Shown here in pieces: positions 1-64,000 of a DNA stretch of 64,000 nucleotides. Where the stretch lies: assembly GCF_003583725.1 (NCBI RefSeq), contig NZ_QXTF01000001.1, positions 682,001 to 746,000 of the forward strand, given 5' to 3'. The stretch's first letter is position 1. Every line of letters starts with the position of its first letter. A program made the position numbers and the translations under genes. The DNA comes from Sphingomonas edaphi (lineage in GTDB: Bacteria > Pseudomonadota > Alphaproteobacteria > Sphingomonadales > Sphingomonadaceae). Under the pieces are notes generated by a model, which did no database searches, was not told the origin of the DNA, and worked only from the letters and a program-made list of their open reading frames with translations.

Positions 1-265
1 GGATCAGCTTGCGCTGGGTGGAGTTGGGGGCGAATTGGTCTGACAGGACCCGAACCGACACGCAGGCCGAACAATCGACGCAGCTTGGGCGGTATGCCAC
101 GGACTGCGAACGGCGGAAACCGATGCGTCCTAGCGCTTCGTTGAGTTCACCAGCGTTGCGGCCATTCAGTTCGGTAAACACCTTCCGCTCCACCTTGCCC
201 GGAAGATATGGGCATGGCGAAGGGTTGGTGACAAAGAACTTAGGGAAGCGAAATGGTGCGCTCAC
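1..265 (-). CDS. bpt: Aspartate/glutamate leucyltransferase (Bpt), 5' part only
   Basis: Only the first 88 codons are in the window; the 3' end lies to the left of position 1. I translated the minus strand by hand. The product begins [20 protein letters not shown] and continues with [13 protein letters not shown], then [14 protein letters not shown] and CSACVSVR. These blocks and the clustered cysteines are the N-terminal signature of the arginyl-tRNA/leucyl-tRNA protein transferase family. By family knowledge, Bpt adds leucine from Leu-tRNA to N-terminal Asp or Glu, marking proteins for ClpAP degradation through the N-degron pathway. I chose the GTG start at 263-265 because a GGAGG ribosome-binding sequence lies about 9 nt upstream and the next in-frame start is a TTG. 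It reads away from ilvA in the same direction, with a 132-bp gap holding no clear terminator. Confidence 0.88.
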
Positions 266-397
266 CCTGGCCGGCCTCCGCAAAATGGTTACGAAACTCT
301 TTATGCGACCGGTAAACGCTGATGAAAAGGGGTTGTGCCGGGAAAAGAGGGTTAATGAACCTACCTGTCCCGCTGCTGGACGGAAACTGGTTAACCG

Positions 398-1627
398 CTA
401 GTCGAGCTCGGCGCGTTCTACATTGAAGCCGGCGTCTTCCAGCCGCTTGACCAGTGTATCGATCGCCTGTGCGTCCCGTGCTTCGCACTCCACCTCGATC
501 ACCGTGTCCTTGGCGGGCAGCCGCGTAAAAATGCGGTGGTGATTGGTCTCGATGATGTTGACGCCGCACTCGTAGAATTTGGCCGTGATTGCGGCGAGCG
601 CACCGGGCCGGTCCTGTGCGGCGATCCTCAACCTTGCGATCCGTCCGCAACGAACCAACTCCCGCACCAGCACATTGGCCAGCAGGTGCGTGTCGATATT
701 CCCGCCGCACAGGATGGTGCCGACCTTGCGGCCGCGGAAACGCTCGGGCTGAGCCAGCATCGCCGCAAGACCTGCCGCGCCCGCCCCCTCGACCACCGAC
801 TTTTCGATGTTCACCAGCATCGCGACGGCATGCTCAATGTCCTTTTCGGCCACTAGGTCGATGCGATCGACGAGCTCGCCGATAATCGCGCGCGTCAGCT
901 GCCCGGGTTCCTTGACCGCAATGCCCTCGGCCAACGTGTCGCCGCCAATGGCTCCGTGGCCGCCCTCAACCACATTTTTCATCGACGGATATAGTTCGGC
1001 CTCGACCCCGACGATCTTGATGTCGGGCTTCAGCGCCTTTGCCGCGGTCGCGACGCCGGAAATCAGTCCTCCGCCGCCAATCGGTACCACCAGCATGTCG
1101 AGGTCCGGCGCATCTTCGAGCATTTCGATGCCGATCGTGCCGGCACCGTTCATCACTGCGACGTCGTCGAATGGATGAACGAATACCAGACGACGCTCCG
1201 CTTCCAGCTCAAGCGCGTGCGCGTAGGCATCGTCGAATCGCTCGCCGCGAAGTACGACGTGTGCGCCATGGCCTTCGGTCTGCGTCACCTTGATGGTCGG
1301 GGTCGACACCGGCATCACGATGGTCACCGGAATGCCAAGCCGGCGGCCGTGATAGGCCACTGCCTGCGCATGGTTGCCAGCCGATGCCGCGACCACGCCC
1401 CGCGCCCGCTCTTCGGCGGTTAGCTGCAGCAGCTTGTTGAGCGCGCCACGCTCCTTGTAAGCAGCGGTAAATTGCAGGTTTTCGAACTTCAGCCACACGT
1501 CCGCATCGATGATTTGCGAAAGCGTCTCGCTCTTCATCATGGGCGTGCGGATCACCGCTTCCTTGATGCGCCCGGCGGCGGCGCGGATGTCGTCGATGGT
1601 CGGGCGGGTTGTCGTCGGTGCGTCCAT
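398..1627 (-). CDS. ilvA: Threonine ammonia-lyase (threonine dehydratase) with ACT domain
   Basis: Converts threonine to 2-oxobutyrate and ammonia with pyridoxal phosphate, the first step of isoleucine synthesis. The 409-residue product has a fold-type II PLP domain: the Schiff-base lysine is K58 in AAYKERGA, and the glycine-rich phosphate-binding loop is GGGGLISG near residue 185. A C-terminal ACT-like domain begins around residue 330 (RIAAQDRPGALAAIT), giving the shorter single-ACT form rather than the long E. coli IlvA type. I chose the ATG at 1625-1627 (MDAPTTTRP); the frame stays open upstream to a TTG at 1660 that would add 11 poorly conserved residues and crowd the divergent promoter. 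It is divergent from the amidohydrolase gene, with only about 54 bp between starts. Confidence 0.93.
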   Translation of the reverse strand: MDAPTTTRPTIDDIRAAAGRIKEAVIRTPMMKSETLSQIIDADVWLKFENLQFTAAYKERGALNKLLQLTAEERARGVVAASAGNHAQAVAYHGRRLGIPVTIVMPVSTPTIKVTQTEGHGAHVVLRGERFDDAYAHALELEAERRLVFVHPFDDVAVMNGAGTIGIEMLEDAPDLDMLVVPIGGGGLISGVATAAKALKPDIKIVGVEAELYPSMKNVVEGGHGAIGGDTLAEGIAVKEPGQLTRAIIGELVDRIDLVAEKDIEHAVAMLVNIEKSVVEGAGAAGLAAMLAQPERFRGRKVGTILCGGNIDTHLLANVLVRELVRCGRIARLRIAAQDRPGALAAITAKFYECGVNIIETNHHRIFTRLPAKDTVIEVECEARDAQAIDTLVKRLEDAGFNVERAELD

Positions 1628-1681
1628 GGTGGCGCGGCGTAGACCTTCCTTGTCCGGCAAACAATGCTATCCACTTGCCCT

Positions 1682-3325
1682 ATGCGAAAGACCCTGCTTG
1701 CGCTGACAGCGCTCCTCGCCTCGACCGCCTCGCTCGCGGACACTCTCGTCGATAATGCCAACGGAATCCAAGTCGATGACGCGGGCCGCATCCAGCGGTT
1801 CGATGGCCTGCTGATTGGCGATGACGGCAAGGTGAAGCAGTTGTTCCGCTCCGGCCAGCAACGCCCGGCCGCGGACAATAGGATCGACGCCCAGGGCCGA
1901 ACACTCCTGCCGGGTCTGGTTGACGGACACGGCCACGTCATGTCGCTCGGTTTTGCGGCGCTGCAACTAGATCTCACCGGAACGCGCTCGATCGCGGAGT
2001 TGCAGCAGCGGCTGCGCGACTATGCCGCGGCCAATCCCGACGCGATATGGATCCTTGGCCGCGGGTGGAACCAAGAGCTTTGGAGCGACAAGCGCTTCCC
2101 CACCGCCGCCGACCTCGACGCCGTGGTCAGTGATCGGCCGGTTTGGCTGGGCCGCGTGGACGGCCATGCCGCGGTCGCGAACAGTGCCGCGCTGAAGGCC
2201 GCCCGTGTCACCTCCGCGACAAAGGCTCCGGAAGGCGGACGGATCGAAAATGGCCTGTTCGTCGACGCGGCGATGAGTCTGGTGGACGGCAAAGTGCCTG
2301 CCCCGTCCGCCGGTGATTTCGATCGTGCACTGGCCAAGGCGCAGGAACTAATGCTGTCGGTCGGCATAACGTCCGCGGCCGACATGGGCAGCAGCCCAGC
2401 GGACTGGGCGGCCTTCGACCGGGCCGGCTCGGCTGGCAGGCTCAACGTTCGCATTATGAGCTACGCGGGCGGCATTCCCGCCATGCGGGCGATCAATGGT
2501 GGCCAGCCGAGCGGATGGCTCCACGGGGACCGACTGCATCTCGGCGGCGTTAAGCTTTATTCCGATGGCGCCTTGGGGTCCCGCGGTGCGTGGCTGAAGG
2601 CGTCCTACCACGACATGCCCGGTACTCGCGGCCTTTCCCTACTCACTCCGCAGCAGGTTGACGAGCAGGTCGGGGAGGCGTCGCGGAGTGGATACCAGAT
2701 CGCCATTCACGCCATCGGCGACGCGGCCAACGCGATGGTGCTAGACGCATACGGCAAGGCTCGCCTGGCGGACCGGCGGCCGCGCGTCGAACATGCGCAG
2801 ATTGTCGATCCGGCGGATGTGGAGAAATTTCGGCGATTCCAGGTCATCGCGTCGATGCAGCCGACCCACCAGACCAGTGACCGGGTGATGGCCGAAGCCC
2901 GGCTCGGGCCCGACCGGCTCGATGGCGCTTATGCATGGAACACGCTGGAGAAGCTGGGGGTCAAGCTTGCCTTTGGGTCCGATTTCCCCGTCGAAAGTCC
3001 CAATCCCTTCCCGGGCCTCTCCGCCGCCATTTCCCGGCAAGACGGGAGCGGTCAGCCCGCCGGCGGCTGGCGACCGGAAGAACGCGTCAGCCTTGGTCAG
3101 GCGCTCCACGGCTTCACGCGCGGCGCGGCCTATGCCGGTTTCGCGGAAAGCCGGATTGGGGCGCTGGAGACAGGAAAATGGGCCGATTTCATCATCGTCG
3201 ACCGCGACATCACCAAGATTGACGCAAAGGCGCTGGCCCGGACGGGCGTTTTGGAAAGCTGGGTTGCAGGCAGCAAAGTCTGGGCGCGGCTCGCTAGCGC
3301 CGGCGCCGGTGAGCGAGGTCGCTGA
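1682..3325 (+). CDS. Secreted YtcJ-like amidohydrolase
   Basis: A 547-residue metal-dependent amidohydrolase of the YtcJ / amidohydrolase-3 type. It begins with a signal peptide (MRKTLLALTALLASTASLA), so it should act in the periplasm. The metal-ligand motifs appear in order: HxH in DGHGHV near residue 85, the lysine of GVKLYSDGALGSRGAW, the histidine of AIHAIGDAAN, the histidine of RVEHAQIV and the aspartate of AFGSDFPVE. The physiological substrate is unknown for most of this family. I chose the ATG at 1682; the frame extends six codons upstream but those residues would precede a well-formed signal peptide. Its last 32 bp overlap the end of the convergent dsbD-like gene. Confidence 0.85.
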   Translation: MRKTLLALTALLASTASLADTLVDNANGIQVDDAGRIQRFDGLLIGDDGKVKQLFRSGQQRPAADNRIDAQGRTLLPGLVDGHGHVMSLGFAALQLDLTGTRSIAELQQRLRDYAAANPDAIWILGRGWNQELWSDKRFPTAADLDAVVSDRPVWLGRVDGHAAVANSAALKAARVTSATKAPEGGRIENGLFVDAAMSLVDGKVPAPSAGDFDRALAKAQELMLSVGITSAADMGSSPADWAAFDRAGSAGRLNVRIMSYAGGIPAMRAINGGQPSGWLHGDRLHLGGVKLYSDGALGSRGAWLKASYHDMPGTRGLSLLTPQQVDEQVGEASRSGYQIAIHAIGDAANAMVLDAYGKARLADRRPRVEHAQIVDPADVEKFRRFQVIASMQPTHQTSDRVMAEARLGPDRLDGAYAWNTLEKLGVKLAFGSDFPVESPNPFPGLSAAISRQDGSGQPAGGWRPEERVSLGQALHGFTRGAAYAGFAESRIGALETGKWADFIIVDRDITKIDAKALARTGVLESWVAGSKVWARLASAGAGERGR

Positions 3326-5291
3326 GCATCGACGGCGTCAACACCTGGGGCAATTCATCCGGCTCGGTCTGGCCCGGCTCGTACCACAGGTAGAGTGGAA
3401 CGCCGGCGCGCCCACGCTCCTCGAGGAAGCGCGTGATCGCAGGGTCGCCATTGGTCCAGTCGCCTACGAATACCTCGACTCCGGCCTTGCCGAACGCGTC
3501 CCGTGTGGCCTCCCGTTCGATCGCCGCCGCTTCGTTCGCCTTGCACGTCAGGCACCAGTCTGCGGTGAAGTAGACGAACGCCGGACGGCCATCGGCGCGC
3601 GCGGCCTGCACTGCCTCGGCGCTCCAAGCCGAAGCGCCAAGCGGCACCCGCGATGCGGCTACGGGTTGTTGCGGTACGAGTAGCACTGCCCCTCCCGCGA
3701 GCACGAGCGATAACGCACCGGCGGCCAACCCAAAGCTTCCACCCTTCCGCTGCGTCCGACCAACGGCAATCAGCAGGACCGCCAGCAGAACAGCGGCACC
3801 GCTCCCGACGAGTAACGCTGGCCAACCGACTTGCCGATAAAGAAGCCAAAGGCAACCGACTGCCGTGGCGATCATCGGGATGGCCAGGAAGCGTTGCAGC
3901 CGCGCCATCCAAGGGCCAGGCCGCGGCAACTTTGTTCGCAATGCCGGAACGAAAGCGACCAGCAGGAATGGTACGGCGAGGCCGAACCCGAGCGCCGCAA
4001 ACACGGCGATCGATCCGTAAACGGGTAGGAGCAAGGCGGTGCCAAGCGCCGCGCCAAGGAACGGGCCCGCGCACGGCGTCGCTACGAAGGCCGCGAGCGC
4101 ACCCGTCCCGAAGCTCCCCAGGCGCTGCCCTTCTCCGGCAAGCACAGGCAGCTCAAATGCCCGCAACAGGTTGAGACTGATTGCCGTCGCCAGAAGCATG
4201 AGCAGGAGCGTGGTTCGCGGATCCTGAAGCTGGAAGGCCCAACCCGCCGCGCTCCCGCCGGCACGAATCGCCAGCAATAGCGCCCCGAGCAATCCGGTCC
4301 CGATGACCGCGCCGGCCGTGTAGGCCAGGGCGTCGCGGCGAGCATGAACTTCATCCCCGCCCGACCGCGCAAGGTGAAGCGCCTTGAGGGCAAGGATCGG
4401 GAACACGCAAGGCATGAGATTGAGCAGAAGTCCGCCAAGAATTGCGCCCAGCACCGCCCACAGTACCGCTTCCGCGCCAAGGCTGCCGACTGCCCGTCCA
4501 CCGTCCGGAACGTTTCCCGGCATCGCCAGAAGTTGCAGGCCGCGGCCATCGCCGAGAGCTAGTACACCCGACACGCTGCGCGGCGACCCGCGCCGACGCT
4601 CAAGCTCAGCGATCAGTATATCACCCTTGCGGCGGAAATTCTGCGGAGCTGCATAGTCTATCGGCCCGTCGTCCGCAGGGAAGAAGTAGGGCTGGCCAAT
4701 CGAGACCGAGCTCGGCAGCGGCACGGCGATTTCAAGCTTCCGGCCCTTGATCGCGAAGCTGGCGGGACTTGCTAGCGGCCGCGGCAATGCGCGCCGCCAT
4801 TCGTCGAAGCGTTTGTCAGGTGCGGGTGTGCCCGAAAGCGCGACATCAAGCGACACTTCTGCCTTTTCCGGAACGCAAATCTTGTCAGTGCACGCCAGGT
4901 AATCGAGCTTGGCCGAGATTCGCATGCTGCCCGTTTCACCGACCGGGATGCGCAGCCGCGTCAGCACCGCGTAATCGCGCTCATAAACGTAGTTTTCGAT
5001 GCCTGCGACCAGCAGTCTCGACGGGACCGGGTAGCGCAATGCGCCGACCGACCATCCCTTCGGCAGGGTCCATTCGACCCTCATCGGCAGTCCCGCGTCG
5101 CCGGGATTCAACCAGTAACCGTGCCAGCCGGGCGTGGTGCGCATGACGATGGCAAGATCGGCCTCGCCCCCGGGATTGCCGCGCGTTTCCAGCGCAAGCT
5201 GGGGCTGGATGGCATTTTGGCGCGCCGTCAGTTGCGCTAGCGCGGGCGATGAAACCAGGAACGTCAGTAAAAGCAGGAGCGAGCGAAGCAT
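3294..5291 (-). CDS. dsbD: Cytochrome c biogenesis/thiol:disulfide interchange protein DsbD (ScsB-like)
   Basis: A 665-residue inner-membrane protein that carries electrons from cytoplasmic thioredoxin to periplasmic thiol proteins. A signal peptide (MLRSLLLLLTFLVSSPALA) is followed by a periplasmic domain with a CTDKIC cysteine pair near residue 135. A membrane domain of about eight helices spans roughly residues 270-530, with cysteines in LNLMPCVFP and ATPCAGP. A C-terminal thioredoxin-like domain carries WCLTCK near residue 580. The N-terminal domain resembles the ScsB/DsbC-like type rather than classical DsbD-alpha. I chose the ATG at 5289-5291 because the signal peptide begins there; an in-frame upstream start would add 18 residues. 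It lies 29 bp after metH2 in the same direction and may be cotranscribed with the methionine operon. Confidence 0.88.
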   Translation of the reverse strand: MLRSLLLLLTFLVSSPALAQLTARQNAIQPQLALETRGNPGGEADLAIVMRTTPGWHGYWLNPGDAGLPMRVEWTLPKGWSVGALRYPVPSRLLVAGIENYVYERDYAVLTRLRIPVGETGSMRISAKLDYLACTDKICVPEKAEVSLDVALSGTPAPDKRFDEWRRALPRPLASPASFAIKGRKLEIAVPLPSSVSIGQPYFFPADDGPIDYAAPQNFRRKGDILIAELERRRGSPRSVSGVLALGDGRGLQLLAMPGNVPDGGRAVGSLGAEAVLWAVLGAILGGLLLNLMPCVFPILALKALHLARSGGDEVHARRDALAYTAGAVIGTGLLGALLLAIRAGGSAAGWAFQLQDPRTTLLLMLLATAISLNLLRAFELPVLAGEGQRLGSFGTGALAAFVATPCAGPFLGAALGTALLLPVYGSIAVFAALGFGLAVPFLLVAFVPALRTKLPRPGPWMARLQRFLAIPMIATAVGCLWLLYRQVGWPALLVGSGAAVLLAVLLIAVGRTQRKGGSFGLAAGALSLVLAGGAVLLVPQQPVAASRVPLGASAWSAEAVQAARADGRPAFVYFTADWCLTCKANEAAAIEREATRDAFGKAGVEVFVGDWTNGDPAITRFLEERGRAGVPLYLWYEPGQTEPDELPQVLTPSMLSDLAHRRRR

Positions 5292-5320
5292 GTGCGGCTT
5301 CGCTAGCCGGTCAGCTTGGC

Positions 5321-7933
5321 CTAGTCGAGGTTCGGTCTCAGCCAACGCCTGGCCAGCTCGATGTCGATGCCCCGACGCTGGGCATAGTCTTCAAGCTGAT
5401 CCTGCCCGATACGGGCCACGCCGAAATAGCTCGCCTCCGGATGGGCAAAGTAGAAGCCGGATACGGCGGATGTCGGCAGCATCGCGAAATTCTCGGTTAG
5501 TTCGATGCCGGCTGGCCGGTCACCCAGCAGGCCGAATAGTAGCGGCTTGAGGCTATGGTCGGGGCAGGCGGGGTAACCGGGAGCAGGCCGGATGCCGCGG
5601 TATTCCTCGCGGATCAGCTGCTCATTGGTCAGCGCTTCGCTGGGCGCATAAGCCCAATATTTTGTGCGAACCTGCTGGTGCAGCCGCTCAGCAAAGGCTT
5701 CGGCCAGCCGGTCAGCCAGCGCTTTCAGCAAGATGTCGCGATAATCGTCATAATCGGCGGCAAAGCGCTTCAGGTGCGGCTCGATCCCGTGGATCGCGAC
5801 GGCGAACCCGCCGAGCCAATCCTCTTCCTTGGGCGCGATGAAGTCGGCGAGACACATGTTGGCGCGACCCGAACGCTTGCGCACCTGCTGGCGAAGAAAA
5901 GATAAGCGGGTTCGGACTTCGTCCAGAACGATGACATCGTCCCCCTCGCGCCGAACTGGCCATAGGCCTACGGTCGCCTTGGCCGTCAGCCATTTCTCGT
6001 CGATGATCTGGCGAAGCATGGCCTGCGCATCCGCGAGCAATCCCCGTGCGCTTTCGCCCACTACTTCGTCGGCGAGAATGGCTGGATAGGTCCCAGCGAG
6101 CTCCCACGCGCGAAAAAACGGTGTCCAGTCGATTACCTCGACCAGGTCCTTCAGCGGCCAGTCGTCGAATGAATGAAGGCCGGGGTGCGCCGGTCGCGGG
6201 CTTGGCTCCGAATGGTCGGGCGTGAAGCCATTGGCCCTCGCCTCGAGCATCGGCGCCAGTTCGTTCGAGCCCCTGCCCGCCCGGCTTTCGCGAAGCGCGC
6301 GATAGTCGTTCGCAGTCCGATGAACCAGCTCCTCGCGGCCTGGCCCATCACTAACGAGGGCGGTCGCGACGCCTACCGCGCGGCTCGCGTCCAGCACGTG
6401 CAGCACCGGCCCTTCATAGGCTGGCGCTATGCGAATGGCGGTATGGGCACGGCTGGTCGTCGCCCCGCCGATGAGCAAAGGCCGTTGCATGCCCGCACGT
6501 TGCATCTCCTCAGCGACGGTTACCATCTCATCAAGTGAGGGAGTGATGAGGCCAGACAGGCCGATCATGGCGGCGTCGTTCTCGTTGGCGGCCTCCAAGA
6601 TCTTTGGCCACGGCACCATCACACCGAGGTCAATTACGTCAAATCCATTGCACTGCAGCACGACGCCAACAATGTTCTTGCCGATGTCGTGAACGTCACC
6701 CTTCACGGTCGCCATGACGATGCGGCCCTTGGACGTGTCGCTTCCCGGCTCCTTCTGCGCCTCAATGAAGGGAAGGAGATGCGCCACTGCCTTCTTCATG
6801 ACCCGTGCCGATTTTACCACTTGCGGCAGGAACATCCTTCCCGAGCCGAACAGGTCGCCGACCAAATTCATGCCCTGCATCAACGGTCCTTCGATTACTT
6901 CGATCGGACGTGCGAACAGGGTCCGGGCTTCTTCCGTATCTTCGACAATATGTTCGTCGATGCCCTTGACCAGCGCATGGGCCAGCCGCTCGCGAACAGG
7001 CCATTGCCGCCATTCAGCGGCCTTCTTCACCTCGGCCGCGTCAGTTCCGCGATAGCGTTCGGCCAGTGCGATTAGCCGCTCGGTCGCATCGTCGTGGCGG
7101 TCAAGAATGACGTCCTCGCAGGCATCGCGAAGCTCGCGGTCGATCTCGTCATAGACATCGAGTTGGCCAGCATTGACGATCCCCATATCCATTCCCGCCG
7201 GGATGGCGTGGTAGAGAAACACCGAGTGCATCGCGCGCCTTACCGGCTCGTTGCCGCGGAACGAAAAGCTCAGATTGCTGAGTCCGCCAGAGATATGGAC
7301 GCGCGGACATCGAGCGCGAATCTCGGCGGCGGCCTCAATGAAATCGAGCGCGTAGCGGCGATGCTCGTCGATGCCCGTCGCCACTGCGAAGATGTTCGGG
7401 TCGAAAATAATGTCTTCGGCCGGAAAGCCGTCAGTTACGAGCAGCTTGTAGGCCCGCTCGCAAATCGCGACCTTTCGCTCCTTCGTGTCCGCCTGGCCGG
7501 TTTCGTCGAACGCCATCACGACCACGGCGGCGCCATAGGATCGCACCTTGCGCGAGGCATCGAGGAATGCCTCCTCTCCTTCTTTGAGGCTGATCGAATT
7601 GACGATCGGCTTGCCCGAAACGCACTTCAGTCCGGCCTCGATCACACTCCACTTAGAACTATCGATCATCACAGGGACGCGGGCGATGTCCGGCTCCGCG
7701 GCAATACGCTTCAGAAAGGTCGCCATCGCCGTCTCGCCGTCGAGCAGGGCCTCGTCCATGTTGACGTCGACGATCTGCGCACCAGCCTCCACCTGCTCAC
7801 GGGCGACACTAACGGCGGCATCGTAGTCGCCGGCGAGGATAAGCTTCTTGAACTTGGCGGAGCCGGTAACGTTGGTCCGCTCGCCGATGTTGACGAAGCG
7901 CGCGCCGGCTGCGGCGCTGGAAAAATCGCTCAC
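5321..7933 (-). CDS. metH: Methionine synthase, folate/cobalamin/activation part (MetH2)
   Basis: The larger half of a split cobalamin-dependent methionine synthase, 870 residues. Domains in order: pterin-binding (starts [16 protein letters not shown]), the four-helix cobalamin cap (about 310-400), the Rossmann cobalamin domain with DVHDIG, whose histidine near residue 413 is the lower axial cobalt ligand, and the activation domain that binds SAM for reductive reactivation ([14 protein letters not shown] near 785). The homocysteine-binding domain is missing and is supplied by the gene just upstream. The start is a GTG at 7931-7933 that overlaps the metH1 stop as GTGA; the frame runs open into metH1, but those residues are not family-like. 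Translational coupling to metH1 should keep the two halves at equal levels. Confidence 0.95.
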
Positions 7934-8970
7934 GCGGCGAGCACCATAGGTTCCAGACCGGCCAACAAGGTCGTCGATCTGACGTCCGGGACGGCGCGCG
8001 GCGTGCAATCGCGCACCGCCTCGGCAATGGCAGCGATGTGGGCGGGAGTGGTGCCGCAACAGCCGCCGACAATGTTCACCAAGCCATCATTGAGCCACTC
8101 GCGAACCTGGCCGGCGGTTTCAGCGGCGGCTTCGTCGTATTCGCCGAACTCGTTGGGAAGGCCGGCGTTCGGATAGGCCATCACCAGCGTTTCCGCCTGC
8201 CGCGCCAGCGCCGCAAGATGAGGCCGCAACTGGGCCGCGCCGAACGAGCAATTAAGCCCGATCGTCAGCGGCCGGGCGTGACGAACGCTGGCCCAGAAGC
8301 CCTCGACCGTATGGCCGGACAGGTTTCGACCGCTAAGGTCGGTCAGCGTCATCGAAATCATGATTGGCAATTCACGACGCAGCACCACTTCAGCTTCAAG
8401 CGCGGCCATGATCGCGGCCTTGCAGTTCAGCGTGTCGAATACGGTTTCAATCAGCACGAAATCGATGCCGCCGCGAATGAGGGCATCGATTTGCTCGCGG
8501 TACACGGCCTTCACCTGATCGAAGTCGATCTCCCGGTATCCCGGATCATTGACGTCAGGTGACAGCGACAGCGTCTTGTTGGTCGGGCCTATCGCGCCCG
8601 CAACCCAGCGTTGCCGCCCGTCATCTGCTGAATCGACAACGTCGCGAATCATCCGCGCCGCTGCCTCGTTGATCTCTCCGACCAGGCTTTCAGCGCCATA
8701 GTCCGCCTGGCTAATCGAATTGGCATTGAAGGTATTGGTCGCCAGCACGTCCGCGCCTGCTTCGACGAACTGCCGCGCAATGCTACGCACGACATCCGGC
8801 CGAGTCAGATTGAGCAGGTCGTTATTCCCGCGCTGGTCATGGTTGAACGTCAGATTCCCGCGAAAATCGGCTTCCCCGAGCTTCTCCGCCTGGATCATTG
8901 TGCCGTAAGCGCCATCCTTTACGAGGATGCGCTGCTTGGCGGCGGCGCGGAAGGCGGCGGCGGCGCTCAT
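7930..8970 (-). CDS. metH: Methionine synthase, homocysteine-binding part (MetH1)
   Basis: A 346-residue homocysteine S-methyltransferase domain protein, the N-terminal module of MetH as a separate gene. It opens with [20 protein letters not shown]. The zinc ligands are visible as the cysteine of GLNCSFGA and the pair in GGCCGTTP. It activates homocysteine thiolate for methyl transfer from methylcobalamin on the partner protein. The ATG at 8968-8970 overlaps the metF stop as ATGA, and its own stop overlaps the metH2 GTG as GTGA, so the arsR-metF-metH1-metH2 reading is a chain of 4-nt overlaps. The open frame upstream of this ATG is metF sequence read out of frame. Confidence 0.95.
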
Positions 8971-9869
8971 GCTCTTGCTCCCAGCATGTGACAGATGGCG
9001 TAGGCCAGTTCTGCCCGGTTGAGCGTGTAGAAGTGGAAATGCCGGACGCCGCCTGCGTAAAGCTGCCCACAAAGTTCGCCGGCGATGGTCGCGGCCACCA
9101 ATTGCCGCGCAGCGGGCAGATCGTCCAACCCTTCGAACAACCGGTCCATCCACACCGGAATTGCCGCTCCACACTGTCCGGCAAATCGCCGCGCCTGGGC
9201 GACATTCGTAACAGGCAGGATGCCCGGAACGATCTCCACATCCGGGCGACGGGCAACGACCTTGTCGCGAAATCGGAAGAAGCACTCAGGCGAAAAGAAA
9301 AACTGCGTGATTGCGCGGTCGGCACCGGCGTCGATTTTTCGCAGCAGATTGTCGAGATCACTGTCCGGGCAATCAGCATCCGGGTGTACTTCGGGATAGG
9401 CGGCCACCGAGATTTCAAACGAAGCAACTTGCTTGAGCCCTGTAACCAGCTCGGCGGCATTCGCGTACCCTCCGGGATGCGCGGCATAAGGCTGACCGGG
9501 TTCTGCCGGATCACCCCGCAAGGCGACGATGTGCCGGACTCCTGCGTCCCAGTAGCTTCTAGCAATATCGTCGATTTCCTCGCGGCTCGCGCCGACGCAC
9601 GTCAGGTGCGCCGCGGGCGTGAGGCTGGTTTCGCGGACCAGCCGCTCTACGGTCGCATGGGTGCGCTCCCGCGTCGATCCACCAGCACCGTAGGTAACCG
9701 ACACAAACCTGGGCCGCAGCGGCGCCAACGTCTTGATCGACTTCCACAGTGTTTCCGACATGGCATCGGACTTGGGCGGGAAGAACTCGAAGCTAACGGC
9801 AATATCTCCGCGCGCTTCAGCGAACAGCGGCGCATGCTCCGCCAGCGCGACCTGCGTCTCCCGGTTCAC
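8967..9869 (-). CDS. metF: 5,10-methylenetetrahydrofolate reductase
   Basis: A 300-residue FAD enzyme that reduces methylene-THF to 5-methyl-THF, the methyl donor for MetH. Recognised by VSFEFFPPK near the N-terminus, RFVSVTYGAGGSTRERT, the HLTCVGASREEI block, a glycine-containing loop in VALRGDPAEP and the QFFFSPECFFRF segment. The length matches bacterial MetF. I chose the GTG at 9867-9869 because it overlaps the stop of the upstream regulator gene as GTGA and gives the normal N-terminus; the longer frame adds 16 out-of-family residues. Placed between the regulator and metH1, it makes the operon a methyl-supply unit for methionine synthesis. Confidence 0.95.
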   Translation of the reverse strand: MNRETQVALAEHAPLFAEARGDIAVSFEFFPPKSDAMSETLWKSIKTLAPLRPRFVSVTYGAGGSTRERTHATVERLVRETSLTPAAHLTCVGASREEIDDIARSYWDAGVRHIVALRGDPAEPGQPYAAHPGGYANAAELVTGLKQVASFEISVAAYPEVHPDADCPDSDLDNLLRKIDAGADRAITQFFFSPECFFRFRDKVVARRPDVEIVPGILPVTNVAQARRFAGQCGAAIPVWMDRLFEGLDDLPAARQLVAATIAGELCGQLYAGGVRHFHFYTLNRAELAYAICHMLGARA

Positions 9870-10834
9870 GCGGCGGCCCGCTGCGGTCGGACGAGGCCAG
9901 GCTTGGCGGCACGCCACAGGATCACGCTCAATTCGCCACCTTCCAGCCGTTCGGTCCTGTCGGGCTCAAGGCCGGCCGCAGTAAACCAGCCGCGGATTGC
10001 ATCGTCGGCGAATCCAAGTCTCAAATGGGCATCCTTTTCACGCAACTCTTCCCGCTCATGCTGGGCGAAATCGATAACGAGCAATCTTCCACCGGGCGCC
10101 AGGACGCGCGCCGCCTCGGCGATCGCAAGGCCGGGCTGCTGCGCATAATGAAGCACTTGGTGCAGGATGATGCTGTCCGCACTTCGGTCGGCAAGCGGCA
10201 AGGCATACATGTCGCCCTGCCGGAGGCTCGCGCCGGCAATGCCGGCCTCCTCGAGCTTGACGCGCGCCAGTCGAAGCATCTCCGACGAACGGTCAATGCC
10301 GATTGCGCTTTCGGCGCGGGGCGCAAATAACTCCAGCATACGCCCGGTACCGGTGCCGATGTCGAGCAACGCACCGATCGGACGATCCATGACCAGGTCG
10401 GCAATCGCCCGTTCAACCTCACTTTCGGCAACATGAAGTGAGCGAACGCTATCCCAAGTCGCGGCATGCGCTTCGAAATATCGCCGCGCGGCCTCCGCCC
10501 GGTCCGATCGCACGGCTTCCAATCGTGAGGCATCCAGCGCAAACAAGTCCCCAGCGTCGTCACCGGCCCAGTCTTCGAATAAGCAGAATAGCGGCTCAGT
10601 CTTCAACGGGTCAGCCAGTTGCAAATAAACCCAGCTGCCTTCCTTGCGGCGGCCTACCAATCCTGAATCGGTTAGAATCTTCACGTGCCGGGAAACGCGG
10701 GGCTGACTTTGCCCCAAAACCTGCGCCAATTCGCCGACCGACAGCTCCATCGACTTCAGCAGCGCGACGATACGCAGCCGCGTCGGGTCGGCAAGCGATT
10801 GGAAAAGCGCGGCAAGCTTGAGGTCTCGAGACAC
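9866..10834 (-). CDS. ArsR-family regulator fused to a SAM-dependent methyltransferase
   Basis: A 322-residue fusion. Residues 1-95 form an ArsR/SmtB winged helix (ADPTRLRIVALLKS, then a recognition helix in GQSQPRVSRHVKILTDSG). Residues about 140-300 form a class I methyltransferase with motif I DIGTGTGR and GIDRSSEMLRLA. No metal-binding cysteine cluster is evident in the ArsR part, so metal sensing is unlikely. As first gene of the metF-metH operon it probably controls methionine/SAM metabolism, and a SAM-family ligand such as S-adenosylhomocysteine is plausible by analogy with SahR-type ArsR regulators (inference). The start is the GTG at 10832-10834; a downstream start would delete the winged helix. 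It sits only 7 bp from a perfect inverted repeat overlapping its promoter. Confidence 0.85.
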   Translation of the reverse strand: MSRDLKLAALFQSLADPTRLRIVALLKSMELSVGELAQVLGQSQPRVSRHVKILTDSGLVGRRKEGSWVYLQLADPLKTEPLFCLFEDWAGDDAGDLFALDASRLEAVRSDRAEAARRYFEAHAATWDSVRSLHVAESEVERAIADLVMDRPIGALLDIGTGTGRMLELFAPRAESAIGIDRSSEMLRLARVKLEEAGIAGASLRQGDMYALPLADRSADSIILHQVLHYAQQPGLAIAEAARVLAPGGRLLVIDFAQHEREELREKDAHLRLGFADDAIRGWFTAAGLEPDRTERLEGGELSVILWRAAKPGLVRPQRAAA

Positions 10835-10841
10835 GGCTTAA

Positions 10842-10870
10842 GGATATAAAGAAGTCTTTATATCCGTCAA
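10842..10870 (-). promoter_or_regulatory. Promoter and ArsR-type operator of the metF-metH operon
   Basis: A perfect 10-bp inverted repeat with arms GGATATAAAG (10842-10851) and CTTTATATCC (10856-10865) and a 4-nt centre. On the minus strand a TTGACG -35 box (10865-10870) is followed after 16 nt by TATATC (10843-10848). The repeat therefore fills the space between -35 and -10, the classic position for a repressor. The predicted start of transcription falls within a few bases of the GTG codon, so the first mRNA would be leaderless or nearly so, and no Shine-Dalgarno sequence is visible. Confidence 0.7.
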
Positions 10871-10899
10871 TGCGGATCGCTCGGCTGGATCGTTTTGAC

Positions 10900-10931
10900 T
10901 GCGTCACGTCAAATGACGATTGCGTGACGCA
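10900..10931. repeat. Nested inverted repeats with TGACG half-sites
   Basis: Outer arms TGCGTCACG (10900-10908) and CGTGACGCA (10923-10931) are perfectly complementary. Inside lies a second perfect inverted repeat, CGTCA-AA-TGACG (10907-10918). It sits in the gap between the divergent arsR-type gene and the small lipoprotein gene, just upstream of a TATAAA (10941-10946) that could be the -10 box of the lipoprotein gene. The arrangement looks like an operator for a dimeric regulator, but I cannot name the protein. Confidence 0.45.
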
Positions 10932-11037
10932 AGACTCATCTATAAATCCGCGCGCTGGCCTGACCCTTTGTGGTGAGGCCGAGCCGGACCGAATTCCGCG
11001 AGGGATGCGGTCCCCATAAGCAAGGAATGGAACGATC

Positions 11038-11277
11038 ATGAAGAAGGTTGCACTGACCGTTGCGGTCCTCGCGCTCGGCCTGGCCGCGTGCGAAACCAAG
11101 ACCGAAAACGCCGTCGAGAACACCGCCGTCGAAAACGCGGTTGAAGCTGACGCCGCCGCTGCCGACAACGCCGTCGACAACGCTCTCGACGCTGCTGGCA
11201 ATGCCGTCGAGAACGCCGGCGAAGCCGTCGATAACGCTGCTGACGCGACTGCGAACGCCGCCGACAACGCGATGTAA
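11038..11277 (+). CDS. Small Ala/Asn-repeat lipoprotein
   Basis: A 79-residue secreted lipoprotein of unknown function. A signal sequence ends in the lipobox LGLAAC, so the mature protein starts at a lipidated cysteine about residue 18. The remaining 60 residues are low-complexity, with repeating units of the form DNAV, ENAV and DNAAD that would form a long amphipathic helix with alanine at the packing positions. This recalls entericidin-like or Lpp-like small lipoproteins but I see no homology strong enough to assign a family. The ATG is preceded by an AAGGAA sequence. A strong terminator follows 36 bp after the stop. Confidence 0.8.
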   Translation: MKKVALTVAVLALGLAACETKTENAVENTAVENAVEADAAAADNAVDNALDAAGNAVENAGEAVDNAADATANAADNAM

Positions 11278-11313
11278 TCATCGCTGTCGCGCCGTTTTCG
11301 GATGCGATAGGAG

Positions 11314-11346
11314 GGCCGTCCGCTTCATGCGGGCGGCCTTTTCTTT
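11314..11346 (+). terminator. Intrinsic terminator after the small lipoprotein gene
   Basis: A 10-bp stem with arms GGCCGTCCGC (11314-11323) and GCGGGCGGCC (11329-11338), one pair being G-T wobble, a 5-nt loop, then the T-rich tail TTTTCTTTT. It ends transcription of the lipoprotein gene just before the next one. Confidence 0.85.
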
Positions 11347-11359
11347 TGGAGCTTTGCCG

Positions 11360-11596
11360 ATGAATGCGTTCCTGGGCCTGTTTATTGCCCTGTCGCTGTC
11401 CGCCCTTTCCGCCTGCAATAGGGAGGAGCAAATCGAAGGACCTACCGTGGCTGAAAGTCGTCTGCTCGACGATACGGAGACGATGCTCGACAATCTCGCG
11501 ACAAACGAAAAGAGGCCGGCGAACGCCGAAGCGCCCACCGGCCCCAAACATCGTGGCGATGAACCCGCAGAGGGTTCAGAGACCGGCGCGCACTAA
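11360..11596 (+). CDS. Small hypothetical lipoprotein
   Basis: A 78-residue protein read from the ATG at 11360. Its N-terminus is a signal sequence with the lipobox LSALSAC near residue 19. The mature part is hydrophilic and acidic, with no cysteine other than the lipidated one. I recognise no domain. The gene begins 14 bp after the T-tract of the upstream terminator, with GGAG about 7 nt before the ATG, so it would need its own promoter or read-through. It is convergent with groEL, whose stop lies 27 bp beyond. Confidence 0.55.
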   Translation: MNAFLGLFIALSLSALSACNREEQIEGPTVAESRLLDDTETMLDNLATNEKRPANAEAPTGPKHRGDEPAEGSETGAH

Positions 11597-11623
11597 CCGG
11601 CGCCGATCCCTTGGGCGGCGGAC

Positions 11624-13285
<1,662 letters not shown>

Positions 13286-13334
13286 TCAAAAGTCACGAAA
13301 GCCGCGGCACGTGCCGCGACGAATGGCGTGGAGG

Positions 13335-13622
13335 TCAGCCCACGATCCCGAGGATGTCGCTTTCCTTCATGATGATCAGGTCTTCGCCCGAGATCTTCAC
13401 CTCGGTGCCCGACCACTTGCCGAACAGGATGCGATCGCCGGCCTTGACGTCCAGCGGCGTCACCTTGCCGTCTTCGGCCCGGGCGCCGGTGCCGACGGCG
13501 ACGACTTCGCCTTCCTGCGGCTTTTCCTTGGCGGAGTCGGGAATGATGATCCCACCCGCGGTCTTTTCCTCAGCCTCGACGCGGCGGACGAGGACACGGT
13601 CATGAAGCGGCCTGAAAGACAT
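13335..13622 (-). CDS. groES: 10 kDa co-chaperonin GroES
   Basis: A 95-residue co-chaperonin, the lid of the GroEL cage. The N-terminus [19 protein letters not shown] and the mobile loop with [16 protein letters not shown] are characteristic, as is KYGxxE-like [20 protein letters not shown] near the C-terminus. It is the first gene of the groESL operon and is preceded by a CIRCE operator and promoter. Confidence 0.98.
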
Positions 13623-13664
13623 AGTTTTGAGCCCCTAATGGTTTGCTTCGGTAAAACGATTCGG

Positions 13665-13691
13665 CTGGCACTCCCATCTATGGAGTGCCAG
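13665..13691 (-). promoter_or_regulatory. CIRCE element (HrcA operator)
   Basis: Arms CTGGCACTC (13665-13673) and GAGTGCCAG (13683-13691) separated by exactly 9 nt. The core GCACTC-N9-GAGTGC equals the CIRCE consensus, with two outer positions differing from the usual TTAGCACTC but still symmetrical. It lies between the predicted promoter and groES, so HrcA binding would repress groESL outside heat shock. HrcA itself is not in this window. Confidence 0.92.
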
Positions 13692-13701
13692 CAGTGCCGC
13701 G

Positions 13702-13730
13702 CATATGGGTTGGACGTCCCTAACCGTCAA
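13702..13730 (-). promoter_or_regulatory. Predicted housekeeping promoter of groESL
   Basis: On the minus strand TTGACG (13725-13730) is followed after 17 nt by CATATG (13702-13707). Transcription would start near 13695, so CIRCE would occupy about +4 to +30 of the transcript. The -35 box is good and the -10 box poor. Confidence 0.5.
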
Positions 13731-13750
13731 CACCCCCAAGTGACGCAAAT

Positions 13751-15142
13751 TTACGAGCTGACGAGAAGGAGGCCTAGCCGGTCGCGGCGGCTCCACCGCC
13801 AGAGCATCAGAACCGCGACCATTCCGAGACCGGCGGCGAGGCCCATCCAAATGCCGATGCCGCGCCAGTCCAAGGCAAAGGCCAATGCCACACCTACGCC
13901 GAGGCCGATCGCCCAATAACCGAACAGGGCATAGACCATGGGCACGCGTGTATCGTGAAGGCCACGCAGCATGCCCGCACCAACGACCTGCGCGCCGTCC
14001 ACGATCTGGAACAGAGCTGCAATCATCAAGAACGACACACCAAGTGCGATCACGGACGCGTTCTCGGCGGTGTCAGCAAGGAACAGGGTGATCAATTCGC
14101 GTGGAAAGGCATACATGATGGTCGCCATTACAGCCATGAACGCGATGCTGAGGCCAAACGCGGTCCAACCCGCGAGCGCCACACCGTCGCGGTCGCGGCG
14201 ACCGTAGGCGAGGCCGACGCGGACCGTCGTGGCCTGCCCAAGCGCCAGTGGCACCATGAAGGTCGTCGCCGCGATCTGCAGCGCGATCTGGTGGGCGGCA
14301 ACCGACGACGCACCGAAGAGTCCCATCAGATAGGCGGCCGCACTGAACACGCCGCCTTCGAAGCCCATGGTCAGACCGATCGGCCCGCCAAGCCGGAACA
14401 TTGCGCGGAAGCGGGGCCAGTCCGATCGCCAGAACCGTCCGAACAATTGGAATCGGCGAAACTGCCGGTCGGACAGGATTACCGCGGCCAGCGCCAAGGC
14501 CATTGCCGCCCAGACGATCGAACTGCCCAAGCCGGCGCCGATTATTCCGAGGCGAGGCATGCCCAGATGACCGAATATCAACGACCAGCAGACCAGTGCG
14601 TTTAGCGGGATGCCCGTCGCGCTGATCACCAGAACCCATCCCGGCCGTTCCATTGCAGAAAGGAAGTTGCGCATCACTTGGAACAGCATCCAGGATGGGA
14701 TGACCCACATGTAGCCGCGCAGGAAAATGCCGGCTAGCCGCGCCAATTCCGGCTCTTGCCCAAGCGCGAGAATAACGGGCTCCGCGTTCCACAGGACGAT
14801 CATCGTGGGGATCGTCATAATCACCGCTGCCCACAGCGACTGGCGGAAGGTGCGCCTGACGTCGCGCACCGCATTGGATCGCTCGCCGAGCGCGCTGGCC
14901 ATCATCGGGGACGAGGCGGTTAATACCCCTAGGGCGAACAAAATCATTCCGAATGACAGGCTAAGCGCCAACGCAGCGGCGGCCAATTCCTTAGGTCCCA
15001 GCCAACCGAGCAGGACAACATCGGTCGCCTGGATTAGCTGCATGGTCAGGTTGGCAAGCATTAGCGGCCACGCGAGGGCCATCGTCGCGTGAAGCTCCTC
15101 GCGCCAGCTCTGCCGACTGATAGTCCGTCCCCCGCGGTTCAT
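13751..15142 (-). CDS. MATE family multidrug efflux transporter
   Basis: A 463-residue integral membrane protein with about 12 hydrophobic segments and the internal two-fold repeat of MATE transporters. Recognisable parts are LAWPLMLANLTMQLIQATDVVLLGWLG in pieces at the N-terminus, the loop before helix 5, and the second-half start GGPIGLTMGFEGGVF. NorM-type members export cationic drugs in exchange for Na+ or H+; substrate cannot be inferred here. It ends 128 bp upstream of groES and is divergent from sppA. Confidence 0.88.
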   Translation of the reverse strand: MNRGGRTISRQSWREELHATMALAWPLMLANLTMQLIQATDVVLLGWLGPKELAAAALALSLSFGMILFALGVLTASSPMMASALGERSNAVRDVRRTFRQSLWAAVIMTIPTMIVLWNAEPVILALGQEPELARLAGIFLRGYMWVIPSWMLFQVMRNFLSAMERPGWVLVISATGIPLNALVCWSLIFGHLGMPRLGIIGAGLGSSIVWAAMALALAAVILSDRQFRRFQLFGRFWRSDWPRFRAMFRLGGPIGLTMGFEGGVFSAAAYLMGLFGASSVAAHQIALQIAATTFMVPLALGQATTVRVGLAYGRRDRDGVALAGWTAFGLSIAFMAVMATIMYAFPRELITLFLADTAENASVIALGVSFLMIAALFQIVDGAQVVGAGMLRGLHDTRVPMVYALFGYWAIGLGVGVALAFALDWRGIGIWMGLAAGLGMVAVLMLWRWSRRDRLGLLLVSS

Positions 15143-15258
15143 GGCAGGCCGGTTAGCAGGTTCCCGCCTACAAGCCAGCGTTGCAGCCGGTCATCCGTCG
15201 AATTTCCTTGGGAGGGCTGCGCCCGCTGCGCTACGCGTCAGCACGAAGGAGTTCATCG

Positions 15259-17130
15259 ATGCGGTTCGTGCGGGCAATCTGGAAGTTGCTGGTCGGCGTC
15301 AAGGACGCGCTTGTCCTGCTGTTCATGCTGATGTTCTTCGGTCTCATCTACGCGGCACTGTCAGCCAGGCCAGCGGCCATCGGCGACGGCGTGCTAGCGA
15401 TGGACCTCGACGGCGTGCTGGTCGAACAGGCATCGCGACCCGACGCGCTGGCTGCCGCACTCGGCGCGAGCAGCGTGACCCGCGAATATCAACTGCGGGA
15501 CCTGGTCGCTGCGCTTGACACCGCAGAGGACGATGATCGCGTCAAAGCGATTGCCCTCGACCTGGATGGCTTCATGGGCGGCGGACAGGCGTCACTGACC
15601 GCGCTTGGCCAAAAGATCGGTGAGGTTCGCAAGAGCGGCAAGCCGGTCATAGCCTTCGCCACCGGCTACACCGACGACCGCTACCAGCTAGCGGCCCACG
15701 CCTCCGAAATCTGGATGCCTGCGATGGGTGCGATGGCGGTCGCGGGCCCCGGCGGTAACAACCTCTATTTCAAGGGCCTGCTCGACAAGTTGGGTGTGAC
15801 GGCCAACATTTATCGCGTCGGCACCTACAAGTCGGCGGTAGAGCCCTTCATTCGGAACGACATGTCGCCCGAAGCGCGCGAAAATGCGCAGGCGCTGGGT
15901 GACGCGCTGCTTGAAACATGGCGCGAAGATATTGCGCGCGGGCGACCCCAAGCAATCGCCGGCCTCAATCGCATGCTGACCGACCCGGTGGGGGTCACGC
16001 GGGCCGCCAATGGCAACCTGTCCCGGGCGGCGATGGACCTGAAGTTGATCGACAAGGTCGGCGAGCGCAAGCAGTTCGAAGCTCGCCTCGCCGAGCTTGG
16101 TGGCGAGGACGACAACGCGGTTCACGGCTACAAGCGCATCAAGCTTACATCCTACGAGGATCAGGCGATTGGCGACGACAAAGGTCCTATCGGCGTCGTC
16201 ACGATCGCCGGGGAGATCGTCGACGGGAAAGCGGGGCCGGGCCGTGCGGGTGGCGAGACCATCGCCCGCGCCATCGAGAAAGGCCTCGCCAAGGAAGATC
16301 TAAAGGCGTTGGTCGTGCGGATCGACAGCCCCGGCGGATCAGCGCTAGCCTCGGAACGCATCCGGCAGGCTCTGCTCGCGGCCAAGGCGAAGAAGCTTCC
16401 GGTGGTTGTTTCGATGGGCAGCGTCGCCGCTTCAGGCGGCTACTGGGTCGCGACCCCTGGCGATTTCGTCTTTGCCGAACCGTCGACCGTGACCGGGTCG
16501 ATCGGCGTATTTGGCGTCCTGCCGAGCTTCGAGGGCACGCTTGCGAAACTCGGCGTGGGGGCGGACGGCATCAAGACTACACCCCTATCCGGCGAACCGG
16601 ACCTGCTTCGGGGTCCGTCGGAGGCCGCCGATGCGCTGGTTCAGGCGGGTGTAGAGCAGGTCTATGCGCGCTTCTTGTCAATCGTGGCGGAGTCGCGGAA
16701 AAAGACGCCGGCCGATATCGACCGCATCGCGCAAGGACGCGTGTGGGATGGCGGCACGGCTCGTCAGATCGGGCTGGTCGACGGCTTCGGCGGAATGGAC
16801 GAGGCGATCGCCAAGGCTGCGGAACTGGCCAAGTTAGACGAGGGCCAGCGCGGCCTTACTTATCTTGAGCCGTCGCCGGCGTTTGCCGACACGCTGATGG
16901 AAGCGTTCGCCAATGAGGAAACGGACGAAAGCGACATGCCCGCCGACGCACTGGCGACGCTCTCCCCCGCGCCAGAAGCGCTGCTGGCACGGGCCATCGC
17001 AGACCTGCGCTCGATCCTCTCCGGGCCGACCATCCAGGCGCGCTGTCTGGAGTGTCCGCCCGCGGCAGCCGTGTCGCGGCTCAGTGCGGAGGACCGGGGC
17101 TGGCTGGCGAAGCTGCTCAGCTGGAGCTGA
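15259..17130 (+). CDS. sppA: Signal peptide peptidase SppA, 67K type
   Basis: A 623-residue inner-membrane serine protease that degrades cleaved signal peptides. One N-terminal membrane helix (about residues 16-37) is followed by two tandem ClpP-like domains. The general-base lysine is K191 in GTYKSAVEPF and the nucleophile S392 in ASGGYW, the same split of catalytic residues between the two halves as in E. coli SppA. I chose the ATG at 15259 because AAGGAG lies 7 nt upstream; the open frame starts 78 bp earlier without such a site. The C-terminus is extended by about 50 residues with a short CLEC sequence of unknown meaning. Its last 14 bp overlap the convergent PepSY gene. Confidence 0.9.
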   Translation: MRFVRAIWKLLVGVKDALVLLFMLMFFGLIYAALSARPAAIGDGVLAMDLDGVLVEQASRPDALAAALGASSVTREYQLRDLVAALDTAEDDDRVKAIALDLDGFMGGGQASLTALGQKIGEVRKSGKPVIAFATGYTDDRYQLAAHASEIWMPAMGAMAVAGPGGNNLYFKGLLDKLGVTANIYRVGTYKSAVEPFIRNDMSPEARENAQALGDALLETWREDIARGRPQAIAGLNRMLTDPVGVTRAANGNLSRAAMDLKLIDKVGERKQFEARLAELGGEDDNAVHGYKRIKLTSYEDQAIGDDKGPIGVVTIAGEIVDGKAGPGRAGGETIARAIEKGLAKEDLKALVVRIDSPGGSALASERIRQALLAAKAKKLPVVVSMGSVAASGGYWVATPGDFVFAEPSTVTGSIGVFGVLPSFEGTLAKLGVGADGIKTTPLSGEPDLLRGPSEAADALVQAGVEQVYARFLSIVAESRKKTPADIDRIAQGRVWDGGTARQIGLVDGFGGMDEAIAKAAELAKLDEGQRGLTYLEPSPAFADTLMEAFANEETDESDMPADALATLSPAPEALLARAIADLRSILSGPTIQARCLECPPAAAVSRLSAEDRGWLAKLLSWS

Positions 17131-17839
17131 TCCGCGGCGGCCCGCCGTTGCCGTTGCCGTTGCCGTTTATCTTCCGCTTGATCGTTAGCGGCAGGAGAAC
17201 CAGCGCCAACAGTACCATGCCGAGCGCAAGCGCCGAGAAGGTCACGACCCACGGGTTGTTGGTTTCCTCGCGGCCCTGAAGGTCCATTATGTGAAGGCCC
17301 CACATGAAGTCGTAGACCCGCCACCATTTGGTGCGGCGCGCAACGATTTCTCCTGATCCGCCGTCGACGTAGAAATGGGTGCCGTCGTCCAGTCGAACGC
17401 GCCAGCCGTCCATCGCCCGGCGCAACTCCAGCGGTGGGCTGTTCGAATCGACGCGACTTGTTTCCACGACTTTGGCCGTGCCGGTGTAGCGGGCCATCAC
17501 CTCGCGCGCTGCATCGGCTGCTCCTAGCCGGGGCAGCAGTTGCCCCGTCGTCGGATCGGCAAGGCGCGATCCGGCCCCGGCGATATCAAGCTCCCAGCGC
17601 GGGCCGTCCGCTCGTGGCTCAAGACTCAAGGTCGTCACTGGCAATCCCGCGACGCGCGGCAGAACAACCGGCATCAACATTTGCATCGGTTTCGGTGGTG
17701 CGATGAGATCGGTGCCCCGCACCTCCTCGATCGGCTTGGCGACCATCACCAAACCGGACACCGTCCAGAACAACATTGGAATGCCAACAAGCCAGCCAAG
17801 CCACACATGGTAGCGGCGCAGCGACGTACGAACCCCCAT
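17117..17839 (-). CDS. PepSY-associated membrane protein
   Basis: A 240-residue protein with an N-terminal helix (WLGWLVGIPMLFWTVSGLVMV, truncated here for length) and a second helix near residue 210. Between them is a periplasmic region with a PepSY-like module: WRVRLDDGTHFYVDGGSGEIV and the arginine/tryptophan pair RRTKWWRVYDFMWGLHIMD that is typical of PepSY-TM proteins. Family members are linked to iron-siderophore reduction or peptidase inhibition, but function here is unknown. I chose the ATG at 17837-17839 because the upstream extension is Arg/Pro-rich and not family-like. The C-terminus ends in an Asn-Gly repeat encoded by a hexanucleotide repeat at 17145-17168. Confidence 0.78.
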   Translation of the reverse strand: MGVRTSLRRYHVWLGWLVGIPMLFWTVSGLVMVAKPIEEVRGTDLIAPPKPMQMLMPVVLPRVAGLPVTTLSLEPRADGPRWELDIAGAGSRLADPTTGQLLPRLGAADAAREVMARYTGTAKVVETSRVDSNSPPLELRRAMDGWRVRLDDGTHFYVDGGSGEIVARRTKWWRVYDFMWGLHIMDLQGREETNNPWVVTFSALALGMVLLALVLLPLTIKRKINGNGNGNGGPPRISSS

Positions 17840-18002
17840 TCTCGTCTCCCGGTCACAGGCGCGAAACGAAGGTCCACCCGGTTGAACGCGGCCATGCCCA
17901 GGCCACCGGCATCGAATCAGCTTGGCGGGTGCGTAGCGGGCGGAATGCCGCACGTCATGATTTTTATATAATTAAGGTTAATCCTGAACCCGGCGGCTGG
18001 AT

Positions 18003-19400
18003 CTAAATGTGGATGGGCTTGCCCTGTACCGCCATCGCCGCTTCCTTCAGCGCTTCGCTATGCGTCGGGTGCGCGTGACAGGTGTAGGCGACATCCTCGC
18101 TCGTCGCGCCAAACTCCATGGCCTGCGCGGCTTGGGCGATCATCGTGCCCGCGACCGAAGCGATGCACCACACGCCAAGCACGCGGTCGGACTTGGCATC
18201 CGAGATGACCTTCACGAAACCGTCAGGCTCGTGATTTGTCTTGGCGCGGCTGTTGGCCAGCATCGGGAACTTACCGACCTTGATCTCGCCCTTCTCCTTC
18301 GCCTGCTCTTCTGTCAGGCCGACGCCGGCGATCTCCGGCAGGGTGTAAACGACCGAAGGGATGACGTCGTGATTCACGATGCCGGTCAGGCCGGCGATAT
18401 TCTCCGCAACCGCAATGCCCTCGTCTTCGGCCTTGTGGGCAAGCATGGGGCCGGGAATGACGTCGCCGACGGCCCAGACACCGTCGACCTTGGTGCGAAA
18501 TTCATGGTCGGTTTCGATCTGACCGCGTTGGTTCGTCTCAAGGCCAATCTTGTCGAGGCCAAGGCCGTCGGTGTTCGGCTTGCGGCCAATGGACACGAGG
18601 ACGCAATCAGCCTCCAGCGTTTCCGCATCGCCCCCCTTGGCCGGCTCCAGCGTCACCGTCGCCTTGCCGCCGTCGACCGTCACGCCCGTGACTTTGGTAG
18701 ACAGCTTGAACTCGATGCCCTGTTTCTTAAAGATCTTGTTGGCTTCCCTGCGGACGTCGCCGTCCATTCCCGGGAGGATCTGGTCGAGGAATTCAACGCA
18801 GGTGACTTTGGCGCCCAGGCGCCGCCACACGCTGCCCAGTTCCAAGCCGATCACGCCACCACCGATGACGACCATGTGGGCCGGCACCTTCTCCAGCTCC
18901 AGCGCCCCCGTCGACGAGACGACGATCTTCTCGTCAACTTCGACGCCCGGAAGCGGCGTCACCGACGAGCCGGTGGCGATAACGATGTTCTTGGCTGTCA
19001 CCTTTTGACCGGCGACTGTCACCGTGTGCGCGTCCTCGAATGACGCGCGGCCCTTCAGCCAGGCGACCTTGTTCTTCTTGAACAGGAATTCGATCCCGCC
19101 AGTCAAACCCTTCACCGCGTCGCGGCGCTGGGCGTGCATCGTACCGAGGTCGAGCTCGGGCGTGACCTTGATGCCCATCTTAGCCATCGAGCCATTAGCC
19201 GCCGCATCGAAATATTCCGACGCGTGGAGCATCGCCTTGGAAGGAATGCAGCCGACGTTGAGGCAGGTCCCGCCCAGCGTCTCGCGGCTTTCGGCGCAAG
19301 CAGTCTTCAGGCCTAGCTGCGCAGCGCGGATGGCCGCGACATAACCGCCGGGACCGGAGCCGATTACCAGGACGTCATAGTCGAAGTCAGCCATTGTCAT
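18003..19400 (-). CDS. lpdA: Dihydrolipoyl dehydrogenase (E3)
   Basis: A 465-residue FAD flavoprotein that reoxidises dihydrolipoamide with NAD+ in the 2-oxoglutarate dehydrogenase complex. The FAD dinucleotide fold is GSGPGG near residue 15, the redox disulfide is C46-C51 in GGTCLNVGCIPSKA, the NAD fold is IGGGVIGLELGSVW, and the C-terminal His-Glu dyad is in HAHPTHSEALKEA. It starts 3 bp after the sucB stop, making it the last gene of mdh-sucD-sucA-sucB-lpd. Confidence 0.97.
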   Translation of the reverse strand: MTMADFDYDVLVIGSGPGGYVAAIRAAQLGLKTACAESRETLGGTCLNVGCIPSKAMLHASEYFDAAANGSMAKMGIKVTPELDLGTMHAQRRDAVKGLTGGIEFLFKKNKVAWLKGRASFEDAHTVTVAGQKVTAKNIVIATGSSVTPLPGVEVDEKIVVSSTGALELEKVPAHMVVIGGGVIGLELGSVWRRLGAKVTCVEFLDQILPGMDGDVRREANKIFKKQGIEFKLSTKVTGVTVDGGKATVTLEPAKGGDAETLEADCVLVSIGRKPNTDGLGLDKIGLETNQRGQIETDHEFRTKVDGVWAVGDVIPGPMLAHKAEDEGIAVAENIAGLTGIVNHDVIPSVVYTLPEIAGVGLTEEQAKEKGEIKVGKFPMLANSRAKTNHEPDGFVKVISDAKSDRVLGVWCIASVAGTMIAQAAQAMEFGATSEDVAYTCHAHPTHSEALKEAAMAVQGKPIHI

Positions 19401-19403
19401 TCC

Positions 19404-20702
19404 TTACAGGTCGATCAGCAAGCGCGTCGGATCCTCGATTGCTTCCTTGATCCGAACTAGGAACGTTACCGCCTCACGGCCGTCAACGAGGCGGTGGTCG
19501 TAGGTCAGCGCGAGGTACATCATCGGCTTGGCGACGATCTGGCCGTCGCGCACCACCGGCCGTTCCTCGATTCGGTGCAAGCCGAGCACTGCCGACTGCG
19601 GCGGGTTGACGATCGGCGTCGAAAGCAGCGATCCAAAGACGCCTCCGTTGGAGATTGTGAAGGTACCGCCCTTCATCTCCTCCATCGACAGCGTGCCTTC
19701 TTTCGCCTTCTTGCCAAAGCCGGCAATGGTCTTTTCGATCTCGGCAAAGCTCATAGCATCGGCGGAGCGGATCACCGGCACCAGCAGCCCCTTGGGCGCC
19801 GAAACCGCGACCGAAACATCCAGATAGTTGGAGTATACGATCTCGTCGCCTTCGATCCTCGCATTGACCGCAGGAACGTCGCGCGCAGCGAGTGCCGCTG
19901 CCTTCACGAAGAAGCTCATGAAGCCGAGGCGAATGCCGTGCTTCCTTTCGAAGAGGTCCTTGTAGCGGTTGCGTGCATCGATCACCGCCGACATGTCCAC
20001 GTCGTTGAATGTGGTCAACAGCGCTGCTGTATTCTGCGCATCCTTCAGACGGGTCGCGATCGTCTGGCGAAGGCGCGTCACCTTGACCCGCTCTTCGGTG
20101 CGATCCGCGCGGGCGGCAGGCGCCTTGGGAGCCGGCGCGGCTGCCTGCGAAACGGGCGCGGTCGTTACGGCCGGAGCGGGCGAAGCTTCCTTAGACCGGG
20201 CTGCGGCGAGCACATCGTCCTTGGTTAGGCGGCCGTCCTTACCTGATCCCTTGATGGAAGAGGGGTCGACATGGTGCTCGAGGACTGCTCGGCGCACCGC
20301 GGGCGAAAGGGTCAGCGAGGCATCAGCGGCAGCCGCACCCTCGCGTAGTGCAGGGTTTTCGCCCGCACCCGCCGGATTGACCGCACCGCCCGAAACCGTG
20401 GCTTGTGCCTCGCCTGTCGCGGGTTCCGCTGCCGCAGGCGCCTCGGCGGCCGCCGAGGCCGCGCCGCCTTCACTGACGCGCGCGATGATCGCGCCGACTT
20501 CGACGGTATCGCCTTCTGCAAACAATTGCTCGGCCAGCGTGCCAGCGACCGGTGACGGAACTTCGACCGACACCTTATCCGTTTCCAGGCTGGCAATCGG
20601 CTCGTCGAGCGCGACAGTCTCGCCCGGCTTCTTCAGCCACTGCCCAATCGTGGCCTCGGTGATCGATTCACCAAGTGTTGGAACCTTCACATCGGTGGCC
20701 AT
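19404..20702 (-). CDS. sucB: 2-oxoglutarate dehydrogenase E2 (dihydrolipoyl succinyltransferase)
   Basis: A 432-residue core protein. One N-terminal lipoyl domain carries the lipoylated lysine K43 in ETDKVSVEV. An Ala/Pro/Glu-rich linker leads to a peripheral subunit-binding domain ([20 protein letters not shown] near residue 140), a second Ala-rich linker, and the C-terminal acyltransferase domain ending with the active-site [12 protein letters not shown] single lipoyl domain is usual for the succinyltransferase. It lies 16 bp after sucA. Confidence 0.97.
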
Positions 20703-20718
20703 TGGCGCCTCTTTTTCC

Positions 20719-23541
20719 TTACAAAACCTTGGCGGTGACGGGTGCGGCTGAACGGCTGCTATGCCCCAGCGCGTCGGCGATCAAAGCTGCCTGCTCGGCC
20801 GCGTGGCGCTTGGCAAGGCCGGTCGCCGGGGAGGCCGCAGCGGCGCGCCCCGCATACCGCGGGCGCATGCCGCCGTGCCCGGACTCGGCCAGGGACTGCT
20901 CCAGCACATCCTCCACGAAATGCCAGCTACCGTTGTTCTTCGGCTCTTCCTGAGCCCAGACCAATTCGTCCAGCTTCGGCATGGCCGCCAGCCGCTTAAC
21001 CAGCGGTTCCGCCGGGAACGGATAAATCTGTTCGATGCGGATGATTTCAGTCCCCGTGTCGCCAGCAGCATCTCGTGCTTCCATCAGCTCATAGCTGACC
21101 TTACCGCTGCACAGTACAACGCGGCGCGTCTTGCCCTGTGCCGGCGGGTTGAGATCGCTCAGGATACGCTTGAAATGACCTTCGCCCGTGAAGTCGTCGC
21201 GCTTCGAGACGGCCAGCTTGTGCCGCAGCAGCGACTTGGGCGTCATGATGATCAGCGGCTTGCGGAAGTCCCGGTGCATCTGCCGGCGCAGGATATGAAA
21301 GTAGTTGGCTGGCGTGGTGCAGTTGGCGACCTGGATATTATCCTCGGCGCATAGCTGCAGGTAACGCTCCAAGCGCGCGGAACTATGTTCCGGCCCCTGC
21401 CCTTCGAAACCGTGCGGCAGTAGCATGGTCAATCCCGACGCGCGAAGCCACTTGGCCTCTCCGGCCGCGATGAACTGGTCGATAATGGTCTGCGCGCCAT
21501 TGGCGAAGTCGCCAAATTGGCCTTCCCAAAGCACCAGCGTGCGCGGGTCGGTGATCGAATAGCCATATTCGAATCCGAGAACACCAAATTCGGACAGTGG
21601 GCTGTCGCGAACTTCGAAACGCGGCCCCTTGTCGGCGCCATCGTTGATTTGGCGAAGCGGAATGAATTTCTCGCCGCTCCTCTGGTCCACCCAGACGGCA
21701 TGACGATGGCTGAACGTGCCGCGACCCGAATCCTGGCCAGACAAACGGACGCTGTAGCCATCTTCGACTAGACTACCGAACGCCAGCGCTTCCGCCGTTG
21801 CCCAATCGATACCTTCTCCGGCCACGAGTGCCTTCTTCTTGGCGTCGATGATCCGGCCCAGGGTCTTGTGGACCGTCAGGCCGTCCGGAACTGTGGTCAA
21901 CAGCGCGCTGAGCTGATCGAACTGCTCTTCCGTGATGGCGGTGTTGACGTTGCGGCGCGCGTCGACCGGCTCGCCCGGACGCCCGAGACCGTGCCAGCGG
22001 CCTTCGAACCAGTCCGCCTTGTTGGGCAGGTAACTGGTTCCCGCTTCGAATTCACTTTCGAGTAGCGTCGTGAACTGCTTCGTCTTCTCGTCGACCCACG
22101 CTTGGTCGACCACGCCTTCGCCCATCAGTCGACGACCGTAAATCTGGCTGATCGGCGGATGCGCGCGGATGGCGTCGTACATCAGGGGCTGGGTGAAGCT
22201 CGGCTCGTCGCCTTCATTGTGGCCGAAACGACGGTAGCACCACATGTCGATGACGATGTCTCGGTTGAATTCCTGACGATACTCGATTGCCAGCTTGCAG
22301 GCGAACGTGACCGCCTCGGGATCGTCGCCATTCACGTGCAGGATCGGCGCCTGAATGCCCTTGGCTACGTCCGACGGATAGGGTGACGAGCGCGCAAACT
22401 GCGGGCTGGTCGTGAAGCCGACCTGATTGTTGATGACGAAGTGGATGCAGCCACCGGTGCCGTAGCCGGGGAGGCCGGAGAAACCGAGGCATTCCCAGAC
22501 GATGCCCTGTCCGGCAAAGGCGGCGTCACCGTGCAGCAGGACCGGCAAGACCGAATCCCCGTGCTTGTCGCCACGCAATGTCTGCGCAGCACGACTCTTG
22601 CCCAGCACAACCGGATTTACCGCTTCAAGATGCGACGGGTTCGGAACAAGGCTCAGGTGAACCTTGTTGCCGTCGAATTCCCGGTCCGACGAAGTGCCGA
22701 GGTGATATTTCACGTCGCCCGACCCGCCGACATCGGCCGGGTTGGTCGCACCGCCCGCGAATTCGTGGAAGATGGCCCGGTAGGGCTTGCCCATGACGTT
22801 TGCGAGGACGTTGAGCCGCCCGCGGTGGGCCATGCCGACGGTAATTTCCGTCACGCCCATCTGCCCGCCATATTTGATGAGCGCCTCAAGCGCCGGGACC
22901 GCGCTCTCACCGCCGTCGAGCCCGAAGCGTTTCGTCCCAACATATTTCTTAGCGAGGAATTTTTCCCACTGTTCGCCGTGGATTACCTTTTCGAGGATCG
23001 ACCGCTTGCCCTCGCGGGTAAAGACGATCTCGGCGTCCTTCCCCTCCATCCGGTCTTGGAGGAAGCGGCGCTCATCCAGATCGTTGATGTGCATATATTC
23101 GAGGCCAACGGTGCCACAGTAGTTCGACTGAAGCACCGGCAGAATCTCGCGGATCGACGCCTGCTGAAAACCCAACACCCCGCCCAGCCATATCTTCCGG
23201 TCGAGGTCACTCTCGCCAAAGCCATGGTAGGCCGGAGTCAGGTCTTCCGGCAGTTCATGGTGCGACAGGCCCAATGGATCGAGCTTGGCCGCCAGATGCC
23301 CGCGCACGCGGTAGGTGCGGATCAGCATCATCGCGCGAATGGAATCGTCGGCGGCGCGGTGAACCGCGGCTTCATCGGCCGTTCCGGTCGCCACTGCGGC
23401 CATCTTCGCCGCCGCCGCAACCTTCTCGAGCGTCGCTTCGGTCGGGTCGAGGCCGAGATTCACTTCGTCCAGCACCGACACCGGCCAGTTCGGCCGTGCC
23501 CAGCTGGGACCTTGCTCCCGGTCGATCGCCATCGAATCCAT
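20719..23541 (-). CDS. sucA: 2-oxoglutarate dehydrogenase E1
   Basis: A 940-residue thiamine diphosphate enzyme that decarboxylates 2-oxoglutarate and transfers the succinyl group to E2. Landmarks are the N-terminal E2-interaction segment ending in [12 protein letters not shown], the substrate-binding [16 protein letters not shown], the TPP/Mg loop [13 protein letters not shown] with [12 protein letters not shown], and the C-terminal [17 protein letters not shown]. The length is normal. It starts 8 bp after sucD. Confidence 0.98.
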
Positions 23542-23549
23542 GACGGTGA

Positions 23550-24433
23550 TTAGCCTTTCAGAAGCTCCGTGAGGGTCGTTCCGAGCTCAGATGGGCTCGG
23601 CGAGACGCGAATTCCAGCCGCCTCCATTGCCGCGATCTTGTCGTCGGCACCGCCCTTCCCGCCCGACACGATCGCGCCGGCATGGCCCATGCGGCGCCCC
23701 GGGGGAGCTGTACGACCGGCGATGAAGCCGACCATCGGCTTCTTGCGGCCGCGTTTAGCTTCGTCGATCAGGAACTGTGCTGCCTGCTCTTCCGCGTCGC
23801 CGCCGATTTCGCCGATCATGATAATCGACTTGGTCTCGTCGTCCGCCAGGAACAGTTCGAGTACGTCGATGAAGTTGGTGCCGTTTACGGGGTCGCCGCC
23901 AATGCCCACCGCAGTGGTCTGGCCCAATCCTTCGTTCGTCGTCTGGAACACGGCCTCATAGGTCAGGGTGCCGGAACGAGAAACAACGCCAACGCTGCCC
24001 TTTTTGAAAATGTTGCCCGGCATAATGCCGATCTTGCATTCTTCAGGGGTCAGGACGCCTGGGCAGTTAGGACCGATCAGGCGCGATCTGCTGCCCGACA
24101 GGGCACGCTTGACCTTGACCATGTCGAGCACTGGAATGCCTTCGGTGATCGCGACGATCAGCGGAATTTCGGCGTCGATCGCTTCCAGGATCGAGTCGGC
24201 CGCGAAGGGAGGCGGGACATAGATCACCGACGCATCCGCCCCGGTCGCTTCCTTGGCCTCCAGCACGGTGTTGAATACCGGCAGGCCTATGTGGGTCGTG
24301 CCGCCCTTGCCGGGGGTTACGCCGCCGACCATCTGAGTCCCGTAGGCCAGCGCCTGCTGGGTGTGGAAGGTGCCAGTTTCGCCGGTCATCCCCTGAGTGA
24401 TGACCTTGGTGTTCTTGTTGACGAGAATGGACA

Positions 24434-24434
<1 letters not shown>
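23550..24434 (-). CDS. sucD: Succinate-CoA ligase, alpha subunit
   Basis: A 294-residue subunit of the enzyme that makes ATP or GTP from succinyl-CoA. The CoA-binding Rossmann part begins [19 protein letters not shown]. The phosphorylated histidine is in [17 protein letters not shown] near residue 247, and [17 protein letters not shown] is also conserved. Its ATG overlaps the mdh stop by one base (TGATG), so the two are translationally coupled. The beta subunit gene sucC, usually just before sucD, is not here. Confidence 0.97.
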
Positions 24435-25402
<968 letters not shown>

Positions 25403-25579
25403 CTACGACCTTTCTTCGTGATGGAATGTGCGGGCAATGCCGCGTGCGGCGCCCGCTTAGCGGCATGGCGCTATCGGGGCAACCGGTTGGGTTCCGGAAC
25501 CAACCTTCCCAAGCGGGTTTTTTTGGCGAACTGCACTGGTCACTAACGTTTGCCCGTCCATCTATAGGGGTATCGCGTT

Positions 25580-25951
25580 ATGAAGCAGCTACTGGCCCTC
25601 GCGGGCGCCGCCTCGCTCCTTTCAACCGCTCCGGCTTACGCCAAGCCAGGCAAGGGCAACCCTCAGGCGATCGGCCACGTCGGCTACAGCACTGACGGTT
25701 GCTCGCCGGGTTTCGCCAGGAAAAATAATGGCTGCCTTCCGCCCGGACAGGCCAAAAAGCTGGACAACGTGGGGCAGCGTTGGCCGGGGAGCTATGGCCG
25801 AATGTGGTCCTACGATCAGCTTCCGTATGACCTACGCAGCCGCTACTGCTTCGATCCGTCTGATCGCTATTATTACGGCGAAGGTTATCTCTACCAGTTC
25901 GACCCGCGAACCATGCTGATCCAACAGGTGGTCAGCGCGCTGCTGCGATAA
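25580..25951 (+). CDS. Small secreted protein with an RcnB-like C-terminus
   Basis: A 123-residue protein with a signal peptide cleaved after AYA near residue 21. The mature part contains two cysteines (GCSPGF and GCLPPG), a Tyr-rich stretch (RYYYGEGYLYQFDP) and the end TMLIQQVVSALL. The pattern of an aromatic strand, DP and a hydrophobic 'QQV' end resembles RcnB-type periplasmic proteins, but the match is weak. It is the only plus-strand gene within a long minus-strand run, divergent from mdh with 183 bp between starts, so it has its own promoter that I could not define. Confidence 0.7.
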   Translation: MKQLLALAGAASLLSTAPAYAKPGKGNPQAIGHVGYSTDGCSPGFARKNNGCLPPGQAKKLDNVGQRWPGSYGRMWSYDQLPYDLRSRYCFDPSDRYYYGEGYLYQFDPRTMLIQQVVSALLR

Positions 25952-25957
25952 GGATGT

Positions 25958-25979
25958 GGGCTGCCGAGTTGGGCAGCCC
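25958..25979. terminator. Hairpin between convergent genes
   Basis: A perfect 8-bp stem with arms GGGCTGCC (25958-25965) and GGCAGCCC (25972-25979) and a 6-nt loop, lying in the 32 bp between the stops of the small secreted protein gene and the M20 peptidase gene. The downstream plus-strand sequence is only moderately T-rich, so it may be a weak bidirectional terminator. Confidence 0.55.
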
Positions 25980-25983
25980 TACC

Positions 25984-27363
25984 TTACCCGGCTACGCGGC
26001 GGAGCATTTCTTCCCAAATGGGAATCTGTCCATGAAAGCCGTCGATCAACACGCGTTCATCGAGCCCGTGAACACCCTCCTTTTCGCCAATTACTCCCCA
26101 TAGGCCGCCGAACCCGTATACAGGGATGCCGACCGCGCGAAGATATGCGCCGTCGGTTGCGCCAGCGGACTGAAACGGCACGACGGGCGCATTTTTGAAC
26201 TGGGTCCCTACGGCCGCCTTGTAGGCGTCGAGAACGTCAGCTCGGATTTTGGTCGGACTAGTCTCCGGCGTTGTCGATGACGCGTCGACAGAAACTGTGA
26301 CATCGGGCCCGGCCAAGCTCTGCAAATCCGCGCGAACTTGCTCGATTTTCACCCCCGGAAAGATCCGGCAATTAACGTTAGCCTCTGCCTTTTGCGGAAG
26401 CGCGTTTGGGGCGTGCCCACCCGATAGCATCGTTGCCACACAGCGGGTCCGGGTCGATCCGGCGTCAAAGCTCTCCAGAAGATCCGAGGTTTCCCGATCT
26501 GTCGGATCCTCCAGGAACTTGTTGAGCAAGGCTCCGAACATTCCGCTGTCGCGTTCTGCCTGTAGCTGAAACCCCGCGCGGGTTGCATCGTTGATCATTG
26601 GCGGGAAGCGATGGCGCTCGATCGCCGTCAGCGCATTGGCCAACGCGTAAATGGCGTTATCGGGCCGCGGCGAGCTGCTGTGTCCGCCTCGATTTGTGGC
26701 TACCAACTTGTAGTCCGCGTAGGTCTTCTCGGCGATCTGCATGTAGAATGCATCGACGCGCCCGTCCTTGTAGATGGCTCCGCCGCCTCCATCACCGTTC
26801 AGCGCGTATTCCGCGTCAATCAGGTCCCGCCATTCGGTCGACGCACGGCGAACGCTGTTCATGCTTGTTTCTTCATCACCCGTGAACAGTACGACGATGT
26901 CGCGGGTCGGCTGGAAACCTGACGCCTTAAGGTTCTGGAGCGCCAGAACGATACCCGCCAAAGCGGCCTTGTTGTCGTTGGTTCCGCGCCCGAGGTAATA
27001 TCCCTTCTCCTCGCGAAATTCGAACGGTGGGTTCTTCCAGTCGCTGGCCTTCGCCTCAACCACGTCCATATGCGCCATTAGGAGGATCGGTTTTTTCCCA
27101 CTGGGCTTGGCCGCAGCCCAGCGAGCGATCAGCGTCTGCGTGTCGTCATGATCCTTGACGATGACATTGGTGATCCCTGACTTGCGGAACTCGGAAGTCA
27201 ACAGGGCGGTAAGCTTCTTGAATTCCGCGGGCCTCGCCTCGACGGTCGGAATTTCCACGATCTTCTCGAATAGTGCGCGTTCCGCGGCCCGCCGGCTATC
27301 GGGACTCTGACCGATCGCGGCGGTCGAAACCGCGGCTAACAGGGCGGCAATGGCGAGGCGCAT
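25984..27363 (-). CDS. Secreted M20 family peptidase
   Basis: A 459-residue zinc exopeptidase of the M20/M25/M40 type. A signal peptide (MRLAIAALLAAVSTAAIG) directs it to the periplasm. Metal and catalytic residues appear as HMDVVEA near residue 102, the GRGTNDNKAALAG segment with its aspartate, and the Glu-Glu pair in FTGDEETSM. The C-terminal metal-binding histidine is in the GVHGLDERV block. A dimerisation (bacterial exopeptidase) domain occupies about 210-330. Substrate is unknown; carboxypeptidase-like activity is likely. I chose the ATG at 27361-27363 because AGGAG lies about 10 nt before it; the longer frame adds 19 residues ahead of the signal peptide. Confidence 0.88.
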   Translation of the reverse strand: MRLAIAALLAAVSTAAIGQSPDSRRAAERALFEKIVEIPTVEARPAEFKKLTALLTSEFRKSGITNVIVKDHDDTQTLIARWAAAKPSGKKPILLMAHMDVVEAKASDWKNPPFEFREEKGYYLGRGTNDNKAALAGIVLALQNLKASGFQPTRDIVVLFTGDEETSMNSVRRASTEWRDLIDAEYALNGDGGGGAIYKDGRVDAFYMQIAEKTYADYKLVATNRGGHSSSPRPDNAIYALANALTAIERHRFPPMINDATRAGFQLQAERDSGMFGALLNKFLEDPTDRETSDLLESFDAGSTRTRCVATMLSGGHAPNALPQKAEANVNCRIFPGVKIEQVRADLQSLAGPDVTVSVDASSTTPETSPTKIRADVLDAYKAAVGTQFKNAPVVPFQSAGATDGAYLRAVGIPVYGFGGLWGVIGEKEGVHGLDERVLIDGFHGQIPIWEEMLRRVAG

Positions 27364-27416
27364 CTTGGAGTCTCCTGATCGAGTGTAACGACACGCTAGG
27401 TTTCGTTTCGCGACCG

Positions 27417-28535
27417 TCAATAGTCGTGCAGGCCATGCCCCTCCCCGAGATAGTCGGCACTCTGCATTTCTTCGAGGCGACTGACAGTGCGCTGGAATTC
27501 GAAATTGCCATCACCGCGCGGATACAGCCCTTCCGGTTCCGCATCCGCTGCAGCGAGGAGCTTGACCCGGTGTTCATACAGTGCGTCGATCAAGGTCACG
27601 AAGCGCGCGGCCTCATTGCGCATCTCCCGCGTCATGACGGGGATACCGACGATGATGACCGTGTGAAATCGCTGGGCAATGGCCAAGTAATCCGCCGCCC
27701 CACGCGCATTTCCGCAGAGCCGCTTGAATGAAAAGACGGCCACGCCCTTCAGGCTCTTGGGTACGTGAAGCGTTCGTCCCAGGCCTACGTCCAACTCTTC
27801 GGTCGGAACATGGGCTCTGTCTTCGACCGGATGGTCGGTCAGCTGGAAAAAGGCCTCGCGCAACCGCTCTGTCGCTTCCGGCCCGTTCGGAACCAGCCAC
27901 GTATCGAGGCCCTGCAGGCGGTCCAACCGGTAATCGGTCGGCCCGTTCAAGGGGAGCACCTTCATTCGCGCTTCCATCAGCGCGATAAACGGAAGGAATA
28001 ACTCCCTGTTCAGACCGTCCTTGTACAAGTCCGACGGCGGTCGGTTCGACGTAGTAACAATCCCGACGCCCTCGTCGATAAGGGCGGTGAATAGCCGGCT
28101 CATGATCATTGCGTCGGCCGGATTGGTCACCATCATTTCGTCAAACGCTAGGAAGCGCACCTGCCCGGCAATGTCGGCGGCGACTTGAATGACGGGGTCG
28201 CCCTCTCCGGACTTGCGCGCCTCGCGAAGCCGTGCATGGACGTCCAGCATGAAGGCATGGAAATGGGTTCGGCGCTTAGACTCGAAGTCGATCGCCTCAT
28301 AAGCCAAGTCCATCAGCATCGACTTACCGCGACCGACCCCGCCCCACATGTAGACGCCGCACGGCGCGGGCGTTTCCCGCCCGAACAGACGCGTGAGAAA
28401 GCCCGTCCTAGTCTGGCCAAGGTCGGCGGCGAACTGGTCGAGCGCGTGGGCTGCTCGCTCCTGGTCCGGATCGGCCTTCAGTTCCCCCGCCGCAACCAGC
28501 GCGGCGTAGCGTTCAGCGACGCGGCCCATCGGCAC
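27417..28535 (-). CDS. zapE: Cell division protein ZapE (AFG1-type ATPase)
   Basis: A 372-residue AAA-type ATPase of the AFG1/LACE1 family. The Walker A motif is GGVGRGKSM near residue 67; Walker B is in LAFDEMMV near residue 125; an arginine finger is likely in TTSNRPPSDLYKDGLNR. ZapE associates with the Z ring in E. coli, while mitochondrial homologues handle respiratory-chain proteins; here it sits between TCA genes. The frame opens with a GTG at 28535 and an ATG two codons later. It overlaps the 3' end of the thioesterase gene by about 20 bp. Confidence 0.92.
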   Translation of the reverse strand: MPMGRVAERYAALVAAGELKADPDQERAAHALDQFAADLGQTRTGFLTRLFGRETPAPCGVYMWGGVGRGKSMLMDLAYEAIDFESKRRTHFHAFMLDVHARLREARKSGEGDPVIQVAADIAGQVRFLAFDEMMVTNPADAMIMSRLFTALIDEGVGIVTTSNRPPSDLYKDGLNRELFLPFIALMEARMKVLPLNGPTDYRLDRLQGLDTWLVPNGPEATERLREAFFQLTDHPVEDRAHVPTEELDVGLGRTLHVPKSLKGVAVFSFKRLCGNARGAADYLAIAQRFHTVIIVGIPVMTREMRNEAARFVTLIDALYEHRVKLLAAADAEPEGLYPRGDGNFEFQRTVSRLEEMQSADYLGEGHGLHDY

Positions 28536-28995
28536 CGCGCTGCGTGATCTTCTTCAACGTGCCCGTGAAGGCGTAGCAAATCTCGCCGTCCTGCTCGCAA
28601 TGACCGTCGAAGAAGACGAGTCCGCCGGGCGTCTGCTTCAACAGGCGGACTTGTGCATCGAGCGGCACACCGATGCGGCCTCGCGCGACGAAGCGTGTGT
28701 GACAGTCGAGCGTGACATAATGGCCCTCAGCCATACCAGCGCAGCGACCGCCCGCGAACAGGCTCATGTCGATGAAGCTCATCACCGCGCCGCCATGGAT
28801 CGACCCGCCCATATTCTGGTGGCTACCGTCTGGGAACATGCGGGTCAGGCCGCGACCGGGTCCGTCGGGACGAAACAGCAGGCGCCCAGTCCGCGACGCG
28901 AAGCTGCCACGCGGGAAATCGCCCCAAGTGTACCAGCCTTCATGCTCCGGGTCGGGCTGCGCTCCGTGAGGCAGCCCGTCCGGCACGTCGCTCAA
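28513..28995 (-). CDS. PaaI-family acyl-CoA thioesterase
   Basis: A 160-residue hotdog-fold protein. The motif [21 protein letters not shown] carries the HGG signature with the aspartate of the catalytic helix; later strands include [16 protein letters not shown]. Such enzymes hydrolyse acyl-CoA thioesters; the substrate is unknown. The start is uncertain. A TTG at 28993-28995 overlaps the sdhB stop as TTGA and is preferred; a GTG lies three codons further in at 28986. The longer open frame belongs to the sdhB coding region. Confidence 0.8.
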
Positions 28996-29771
28996 GCGGC
29001 GCGCTCCGCAACCAGCTTTTTCGTCTCGGCAATCGCCTTGGCGGGGTTCAGCCCCTTGGGACAGACGTTCGCGCAGTTCATAATCGTGTGGCAACGGTAG
29101 AGGCGGAAAGGATCCTCAAGCTGGTCGAGACGGTCGCCGGTCGCCTCGTCACGGCTGTCGGCCAGCCACCGGTAGGCCGCGAGCAGAATGGCGGGACCAA
29201 GGAATTTGTCGCTATTCCACCAATAGCTCGGGCAGCTGGTGGAGCAGCAGGCGCACAGGATGCACTCGTAGAGGCCGTCAAGCTTGGCGCGGTCTTCCGG
29301 CGACTGGAAGCGCTCCTTGCCCGACGGTTCGGGAGACGACGACTTCAGCCAGGGCTGGATCGAGGCGTATTGGGCGTAGAAGTGCGTCATGTCCGGCACC
29401 AGGTCCTTGACCACTTCCATGTGCGGCAGCGGCGTGATCCGCACTTCTCCCTTCACGTCCTCGATCGCTGTGGTGCAAGCGAGGCCGTTCTTGCCGTCGA
29501 TGTTCATCGCGCACGACCCGCAAATCCCTTCGCGGCATGACCGGCGGAAAGTCAGCGTCGGGTCGATCTCGTCCTTGATCTTGATGATCGCGTCGAGAAC
29601 CATCGGTCCGCACTTGTCGAGGTCGACCGTGTAGATGTCGTAGCGCGGGTTGGCGCCGCTATCGGGATCGTAGCGATAGATCTTAAACGACTTGCTCCGC
29701 TTTCCGCCCTCGGACTTGTAGGTGCGCCCCTTGGTAATCTTGCTATTCTTGGGGAGGGTGAATTCGGCCAC
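28992..29771 (-). CDS. sdhB: Succinate dehydrogenase iron-sulfur subunit
   Basis: A 259-residue subunit of complex II that passes electrons from the flavoprotein to quinone. The [2Fe-2S] ligands are in [22 protein letters not shown] in short pieces (first cysteine near residue 75). The [4Fe-4S] and [3Fe-4S] cluster ligands are in [16 protein letters not shown] and [17 protein letters not shown]. The start is a GTG at 29769-29771 with AAGGAAG about 6 nt upstream. sdhA, sdhC and sdhD are not next to it: the gene upstream on this strand is the MgtC-like gene. Downstream it overlaps the thioesterase gene. Confidence 0.97.
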
Positions 29772-29844
29772 GGGCGCTTCCTTGAGGATTACGAATTTAC
29801 GGCGCCGCTAGCATGGCCAGCGGCCCCGTGCCAACCTTGCTGAG

Positions 29845-30318
29845 TCAACCTTCCGCGTGCCCGGCCCGATCGTCTTCCCCGTCGCGATCCGACGGCTTGA
29901 GCGGCGACAGGAACCACAGCGTCGCAAAGGTGACGATCGCGAGCATAATCGCGATATCGAGCGCACCAAGTCCGACTGCCACGCCGATCGCTCCTGTGAC
30001 CCACAGGCTGGCCGCCGTCGCTGTGCCCTTCACGCTGTCCTTTCGATGCAGGATCGCGCCGCCACCGATGAAGCCCATGCCAGTAATCAGCCCCTCGATA
30101 ATCCGCGCCATCGCTTCAGGCGAGTCGGTGGCGAGCGACTCCGCCGCCTGCACAAACCCGCAACAGGCGACCGCGACCAGCGGAAAGGTGCGGAGCCCCG
30201 CGCTGCGCTCCGCCTTTTCCCGGTTCCACCCGATCGGCAACGCCAGCAAGTAGGCGACTAGCAGCGCAAAGGCATGGGGCACGATGTCGAATCGGTCCGG
30301 GGACAGCAATTCGCTCAC
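29845..30318 (-). CDS. MgtC/SapB family membrane protein
   Basis: A 157-residue membrane protein with four to five hydrophobic helices and the conserved MgtC core: LPIGWNREKAERSAGLRTFPLV and GLITGMGFIGGGAILHRKD (in parts). MgtC proteins inhibit F-type ATP synthase or aid growth in low magnesium in some pathogens; the role in this organism is unknown. It lacks the long C-terminal ACT-like domain. The GTG at 30316-30318 overlaps the stop of the M28 peptidase gene as GTGA and fits the family N-terminus. It closes the glnE-bcp-M28-mgtC chain. Confidence 0.85.
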   Translation of the reverse strand: MSELLSPDRFDIVPHAFALLVAYLLALPIGWNREKAERSAGLRTFPLVAVACCGFVQAAESLATDSPEAMARIIEGLITGMGFIGGGAILHRKDSVKGTATAASLWVTGAIGVAVGLGALDIAIMLAIVTFATLWFLSPLKPSDRDGEDDRAGHAEG

Positions 30319-31943
30319 TTGCCCCGTTCCCCTGGCCGAGGTTGTTCGCGGACAGACCGGAATTCGCTGCCTTCGGACCAAGTTGGCCAGACGCCCGCAC
30401 GGCTGACGCTGCGGCCGACTTCATAGGCCAAGCTTACGTCGGCTGCCGCCGCGTCAAAATCGAGGGCGGGCGACCATTCGTCGCAGGTCTGGTGGTAGCA
30501 TTTCATAAAGCCCTCGAGCCACTTCGCGCCCGCCTCGCGGCCGCCCTTCACCAGGTTCGGCGCGCCGCTGATCGCCATCAACAGCAGGGTCGGAATGCCG
30601 CGCTTGGCCATCGGGAAATGGTCGGCGCGATAGAAAAGTCCGCGCTCGGGTAGTGCTTCCGGCGTCACCATCCGCCCTTGCGCCCGCGCAGCATTCGCCA
30701 GTTCGTCTTCCAGGCTATTCTGGCCCTCGCCGACAAGCATCACGTCGCGTGCCGGGCCAGCGGTGTTAAGGATGTCGAGCGTGATGTTCGCCGCAACCTT
30801 GGCCGCCGGAGCGACGGGGTTCATCGCATAGGCTTCGGATCCCACCAGCCCGCGCTCTTCCGCGGTCCAGAAGCCGAACAGGATAGACCGGTCGGGCCTC
30901 GGGCCGCGCTTGAACGCCCGCGCGATGTCGAGCAGGCCCGCGACGCCCAGCGCGTCGTCATTCGCACCGGGACGGATCGTCCTGCCTCGCGCATCCGGCG
31001 CGCCGACGCCATAGGCATCCCAGTGCGCGCCATACATGACATATTCGTCCGGCACCGTCGCGCCCGGCAGCTTGGCGAGAACATTGGAGCTCATCACCCG
31101 CTTCACGCTGACCGGCACATCTGCGGAGAAGTGCTGCTTCAGCTCCGCTGGCTTGAAGTCGGCCTGCCGCGACGCCTTGCGCAATGCGCCAAGGTCGAGA
31201 CCGGAATCCGCGAATAGCCTTCGCGCGGCATCGCCGTGCAGCCAGCCTTGTAGCGCCAATCGCCCGGTCGCGTCGGCAATATCGTAATTTTCCCCTTGCG
31301 ACGCGTTGACCGTTTCCCAGCCATAGCCGGCGCCCGGCGTGTCGTGGACGATCAGCGCCGCGACCGCGCCACGTCGCGCAACTTCCTCATATTTGTAGGT
31401 CCAGCGGCCGTAATAGGTCATTCGCCGCCCGCCGAACTTGTCGACGCTGCCGTCTCCGGTCGCCGCTTCGAAATCGGGGTCGTTGACCAGTATCACGGCG
31501 ACCTTGCCCTTGAGGTCGACGCCCTTGAAATCGTCCCAGCCGCGTTCCGGTGCCGACACCCCGTAGCCGACGAACACCATCGGCGCCCTGTCGATCGTGA
31601 CGCGGTCGACCGGCCGGACCGTGCTGGCGTAAACATCCTTGCCGAACGCCAGCGGAGTCCTGTCCGCCGAAAAATTCCCCTGGCCCAACTGAGTATTCAC
31701 CAGTGGGACGTCCTGCGTCCACTTCCCCCCCGGTCCCGCGGGCTCCAGCCCGATCTTCTGAAGTTCTGTGGTCAGCCACGCGATGGTTTTTTGCTCGCCC
31801 CTCGTGCCTGGCGCGCGGCCCTCGAATTCATAGGACGCGAGTACTTTGGTGTCCGCAGACAGCCGTTCCGGCGAGATAGATCCAGGTGGCGCGGCAGCAA
31901 CGAGTGCAAGCGACAGCAGCGGGAGTGCGACGATCTTCATCAT
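30315..31943 (-). CDS. Secreted M28 family aminopeptidase with PA domain
   Basis: A 542-residue di-zinc peptidase. The signal peptide is MKIVALPLLSLALVAAA. A protease-associated (PA) domain spans about residues 110-250. The catalytic M28 domain carries its metal ligands as HWDAYG near residue 300, the bridging aspartate in GANDDALG, the Glu pair in TAEERGLVG, an aspartate in ITLDILNT and the final histidine in RADHFPMAK. It should trim peptides in the periplasm or outside the cell. The frame begins with ATG ATG; the first overlaps the bcp stop. It is followed by the MgtC-like gene with a GTGA overlap. Confidence 0.9.
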   Translation of the reverse strand: MMKIVALPLLSLALVAAAPPGSISPERLSADTKVLASYEFEGRAPGTRGEQKTIAWLTTELQKIGLEPAGPGGKWTQDVPLVNTQLGQGNFSADRTPLAFGKDVYASTVRPVDRVTIDRAPMVFVGYGVSAPERGWDDFKGVDLKGKVAVILVNDPDFEAATGDGSVDKFGGRRMTYYGRWTYKYEEVARRGAVAALIVHDTPGAGYGWETVNASQGENYDIADATGRLALQGWLHGDAARRLFADSGLDLGALRKASRQADFKPAELKQHFSADVPVSVKRVMSSNVLAKLPGATVPDEYVMYGAHWDAYGVGAPDARGRTIRPGANDDALGVAGLLDIARAFKRGPRPDRSILFGFWTAEERGLVGSEAYAMNPVAPAAKVAANITLDILNTAGPARDVMLVGEGQNSLEDELANAARAQGRMVTPEALPERGLFYRADHFPMAKRGIPTLLLMAISGAPNLVKGGREAGAKWLEGFMKCYHQTCDEWSPALDFDAAAADVSLAYEVGRSVSRAGVWPTWSEGSEFRSVREQPRPGERGK

Positions 31944-32413
31944 GCGGGCCCTCCGATCGACTGGGCTGCCTTCAGCACATCGGCCGCATGCCCCGGCACC
32001 TTCACCTTGCGCCAGGCTCGCGCGACCTTGCCGTCCGCGCCAATCAGGTAGGTCGCGCGCTCCATCCCCATATATTTGCGGCCGTACATCGACTTTTCGA
32101 CCCAGGTACCAAACGCATCGCTGACCCCGCCGTCCTCATCGGAAACCAGCGGCACCTTCAGCCCATATTTGTCGATAAACTTCTCGTGCTTTTTCATCGG
32201 ATCGCGCGACAGGCCGATCACCTTTACCTTAGCCTGGGCAAATTGGGGCGCCAACTCGGTGAAGTCCTGCGCTTCCCGGGTGCACCCAGACGTATCGTCC
32301 TTGGGGTAGAAATAGAGGACCAGTGGCCCGCCCGGCGATGACAGGTCCAGCTCCGATCCGTCGCTTGCGGTTACCTTGAGGGCCGGAACCTTGTCGCCTT
32401 CACCGATCATCAT
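31940..32413 (-). CDS. bcp: Thioredoxin-dependent peroxiredoxin, Bcp/PrxQ type
   Basis: A 157-residue peroxidase that reduces hydrogen peroxide and organic peroxides. The peroxidatic cysteine is C44 in DDTSGCTREAQDF, with the expected Thr and Arg of the active site (the Arg near residue 119 in MERATYLIG). It has no second cysteine, so it is the 1-Cys form, lacking the resolving cysteine that sits five residues away in E. coli Bcp. Both ends overlap neighbours by 4 nt: glnE upstream and the M28 gene downstream. Confidence 0.93.
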   Translation of the reverse strand: MMIGEGDKVPALKVTASDGSELDLSSPGGPLVLYFYPKDDTSGCTREAQDFTELAPQFAQAKVKVIGLSRDPMKKHEKFIDKYGLKVPLVSDEDGGVSDAFGTWVEKSMYGRKYMGMERATYLIGADGKVARAWRKVKVPGHAADVLKAAQSIGGPA

Positions 32414-35109
32414 TCGCTCTCCCTGACTTTTGCCCAGCGGCTGGCGATCCGCCTACGCGCCGCATCGATGGCCGTTACCAGCGCATCCCACTCATCAAAA
32501 CCGCACAGCCTGGCAACAAGTTCATGCGACTCCTCGGCCGGCTCCATGCCTTGCGTCGACACCAGCCGCAGGACGACCAACATCCGGCTCAGTAGGCGAA
32601 GATCCGCGTCTGCGCCCTGGTCGATCAGGCCGGCTTTGACCAAGGCCTCGATCGCCACCTCCAGCCGCGGATCCAGCGCCGTCTTGTTGGTTAGCTGCAA
32701 TATGTGGACCGCGAACTCTAGATCGACCAGCCCGCCTTCCCCCAACTTGATGTCCAAGGCCCCAGCTGGCGGTTTATGCCGCGCCATCTCCTCGCGCATC
32801 TTGGCCGCGTCGGCGCGGATCGTGGCGGCATCGCCGCTGTCGCGCAGGATCGCGCGGACCAGATCCCGGACCTTGGCCTTGGCTTCATTCGTTCCGGTCA
32901 GCGGCCGCGAGCGGCACAGCGCCATATGCTCCCAAGTCCAGGCCTCATTGCGCTGATAGGCTTCGAACGCCGCCAGGCTGACTGCCAGCATCCCCTGCGC
33001 ACCCTGCGGGCGGAGCCGCGTATCGACCTCGTAAAGCGGCCCGGCAGCGGTCGGCGTGCCCAGCGCCGCGCCAATCCGGCTGGCCAAGCGGTTGTAATAG
33101 TCGGTCGCGGGCATCGGCTTGTTCGCGTTCGACACCGCGCCCTCCGGCGCATCGAACAGATAGATGAGGTCGAGGTCGCTGGCATGGGTCAGCGCCCGGC
33201 CGCCCAGCCTGCCCAGACCAAGGATGACCAGCTGGCCGCCGGGCACCGTGCCATGGGTCCGCGCGAATTCCCGCGTTACGCCTTCTGCGAGCGCCACGAT
33301 CGCTGCTTCCGCTAGATCGCTATAGCCTTCGGCAATAAGAATCGGGTCGCGATGTGCCGCGAGCAGCTGCACGCCCAGCGCAAAGCGCCGCTCGCCGACC
33401 ATCCGGCGGATGCGGTCGAGTGCGATGTCGAATGGATCCCGGTCGATGACCGCAAGGAAGCGCTTCGCCAGTTCATTCGCATCGGGCGGTGGCGCGAAGC
33501 TGGACTCGTCAATCAGCCCGTCGAGCAGCGTCGGCCGCCGCCCCAGTTGGTCGGCAAGGGGCGGGGCATGGGCGAGGATCAGGGCCAGCAAATCGGCCAG
33601 GCGCGGCCGCGCAGCCAGCAGTCGGTAGAGATTCACCCCGCTCGATAATTTATCGACGACGTCGCTGAAGCGGTTGAGCGCGCGGACCGGGTCGGGGCCG
33701 GTTCCGACGGCGTTCATCAAATTGGGCAGCATTTGCTCGAACGCCGCCCGAGCAGCCGAAGACCGAAGCGAGCGAGAACGACCAGATCGCCAGTCCTGAA
33801 CGCGACGATAGGCTTCGTCGACATCGGCGAAGCCCATCGCGGTCAATTCCTTGCGCAGGATATCCGGATCGTTGGACAGCCTCTCCTCCCGCTCGGAGAT
33901 CAGGCTATCGAACTGCGCGCCGACTGCTTCGACGTGCGGGCGAAGCCAATCCACCAGCGCCGGGCCATCCTCCATTCCGTGCAGCTTCGCGACTGCGTCC
34001 AGCGCCCGGGCATCGCCGGGCAAGCGGTGATCCTGCCGGTCGTCGATCATCTGGACACGGTGCTCGGCGGTGCGCAGCGCGCGGTAGGCGACACCAATCG
34101 CGGCGGCGACCTGCGGCTCCAGGTGCCCTGCCGATGCAAGCGCCCGCAGCGCGTCCAGCGTCGCGGGCGAGCGCAACCCGATCTCCCGTCCGCCGTGAAT
34201 CAATTGGACGACCTGCGTGAAAAACTCCGCCTCGCGAATCCCACCCCGCCCACGCTTAAGGTCATAACCGGGCCCGAAAGCCTGTCCCTGTGCGTAATGA
34301 TCGCGAATTCTCAAGGAGATTTCGCGAATCTCCTCAATCGCTCCGAAGTCGACCGCCCGGCGCCAGATAAAAGGTCGGATTTCGTCGAGGAAAGACTGTC
34401 CGAGGGCGGTGTCGCCCGCGGCGGCACGGGCGCGGATGAAAGCCGCACGCTCCCACGGCAGCGCCGAGCTTTCGTAATAGCTGATGGCTGCGCCTACTGG
34501 GAGGACGATAGGGGTGACTTCCGGGGCAGGCCGGAGGCGCAAATCGACGCGGGCGACGTAGCCGTCGGCAGTTCTCTGCTGCATCAGCTCGACGAAGCGC
34601 CGTCCATATCGAACCGCGGCCTCGGCGGGATCGTCGCGCGGCCTCCTCGGCAGGCGGTCCGGGTCGAACAGCATGATAAGGTCGACGTCGGACGAGTAGT
34701 TGAGTTCCCGGCTGCCGAGCTTGCCGAGCGCAATGATGGCAATCCCTTCGGGCACGGCATCTGGCATTCGCTCCAGGATAACCGTCCGGACCGCCTCACT
34801 TATCGCGGCATCGGCGAAGTCCGACAGGGCTGCCGTCACCCACTCCAGCGAACCTTCCCCGCCAAGGTCCGCCAGCGCAACCGCCAGCGCAAGTGCGTGG
34901 CGCCGGCGACGAAGCTTCTCTGCAATGCTGTCGGAATGGATCGCCAAGGCGGCTCCGACAGCGGCGTCCGGGCCTTCGCTTCGAAACGTCGCGATAATGT
35001 CAGGAAACAGCGCGGCGGCGCTCTTCAAGAAGGGCGAATAAGCCTCAGCGCGCTCGATCGCGCCTTCCCGATCCGCCATCAACACTGTTGCAGTCATGCC
35101 GCGCTGCAT
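32410..35109 (-). CDS. glnE: Bifunctional glutamine synthetase adenylyltransferase/deadenylase
   Basis: An 899-residue enzyme that adds or removes AMP from glutamine synthetase in response to PII and glutamine. Two nucleotidyltransferase domains are visible, each with the G-S/G-x9-D-x-D pattern: GKLGSRELNYSSDVDLIML near residue 130 (deadenylase half) and GLGRLGGRALTHASDLDLIYL near residue 650 (adenylase half), each followed by a helical bundle. The length is normal. I kept the ATG at 35109; a second ATG four codons later (MTATVLM) and a third are possible and no Shine-Dalgarno sequence decides. It is divergent from a 44-codon gene. Confidence 0.95.
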   Translation of the reverse strand: MQRGMTATVLMADREGAIERAEAYSPFLKSAAALFPDIIATFRSEGPDAAVGAALAIHSDSIAEKLRRRRHALALAVALADLGGEGSLEWVTAALSDFADAAISEAVRTVILERMPDAVPEGIAIIALGKLGSRELNYSSDVDLIMLFDPDRLPRRPRDDPAEAAVRYGRRFVELMQQRTADGYVARVDLRLRPAPEVTPIVLPVGAAISYYESSALPWERAAFIRARAAAGDTALGQSFLDEIRPFIWRRAVDFGAIEEIREISLRIRDHYAQGQAFGPGYDLKRGRGGIREAEFFTQVVQLIHGGREIGLRSPATLDALRALASAGHLEPQVAAAIGVAYRALRTAEHRVQMIDDRQDHRLPGDARALDAVAKLHGMEDGPALVDWLRPHVEAVGAQFDSLISEREERLSNDPDILRKELTAMGFADVDEAYRRVQDWRSGRSRSLRSSAARAAFEQMLPNLMNAVGTGPDPVRALNRFSDVVDKLSSGVNLYRLLAARPRLADLLALILAHAPPLADQLGRRPTLLDGLIDESSFAPPPDANELAKRFLAVIDRDPFDIALDRIRRMVGERRFALGVQLLAAHRDPILIAEGYSDLAEAAIVALAEGVTREFARTHGTVPGGQLVILGLGRLGGRALTHASDLDLIYLFDAPEGAVSNANKPMPATDYYNRLASRIGAALGTPTAAGPLYEVDTRLRPQGAQGMLAVSLAAFEAYQRNEAWTWEHMALCRSRPLTGTNEAKAKVRDLVRAILRDSGDAATIRADAAKMREEMARHKPPAGALDIKLGEGGLVDLEFAVHILQLTNKTALDPRLEVAIEALVKAGLIDQGADADLRLLSRMLVVLRLVSTQGMEPAEESHELVARLCGFDEWDALVTAIDAARRRIASRWAKVRESE

Positions 35110-35206
35110 GGCGCAAATCGACGAATGATGAAACCGCTTGGGACTTCATGCATTTGTAATTCCGATGAATATCGAACGTCCCCTTTATGCGAGGACGGAA
35201 GACGCG

Positions 35207-35341
35207 ATGAAGCGGCCCATCAGCGACAGCGACCTTCCGCCAACGCAGGCTGCCCTTTCGGCCGCGCTTCGGCGCGCCTTCGCCCCGCCGGTGAACGGGG
35301 CGAATGACGAATTCGAGGCGCTGTTGAAAAAGCTTGGGTGA
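35207..35341 (+). CDS. Small hypothetical protein beside ecfG
   Basis: A 44-residue protein from the ATG at 35207, with GAGGACGGAAG 6-16 nt upstream. It begins MKRPISDSDLPPTQ and contains a likely helix (AALSAALRRAFAPP) ending EFEALLKKLG. An in-frame ATG at 35165 would add 14 residues. It is not NepR: it lacks the GRALRxxYDxxL core. It is convergent with ecfG with only three bases between the stop codons. I recognise no family; it may be real because of the ribosome-binding sequence and sphingomonad-like composition, but the length makes this uncertain. Confidence 0.45.
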   Translation: MKRPISDSDLPPTQAALSAALRRAFAPPVNGANDEFEALLKKLG

Positions 35342-35344
35342 CGC

Positions 35345-36055
35345 TCAGCCGCGATCGCGGCTGAGCTCATCCACTTCGCCCATGATTTCCTGAAGGGCCG
35401 ACTTATCAGGATCGGTCTTGTGCTGCCGTCGTGACGGCAGCTTTCCACCAGAGAGCAACGCCTCGAGTGCCACACGTCCCCGGGCGACCCGGCTCTTGAT
35501 CGTGCCCACCGCACATCCGCAGATTTCGGCCGCCTCCTCATAGGCGAAGCCGCCCGCACCGACGAGAATCAAGGCCTCACGCTGTGGCTGTGGCAAGTGC
35601 AGCAGCGCACGCTGCATGTCGCCAAGCTCGACATGGCGGTCCTGACTCGCAGGCGCCGCTAGGATTTTCGCCGCGGTGACATCGTCCCACTCCCCCTTGA
35701 AGCGTGCGCGACGCATCTGGCTCAGGAACAGGTTTCGAAGGATGATGAAGGTCCATGCCCGCATGTTGGTTCCAGCCTGGAAACGCTTGCGCGCGGCCCA
35801 CGCCTTCAGCAACGTTTCCTGAACAAGGTCGTCAGCAAGATCGCGGCTGCCGGATAGGGAGCGGCCAAAGGCACGCAGGTGCGGAATTACCTGGCCGAGT
35901 TGTTCCTTGAATTCATCGTCGGGTAGCGGAATGGGTTCGGGGCGTACCCCGTCCTCGGCCTCAATTTGCTGTTCGTCGCTCACTGAAACCCGCCCCGATT
36001 CGGCATCGACGGAATCGACCGCCACCGCCTTTTGATACGCACCGATGCTCTCCAT
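35345..36055 (-). CDS. ecfG: General stress response ECF sigma factor EcfG
   Basis: A 236-residue sigma factor of the ECF15/EcfG group that directs RNA polymerase to GGAAC-N16/17-CGTT promoters of the alphaproteobacterial stress response. Region 2 spans about residues 50-120 (LADDLVQETLLKAWAARKRF, then MRAWTFIILRNLFLSQMRR), and region 4 about 145-205 (PQPQREALILVGAGGFAYEEAA and GTIKSRVARGR). The acidic 40-residue N-terminus is an extension. I chose the ATG at 36053-36055; the TTG one codon earlier is less likely. It is the second gene after a 46-codon membrane protein, and both lie behind a perfect EcfG promoter, implying positive autoregulation. Confidence 0.93.
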   Translation of the reverse strand: MESIGAYQKAVAVDSVDAESGRVSVSDEQQIEAEDGVRPEPIPLPDDEFKEQLGQVIPHLRAFGRSLSGSRDLADDLVQETLLKAWAARKRFQAGTNMRAWTFIILRNLFLSQMRRARFKGEWDDVTAAKILAAPASQDRHVELGDMQRALLHLPQPQREALILVGAGGFAYEEAAEICGCAVGTIKSRVARGRVALEALLSGGKLPSRRQHKTDPDKSALQEIMGEVDELSRDRG

Positions 36056-36067
36056 CAATTTAGGGTG

Positions 36068-36208
36068 TCAGCGCGCGATGAACAATATGAGCGCGAAAAT
36101 CGCCACGACGAGCAGCAACCCGACGCCGAGGACGACCCGGGTCACATGCGGGGTCGCTCCCGCCCGAGCTTCGGTAGTCGTCAAATGTTCAGGCTGGCCG
36201 TCTGTCAT
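36068..36208 (-). CDS. 46-residue single-pass membrane protein before ecfG
   Basis: Found by translating the minus strand between phyR and ecfG. The product begins MTDGQPEHLTTTEARAG, followed by PHVTRVVLGVGLLLVVAIF and ends LILFIAR. It has a polar N-terminus of about 22 residues and one membrane helix of about 21. GGGGG is 5-9 nt before the ATG. Its stop is 12 bp before the ecfG ATG, so the two are probably cotranscribed from the EcfG promoter upstream. Function is unknown; small membrane proteins of this build are common beside sphingomonad sigma factors in my memory, but I cannot verify this. Confidence 0.65.
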   Translation of the reverse strand: MTDGQPEHLTTTEARAGATPHVTRVVLGVGLLLVVAIFALILFIAR

Positions 36209-36245
36209 GAATCCCCCAACAGAGAAAAGAAAGTTCGAAGGTTCC

Positions 36246-36271
36246 AACGCCGCGGAGTCAGGCGCGGTTCC
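36246..36271 (-). promoter_or_regulatory. EcfG-dependent promoter of the membrane protein-ecfG operon
   Basis: On the minus strand GGAAC (36267-36271) and CGTT (36246-36249) are separated by exactly 17 nt, a perfect match to the EcfG consensus. Transcription would start about 30 bp before the ATG at 36208. The region also holds an 11-bp inverted repeat, AAGGTTCCAAC (36238-36248) with GTTGGAACCTT (36278-36288), enclosing the promoter. Confidence 0.85.
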
Positions 36272-36307
36272 GAAACGGTTGGAACCTTTGAACGATTATT
36301 GTCGAGG

Positions 36308-37108
36308 TTAGGCCGCGGGTACCGTCGCGGCGTCGAAAAACAGCGCTTGGCTAATCGCTGCCTTGACCGTCGACCGCTGGAACGGCTTGGTGATGAGGAA
36401 CGTCGGCTCGGGGCGCGTGCCGGTCAGCAACCGCTCAGGGAACGCCGTGATGAAGATTACTGGCACCGAAAATTCGGCAAGGATGTCTTTCACCGCATCG
36501 ATGCCTGAGCTGTCGTCCGCCAGCTGGATATCGGCCAGTACGAGGCCCGGGGGCGATTTGCGGGCCTGCGCAACAGCTTCGTCGCGCGTCACAGCGACGC
36601 CGGTGACATTATGGCCCAGGTCGCGAACGATTGATTCAATATCCATTGCGATGATCGGCTCGTCCTCGATGATCAACACGTCGGCGTGAGTTTGGCGCTC
36701 AATTTCCGACATGGCTTCCGCAACCAGGCTGTCGACGTCGTCGGGCGACGCGGAAATCAGATAGGCGGCATCCTCGCTGGAAAAGCCTTCTAGGCTGGTA
36801 AGCAGCAGCGCTTGCCGCGAAAGCGGCGTTATCCGCGACAGGCGCGCCTGCGCGATGCCCTCTGCGCCGGCCAGGTCCATCGTCGGCTCCTCGCCTTCCT
36901 CGATATTAGCGCTGGACCAGATGGCGTGGAAGGTACGGTACAAACCAAGTCGCGGATCGACTTCGCGCGGAAATTCTTCCGGTGAGGCGACAATGGTTTC
37001 CAAGGTCGCGCGGACGAATGCATCGCCGTGCTGCTGGCTGCCGGTCAGCGCGCGCGCATAACGACGGAGGAAAGGCAGGTGCGGTGCAAGTTCCTGGCCA
37101 AGCGACAT
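36308..37108 (-). CDS. phyR: Anti-anti-sigma response regulator PhyR
   Basis: A 266-residue regulator of the general stress response. Residues 1-135 form a sigma-like domain resembling EcfG regions 2 and 4 (AFVRATLETIVASP, SRITPLSRQALLL, FSSEDAAYLI). Residues 142-260 form a receiver domain with the acidic pocket IIEDEP, phosphoacceptor D193 in LADIQL, conserved T221 and K241. The sequence FITAFPERLLTG matches the FATGUY receiver type specific to this system. When phosphorylated, the sigma-like domain binds NepR and frees EcfG. The gene is divergent from nepR with a 302-bp gap and lies upstream of the EcfG promoter of ecfG. Confidence 0.96.
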   Translation of the reverse strand: MSLGQELAPHLPFLRRYARALTGSQQHGDAFVRATLETIVASPEEFPREVDPRLGLYRTFHAIWSSANIEEGEEPTMDLAGAEGIAQARLSRITPLSRQALLLTSLEGFSSEDAAYLISASPDDVDSLVAEAMSEIERQTHADVLIIEDEPIIAMDIESIVRDLGHNVTGVAVTRDEAVAQARKSPPGLVLADIQLADDSSGIDAVKDILAEFSVPVIFITAFPERLLTGTRPEPTFLITKPFQRSTVKAAISQALFFDAATVPAA

Positions 37109-37410
37109 GTAGAAAACACTCCCCTCAAAATTCCAAAACGATACGCACCCGTATTGGGCGCGTCGCCGGTACGGTGCAACCCTGGCCGCCGCTGCAACGC
37201 GCCGTCACCATGGTGCAACACCCTTTGCCCCGACTTGCTGAAGTGTGGAACAAAGCACCGGCGATTTGGTTTCCATGCTAATTCGCCGTTCACGCTGCCC
37301 GGATTGACGGGGCGCCAACGCGGCGGATAGGTGCTGCTTCTCTTCCGTCGGCCGAAAGGCTGCGTGGCGATAATGCGCTGAGTGAGTGACTTGAATTGAG
37401 GAAGGCGCAT
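37109..37410. promoter_or_regulatory. Intergenic region between divergent phyR and nepR, weak EcfG-like site
   Basis: The 302-bp gap must carry the promoters of phyR (minus) and nepR-phyP (plus). On the plus strand GGAAC (37247-37251) is followed after 16 nt by GGTT, three of four bases of the CGTT box and one base short in spacing. Read on the minus strand the same stretch gives GGAAA and TGTT with 17 nt between, so it is roughly symmetrical. A direct repeat GGTGCAAC occurs at about 37172 and 37212, and a small inverted repeat ATACG-CACC-CGTAT at 37141-37154. None is decisive. Confidence 0.35.
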
Positions 37411-37617
37411 ATGCTTGCGCGCGAGGGGGACGAGAGGTTGAGTGGGACCAGTAAAGCCGATGGCCGCCGCGACAACGCCGGGGCCGGCTCTCCCGACAAA
37501 AAGAAGCGGAAAGACAAGCAGGGCAGCGTCGGGCGCGCCCTTCGCACCGTCTATGACGAGACCTTGCGGGAGGATGTCCCCAAGGATTTCCTCGACCTAC
37601 TCGGCAAGCTCGACTGA
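37411..37617 (+). CDS. nepR: Anti-sigma factor NepR
   Basis: A 68-residue protein that sequesters EcfG in unstressed cells. The charged, disordered N-terminal half (KKKRKDKQG) leads to the conserved two-helix core GSVGRALRTVYDETLRED followed by VPKDFLDLLGKLD, which fits the NepR family. I chose the ATG at 37411 because GAGGAAGG lies 6-13 nt upstream; an earlier TTG at 37396 is in frame but without such a site. The phyP-like kinase gene starts 3 bp after its stop, so the negative regulator and the likely PhyR phosphatase are cotranscribed. Confidence 0.93.
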   Translation: MLAREGDERLSGTSKADGRRDNAGAGSPDKKKRKDKQGSVGRALRTVYDETLREDVPKDFLDLLGKLD

Positions 37618-37620
37618 CAC

Positions 37621-39177
37621 GTGGCGCGGGACATCCCGCGTATGATCGACAACGTGCCCAACGCCTTTGGCCGGCTGCCGACGCCGGCGAAACTGCTGCT
37701 CATCATCAGCTTGGCCCTGCTGCCGATAGGTCTCGCCAGTGCATGGTCGGCAAAGCGCGGACTCGATGCCGCGAACGCAGCGACCAATGGCCGAGCGCAA
37801 GACCAGGCGCTTGTCGCCAACGAAGCGATGGGCATGCTCATTGCGCGCAACACGCTGGCGGCTCGCGTCGCGGCCAACGCCGTGCTTTCCCGCGGCACAC
37901 CCCAGCCCTGCAGCGAAGCGCAGCGCATCCTTGCGATCACGCCTGCCGTTGCGCGCGAGTTTACGCTGGTCGATGCCGACGGGACACCGATTTGCACCGT
38001 CGGCGACATGTCTCCCCGCGCCAATATCCGCGTCGCGCCAGGCGATCTGCGGCTGTGGGTCTCGCCGGCGAGAGATGCGATCTACGTCCGGGCCGGTGTG
38101 ATCGGCGGCGCTGCTACCGTCCGGATCTCCGCCGCCGAGCTAAAGGATGCGATTGACGCGCGGGGCCTCGACATCATGGGAGCTTCGCTCATCGCCGACG
38201 GCGAGGAAGTGGTCATCATCCCTGGCGACCACCGCCCTGGCGAATATTCCACTACCCTGCCGCTCGCTTCGGGCAAAATATTGTCCCGGCTTATCGTCGA
38301 TCGCCCGCAGGTGTCGACGATCGAGCGCCTGTTCATCTTCCTGCCGCTGCTTATGTGGGTCGCCGCCGCGGTGGTCAGCTGGTGGATGGTCCACCGCTAC
38401 CTGATCCGCCCGCTCCGCCGGCTGCAGCGTGCCGTCGCCGACTTCCAGCCCGGATACGACAGCACGCTCGTCCTGCCGCCTGGCCTAGGCCCGGCAACCG
38501 AGATCCATGAACTTGGCGGCGCGTTCCAGCGGGCCGTCGACCGGATCGAGGGCGCCGAACGCGAGGCACTCGAAGCGCTGGAAGGACAGCGCCGCCTAGT
38601 CCGCGAAGTGCACCACCGCGTGAAGAACAATCTGCAGGTCGTCGCCTCACTGCTCAGCATCCACGGGCGCAGCGCTGCCCAACCTGAGGCGCAGGCCGCC
38701 TACTCCGCAATTGGCAGGCGCGTCGACGCGCTATCGGTCGTCCACCGCAACCACTATGCGGAGCTTGAGGAGAATCGCGGCATCGCGCTCCGCCCCCTGC
38801 TCAATGAATTGGCCGCCGGGTTGAAGGGCAGTGCGCCCAAGGAAGCTCGCGGCACCGCGATTGACCTCGACCTCGAAACCGCCTTCACGACCCAGGACGT
38901 TGCGGTCGCCGCAGCGTTCCTGATAACTGAAATTGTCGAGTTCGCGATGCTGCGCCACCCAGGCGACCCGATCGACATTTCGCTCCGTCGAATTGATGCG
39001 CTCACCGCGTCGCTGTCGCTGTCATCGTCGGTGCTGCTTCCCGACGACGAAGCGCCCGACGTCGCCAAGGTCCAGTTCGAGCGAATCATCGAGGGCCTCG
39101 CCCGCCAACTACGCTCACCGCTTGATCGGCGGCTCGGGCGATACACCGTTACCCTGCCCGTATTTCCGGATTCCTAA
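37621..39177 (+). CDS. phyP: Degenerate HisKA_2 sensor kinase, probable PhyR phosphatase PhyP
   Basis: A 518-residue membrane sensor. TM1 is about residues 24-42, a periplasmic region follows to about 235, TM2 is 237-256 and a HAMP-like linker reaches 310. The phosphotransfer domain has EVHHRVKNNLQVVASLL, with the acceptor histidine at about H332. The catalytic domain looks broken: where the N box should read NELVTNA the sequence is LITEIVEFAML, and there is no DxGxG box before the end. This matches PhyP of Sphingomonas, known from the literature as a negative regulator that dephosphorylates PhyR. The start could be GTG 37621 or ATG 37642. Confidence 0.82.
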   Translation: MARDIPRMIDNVPNAFGRLPTPAKLLLIISLALLPIGLASAWSAKRGLDAANAATNGRAQDQALVANEAMGMLIARNTLAARVAANAVLSRGTPQPCSEAQRILAITPAVAREFTLVDADGTPICTVGDMSPRANIRVAPGDLRLWVSPARDAIYVRAGVIGGAATVRISAAELKDAIDARGLDIMGASLIADGEEVVIIPGDHRPGEYSTTLPLASGKILSRLIVDRPQVSTIERLFIFLPLLMWVAAAVVSWWMVHRYLIRPLRRLQRAVADFQPGYDSTLVLPPGLGPATEIHELGGAFQRAVDRIEGAEREALEALEGQRRLVREVHHRVKNNLQVVASLLSIHGRSAAQPEAQAAYSAIGRRVDALSVVHRNHYAELEENRGIALRPLLNELAAGLKGSAPKEARGTAIDLDLETAFTTQDVAVAAAFLITEIVEFAMLRHPGDPIDISLRRIDALTASLSLSSSVLLPDDEAPDVAKVQFERIIEGLARQLRSPLDRRLGRYTVTLPVFPDS

Positions 39178-39229
39178 CCCTCCCCGTTGTTAAAAAACGA
39201 CGAAGTGTTCGATTTTTTTCAAATTAAGC

Positions 39230-39255
39230 GGAACCGGTTTCGAAAAGCAGGCGTT
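39230..39255 (+). promoter_or_regulatory. Orphan EcfG-dependent promoter
   Basis: GGAAC (39230-39234), exactly 17 nt, then CGTT (39252-39255): a second perfect EcfG promoter, on the plus strand 53 bp after the phyP-like gene. A T7 run at 39213-39219 just before it may end the nepR-phyP transcript. No plus-strand protein-coding gene lies downstream; everything from 39303 to the right edge is on the minus strand. The predicted start of transcription is near 39260. Confidence 0.8.
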
Positions 39256-39259
39256 CTAC

Positions 39260-39358
39260 AGTTCGGATAGTGACCTTTTGCCCCCCCGCTCTCGCTATCC
39301 GATTAAATGGGCCCGGAACCGCCAACCCTCCCCCCCCCCGGTGGCGTTTCCGGGCCCA
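39260..39358 (+). ncRNA. Candidate stress-induced small RNA with two C-rich loops
   Basis: The sequence that the orphan EcfG promoter would transcribe folds into two hairpins. Hairpin 1 pairs 39263-39273 with 39292-39302 (11 bp, one G-U) and has an 18-nt pyrimidine-rich loop containing C7 (39281-39287). Hairpin 2 pairs 39309-39324 with 39342-39357 (15 of 16 bp) and has a 17-nt loop containing C10 (39330-39339). C-rich loops pair with G-rich Shine-Dalgarno sequences in several alphaproteobacterial small RNAs, including Caulobacter GsrN, which also depends on the stress sigma factor. Hairpin 2 is antisense to the last codons of tatC. The 3' end is uncertain because no T-tract follows. Confidence 0.55.
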
Positions 39359-40148
39359 CATTCGTCCGGGGCTCTTCGATGACAGCATCGGGATTTGAGA
39401 CGGCACGGCGCGAGGCGCGCCAATGCGTGACGCGGATCGCCAGAATCGCAAACTCGTAAAGCGCATACAGCGGCACAAGCATCAGCAGCATCGACACCAC
39501 GTCTGGTGGTGTCAGTACCGCCGATACGCCCGCTGACGCCACGATCGCGTATCGGCGCGAACTGGCCAGTTGCTCGCGGGTGACGACACCCGCCCGCTCC
39601 AGCACCATCAACAACACCGGCAACAGGAAGGCGACACCGAACCCGAATAGGAACCGGGTGACGAAGTTCAGGTAATTGCCAATCGCAGGCAACGCTTCCT
39701 GCGTCACGCCGCCGACATTTCCTTCAAACCCCAGCAGGAACTTCAACGCCCAGGGCATTGCGATGAAATAAGCGAAGGACGCCCCCGCCGCGAAGAAAAA
39801 GGGCGTCATGACCAGGAAGGGCAAGAATGCCTTCTTCTCGGCCTTGTAGAGACCGGGCGCCACGAACCGCCAGATCTGGGTCGCCAGCACCGGAAAGCTG
39901 ACCATCATGGCCGCGAAGAAGGCGACCTTCACCTCGACGAAAAACGCTTCAAAAATGTCCGTGTAGATCAGCTTTCCCTGGCCCGCCGCCAGCAGCGGTT
40001 GCACCAGCACAGCAAAGATCGGCTTGGCAAAATAGAGGCAGGCGAAGAAGGCCGCCATCAACGCCGCCACGCACCACAGCAGGCGGCGGCGAAGCTCAAT
40101 CAGATGCTCCAGCAAGGGCGCCTTGCTGTCGTCGATGTCCCTAATCAT
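39303..40148 (-). CDS. tatC: Twin-arginine translocase subunit TatC
   Basis: A 281-residue protein with six membrane helices that recognises twin-arginine signal peptides together with TatB. Conserved features are the cytoplasmic N-terminus KAPLLEHLIELRRRLL, the first periplasmic loop with its FEAFFVEVKVAFFA, and FLPFLVMTPFFFAAG. The C-terminal tail after helix 6 ends in a Pro/Gly-rich stretch encoded by a run of ten G bases (minus strand), which is prone to frameshift errors but affects only the last dozen residues. The ATG overlaps the tatB stop as ATGA. Confidence 0.96.
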   Translation of the reverse strand: MIRDIDDSKAPLLEHLIELRRRLLWCVAALMAAFFACLYFAKPIFAVLVQPLLAAGQGKLIYTDIFEAFFVEVKVAFFAAMMVSFPVLATQIWRFVAPGLYKAEKKAFLPFLVMTPFFFAAGASFAYFIAMPWALKFLLGFEGNVGGVTQEALPAIGNYLNFVTRFLFGFGVAFLLPVLLMVLERAGVVTREQLASSRRYAIVASAGVSAVLTPPDVVSMLLMLVPLYALYEFAILAIRVTHWRASRRAVSNPDAVIEEPRTNVGPETPPGGGRVGGSGPI

Positions 40149-40531
40149 GGCAGGGGCCGCGCCGACGGCGGCGTCGGATCGTCATCAGGCGCGGCCGGTG
40201 CTTCTAGCGGCAGGGTCGGTTCCGCGTCCGGCGGCGGTGATGTCATGACCGGCGCCGCCCGCTGCGCAGCGGGCGGGTCCGGATAATGACGATCGGCGGG
40301 ATATTGGGCGAGGATACGCTGGTTCTCCTCTCGCCATTTTTTTTCCATTTCCTCCAGTTCTGCCTCGCGGATGACATTCTCGATCCCGGCGGTGAAATGG
40401 CGCGCATAGCCGCGTACCCGGCCAACCCAGCGGCCGATCTTCATCATCACGCGCGGGAGTTCCTGAGGCCCGATGAATAACAGGGCAACCACCGCGACAA
40501 CGATCAGTTCGGAAGTGTCGACGCCGAACAT
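40145..40531 (-). CDS. tatB: Twin-arginine translocase subunit TatB
   Basis: A 128-residue protein. The N-terminal helix MFGVDTSELIVVAVVALLFI is followed by the GPQELP hinge and an amphipathic helix, the TatB signature; the Glu in the first helix is typical of TatB rather than TatA. A charged helix (AELEEMEKKWREENQ) and a Pro/Ala-rich tail complete it. It forms the substrate receptor with TatC. It lies 15 bp after tatA. Confidence 0.94.
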   Translation of the reverse strand: MFGVDTSELIVVAVVALLFIGPQELPRVMMKIGRWVGRVRGYARHFTAGIENVIREAELEEMEKKWREENQRILAQYPADRHYPDPPAAQRAAPVMTSPPPDAEPTLPLEAPAAPDDDPTPPSARPLP

Positions 40532-40546
40532 GGCGCTGGAAATTTC

Positions 40547-40807
40547 CTAGCGCGGGTTCTGGTCGCTCGGCGGCGGCGAGGGCGTAACGGGATCGCTGGC
40601 GCGCGGCGTAACGTCGATGGGCTGCTGCGGGGGAAGCTGGCGCGGATCTTGGCTTCGCGACTTGTCCTCGTCGTCGGCCATTCCCTGCTTGAAGCTTTTC
40701 AGGCCCTTCGCAACGTCCCCCATCATCGTCGAGAATCGATTACCACCGAACAGCAGCAGCACGATGACCGCAAAAATCAGGATATGCCAGAGGCTGAAAC
40801 CGCCCAT
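40547..40807 (-). CDS. tatA: Twin-arginine translocase subunit TatA
   Basis: An 86-residue protein: one membrane helix ([17 protein letters not shown]), the FG hinge, then an amphipathic helix [12 protein letters not shown] and an acidic, Pro-rich tail. TatA oligomers form the translocation pore. It heads tatABC, following scpB on the same strand by 35 bp. Confidence 0.95.
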
Positions 40808-40842
40808 TTGGAAACTCCGGTAAGGGGACTTTGAGAGCCTAC

Positions 40843-41409
40843 TTAGTCCTCATCCCCGTCACTTTCCAGTTGAAGCTGCAACGTCTCTTCATCCAGCGGG
40901 TCGAGCAGCCCCGCCGCCTTCAGGTCGTCGATGCCCGGCAAGTCGCGCCGCGAGCCCAAGCCGAAATGAGTCAAGAAGTCCGGTGCCGTCGCATAGAGTA
41001 GCGGTCGCCCCGGCGATTCCCGGCGCCCCGCAGTGCGCACCCAGCCCGCTTCCATCAGAACGTCTAGTGTGCCCTTCGAAATCTGGACGCCGCGAATGGC
41101 CTCGATCTGCGCCCGGCTGACGGGCTCATGATAGGCGATGATTGCCAGCGTCTCGGTCGCGGCGCGTGAAAGGCGGCGCGGGTCCTCGCGCGTCCGGCGA
41201 AGGATATGCGCCAGATCGGGCGCCGTCTGGAAATGCCAGCGGCCGCCCCGTTCAACCAATTCGACACCGTGCCCGGCATAGTGTTCTGCAAGGTCCGCGA
41301 GTGCGGCCGCGACGTCGCCCTCGCCGGCATAGGCTGCAATTCCGTCGATCGCGAGCGGCTCGGCGGACGCAAATACCGCCGCTTCGACGGCGCGAACGAA
41401 ATCGTCCAT
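40843..41409 (-). CDS. scpB: Segregation and condensation protein B
   Basis: A 188-residue winged-helix protein that dimerises and binds ScpA in the SMC-ScpAB condensin. Conserved stretches are [19 protein letters not shown] at the N-terminus, [28 protein letters not shown] (in parts) and [25 protein letters not shown]. It ends in an acidic tail. It starts 40 bp after the scpA stop. Confidence 0.94.
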
Positions 41410-41449
41410 CAGGGAAGCATTCCCGCCAAACTTTGAACTATGATTACCA

Positions 41450-42208
41450 TCAGGCTGCGCTCCGGACCATTAGGTCGCCGAAAGGTTCTTCCTGCTCAAT
41501 TTCCAGCCGCCCCTGGCGCGCCAGTTCCAGCGCCGCGACAAAGCTGCTCGCCAGTGCGGATCGGCGAAACGCCGGATCGGCCGTCACCGGCAGGAAGGCC
41601 TCCAGCGTTGTCCAGTCCAGCGCCTGCCCGATCAGTGCCGACACGCGCTGGATGGCATCTTCCAGCGTCATGACCGCCCGGTGGGCGACAACGTGCAGCG
41701 CCGGCTGGGTCCGAGCGCGCACTCGGCCATAGGCGGCATAAAGATCATAGGCGGTGGCCTGCCATGCCGACTTCCGAACCAGCCGCAGCCCCTCGTGCGC
41801 ACCCCGCGCAAACACGTCGCGGCCCATGCGGTCGCGGCCCATCAGCCGCGCGCCGGCGTCTCGCATCGCGTCGAGCCGCTGCAGCCGCTGCTGCAGGCGA
41901 AGTGCAAGTTCCTCGGGCGACGGATCGACGGTCGGGTCCTTGGGCAGCAACAGGCAGCTTTTCAGATAGGCAAGCCAAGCTGCCATCACTAAGTAATCGG
42001 CAGCAATCTCCAGCCGCAGCGCCTTGGCCTGCTCAAGGTAGGCTAGATATTGCTCGACCAGCGCCAGGATAGAAATTTGGTGGAGGTCGACTTTCTGCGC
42101 CCGCGCTAAGTTGAGCAGTAAGTCGAGCGGCCCTTCCCACCCGTCGAGGCTTAGCGTCAGCGCTTCGTCGTCGCGCACCGATGCCTGAAAGAACTGCTGC
42201 TGGTCCAC
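41450..42208 (-). CDS. scpA: Segregation and condensation protein A
   Basis: A 252-residue kleisin that bridges the SMC heads. Recognised by LDGWEGPLDLLLNLARAQKVDL, then ISILALVEQYLAYLEQA and YLVMAAWLAYLKSCLLLP (N-terminal SMC-binding part), and a C-terminal winged helix with TLEAFLP and ASSFVAALELARQGRLEIEQEEPFG. I chose the GTG at 42206-42208, which gives the usual length and has GAGGA a few bases upstream. The open frame runs 430 bp further into nagZ but encodes unrelated sequence there. A dispersed repeat lies between nagZ and this start. Confidence 0.9.
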   Translation of the reverse strand: MDQQQFFQASVRDDEALTLSLDGWEGPLDLLLNLARAQKVDLHQISILALVEQYLAYLEQAKALRLEIAADYLVMAAWLAYLKSCLLLPKDPTVDPSPEELALRLQQRLQRLDAMRDAGARLMGRDRMGRDVFARGAHEGLRLVRKSAWQATAYDLYAAYGRVRARTQPALHVVAHRAVMTLEDAIQRVSALIGQALDWTTLEAFLPVTADPAFRRSALASSFVAALELARQGRLEIEQEEPFGDLMVRSAA

Positions 42209-42216
42209 TCGATCCT

Positions 42217-42270
42217 CGTCAGTGCGAGCGTAGCGAAGCGATCCAACGACGCAACAGGATTGCGTCGTCG
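42217..42270. repeat. Dispersed intergenic repeat of the GTGCGAGCGTAGCGAAGC type
   Basis: The stretch at 42219-42243 belongs to a family of palindromic intergenic repeats found in many alphaproteobacteria; read in one frame it gives the tell-tale peptide CERSEAIQ seen in spurious database proteins. It ends in a perfect hairpin with arms ACGACGCAA (42246-42254) and TTGCGTCGT (42260-42268). It fills the short gap between nagZ and scpA. Confidence 0.75.
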
Positions 42271-42291
42271 GCCGGCGCCAGTGTCGACGGG

Positions 42292-43299
42292 CTAGACCAG
42301 TGCCAGCAGCGCATCCCTCTTCGCGACGGCCTCGGCAAAATCCATCTCGTCGTCGGGGGTGAACCGCGTCGCCATTGCCCGCGCAAGCCGCGCCGATCCT
42401 TCCGGCGACAGATCCGGAACGGCATTGGCGACCAGCAGCATATTTTCCAGCGTTCCATCGCAATGCAGCGCGACATCGCATCCCGCGTGGACGCAAGCCG
42501 CAGCCCGCTGGCCATGGTCGCCGGCCAGCGCTTCCATGCAGATATCGTCGGACATCAGGAAGCCTTCGAAGCCGATCCGCTGCCGGATGATGTCGTTGAT
42601 GACGATCGGGCTTTGCGACGCAGGTCGCTCGGCGTCCCACGTCGTATAGAGCAGGTGAGAAGTCATCCCCATCGCTGCATCCCGCAACCGCTCGAATGGC
42701 TCGACGTCGATCGCAAGTTCCTCTTCGCCGGCGTCAACGACCGGTAATTCCAGGTGGCTGTCGGCCAGCGCGCGACCATGGCCCGGTATATGTTTGATAA
42801 CACCCAACGCCCCCGCGGACGCCAGCCCATCGAGAATTGCTTTGCCCAGTGACGCGACCTGCATCGGTTCGGAACCAAGCGCGCGATCACCGACAATGTC
42901 GTTCGCACCCGGCTGGCGGACATCCAGCATCGGGAGACAATCGATGTTGACGCCGACCTCATGCAACATCAGCCCCAGCGCCCGGGCATTGACCCGTGCA
43001 GCCTCGATCGCGCTAGATGGAGCCAGTCGGTACAGCCTGTCAAACGCCTCGCCTGACGGGAAGGCTGGCCATTCCGGCGGTCGCATCCGCGCCACCCGTC
43101 CACCTTCTTGGTCGATCAAGATGGGGACTTCGTCATGCCCTTCAATCTCTCGGAGGCTATCGGTCAGCCGCCGCAACTGCAGTCTGTCCACAATATTTCG
43201 CCGGAACAAAATATAGCCTGCCGCATGGGCGTCGCGGAAAAAAGACGCTTCGTCGGCGGTCAGCTTGGTGCCCGCCAGCCCGTAGATCGCGGCCTGCAT
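42292..43299 (-). CDS. nagZ: Beta-N-acetylhexosaminidase NagZ
   Basis: A 335-residue cytoplasmic glycosidase of family GH3 that removes GlcNAc from anhydro-muropeptides during peptidoglycan recycling. The signature KHIPGHGRALADSH contains the catalytic Asp-His dyad, and the nucleophile aspartate lies in FLMSDDICMEAL near residue 245. I chose the ATG at 43297-43299 because it shares one base with the stop of the upstream SPOR gene (TGATG); the longer frame starts six codons earlier at a TTG. It follows two SPOR genes, which bind glycan strands lacking stem peptides. Confidence 0.95.
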   Translation of the reverse strand: MQAAIYGLAGTKLTADEASFFRDAHAAGYILFRRNIVDRLQLRRLTDSLREIEGHDEVPILIDQEGGRVARMRPPEWPAFPSGEAFDRLYRLAPSSAIEAARVNARALGLMLHEVGVNIDCLPMLDVRQPGANDIVGDRALGSEPMQVASLGKAILDGLASAGALGVIKHIPGHGRALADSHLELPVVDAGEEELAIDVEPFERLRDAAMGMTSHLLYTTWDAERPASQSPIVINDIIRQRIGFEGFLMSDDICMEALAGDHGQRAAACVHAGCDVALHCDGTLENMLLVANAVPDLSPEGSARLARAMATRFTPDDEMDFAEAVAKRDALLALV

Positions 43300-43979
43300 C
43301 AGTTGACGACCAGGCAACTTTCGCCTGCCGCGCGGAGCGCGGAGCAGGCGGCCCGCGTCTGGTCGGACGACCCGACCGCGCGCAGGCGATAGAAAGGCTT
43401 ACCCTTGACAGTCGCGGAGACCACTACCTTCTTTAGCGAAGCAACCTCAGGGAAACGCCCTGAAAGCAGGCTCCACGCCGTATCCGCCTTTACTGTCGAC
43501 GCATAGGCGCCCAGCTGGATGGTTGGACCCGACGGCCCGGCAGGCGCCGCATCGTCCGGCGCCGGTTCCTTCGTCTCACTTGGCGGAATCTTCTTCGGCG
43601 GCGGCGCTCCTTCGACTGGTTCGGGCAGCGGCCTCATGTCGTCCGACATCTTGCCGACGTCCAGCGCCGCGTCCGGATCCTCGCCCGCGCTGGTCGAATA
43701 GGCGGTCTCGCTGTCACCGGTCACGTCGAGCCCGCCGGGATCGGTCGGTCTGACTTTGTAGGGCCGCGGGTCAGCCTTGATTAGCTCGGGCGCACCCGTA
43801 ACGACGGGGTCGCGGCGGCCCAGCCAGAACATCGTGCCTGCAACGATTGCCCCCGCTGCAAGCACCATGGCCAGCGCGACCAGCATCTTGCGGGCCGAAA
43901 CGCCACGCGGGCCATCCTCGTCATCGACCGCCTCGAGCCAGGGCAAGGCCTGATCGTCATAGGCGCGTCCGTCACTCAT
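43299..43979 (-). CDS. SPOR domain membrane protein (first of two)
   Basis: A 226-residue single-pass protein. The cytoplasmic N-terminus contains ALPWLEAVDDED, the membrane helix is about residues 33-54, and a Pro-rich periplasmic linker leads to a C-terminal SPOR domain from about residue 150 (TIQLGAYASTVKADTAWSLL to the end). A cysteine pair near the end (ACSALRAAGESC) may form a disulfide, as in FtsN. SPOR domains bind denuded glycan at the septum, so this is a candidate divisome or cell-wall protein. It shares its N-terminal motif and cysteine pair with the next SPOR gene. Confidence 0.82.
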   Translation of the reverse strand: MSDGRAYDDQALPWLEAVDDEDGPRGVSARKMLVALAMVLAAGAIVAGTMFWLGRRDPVVTGAPELIKADPRPYKVRPTDPGGLDVTGDSETAYSTSAGEDPDAALDVGKMSDDMRPLPEPVEGAPPPKKIPPSETKEPAPDDAAPAGPSGPTIQLGAYASTVKADTAWSLLSGRFPEVASLKKVVVSATVKGKPFYRLRAVGSSDQTRAACSALRAAGESCLVVN

Positions 43980-44058
43980 ACCTTCGACCCCTCCAAAATG
44001 GGCGGCATCCTAATGCGGCCCCGCCAGGATGCGAGGGCCGCGTCACAAATTTTGACGG

Positions 44059-44805
44059 TCAGGCGACGGTGCAGGCGCGCCCGATCTGCTTCAAATTCCC
44101 GCACAGCTGGCGAGCATGGGTCTTAGACGGCGTCCCCAGCTGCAGCCGGTAATAGCGCTTCGACCGGATGCGGATTGGCTCGATGCTTTTCGGCATGGTC
44201 ACCAGGTAGGTGTAATCGCGGATCGCGCTCCTCCACGCGATTTCCGCCTGCCGAGCCGACTTAAATACGCCCAGCTGCACAGTCTTGCCACGAACCACCT
44301 GTGCCGACGGATTGACCGCCGGACGCGGAGGATCGGCGGGCGGTGCCGGCAGCGCGGCGATGGCCAGCGCCTCGGGACTGATTTCGGTCACGGCCATTGC
44401 AGTCGCATCAGCTTGCTCCTGAACGACCTCGCCATAGGCGTTGCGCGTCGGCTCCGCCTTGATCTGCCGGCGTGCCACTGGCCGGGACCACGTAGTAGTT
44501 GCTTGGGTGGTCGTAGCCGCCGCGCTTTCGCTGACCACGGGCTGCGGCTTTGTGGTCAGCACCGGCGCGGCCGGTTGCGGTTGCATGGTCGACGGTGGAG
44601 GCAACACGATATGCGTCGCCGGCGCTTGTCCCTCGGACGGCGGCGCGACGCTCGAGGTGAGGACCGCCGAGATACCTATCAAGCCGGCGACGCCGATCGT
44701 CGCCGCAAGGCCCGACTTGCGGTTCGACGGCTTGCGCGACGGCGGACGATAGGGTTCAAGCCAAGGAAGCCGGTCACCGGCCCTAATCGCCCCCGCCTCA
44801 GCCAT
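44059..44805 (-). CDS. SPOR domain membrane protein (second of two)
   Basis: A 248-residue paralogue of the neighbouring SPOR protein. The N-terminus has RLPWLEPYRPPSRK, a membrane helix is at about residues 33-53, the middle is a Pro/Ala/Thr-rich linker, and the C-terminal SPOR domain starts near residue 170 (TVQLGVFKSARQAEIAWRSA). The final LCGNLKQIGRAC repeats the cysteine spacing of its neighbour. It starts immediately after the argS stop, and its own stop is 79 bp before the next SPOR gene. Confidence 0.8.
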   Translation of the reverse strand: MAEAGAIRAGDRLPWLEPYRPPSRKPSNRKSGLAATIGVAGLIGISAVLTSSVAPPSEGQAPATHIVLPPPSTMQPQPAAPVLTTKPQPVVSESAAATTTQATTTWSRPVARRQIKAEPTRNAYGEVVQEQADATAMAVTEISPEALAIAALPAPPADPPRPAVNPSAQVVRGKTVQLGVFKSARQAEIAWRSAIRDYTYLVTMPKSIEPIRIRSKRYYRLQLGTPSKTHARQLCGNLKQIGRACTVA

Positions 44806-46536
44806 TCATCGCATCTCCTCGGCAGCCTCCACCCCCATCAGGTTCAGGCCGTTGCGGATAACTTGCCCGATTCCGCGAGCCAGTTCCAGCCGCGCGCGGG
44901 TTAATTCCGGCTTGGATTCAATGAGAAAGCGGCGATCTGTGTCGTCATTGCCACGGTTCCACTGCGCATGGAGCGCGGCCGCGAGCTCGTATAGGTAAAA
45001 AGCGATCCGATGCGGCTCATGCGCCATCGCCGCGGCCTCAACCGTTCGCGGATATTGGGCCGCCAGCTTGACCAGTGCGAGTTCCTCGCCGTCGAGGAGC
45101 GATAGGTCCGCCTTGCTGTCCAGCGAAACGCCGATTTCCGCCGCCTTCCGCTGCAACGAGCAAATCCGCGCATGGGCGTACTGGACGTAGAACACCGGAT
45201 TGTCCTTCGACGCCTCGACCACCCTTGCGAAGTCGAAGTCGAGCATTGAATCCGTCCGCTTGGTCAGCATCATGAAACGGACGACGTCCTTGCCGACTTC
45301 GCGCACGACATCGGCTAGCGTGACGAAGTTACCGGCCCGCTTCGACATCTTGACCGGCTCGCCTGAGCGCAGAAGCTTGACCATCTGAATGATCTTGACA
45401 TCCAAGTCGACACGGCCATCGGTGAGCGCCTTGACCGCCGCTTGCACCCGCTTGACCGTCCCCGCATGGTCGGCGCCCCAGATATTCACCAGATGGTCGG
45501 CTTTCTGGGCCTTTTGAAGGTGATAGGCCGCGTCGGCGCCGAAATACGTCCAGCTTCCGTTCGACTTCTTCATCGGACGGTCCTGGTCATCCCCGAACTC
45601 GGTCGACTTGAACAACGTCAGCTCGACCGGTTCCCAATCGTCAGGCGTTTCGCCCTTCGGGGCTTCCAGCACGCCCTCGTAGACAAGTCCCTTAGCGCGT
45701 AGCGTCTGCAGTGCCGCCTCGACGCCCCCCGAAGCCTGAAGCTCTGCCTCGGATGCAAAGATGTCGTGGTGGATTCCCAGCAGGGCTAGGTCGTGCTTGA
45801 TCAACTCGATCATGGCCGCGACAGCCTTCTGCTTGAACAGGCCCAGCCATTCGCTTTCCGACTGGCCGACGAACCTGTCGCCAAACTCAGCCGCGAGCGA
45901 GGCACCCACTGGCTTTAGATAGTCGCCGGGATAAAGACCTTCCGGGATCTCACCAATGTCCTCGCCCAGGGCCTCGCGGTACCGCAGGTGCGCGGAGCGA
46001 GCGAGCGTGTCGACCTGCGAACCGGCATCGTTGACGTAATACTCCTTGGTAACCCGGAACCCCGCGGCCTCTAGCAGCCGGGCCAGTGCATCGCCAACCA
46101 CCGCGCCGCGGCAATGGCCCATGTGCATCGGGCCGGTCGGGTTGGCCGACACATATTCCACGTTCACCCGCTCGTTCTTTCCGATCGACGACAAGCCGTA
46201 GCGCTCGCTTTCCCCGAGAATAGTAACGAGTTCGTCACGCCAGCTGTCTTCTACCAGGCGGATGTTGATGAATCCCGGACCAGCAGTCTCGACCGAGGTC
46301 ACCGTGGGCAGTGCTTCAAGCTTCGGCGCGATTAGCGCGGCCAGAGCGCTCGGATTGGTGCCCGCCGTCTTTGCCAGAACCATCGCCGCATTGGTGGCAA
46401 GATCGCCGTGCGCAGCATCGCGCGGCGGCTCCACCGCCACGGGCTTGCGGTTAGCATGCGTGGGCAAATGGCCTTCGGCAACCAGTTCATCGAGAACGCC
46501 GTCGAGCAGCGCGGAATAGCGGGCGTAAAGGGACAA
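44806..46536 (-). CDS. argS: Arginyl-tRNA synthetase
   Basis: A 576-residue class I synthetase that charges tRNA-Arg. The N-terminal additional domain is followed by the HIGH-type motif [15 protein letters not shown] near residue 115, the KMSKS-type motif KMSKRAGN near residue 385, and a C-terminal anticodon-binding DALR domain (ICSLQRKA, ending [12 protein letters not shown]). Length and motifs are normal. Its stop abuts the ATG of the second SPOR gene. Confidence 0.97.
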
Positions 46537-46629
46537 TGCGGTTCACCGGTTGGGATGGGTTAATTTGAGCGCGCCTCTAGCCCATGCTGCGCCGCTCGTC
46601 ACCCTTTCCGGATTTTGATCGTAGCGACG

Positions 46630-47157
46630 TCAGTTGCCCCCGGCCGAGCCGACATAGACGATCCGCCATTCGGTGACTTCGCCAGTCTTGGCGAGGACCA
46701 TTTGCGGGCGCGGCGCGGTCGAGCGACGCTTATATTCGCCGGGGCGGCCGAACGCGAAATGGCTGTGATCGCCTTCGTCCAGCGATTCAATGAGATTGTA
46801 ACCGGCGGCGCGGTAGGCGGCCGCGATCTGCCAGTGGCTGACACCAGGCCGCCGAGCGATGTCGATGGCGCGATTGGCCATGTGGTAACTATTGGCGACG
46901 CCGCCTACACGCTTGTTGTGCGCGGGGCTTCGATAGGTGCTCGTTACACGGCCCCAGCGTCCTCCGAGGTCGCGGATTGAGGTCATGTTAACGAGACTTG
47001 GCGAAGCTTGGGGAACAGAGAGGAAGCCCGGAGTAGGCTGCACCTGCTTCGAGTAAAATTCGTTGCCACCCACCGTCCGGACGCCGAAGTCAGTGCCCGC
47101 GGCAAACGCCGCTTGCGCGGTGATGAGGAATATTGCTGCGCCCGCCGCTTTCAACAT
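46630..47157 (-). CDS. Secreted M15-like peptidase, probably peptidoglycan-active
   Basis: A 175-residue exported protein with signal peptide MLKAAGAAIFLITAQAAFAA. The zinc-peptidase pattern of the M15 (D-Ala-D-Ala carboxypeptidase-like) family is visible: TSTYRSPAHNKRVGGV, then SYHMANRAIDI with the first histidine and the aspartate ligands, and GDHSHFAFG with the final histidine. It probably trims peptidoglycan peptides. I chose the ATG at 47155-47157; the open frame begins 12 codons upstream without a signal peptide. It is 93 bp upstream of argS on the same strand. Confidence 0.72.
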   Translation of the reverse strand: MLKAAGAAIFLITAQAAFAAGTDFGVRTVGGNEFYSKQVQPTPGFLSVPQASPSLVNMTSIRDLGGRWGRVTSTYRSPAHNKRVGGVANSYHMANRAIDIARRPGVSHWQIAAAYRAAGYNLIESLDEGDHSHFAFGRPGEYKRRSTAPRPQMVLAKTGEVTEWRIVYVGSAGGN

Positions 47158-47228
47158 GTCTCTGCCCCCGAAGAGTCGGAATACAGATAACATAAATTTA
47201 ACGCACGAGGCAAAATGCGAGCGTGGCC

Positions 47229-48389
47229 TTAGAATTTCTCCGGAAGATGCACTGGTCCGATCAGCGCTTCGTGGCGGGCGATCGCGAAGCGATCGGTCAT
47301 ACCAGCGATGAAATCCCCAACGCCCCGAAGGCGCGCCACTTCACCTTCGCCACGGCGCCATCCGGCAGGAAGATATTCCGGGTTCTCACGGTAGCAGCGC
47401 GCAAGATCGCCAACGATCCGCTGCGCTTCCATCCGGATCGGCCGCAGTTCGTCGCTGTCGTAGAGATTCGCATAAAGATGGCGCTTCAGCCCACGCTCCT
47501 CCTTTTGCATCGCGCTGGAAAACCCTGCAAGCTGCCGGCCCGCCAAACGGATGTCGTCAATCGTCTCCACTCCACTTTGGGCAATGCGCCGGCGCGTTTC
47601 CTCGAGGACGTCACCCACCATCGCGCCGATTCCGTCGCGAACCAAAGCCTTCAGCTTTCGCGTTTGGTCGAGGACGGGATGGCGATGCTCGATTTCCGCC
47701 CACAGCCTAGCCACGAGTGGCAGTTCCAGAAGCGCGTCCAGTCCCAGGATGCCCGATCTGAGGCCATCATCGATGTCATGGTTGTCGTACGCAATGTCAT
47801 CGGCGATGGCCGCGACCTGGGCCTCAAGGCTAGGCCAGCTGTCGAGTTGCAAATCGAATGCGGCGTTCGCTTCCTCCATCGCCCAAGTACGATCGCCCAG
47901 CGGCCCATTATGCTTGGCGAGACCTTCGAGCGTTTCCCAACTTAGATTCAAGCCGTCGAATCCGGGGTACGGGTTTTCGAGGCAGGTCACGAGCCGAAGC
48001 GTATGGGCATTATGGTCGAAGCCGCCGGCATCAGCGAGGCTGGCCTGCAGCGCATCCTCACCCCCATGGCCGAAAGGCGGGTGGCCGAGGTCATGCGCGA
48101 GGCAGAGGGCCTCGGTTAGGTCTTCGTTGAGACCCAGCGCGCGCGCCATGGTGCGGCCGATTTGCGCAACCTCGATCGAATGGGTGAGGCGAACCCGGAA
48201 ATGATCGCCGTCGGGTGCGACGAAGACCTGCGTCTTATGGCGCAGACGGCGGAAGGCGACCGAGTGGACAATCCGGTCACGGTCACGCTGAAAAGCATCG
48301 CGGGGCCCGCGCGGCCCCCGATCATCCTCCGCAAAGGCCCGGCCGCGCGATCTCGACGGGTCGGCGGCAAGAGCCTTGGGAAGGATCAT
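47229..48389 (-). CDS. dgt: Deoxyguanosinetriphosphate triphosphohydrolase-like protein
   Basis: A 386-residue HD-domain protein that hydrolyses dNTPs to the deoxynucleoside and triphosphate. Metal ligands are seen as the histidine of RLTHSIEVAQ, the HD pair in CLAHDLGHPPFGHGGE and the aspartate in YDNHDIDDG. The N-terminal DRDRIVHSVAFRRLRHKTQVF is typical of the Dgt-like subfamily. Its ATG overlaps the stop of the TPR/SPOR gene as ATGA. Confidence 0.93.
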   Translation of the reverse strand: MILPKALAADPSRSRGRAFAEDDRGPRGPRDAFQRDRDRIVHSVAFRRLRHKTQVFVAPDGDHFRVRLTHSIEVAQIGRTMARALGLNEDLTEALCLAHDLGHPPFGHGGEDALQASLADAGGFDHNAHTLRLVTCLENPYPGFDGLNLSWETLEGLAKHNGPLGDRTWAMEEANAAFDLQLDSWPSLEAQVAAIADDIAYDNHDIDDGLRSGILGLDALLELPLVARLWAEIEHRHPVLDQTRKLKALVRDGIGAMVGDVLEETRRRIAQSGVETIDDIRLAGRQLAGFSSAMQKEERGLKRHLYANLYDSDELRPIRMEAQRIVGDLARCYRENPEYLPAGWRRGEGEVARLRGVGDFIAGMTDRFAIARHEALIGPVHLPEKF

Positions 48390-49993
48390 TTGGCGGGAAG
48401 TTTCTCGATCTTGATCTGGGCCGGAGTTCGTGTCCAGCTAAAGCCGTCGACGCCTTCCTTGGCAAGCTTGTTGACCAACGCCTGGGCTTCACCCTTGCTG
48501 TCGAAGGGCCCGACAAGGAGGCGGAAATACTCCTTGCCCTCGGTAACGTAGGCAGTGCGCGACTTTAAGAGTGAACCGGCTTTAGAGCTAAGCTTCTTAT
48601 ATTCGACCGCCATACGGTCTTTGTTTGACCCACCCGCGAGCTGAATCCAGTTCGTACCCGTGACGCCGAGCCTAGCGGCTTCTTCCCTTGCCTTTTTCTC
48701 GGCGGCAAGCTTTTCCTCGCGCTTCTTCTTTTCTTCCGCCGCCTTCTTGTCAGCCAGCCGTCTCGCGGCAGCTTTCTTGTCGCTGGCTGACTTTGAAGCG
48801 CGGGCGGCCTTGACATCTCCATCGCGATCCGCGGCGATCGTAGTTTCGACCTTTGGCTTCGGGGCTGGCGGCGCTTCCGCAATGGTCGCAAGGAGCTTGT
48901 CGATCCCGCTCAAATTGCTCTCGTCAGTCGAGGGCTTCACATCCGACAGCGAGAAGGACGGCGCAGGTGCCGCTTCCTGCGGCTTGTTCGAGACAAGCTT
49001 GACTGGCTCGGCGGCGGAGGCTGTCGACTGTTGCGGACCAGGCGCCCGAGTAATTCCCGTCGACGTGGCGCCACTTGCCGACGGGAGGCTAAAAGATGGT
49101 AAAGCGGACGTGGGATTCGCCACATTCGGTGAAACGGATGCGACCTTGACGGGGGCGGTTGCAACCGGCGTTGGGCGCGGGGGCGCGACCGCGGCAACCT
49201 GCTGCGTTGCTGCCTGCTGCTGCGCGGCCGCAACTCGCCCTTCCGCATCTTCCGGGAATATACCGAGGTGAACCGCAGCGGCCTTCTCGCCGATGCTCAA
49301 ATTCGGAAGGAAACGGAAGAAGGGAGCGAAGCGTGCGGATCCCCCCGGCATAACTGCCTCGATCGCCTGCGCGGCCCCTGCCTGGTCTCCCACCAAAGCG
49401 AGCACGAACGCACGGGTTCGCTGCGCGGCTTGGTCGCGGCGATTCAACAGCGGCTGCAGCGCGTCTAGGGCGGCGTTCCGATTCCGCGCGATGGCCAGGC
49501 TCAGCGCCAAACGGCGTCGCGCCTCGTCCGAACCCAAGGAAGAAATTGCCAGGCGGTAGTCCGCTTGCGCGCCGCCAAGATCGCCGGCGAGGTCGCGGGC
49601 CAAACCGCGCTCCAGCGCCATCGTCATCGGCTGGGCGCCAAGACGTGCGGCCTGATTGAAATAGAAGATTGCGCCATCGGCATCGCCCATGTGGGCCATC
49701 GCCGCACCGAGGCCCGCTTTCGCGGCCGGCGCATTCGGGTTGGCTTCCTCGGCACGGCCGAAAAAGCCTGCCGCGGCTTGAAGGTCGGCAAGCTCCAGCG
49801 CAGCGTGACCGGCACCGATCAATGCGTTGAAGTCGCGCGGATTGGCCGCAAGCACGCGGATGTGCCTCGCGAGCGCAGATTCGGGCGCTTCGCGGACAAC
49901 CTGCTGCGCGACGACCGGCGTGGCCATAATCGTCGTCGATGCAAGCAGCGCGACCGCAATCCGGTGCGCCGACAACAAACCCTTATTCAGCAT
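48386..49993 (-). CDS. TPR repeat and SPOR domain envelope protein
   Basis: A 535-residue exported protein. A signal peptide ends in PVVAQ near residue 30. TPR-like helices follow to about residue 230 (NPRDFNALIGAGHAALEL, AKAGLGAAMAHMGDADGAI, AALDALQPLLNRRDQAAQR). A long Ala/Pro/Ser-rich region and a Lys/Glu/Ala coiled segment (EEKKKREEKLAAEKKAREE) lead to a C-terminal SPOR domain (WIQLAGGSNKDRMAVEYKKL). Such proteins bind peptidoglycan at the septum; the partners here are unknown. I chose the ATG at 49991-49993 because GGGGAGGG lies just upstream; in-frame starts at 50005 and a TTG at 50026 are possible. Confidence 0.75.
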   Translation of the reverse strand: MLNKGLLSAHRIAVALLASTTIMATPVVAQQVVREAPESALARHIRVLAANPRDFNALIGAGHAALELADLQAAAGFFGRAEEANPNAPAAKAGLGAAMAHMGDADGAIFYFNQAARLGAQPMTMALERGLARDLAGDLGGAQADYRLAISSLGSDEARRRLALSLAIARNRNAALDALQPLLNRRDQAAQRTRAFVLALVGDQAGAAQAIEAVMPGGSARFAPFFRFLPNLSIGEKAAAVHLGIFPEDAEGRVAAAQQQAATQQVAAVAPPRPTPVATAPVKVASVSPNVANPTSALPSFSLPSASGATSTGITRAPGPQQSTASAAEPVKLVSNKPQEAAPAPSFSLSDVKPSTDESNLSGIDKLLATIAEAPPAPKPKVETTIAADRDGDVKAARASKSASDKKAAARRLADKKAAEEKKKREEKLAAEKKAREEAARLGVTGTNWIQLAGGSNKDRMAVEYKKLSSKAGSLLKSRTAYVTEGKEYFRLLVGPFDSKGEAQALVNKLAKEGVDGFSWTRTPAQIKIEKLPAK

Positions 49994-50062
49994 GGCCCTC
50001 CCCATGCCTGACGGAAGCTTGCTCAAAGCTTGCTGAAAAGTCCCTAGCGACGGGACGTGGCT

Positions 50063-50081
50063 GCCCGGCGACGAGCCGGGC
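50063..50081. terminator. Possible terminator between ftsZ and the TPR/SPOR gene
   Basis: A perfect 7-bp GC-rich stem with arms GCCCGGC (50063-50069) and GCCGGGC (50075-50081), followed on the minus strand by a second small hairpin (GTCCC and GGGAC) but no T-tract. It may slow or partly end transcription from ftsZ. Confidence 0.35.
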
Positions 50082-50097
50082 GCCAGCCTAACACGCT

Positions 50098-51480
50098 TTA
50101 CTGATTATTCTGGCGATTGAGGAAGCGCGGGATATCCAGCGGCTCGCGGCGGAAACCGGGGGCCGGCTCATCCTCGACCTTCGCCTGGGCTGCGCCGCGG
50201 GCAATGTTCGACATGCGCTCGAACAAGGTGCCACTTTCACGAGCAACCTGTTGCGGAGCGCCGGTGGTGCCCGTCGCCGCCAGATCGTCTTCGTCGGCCG
50301 GGGGGGCAATCGGCGTTCCAATGACCGGATCAGCAAGAATATCCTCGCTATCGAGCAGCAGTTCATCGCCAGCCTCGTCGGTCAGGTCGAGCGGCTCGTC
50401 GTCGACGATCTCGGCCTTCGGCTCAGGAGCGGACGACGGCGCGGGAGCAACGGCGGCCGGACGCGTCGTAGTTGGGAATGTAAACACCTTGCCTTGCGTC
50501 GGCTGCGCGGCAACCTCAGCTTCGATACCGGTGGCAACGACCGAAACGCGGATCTTGCCGTCCAGGCTGTTGTTGAAAGCGCTGCCCCAGATGATGTTGG
50601 CGTCCGGATCCACCAGCTCCTTGATGTGACTGGCCGCTTCGTCGACCTCCATAAGGCGCATGTCCTCGCCGCCGGTGATCGAAATGATGACGCCCTTCGC
50701 GCCCTTCATGCTGACGCCGTCGAGCAGCGGATTCGAGATCGCCTTTTCGGCGGCTTCGATTGCACGATTGTCGCCCGACGCTTCGCCGGTTCCCATCATC
50801 GCCTTGCCCATCTCGCCCATAACCGAGCGGACGTCGGCAAAATCGAGGTTGATAAGGCCGGGCATGACCATCAGGTCGGTGATTCCGCGCACACCTTGCT
50901 GGAGCACCTCGTCCGCCATCTCGAACGCTTCCTTGAAGGTCGTTTCCGATGTGGCGAGGCGAAACAGGTTCTGGTTCGGGATGACGATCAGCGTATCGAC
51001 ATGCTTCTGCAACTCTTCGATGCCCGCATCTGCCGAACGACCGCGGCGGGTTCCCTCGAAGGCGAACGGCTTGGTAACGACGCCGACGGTCAGGATGCCC
51101 TTATCACGCGCTGCCTTCGCGATCACCGGCGCGGCACCGGTACCTGTGCCGCCACCCATGCCAGCGGCGATAAAACACATGTGCGCTCCTTCCAGCGAGC
51201 GCTCGATTTCCTCGATCGTTTCTTCGGCGGCGGCGCGGCCTATTTCCGGACGGCTGCCCGCGCCGAGGCCCTGGGTGATCTTGAGGCCTAGCTGGATCCG
51301 CTGGTCGGCGGCCGACGCATTCAACGCCTGCGCATCAGTGTTGGCGACCAGGAATTCGACACCCTGAACGTCCGAGCGAATCATGTTAGCGATGGCGTTT
51401 CCGCCCGCGCCCCCGACGCCGATGACACTGATCCTCGGGCGAAGCTCGTCGACTTCCGGCCGGATGAAATCAATGCTCAT
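50098..51480 (-). CDS. ftsZ: Cell division GTPase FtsZ
   Basis: A 460-residue tubulin homologue that forms the Z ring. The GTP-binding loop is [10 protein letters not shown] near residue 21 and the tubulin signature is GGGTGTG at residues 109-115; the synergy loop [11 protein letters not shown] carries the catalytic aspartates. After residue 320 comes a disordered linker of about 115 residues with many Pro and Ala, then the conserved C-terminal peptide [13 protein letters not shown] that binds FtsA. The ATG has GGGGAGGGG about 8 nt upstream. It ends the dcw cluster but is separated from ftsA by 585 bp with its own GANTC-rich upstream region. Confidence 0.98.
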
Positions 51481-51513
51481 GGATGAACCCCTCCCCTGTC
51501 GCGCGGGCGCGTT

Positions 51514-51621
51514 GAATCTGTTGGAGGAATCTTTGAATCATTGTGACTCCGCTGCCAAGCGAAAAAGTTAACAACTGTGAAAAAAGACGGGCTTTGTGGC
51601 CGCGCAGACTCACCATGATTC
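51514..51621. promoter_or_regulatory. Cluster of six GANTC (CcrM methylation) sites before ftsZ
   Basis: GANTC sites occur at 51514, 51527, 51535, 51545, 51607 and 51617, six in 108 bp, directly upstream of ftsZ (ATG at 51480). At this base composition about one site per 300 bp is expected. In Caulobacter, GANTC methylation by CcrM with the regulator GcrA controls ftsZ, so this is probably the regulated ftsZ promoter region. I cannot point to a single -10/-35 pair. Confidence 0.65.
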
Positions 51622-51689
51622 AAAATGGAACAGTCGTCGCCGAAACGACTAGTTGTTAAGGTTAATAATCGGCGGGCTTTACTTGCCGG

Positions 51690-52045
51690 GTTGCGGGGAT
51701 GACGCCCCAGCCAACAAAACCCGCCGAAAATAGCTACCATGGTCGCGACGGAGAAGGCGCGGTCATAGCCGGTGCGATCGACCATCATCGCGCCATAACC
51801 GGCCCGAAGCCTCCCAAAAACTGTTGCCGACCGCATTCTTGAAGCCGCTCCATCACCCGGCCAGCGTCATGAGCAGACACACATTGAAGCGGTCGCACAA
51901 CCACCCGACCAGGAGCTGCACGGGACCGAAAATCGATACGAATACCCAAGCGGCCAGCCCGAACTCGGTGCCGCCAAGACCCAAACTCCGCGCTTTAATG
52001 CGCTGCGGCGCCCACGGCGCGCACCCCAGCTCAACCGTGCATCGT
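51690..52045 (-). pseudogene. Decayed MFS transporter fragment between ftsA and ftsZ
   Basis: The minus strand of the 585-bp gap between ftsA and ftsZ still encodes pieces of a major facilitator transporter. One frame (about 52000 to 51855) reads SLGLGGTEFGLAAWVFVSIF then GPVQLLVGWLCDRFN and LLMTLAG before a stop. After a break the next frame (about 51815 to 51700) reads MMVDRTGYDRAFSVATMVAI and FGGFCWLG. These match a loop with the MFS-like GWLCDRF and a last pair of helices. Two frames and an internal stop mean it is not functional. The rest of the gap up to 51481 holds the ftsZ upstream region. Confidence 0.55.
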
Positions 52046-52065
52046 CACCTTACCCCTTAGGGCAG

Positions 52066-53322
52066 CTAGAATCCGCCCTTCATGGCTGAAACCAGCCGTC
52101 CCAGCATTCCGGTTGCCTGCTTCTTTTCCTTAGCCGAACTCAGCGCAAGATCGCGGATATCGCCGGTTCCGCTGCCCGCGAGCATGGCGAGACCGACCAA
52201 GGTTGAGAAGGCCGGGCCGCTGTGCGCTTCTGGCAAGCCGGTGATGGCTTTCGGGCGGCCCACGCGGACAGAGCGACCAAGTACTCCCTGCATATAGTCG
52301 GCAATGTTCTTAAGTTCCGCGCCGCCCCCGGTCAGGACGACCTGGCGACCGACCGGCCCGGAGAAACCGAGGCTCTTCAACGCGGCCTCGATCTCATTGG
52401 TGATCTGTTCCGTGCGCTGGCGGATAACGGTGATGAGTTGGGCATGAGTGATGCGCAGCGGTTCCGCCCCATCTTCACTGCCGATCGGGGCGGCCTCGAT
52501 CATTTCATGATTGTCGCGCGGACTGGTCATGGCGGAACCGTAGCGGCACTTCATCCTCTCCGCCTCGCGGCGCTGGACCCCAAAGGCGCAAGCGATGTCG
52601 TCGGTGACGTCTTTAGCGCCCTGCGGGATCGAACGTAGCCCGACAAGCATACCGCCGGCGTGAAGCGAGACGTTGGTCACCTCCGCCCCGAGCTCGACTA
52701 GCGCCACGCCAAGTTCGCGCTCTTCAACCGTCAGGCACGACAGGGCCGCCGCAACCGGCGCCGCCACAATCGCCTTCACACCGAGGTGAGCGGAGCGGAT
52801 GACGTAATCGATGTTGCGCAAGGGGGCCGGATCGGCCGCGACTACGTGAATGTCGACACCCAACCGGTCAGCGTGCAGCCCAATGGGGTGGGACACACCT
52901 TCAACTCCATCTATTGTGTAAAGGGCAGGATGCGCGTGGAGCACAACCTGTCCGTTGCGATCGATGGCACCCTTGCCGGCCGCAAGCAGTTCATTGATGT
53001 CGGACTGTTCGACCTGGTGCCCGCCAAGCTCCACTTCGACATTCGCCACATCGCTTACCAGCCCGCCGGCCGCAAAGCTTGCCCAGACATCGTCGATGGT
53101 CACACCGGAAATCCGCTCGGCGATTTCGACGGCTTCGCGCACCGCGACCTCGCTGGCTTCCATGTCGGTGACGTATCCGCGTTTGACGCCTCGGCTCTCC
53201 CGTTGCCCCGTGCCGAGCACCCGTAGGCGGCCGTCTGCGTCGCGCGTAACGATGAGCGCGCTGACCTTCGACGATCCAATGTCGAGCGCGGCAATGAGGG
53301 GCTGGTCGGAAGCGGCGGCCAT
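52066..53322 (-). CDS. ftsA: Cell division protein FtsA
   Basis: A 418-residue actin-like protein that tethers FtsZ to the membrane. Actin-fold motifs are IAALDIGSSKVSALIV (phosphate 1), VALVELGAEVTNVSLHAGG (phosphate 2) and VVLTGGGAELKNIADYMQ (adenosine). The FtsA-specific 1C domain lies at about 85-165. The C-terminus ends with an amphipathic helix (MLGRLVSAMKGGF), the membrane-targeting sequence. It is 9 bp after ftsQ. Confidence 0.97.
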   Translation of the reverse strand: MAAASDQPLIAALDIGSSKVSALIVTRDADGRLRVLGTGQRESRGVKRGYVTDMEASEVAVREAVEIAERISGVTIDDVWASFAAGGLVSDVANVEVELGGHQVEQSDINELLAAGKGAIDRNGQVVLHAHPALYTIDGVEGVSHPIGLHADRLGVDIHVVAADPAPLRNIDYVIRSAHLGVKAIVAAPVAAALSCLTVEERELGVALVELGAEVTNVSLHAGGMLVGLRSIPQGAKDVTDDIACAFGVQRREAERMKCRYGSAMTSPRDNHEMIEAAPIGSEDGAEPLRITHAQLITVIRQRTEQITNEIEAALKSLGFSGPVGRQVVLTGGGAELKNIADYMQGVLGRSVRVGRPKAITGLPEAHSGPAFSTLVGLAMLAGSGTGDIRDLALSSAKEKKQATGMLGRLVSAMKGGF

Positions 53323-53331
53323 TGGTGGATA

Positions 53332-54216
53332 TCAGCTTTCGGAAACGGGTTCGGGAACGATTGCCTCGCCGGGTTCGCGTGGCAAACGGACCGTCATCTT
53401 TCCAGGGATGCGCAGGTCGAAACGGAGGATGCCGCGGCCAAGCAAGCCTGCCGACTTATCCATTTTTGCGAACTTGACCAGTGCCGATGTCGCGGCGGCA
53501 TCGCCTTCCGGCAGCAACACGGTTTCGCCTGACTGGAACGACAAGTCCCAACGACGCCCGCCGACCCAATTGGCGGACACCAACTGTGCCTTCAGCGCGG
53601 GCGTCTTTTCCAGCAAGCGGTCGAGGGGAACTGCCTGAGCGTTCGCGCCCTTTCCGATAAGCAGCGGTAAATCCGGCATCCGGCTTACGGGAACACGATC
53701 GAGCACAACGCCCTCCGCATCGATCAGGGACAGGCGATTATCGTCCTGCCACAATGCGGCAGGCTTCCGCTCGACAATGTCGATGACCAGCGTGTCGGGA
53801 AAGCGACGCGAAACACGCGCATCCTTGACCCAGCCGTAGTCAAGCAACCGCTTGCGAATGGCGCTGACGTCGACCAGCGGCATGGCGGTCGTCTGCTGAT
53901 CGAGCGCGATGGCATAAACCGGTTTGGGGTCCATTTGGCGGATGCCCTGCACATCCACGCTCTTCACTCGGAAGCCTGCCTCACCGACTGCCTCCCCTGC
54001 GGCCAAGCCAACCTTTGCCGGAACATCAAGCGCGACGAGGGCCACACCCGCGATGGACAGCACGAATGCCCCGAACCCCCAGGCCGCAAGACGGCTCACC
54101 TGCGCTTCCTCGACCGGAAGTCGGGCTGCTAGTTTCTTGCTGACAGAACCGCGCGAGGGCGCCTTCTTGGGTCGCGAACGGCCCGACGTTCCCCGCCGGA
54201 CGTGCGCCGCGATCAC
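53332..54216 (-). CDS. ftsQ: Cell division protein FtsQ
   Basis: A 294-residue bitopic divisome protein. A basic cytoplasmic N-terminus of about 40 residues is followed by one membrane helix (AWGFGAFVLSIAGVALVAL, near residue 45) and a periplasmic POTRA domain (FRVKSVDVQGIRQMDP) and beta domain (WVKDARVSRRFPDTLVIDIVERKPAALW). It recruits FtsL/FtsB. The GTG start overlaps the ddl stop as GTGA. Confidence 0.93.
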   Translation of the reverse strand: MIAAHVRRGTSGRSRPKKAPSRGSVSKKLAARLPVEEAQVSRLAAWGFGAFVLSIAGVALVALDVPAKVGLAAGEAVGEAGFRVKSVDVQGIRQMDPKPVYAIALDQQTTAMPLVDVSAIRKRLLDYGWVKDARVSRRFPDTLVIDIVERKPAALWQDDNRLSLIDAEGVVLDRVPVSRMPDLPLLIGKGANAQAVPLDRLLEKTPALKAQLVSANWVGGRRWDLSFQSGETVLLPEGDAAATSALVKFAKMDKSAGLLGRGILRFDLRIPGKMTVRLPREPGEAIVPEPVSES

Positions 54217-55181
54217 CCGCTCCTCACGTCTTCGAGCGCCTTCTCGGCCAGCGCTTCAGCGATAATCCGCTCGACGAGCTCGCCGTAGCCGATGCCCTTC
54301 TGACGCGCCTGCTCGGGGACCAAGCTCAGCGGCGTCATCCCGGGCTGTGTGTTCACTTCGAGGAGGTAGACGCCTGCCTCGCCCTGCGTGTCGTCCCACC
54401 GGAAGTCGGAACGCGACGCGCCCTTGCAGCCGAGAAGCCGATGTGCTGCCAGTGCCATGTCCATCATTTCCTGCGCAATGTTGGCCGGCACGTCGGCGGG
54501 ACACACGTGTTCGGTTAGCCCATCGGTGTATTTTGCGTCGAAGTCGTAGAAGCCAGCCTTGGGCTTCAGCTCGGTCACGCACAGTGCTTCGTCGCCAAGA
54601 ACCGCGACCGTCAGTTCACGCCCGCGAATGAACGGCTCGGCCAGCAGGCGGTCGAAATGCTGCCATGGCCCTTCGGCCTTTGCGCTGATCGGATGCCCGT
54701 AATTGCCCTCGTCAGTGACGATCGCAACGCCAACCGACGAACCCTCGTTGACCGGTTTGAGTACGAATGGCCGCGCCATTGGATCGCCTTCGTACAACGT
54801 TCGGCTTTCGACCACCTTGCCGCGCGGCATGCGGACACCGTGCGGCACCAGGACCGCCTTAGTCAGCTCTTTGTCGATTGCGACAGCTGAGGTCGTCGTG
54901 CCCGAATGAGTATACGGAATCTGCATCAGGTCGAGCAGGCCTTGCACAGTCCCGTCCTCACCCGGCGTTCCGTGCAGCGCATTGAAGACGATATCCGGGC
55001 GGATGGCCGCGAGCACTTCGGCAACGTTGCGATCCATGTCGACGGGCGTGACATTGACGAAGCCACGCTCACGCAGCGCGTTGACGACGCCTTCCCCACT
55101 CATCAGCGACACCGGCCGTTCGGACGACCAGCCGCCCATCAGCACGACGATGTTGAGGTTCCTGTCGAGCTCGCCTGACAC
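54213..55181 (-). CDS. ddl: D-alanine-D-alanine ligase
   Basis: A 322-residue ATP-grasp enzyme that makes the D-Ala-D-Ala dipeptide of peptidoglycan. Recognised by VVLMGGWSSERPVSLMSGEGV at the N-terminus, HGTPGEDGTVQGLLDL, the ATP-binding PFVLKPVNEGSSVGV and the C-terminal YLLEVNTQPGMTPLSLVPEQA. I chose the GTG at 55179-55181, two bases after the murB stop; an ATG at 55214 inside murB would add 11 residues. It overlaps ftsQ by 4 nt. Confidence 0.95.
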   Translation of the reverse strand: MSGELDRNLNIVVLMGGWSSERPVSLMSGEGVVNALRERGFVNVTPVDMDRNVAEVLAAIRPDIVFNALHGTPGEDGTVQGLLDLMQIPYTHSGTTTSAVAIDKELTKAVLVPHGVRMPRGKVVESRTLYEGDPMARPFVLKPVNEGSSVGVAIVTDEGNYGHPISAKAEGPWQHFDRLLAEPFIRGRELTVAVLGDEALCVTELKPKAGFYDFDAKYTDGLTEHVCPADVPANIAQEMMDMALAAHRLLGCKGASRSDFRWDDTQGEAGVYLLEVNTQPGMTPLSLVPEQARQKGIGYGELVERIIAEALAEKALEDVRSG

Positions 55182-55183
55182 GC

Positions 55184-56080
55184 TTAAGCCACTCCGATCC
55201 GTTGGATTTCCCATTCAAGGGTGATGTTGGTCTTGTCCTGCACTCGGCGCCGGACTTCCTCGCCCAGTTCCTCGATGTCGCTGCTGCTAGCGTTACCGAG
55301 GTTCAGCAGGAAATTGCAATGCTTCTCCGACACTTGCGCGTCGCCGATCCTGAGCCCACGGCACCCGGCCGCATCGACCAGCGCCCACGCCTTGTGCCCC
55401 GGCGGATTCTTGAAGGTCGATCCGCCGGTCCGGCTGCGGAGCGGCTGCGATTCCTCGCGGCTCTGAGCGATGCGATCCATTTCCGCCTGGATGGCCGCAG
55501 GATCGTCGACATGACCTCGGAACGTCGCGCCGATGACGATTGCCTGCTCCGGCAACTCGCTGTGTCGATAACTGTAGTTGAGATCCTGTGGGCCAAGGAA
55601 TTTCCGCTGCCCGGACCGCAAAACAACTTCGCAGCCAATCAGGATGTCGCTCGTCTCGCGACCGTAGGCGCCGCCGTTCATACGGACAAAACCCCCTACC
55701 GTTCCCGGGATGGAACGGAGGAACTCAAGCCCGCCGATCCCAGCGTCACGTGCCGTCGAGGATACCAAGATCCCGCTCGCCCCTCCGCCACACTCGATCG
55801 TCGTAGAGTCGAGCTTAGTGACCTTGGCGAAGGCCTTGCCAAGCCGGACGACGACGCCGGGCACGCCGCCATCGCGAACGATCATGTTACTGCCGAGTCC
55901 AAGGCCCATGACCGGCACCAACGGGTCGAGATTCTTCAGGAAATCGGACAGATCGGCCGCATCCGCCGGCTCGAACAGCCATTCGGCGCTCCCTCCAGAC
56001 TTGAACCAAACGAGTGGCGCCAAGGGCGCATTTGATTGCAGCTTGCCGCGAGCGGCGGGAAGGGTCACCGCGTCGCTCAC
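55184..56080 (-). CDS. murB: UDP-N-acetylenolpyruvylglucosamine reductase
   Basis: A 298-residue flavoenzyme that reduces the enolpyruvyl group to give UDP-MurNAc. FAD-binding and catalytic motifs include [35 protein letters not shown] (in parts) and the catalytic serine in [15 protein letters not shown]. Absence of the extra E. coli domain makes it a type II MurB. The GTG overlaps the murC stop as GTGA. Confidence 0.95.
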
Positions 56081-57489
56081 TTTGATTTCCTCGCCTTCGC
56101 GATTCCATCAGAAAGGCCAGCGGCCCATTTCGTGATGTCGCCAGCACCCATGCAAACGATCAGGTCGCCCTCTCCTGCAAGATCGCGCAGATTGGCGGCA
56201 AGATCTTGGGCGCTGTCGACGGTCTTTACCATGCGATGCCCGTGGGCCCGAAGGCCTTCCGCCAAGGCCGTAGCATCCACACCCTCGATTGGCCGTTCGC
56301 CCGCCGCATAGACCGGCGCGACGAACACGACATCGGCGTCGTTGAAGGCGTTCTGGAAGTCTTCCATCAAATTCTGCAGGCGGCTGTAGCGGTGCGGTTG
56401 GACCACCGCGATGACCCGCTCGTCCGCGGCCTCGCGCGCAGCGCCGAGCACCGCCCGGATTTCGACCGGATGGTGGGCGTAATCGTCAATCACCGCGGCA
56501 CCATCAATTTCACCGACGCGGGTGAAACGTCGCTTCACGCCGGAAAAGCGCTCAAAACCTTTCGCAATGACCGCGTCGTCCATCTTGAATTCGAGCCCAA
56601 CCGCGACTGCGGCCAGGGCGTTCAGCACATTGTGTCGTCCAGGCATGGGAACGAACACGCCCTCGATTACTCGCCGCCCGCCATCCGCCTCGCGCACCGA
56701 GACATCGAAACGGCTGCCGCCATTCACCGCCTCGATGTTCTCCGCGCGAAGGTCGGCCAACGCCGATGTGCCATAGGTCACGACACGCCTATCGCGGATG
56801 CGGCTCAAAACGCCCTGCACTTCCGGATGATCTACGCACATCACGGCGAGACCGTAGAAGGGCACATTCTCGACAAATTCGACGAAGGCGTCCTTCACGG
56901 CATCAAACGTGCCGTAATGTTCAAGGTGCTCGGGATCGATGTTGGTGACGACCGCGATCGTCCCGTCCAGCCGGAGGAAGCTGCCGTCGCTCTCGTCGGC
57001 CTCGACCACCATCCAGTCTGACTTGCCCAGGCGGGCGTTGGATCCATAGGCGTTGATTACGCCGCCGTTAATGACGGTCGGATCGATCCCGCCAGCATCG
57101 AGCATCGCGGCAATCATCGAGGTTGTTGTCGTCTTGCCGTGCGTACCGGCGACCGCGACCGTTGACTGCATGCGCATCAATTCTGCAAGCATTTCCGCGC
57201 GCCGCACGAGCGGCAAGCGTCGTTCGATTGCCGCCTCCACTTCAGGGTTCCCGCGCGAAATGGCGGTCGAGCAGACGACAACCCGCGCGTCACCCAGGTT
57301 TTCCGCCGAGTGCCCGATGGCGACCGGGATGCCGCGCTTGCGCAGACCCTCGACGACATAACCCTCGGCCTGGTCGCTCCCCTGCACTTTGTAGCCCAGG
57401 TGATGCATCACTTCGGCGATGCCGGACATACCAATGCCGCCTATGCCGACGAAATGGATCGTCCCGATCTCGGTGCCCATTGCCTTCAT
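56077..57489 (-). CDS. murC: UDP-N-acetylmuramate-L-alanine ligase
   Basis: A 470-residue Mur ligase that adds L-Ala to UDP-MurNAc. The N-terminal domain holds the [12 protein letters not shown] nucleotide-binding loop; the central ATPase domain has [16 protein letters not shown] (P loop) and the ADESDGSF block; the C-terminal domain starts near [12 protein letters not shown] with DDYAHHP. It overlaps murG by 4 nt with ATGA. Confidence 0.97.
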
Positions 57490-58637
57490 GCCGGCGCCCC
57501 CATCGCAAGCGAAGGCTGCGCAGTCTCGACCCTTCCGACCAACAGGGGCGATGCGCCGCCCGCCACTCGCTCGACAAGGTCTGCAAGGTCGCTGGTCGCG
57601 TGGGGCCGACCGACGGACAGCGCCCGCTCTGCCGCGTTGGAAAGCGCCTGTGCGTCACCGGCAATTACGGCGATCTGAGCGCTCAGCGTTTCGGGTGTGA
57701 ACTCATCCTGCATGATCATCCGGGCACCACCCGCCTTAGCCATTTCCCGGGCGTTTGCAGTTTGGTGATCGTCAGTCGCGGTTGGCAGCGGAACGAGAAT
57801 CGCGGGGCGCCCCGCGGCGGTTAGTTCGGCGATTGTCGACGCCCCGGCCCGAGCAATGACGAGATGCGTTTCGCCCAACCGCTCGGGCATGTCCTCGATA
57901 TAGGTCAGCAGTTCCGCCGGGATATTGAGCGCCGCATATCGCGCCCGCACGGTCTCAATATCGTCGGCGCGGCATTGCTGTACCACTTGCAGGCGGTGAC
58001 GCAGCTTCGGCGGCAGCTTGCCGAGCGCGTCCGGCACGACCTTGCCCAACACCGTCGCCCCCTGACTTCCGCCGGTGACAAGGATTTTCAGCGGCGCGGT
58101 ATCGTCGAACTCCGGGAACGGCATGGTGCCCAGCCGCGCGACGCTTTCGCGCACCGGGTTGCCGACCAGTTCGACCTTGCCGCGATAGGTGGCTTTAAGT
58201 CGGTCAACCTCCGCATAAGCGGTCGCGATAGCTGCAGCGTCGCCCGCGACCCAGCGGTTGACCCGCCCCAACACCGCATTCTGCTCATGTAGGATCGTCG
58301 GAATTTTCATCGAACTTGCCGCAAGCAGCGCCGGAAATGCGGGATAACCGCCAAACCCCACGACCGCGTCCGGCGTGAAATCGCGATACAGCGCCTTCGC
58401 CCGACGCCGTCCCTGAAGCACCGAACGAACGGCTTTCAGCATGCCGATCGGGCCACCACCCAGCCGTCCGGCGGGCAGAATATGGGTCGGCACATCCTCG
58501 AACAGGCCAGGGATCTTCGCACCACGATCGTCGGTAATCAGCATAACGCCGTGCCCGCGGGCCTTCAGCTCGGCGGCAAGCGCGTGAGCCGGAACCATAT
58601 GCCCGCCGGTGCCCCCGGCGGCGAGGGTAATATTCAT
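57486..58637 (-). CDS. murG: UDP-GlcNAc:lipid I GlcNAc transferase MurG
   Basis: A 383-residue GT28 glycosyltransferase on the inner face of the membrane that converts lipid I to lipid II. The first Gly-rich loop is [15 protein letters not shown] and the second is [12 protein letters not shown]; the C-terminal UDP-GlcNAc site includes [23 protein letters not shown] chose the ATG at 58635-58637, which overlaps the ftsW stop as ATGA and gives the standard N-terminus MNITLAAGG; the longer frame starts eight codons earlier. Confidence 0.96.
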
Positions 58638-59860
58638 GCCTTGATGCTCTCCCCGCCCCATTTCACCACATAGGGCGAGCGGGTCAGATAGGGGTTTCGC
58701 CGCGTGAAGGCGAGCAGCAATCCCATGGCGATTGACAGCGCGAGCATGGACGAACCGCCATAACTGATGAACGGCAGCGTCATTCCCTTCGACGGCGCGA
58801 TCTGCACATTGACCGCCATGTTGATCAGCGCCTGCAGCCCGAACTGGATGACGAGGCCCGCAGCGGCAAGGATTGCGAAACTATTCTCCTCATCGAGCAG
58901 CTTGATCAATACGCGCGCGATGATGGCGAGATAGAGGAGAGCGACCGCCATGCACGCGATCAGACCGAACTCCTCACCAATGACGGAGAAGATGTAATCG
59001 GTCTGCGCCTCGGGCAGCCCGAACTTGCGCGTGCCACCGCCCGGCCCCATGCCGAATAGCCCGCCGGCCGTAAGCGTACGCAGCGCATTCTCCACCTGAA
59101 AATTGTCGCCTTCGCCGAAGAGGAAGCCGTCGATGCGCGCTGTCGCTACGTCATAGAAGAAATAGGCAAGGATGACGCCGATCATCCCCGCGATGCCCAG
59201 CCCGACCAGAATGCGAAGGTTGAGACCCGCGATGGCGAGCATCGCGATCCACACACAACCGAAGATGATAGTCGACCCGAAGTCCGGTTGACGCATCAGC
59301 AGGATGGCGACGATGCCCAACAGGATCGCCGAGAGGCTGAAAATCGGCAGGGACTTGTCGGTCTCGCGAAGGCTCAGCAGCCATGCCATCGAAACGACGA
59401 AGAAGGGCTTCAGGAATTCGGACGGCTGGAACTGGCCGACGCCAAGGTTCAGCCAGCGCCGGGCGCCATTCACTTCCTCGCCCAGCACCGGTACCAGCGC
59501 CAGTGCGACTGTGCAGACCAGCGCACCGATCACCGACAGCCGCCGCAATGGGTCGCGCGGCTGCATGGAGATGGCGATCATGACGGGCATGGAAATCGCG
59601 ATCCACGCGATCTGGCGGTAGAAATAGTGAAGCTCGTCGAACCGAACCGAGCCGCCCGAATAGCGGTGCGCGGCGGCAGGCGAGGCGGCGGCGACCGCGA
59701 TCAGGCCGAACCCAATTAGGACCGCAAGCAGGAGCAACAGGACCCGGTCGATTTCCCAGAACCAACGACCCATCGCCGAGCGGTCGGACCGACCATAGCG
59801 GTTCGGGTCGACCAACGCCGCGCTAGCCTTGATCCTGCCGGTGATCGTCGCCGTATTCAT
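58634..59860 (-). CDS. ftsW: Lipid II polymerase FtsW
   Basis: A 408-residue SEDS-family polytopic membrane protein with about 10 helices, the septal peptidoglycan glycosyltransferase. Conserved blocks are NGARRWLNLGVGQFQPSEFLK (in parts), the catalytic-region LPEAQTDYIFSVIGEEFG, and GMTLPFISYGGSSMLA. An N-terminal cytoplasmic extension of about 30 residues precedes the first helix. The ATG overlaps the murD stop as ATGA. Confidence 0.96.
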   Translation of the reverse strand: MNTATITGRIKASAALVDPNRYGRSDRSAMGRWFWEIDRVLLLLLAVLIGFGLIAVAAASPAAAHRYSGGSVRFDELHYFYRQIAWIAISMPVMIAISMQPRDPLRRLSVIGALVCTVALALVPVLGEEVNGARRWLNLGVGQFQPSEFLKPFFVVSMAWLLSLRETDKSLPIFSLSAILLGIVAILLMRQPDFGSTIIFGCVWIAMLAIAGLNLRILVGLGIAGMIGVILAYFFYDVATARIDGFLFGEGDNFQVENALRTLTAGGLFGMGPGGGTRKFGLPEAQTDYIFSVIGEEFGLIACMAVALLYLAIIARVLIKLLDEENSFAILAAAGLVIQFGLQALINMAVNVQIAPSKGMTLPFISYGGSSMLALSIAMGLLLAFTRRNPYLTRSPYVVKWGGESIKA

Positions 59861-61122
59861 AGCCCCTCCACCAGTTCCTTGAACCGGTCCCCGCGCGCTT
59901 CGAAGTCCCTGAATTGGTCGAACGAGGCGCTTGCCGGCGAGAGTAAGACAGTCTCGCCCGATTGTGAATCCTCAGTGGCGCGTTTCACCGCATTTTCAAG
60001 CGCTTCGCATTCCTCGACCTCGACACCGGCATCGCGTAACAGGCGGGCAAACATCGGCCCTGACTCGCCGATAGTGTAAGCCTTCACGACATTCTGTAGG
60101 TGGTTGGCCGTATCGCCCAGCGTCTTCCCTTTGGCCTGGCCCCCGACAATCCACCGCACCCTAGGATAGGCCGCCAACGCCGGCGCAGCGGCTTCCGCAT
60201 TAGTGGCCTTGCTGTCGTTGACGTACAGGATTCCGTCCATTTCGCGGACTCGCTCCATGCGGTGAGGAAGGCCGGTATAGGTGCGGAGCCCGCGTTCGAT
60301 CTGCTCCGGTGTCAGATCGAGCTCGATACAAATCTGGATGGCGGCTGAGGCATTTTCGGCATTGTGAGGCCCAAGAAGCGCGGGCCACGATTGCTGACGA
60401 TCCGGCTGAATATGCGGAATGGCGTTCGTGCCACGTTGAAGAGCAAGGCGATTGAATAAGCTCTGCCCAACAAAGCCAAGGCTCTTTCCCGATTGCATTT
60501 CAAGGAGTCGCGCCTTCGACGCCTCGTACGCCTCGAAGCTCTCATACCGATCAAGATGGTCGGGCGTGATGTTGAGCAACACCGCAACATCGCAATTAAG
60601 GGAGTTGGTCAGGTCAATCTGATAGCTCGACAACTCAAGCACGTAGACTCCACCGTCCGGCAGCGGGTCCTGCGCCAAAATTGGCTGGCCAATGTTGCCG
60701 CCCATCGTCGTTGGCACGCGCGCGGTCTTGAGGATGTGATGGACTAGCGCGGTCGTCGTCGACTTGCCGTTAGTGCCGGTAATCCCCACCACTTTGTGCA
60801 CCGGAAGTTCGGGCCGCGCTCGCGCAAAGAGTTCGATATCGCCGATGATCTCCACGCCTGCCGTCTTCGCGTCGATTGCGATCGGGTGACGATTGAGCGG
60901 AAGGCCCGGCGTGACGACGATGCTGTCGAATGCGGATAAGTCGCCGCCGACAAAGTTGCGAAGCTCGACACCCGCAGGCGCCTCGGCGAGGGCTACTTCG
61001 TTGTCGTCCCAGGCTGTCACCCTGGCGTCGCTCGCCAGCAACGCCTCGACTGTCGCCAGGCCGCTGCGCGCTAAACCAAGGACGGCATAATGTTTATCGG
61101 CGAAGGCCCTTGCCGTGATCAC
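59857..61122 (-). CDS. murD: UDP-N-acetylmuramoylalanine-D-glutamate ligase
   Basis: A 421-residue Mur ligase adding D-Glu. Features are the N-terminal Rossmann loop [16 protein letters not shown], the P loop [17 protein letters not shown], the [15 protein letters not shown] histidine-containing block, [17 protein letters not shown] and the C-terminal [22 protein letters not shown] (in parts). The GTG start overlaps the mraY stop as GTGA. Confidence 0.96.
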
Positions 61123-62189
61123 CTCAGCTTTAGGGTCGACAGACCGGCCAGCGCCAGGATGAAGCTTATGATCCAGAAGCGGATCACCACCGTCGGTTCG
61201 CTCCAGCCGAGATGCTCGAAATGATGGTGGATCGGCGCCATCTTGAAGATGCGCTTGCCGTAGCGCTTGAACCAGAAGACTTGGATGATGACGCTGACGG
61301 CCTCCAGCACGAACAGGCCGCCGATGATCGCCAGCACAAATTCATGGTGAGTCGCGACGGCAACTGCACCGAGGGCGCCGCCTAATGCGAGGCTGCCCGT
61401 ATCGCCCATGAACACCGCCGCCGGCGGCGCATTGAACCACAGGAATGCAAGGCCGGCACCAACGACCGCCAACAGCAGCACAGTGAGGTCACCGGCGCCC
61501 TTCACCAGCGGTATACCGAGATACTCCGCATAGACCGCGTTGCCTACCAAGTAGGCGATCAGCGTGAACGCGACTGCAGCGATAATCACCGGCATGGTCG
61601 CCAGGCCGTCCAGCCCGTCGGTCAAATTCACGGCATTACCGAACGCGACGATCACGAACGCCCCAAACGCGATGTAGAACCAGCCAAGATCGATGACCGC
61701 CCCCTGCACGAAGGGCAAGTAAAGCTGGGTCCCGCTCATCCGCACCATCAGCCAGGTCGCGAAGCCCGCGATGGCGAATTCCAGAAACAGCCGCATCTTC
61801 CCTGACAGGCCGGCATGGTGTGCCTTCTTCACCTTGTCATAGTCGTCGAGGAAACCGATCAGGCCGAACCCGCCCGTGACCAGCAGACAGGCCCACACGT
61901 AAGGGTTTTTTAGGTCCATCCACAGGAGGACCGACACCGCGACGGATATGAGGATGAGTAAGCCGCCCATCGTTGGGGTGCCGCGCTTTGCGAGATGGCT
62001 TTGCGGCCCGTCTGCTCGGATCGGCTGACCCTTGCCCTGCTTGGCGCGAAGCCAGCGGATGAAGGACGGCCCGAGCAGCAGCCCGATGAGCAGGGCAGTC
62101 GCTGTCGCCGCGCCTGCTCGAAAGCTGATGTAGCGAATGAGGTTCAGAATGCCCGGGAATCCGAGCTGCTCGGCAATCAGATAGAGCAT
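61119..62189 (-). CDS. mraY: Phospho-MurNAc-pentapeptide translocase MraY
   Basis: A 356-residue membrane enzyme with about 10 helices that transfers phospho-MurNAc-pentapeptide to undecaprenyl phosphate, forming lipid I. The Asp pair GFLDDYDK near residue 115, the [10 protein letters not shown] block near 195, the [11 protein letters not shown] sequence near 270 and the [11 protein letters not shown] motif near 325 are all present. The ATG lies 13 bp inside the end of murF. Confidence 0.97.
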
Positions 62190-63568
62190 GCCGGTTCCCT
62201 CACCATGCGCTCGACCAGTTTGGCAAGCCCAATGCTGTTCGATGCCTTGACCAGCACCGCGTCGCCCGGCTCGACGATCTTCGCCAACAGCGCCGCCGCT
62301 TCGTCGGCATCTTCAGCACGGTCGACGATCACGTCACCGTCCAGCGCATCTTCCAGCGGGCGCATGTCGGCGCCCACCAGGATAAGCTGGTCGACATCGG
62401 CCGCCACCACCGCCGGGGCCAGCGCCGCGTGAAGTTCGTCGGCTTTGTCACCAAGCTCTCGCATCGGGCCGAGCACGGCGATTCGCCGGACGGCGTCCCG
62501 CTCCTCGCCCAGCGACTTGAGCGTCGCCGCCATCGACGCCGGGTTGGCGTTGTAACTTTCATCGATCAGCAAATATTGGCCACCGTGGGCCGGCAGCCGG
62601 TGCCGCTCGCCGCGCCCCTTCAGCCCGCCCATATCCGCTAAGGCTAGGCCGGCGACGGCGAGGTCGGCACCGACCGCTTCGACTGCTGCAAGCACCGCCA
62701 GTGAATTGGTCACCCAATGGTCGCCGCGCTGGGCGATGGTGTAGGTTAGTTCACTCTCCAGCAGGCGAGCGGTAACCAGGCTCCCGCCATTGTCGGACTT
62801 GACCGCATGGATGGCCGTGACGTCGGCCTCGCCACCGCCGAAAGTCACGATCCGCTCCGCATGACGCCGCGCAGCCTTCACCAGCCGGTCGCGGTAGGGC
62901 GTGTCTTCCGGCACGATAGCAACGCCCTCGGGCTCCAGTCCTTCGAAGATCTCCGCCTTCGCGTCGGCGATGGCCTCCATCGACCCCAGATGCTCTATAT
63001 GCGCCGACGCGATGGTGGTGATGAGCGCAACATGCGGCCGCACCAACCGCGTCAGGCTGGCGATCTCGCCCGCGTGGTTCATTCCCATTTCCAGCACCGC
63101 GAACTCGCTGCTGCGCGGCATTCGCGAAAGGCTAAGGGGTACGCCGGTGTGGTTATTGTAGCTTTTGACGGACCGATGGACTGTGCCCGGCGAGTAGCGG
63201 TCGAGTGCCGCGAACAGCGCTTCTTTGGTGGATGTCTTGCCGACTGACCCGGTGACGCCGATGACGGTGCCCGTCATGCGCTGACGGGCGGCGATGGCGA
63301 GTTTGGTGAGAGCTTCGGCGACGTCGTCAACCAGCACGTGGGGGCCGTCCACCGGCCGGTTGACCAGCGCCCCGACCGCGCCTGCCGCAAAGGCCCTAGC
63401 GACGAAGTCATGACCGTCCGCGACCGTTCCCGGCATAGCGACGAACAGCCAGCCATCCTCGACCTCACGGCTATCGAACGTGACCCCGCTGGCGGCAAAG
63501 TTGCCGCCCGCCACGCTGCCACCGGTCGCCGCCACGATTTCTTCGCTAGTCCACAACATTTCAGTCAT
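62177..63568 (-). CDS. murF: UDP-MurNAc-tripeptide-D-Ala-D-Ala ligase MurF
   Basis: A 463-residue Mur ligase that adds the D-Ala-D-Ala dipeptide. The P loop is [19 protein letters not shown], followed by [15 protein letters not shown], the [19 protein letters not shown] block and the C-terminal [16 protein letters not shown] chose the ATG at 63566-63568 because it overlaps the murE stop as ATGA; the frame starts three codons earlier. Confidence 0.96.
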
Positions 63569-64000
63569 GCCGCGCATTCCCGCGCCACGGTCACGTCGTC
63601 AAACGGAAGCACCCTGTCTCCTATGATCTGTCCCTGTTCGTGGCCCTTGCCGGCCACCAATACGATGTCACCCGCCTTCGCCATGGCGACGGCCGCCGCA
63701 ATGGCTTCGCGCCGGTCGCCGATCTCCTGCGCGCCCGGCGCTCCGGCGAGTACGGCACGGCGGATCGTGGTCGGATTCTCGCTACGCGGATTGTCGTCCG
63801 TGACGATCACCACATCGCTGAGCCGTGCAGCAACTGCGCCCATTTCGGGCCGTTTGCCCTCGTCGCGGTCGCCGCCGGCACCGAGCACCGTGATGAGCCG
63901 GCCATCGACGTGCGGTCGAAGCGCCGCGATCGCCGCTTCGACAGCGTCCGGTGTGTGCGCATAATCAACGTAGACCGGCGCGCCCGCCCGGCTGATCACA
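63565..64000 (-). CDS. murE: UDP-MurNAc-tripeptide synthetase MurE, 3' part only
   Basis: Only the last 145 or so codons are in the window; the 5' end lies to the right of position 64000. The visible part is the C-terminal domain: [36 protein letters not shown], then DDNPRSENP, and [11 protein letters not shown] near the end. The DNPR motif is the mark of enzymes that add meso-diaminopimelate, so the peptidoglycan is the usual Gram-negative A1gamma type. It overlaps murF by 4 nt. Confidence 0.95.

Follow-up and report, generated by a model that had tools for sequence, protein, structure and literature searches.

What does an EcfG-type promoter transcribe where no protein-coding gene follows it? 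This question is raised by a site within the 64,000-nucleotide stretch of Sphingomonas edaphi DNA analysed here (the window), for which the original prediction proposed a stress-sigma-dependent small RNA with two C-rich loops. The perfect promoter that it described, GGAAC-N17-CGTT at 39230..39255 on the plus strand, is confirmed in the sequence (GGAAC at 39230-39234, CGTT at 39252-39255) and fits GGAAC-N17-20-GTT, the motif that the EcfG-dependent genes of S. melonis Fr1 yielded (PMC6599016). Taken alone, the string is weak evidence for a gene; the exact pattern occurs twice in the window against 0.51 expected occurrences, and 9 of 100 shuffles reach two. Its other occurrence (36246-36271, minus strand) lies upstream of ecfG, where a 59-aa ORF whose end is hydrophobic begins (36068-36247). 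We accepted the observation as real because the element and its promoter are conserved among relatives, and not for the promoter string alone.

The switch formed by PhyR, NepR and EcfG is well established, and its genes lie next to the promoter. The ecfG-type sigma factor gene (35345..36058, minus strand; Pfam Sigma70_r2 and Sigma70_r4_2) owes its name to its position next to nepR and phyR, the latter (36308..37108, minus strand) matching PhyR_sigma2 (7.2e-27), PhyR_sigma-like and Response_reg. The two neighbours named in the original prediction, nepR and a phyP-like gene, are borne out by Pfam matches to NepR (37396..37617, plus strand; 1.2e-9) and HisKA_2 (37621..39177, plus strand; 1.4e-17), the second being a PhyP/PhyT-like HisKA_2 histidine kinase gene upstream of the RNA. 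On the other side, tatC (39303..40148, minus strand; Pfam TatC, E 2e-69) has its 3' end antisense to hairpin 2 in the window strain. A 67-aa ORF beside ecfG (35138-35341, plus strand), without a Pfam match, ends in FEALLKKLG, which by eye is slightly reminiscent of a NepR tail.

As aligned by covariance models, the putative small RNA gene spans 39261..39371 on the plus strand, with both ends predicted and the 5' end falling at about 39261-39263. The two stable C-loop hairpins that had been proposed downstream of the promoter are there, with their coordinates and C runs. Hairpin 1 (39263..39302, plus strand) has an 11-bp stem (arms 39263-39273 and 39292-39302) and a loop of 18 nt that contains C7 (39281-39287). 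Hairpin 2 (39308..39358, plus strand) has a 17-nt loop with C10 at 39330-39339, and its stem contains the single mismatch first reported, although a recount gives 17 positions instead of 16. The minimum free energy is −49.8 kcal/mol, compared with a shuffle mean of −33.5 (sd 3.2, z −5.1), and none of 200 shuffles is as stable.

In all 123 copies of the element that we collected, the first run of at least four C, read from the sequence, is 4-8 long, and it is 6-8 long in 118 of them. The run in the second-loop region is 5-17 long across the same copies, its exact length being variable. Such changes in length (4-8 and 5-17 over 123 copies) in runs that stay C-rich are what would be expected of slippage-prone tracts. 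Hairpin 2 probably doubles as the terminator. In the 13 nt past its stem there are 2-9 T residues (mean 5.1) across the 62 rows of the structure-fitted alignment described below; the window strain has just 3, a poor U tract, which counts against our best explanation.

The element is almost certainly a genuine RNA gene that has been conserved. When 197 related genomes were searched with its DNA, 80 matched: 69 of the 71 in the window's genus, counting its own, and 11 of the other 126. Identities within the genus reach 98% over about 100 nt, and one genome with a fragmented assembly (G003) had two matches. Among the tatC loci of the best 80 of 134 tatC relatives, 75 carry the full element, two (L012, L014) are cut at contig ends and carry it in part, and three (L035, L041, L059) have no match. 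The loci include those of Sphingomonas melonis, S. paucimobilis, Rhizorhabdus histidinilytica, Sphingomicrobium lutaoense and Sphingopyxis solisilvae. By blastn, the element was found in 104 of 110 loci, 30 of which had been retrieved with the element's own DNA.

Covariance model R1 recovers the element in its own genome with 113.9 bits (E 1.4e-21). In the order- and class-wide runs, whose stricter filters and samples may miss weak members, R1 hit 86 of the 296 order genomes at E<=0.01, and model R2 hit 91 of them, 86 at E<=4e-5. The other 205 of the 296 gave no R2 match at E<=0.01, the RNA being either absent or too divergent in form. Among the 337 class genomes, R2 picked out the own genome, one other from the same family and, weakly, a third (32.6 bits), so that no convincing match lies outside the sphingomonads. 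Genomes with any strong match have one, and second matches are all weak (E 3.7e-4 or worse). A further match of 28 bits in the own genome, lacking a promoter, was taken as a GC-rich hairpin and not as a second copy.

The promoter is retained along with the hairpins. The 123 copies, of which 103 came from blastn and 20 from the model, represent 118 distinct sequences (the cut L012 was left out), and GGAAC-N16-17-xGTT precedes 121 of them, in the CGTT form in 105; its end sits 4-6 nt ahead of the modelled RNA start. Loss of the promoter and both hairpins in close relatives, which would have spoken against the original prediction, is not what we see, given these counts and the matches in 69 of 71 genus genomes. 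The blastn query behind 103 of the 123 copies included the promoter, and 30 of those 103 loci had been retrieved with DNA of the element itself, but the covariance models contain none, and for this reason we count the linkage as independent evidence. Among copies added by the model the promoter is found in 18 of 20, and among weak model matches in none of four. We consider it very probable that transcription of the RNA gene depends on EcfG.

In tblastn searches of the 75 full-element loci among the best 80 of 134, a relative of the kinase was found near the RNA in 72 and of PhyR in 71, whereas NepR, which is short and easily missed, had a relative in 44. In 17 divergent loci, TatC was found in 16, and none of the four stress proteins in 9 within the stretch examined (one, L153, being a short contig end). 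Because of these counts from the divergent loci, the RNA appears tied more firmly to tatC than to the stress genes.

Compensatory changes follow the predicted stems. In an alignment of 48 sequences made with MAFFT and not fitted to the structure (A1), both partners had changed in 17 of 29 stem pairs, and the covariation score was 0.237, compared with 0.131 for shuffled and at most 0.059 for slid alignments. Helix 2 contributes most of this, with both sides changed in 12 of 18 pairs; helix 1 shows such double changes in 5 of its 11 pairs, another 5 are invariant, and the two outermost form in a minority of rows. The structure-fitted alignment A2 (62 rows), which is biased towards the structure by construction, gives 28 of 29 pairs. 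Over 26 pairs (three weak closing pairs omitted), GU occupies 49 cells and AC 11, an asymmetry that favours the plus strand as the RNA. Conservation, covariation and promoter linkage together strongly support the prediction of a stress-sigma-dependent structured small RNA.

Rfam 15 has no match to the window over the gathering threshold, and the best sub-threshold hits of a permissive search, at 12.7 and 12.4 bits, lie on the minus strand. The cuckoo (CcsR) RNAs are a family with C-rich unpaired motifs. They and the AbcR/αr15 small RNAs of Alphaproteobacteria (PMC7143759) resemble the window RNA in having several hairpins and unpaired CU- or C-rich motifs able to match ribosome-binding sites. 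CcsR1-4, however, are drawn in an operon behind an RpoHI/RpoHII promoter in PMC10253847, whereas the window RNA is a single gene with an EcfG-type promoter. SuhB of Sphingopyxis granuli TFA, a known trans-acting small RNA, likewise has a sphingomonad host; it is 61 nt long, Hfq-dependent and tied to growth rate and catabolite repression (PMC6563040). Compared by description only, the two differ in the EcfG-type promoter and poly-C loops seen here, neither of which is described for SuhB in the accessible part of that source. No description of the window RNA was found in Rfam or in the passages of open-access articles that were searched.

The closest functional parallel is GsrN of Caulobacter, which is under EcfG/SigT control and pairs an exposed C-rich loop with G-rich sites of mRNAs (PMC5869019). 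According to the same source, GsrN homologs are usually predicted close to the general-stress locus, although C. crescentus itself is an exception. Those reported from BLASTn belong to Caulobacteraceae only; in Rhizobiaceae there are candidates based on position, and Erythrobacter litoralis apparently has none (PMC5869019). The window RNA shares with GsrN the EcfG-type promoter, the place near the general-stress locus and the C-rich loop, which the fold predicts to be exposed near the 5' end, as in GsrN. It differs in having two poly-C hairpins and in being found only in sphingomonads; in addition, the katG leaders of the genus have no G5 tract (0 of 27). In the stress-sigma-type promoter, the C loop and the locus, the original prediction of a functional analogue agrees with what we see. 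Our model gives no sign of homology, finding nothing convincing beyond the sphingomonads in 337 genomes of the class. It is reasonable to call the RNA GsrN-like in function, a likeness of description that does not imply homology.

From the sequence, its conserved structure, promoter linkage, strand preference and distribution, we infer how the RNA might be transcribed, controlled by EcfG, paired and put to regulatory use. The explanation that we favour, and which is probably right, has this small RNA depend on sigma-EcfG and act in trans, its C loops pairing with ribosome-binding sites rich in G and mostly blocking translation. PhyR would free EcfG from NepR, and RNA polymerase with sigma-EcfG would transcribe a non-coding RNA of about 100-110 nt from the plus strand (39261 to about 39371). 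This RNA would fold into two stable hairpins, the second ending the transcript, with both loops exposing their C runs. The loops would contact the G-rich ribosome-binding sites of target mRNAs, loop to single strand, and the pairing would mostly stop translation. For the mode of action taken by itself, C-loop pairing with G-rich leaders, we lean towards acceptance with somewhat less confidence. Points against the favoured explanation, besides the poor U tract, are the 205 of 296 order genomes with no match, the divergent loci in which no stress gene was found, and the leader comparison and cofolding results given below.

The target suggested by the original prediction was ftsZ. Upstream of the window ftsZ (CDS 50098-51480), the tract GGGGAGGGG (51488..51496, minus strand) is a candidate pairing site for loop 2, although its longest plain G run is 4. 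Across 20 genomes of the genus, 13 ftsZ leaders have G5 or more and 19 have G4 or more; for eleven other genes in the same stretches, G5 or more occurs in 1 of 182 leaders (p 1e-14, uncorrected for relatedness; rows with unclear starts skipped, 3-20 leaders per control gene). In the best 30 of 38 genus ftsZ leaders the counts are 24 of 30 and 30 of 30, but these are the best-matching genomes, and 13 of 20 is the fairer figure. The katG leaders of the genus show no G5 (0 of 27; G4 in 3 of 27, with one further locus in which no start was found). On these counts for other genes and for katG, the G tract is special to ftsZ here, and katG as a target is not supported by its leader sequences.

Outside the genus the pattern fades. 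G5 or more is equally rare in ftsZ leaders of genomes with the RNA (1 of 27, excluding L280, L284 and L286, which have the RNA and misassigned ftsZ starts) and without it (1 of 30, counting as RNA-less G096, weakly matched by both models, and G102, weakly matched by R1), and ftsZ is not supported as a family-wide target. For G4 or more the counts are 12 of 27 against 5 of 30 (p 0.04, uncorrected for relatedness). Nested cofolding, which cannot represent loop contacts, gave no gain with the window ftsZ leader (ddG +0.3; 141 of 200 shuffled leaders did at least as well). The ftsZ suggestion is thus supported within the genus, where ftsZ is a plausible candidate target by its leader sequences, and not across the family. 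That ftsZ is a real target within the genus is possible, at somewhat less than even chances. More doubtful still is the bolder reading of a new stress-RNA family in which two independent poly-C loops mimic the anti-Shine-Dalgarno sequence and grip two G tracts of one leader, the ftsZ ribosome-binding site of the genus having evolved into a G tract that would place cell division under direct general-stress control.

A pattern search in the own genome found GCGGGGGG near ATG at 14 sites, compared with 4 in the control, some of them before plausible ORFs. The most suggestive lies in the leader of an alpha/beta hydrolase, which has two G tracts and is only partly kept in the 29 relatives examined. 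In this leader (L175 1485-1521; own genome C2 near 341077-341097), GGGGAGGG is complementary to loop 2 and GCGGGGGG to loop 1, in antiparallel order. For GGGGAGGG near ATG there were 25 matches, three of them on one tract, against 6 in the control; as real and spurious starts are mixed among them, we drew no target list. The comparison of ftsZ leaders with and without the RNA outside the genus yielded no family-wide mRNA target.

This result speaks for another reading, in which the loops bind a protein and the RNA is a sponge or scaffold, and so do the varying lengths of the C runs (4-8 and 5-17), which would be expected if accessible C were all that mattered. We consider this reading quite unlikely, as GsrN, the nearest functional parallel, pairs its C-rich loop with mRNA (PMC5869019). 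A further reading takes the hairpins as a structured 5' leader or attenuator, through which the EcfG promoter reads past hairpin 2 into a gene for an entericidin-like lipoprotein that the hairpins control. Such a gene lies at most 700 nt downstream on the same strand in 65 of the 75 full-element loci among the best 80 of 134; examples are L028 4316-4516 (minus strand) and, in L016, between tatC and 4538. One of the proteins scored 22.3 bits against Pfam Entericidin, just below the cut-off of 23.3. The gene's start 14 nt past the modelled RNA end in a Sphingopyxis locus (L025) and the 12 of 65 loci where no promoter of its own was found by pattern suit a leader. However, in 53 of 65 loci (from the same best 80 of 134) the gene has its own EcfG-like element, GGAACGA-N-CATT, and in the ten loci nearest the window (L002-L011) it is missing at that place (0 of 10), yet the RNA is kept in the genus at up to 98% identity; nor would an attenuator need conserved C loops. 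This makes a leader unlikely. Table 1 of PMC6599016 includes #1442, a "predicted small secreted protein" that depends on EcfG and has a similar element; we take it to be the entericidin-like gene. A tRNA near tatC was sought in 10 loci and found in none; the gap there carries the entericidin-like gene.

The original prediction also raised an effect on tatC mRNA, and the RNA could be a cis-antisense regulator of tatC or a mere bidirectional terminator between phyP and tatC. In the window the two genes are convergent and the antisense overlap is real, the tatC ORF ending at 39303 within the element. Among the 75 full-element loci (from the best 80 of 134), though, just 7, all near the window, have a tatC frame that extends into the modelled RNA; in two of these it meets only the RNA's 3' tail, and one locus (L007) is counted as overlapping with a frame running 443 nt past the element's near-side end, perhaps through a frameshift. 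A conserved effect on tatC is not supported, given this count and the downstream entericidin-like gene in 65 of 75, and the overlap is probably incidental. Neither an inward promoter nor conserved loops characterise a terminator, and the GU/AC asymmetry favours the plus strand, which leaves both versions very unlikely.

Under the preferred explanation of a trans-acting, EcfG-dependent small RNA, the sphingomonad general stress response would gain a post-transcriptional arm. In S. melonis, the EcfG study confined its scan to the DNA that precedes annotated coding sequences (PMC6599016), and for this reason the RNA gene may have been missed there. In the literature searched, the response is described as a transcriptional switch of PhyR, NepR and EcfG. 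With a conserved RNA beside this switch, a family that is widespread in the environment would have a further, post-transcriptional level of control, through which protein synthesis may be adjusted during stress.
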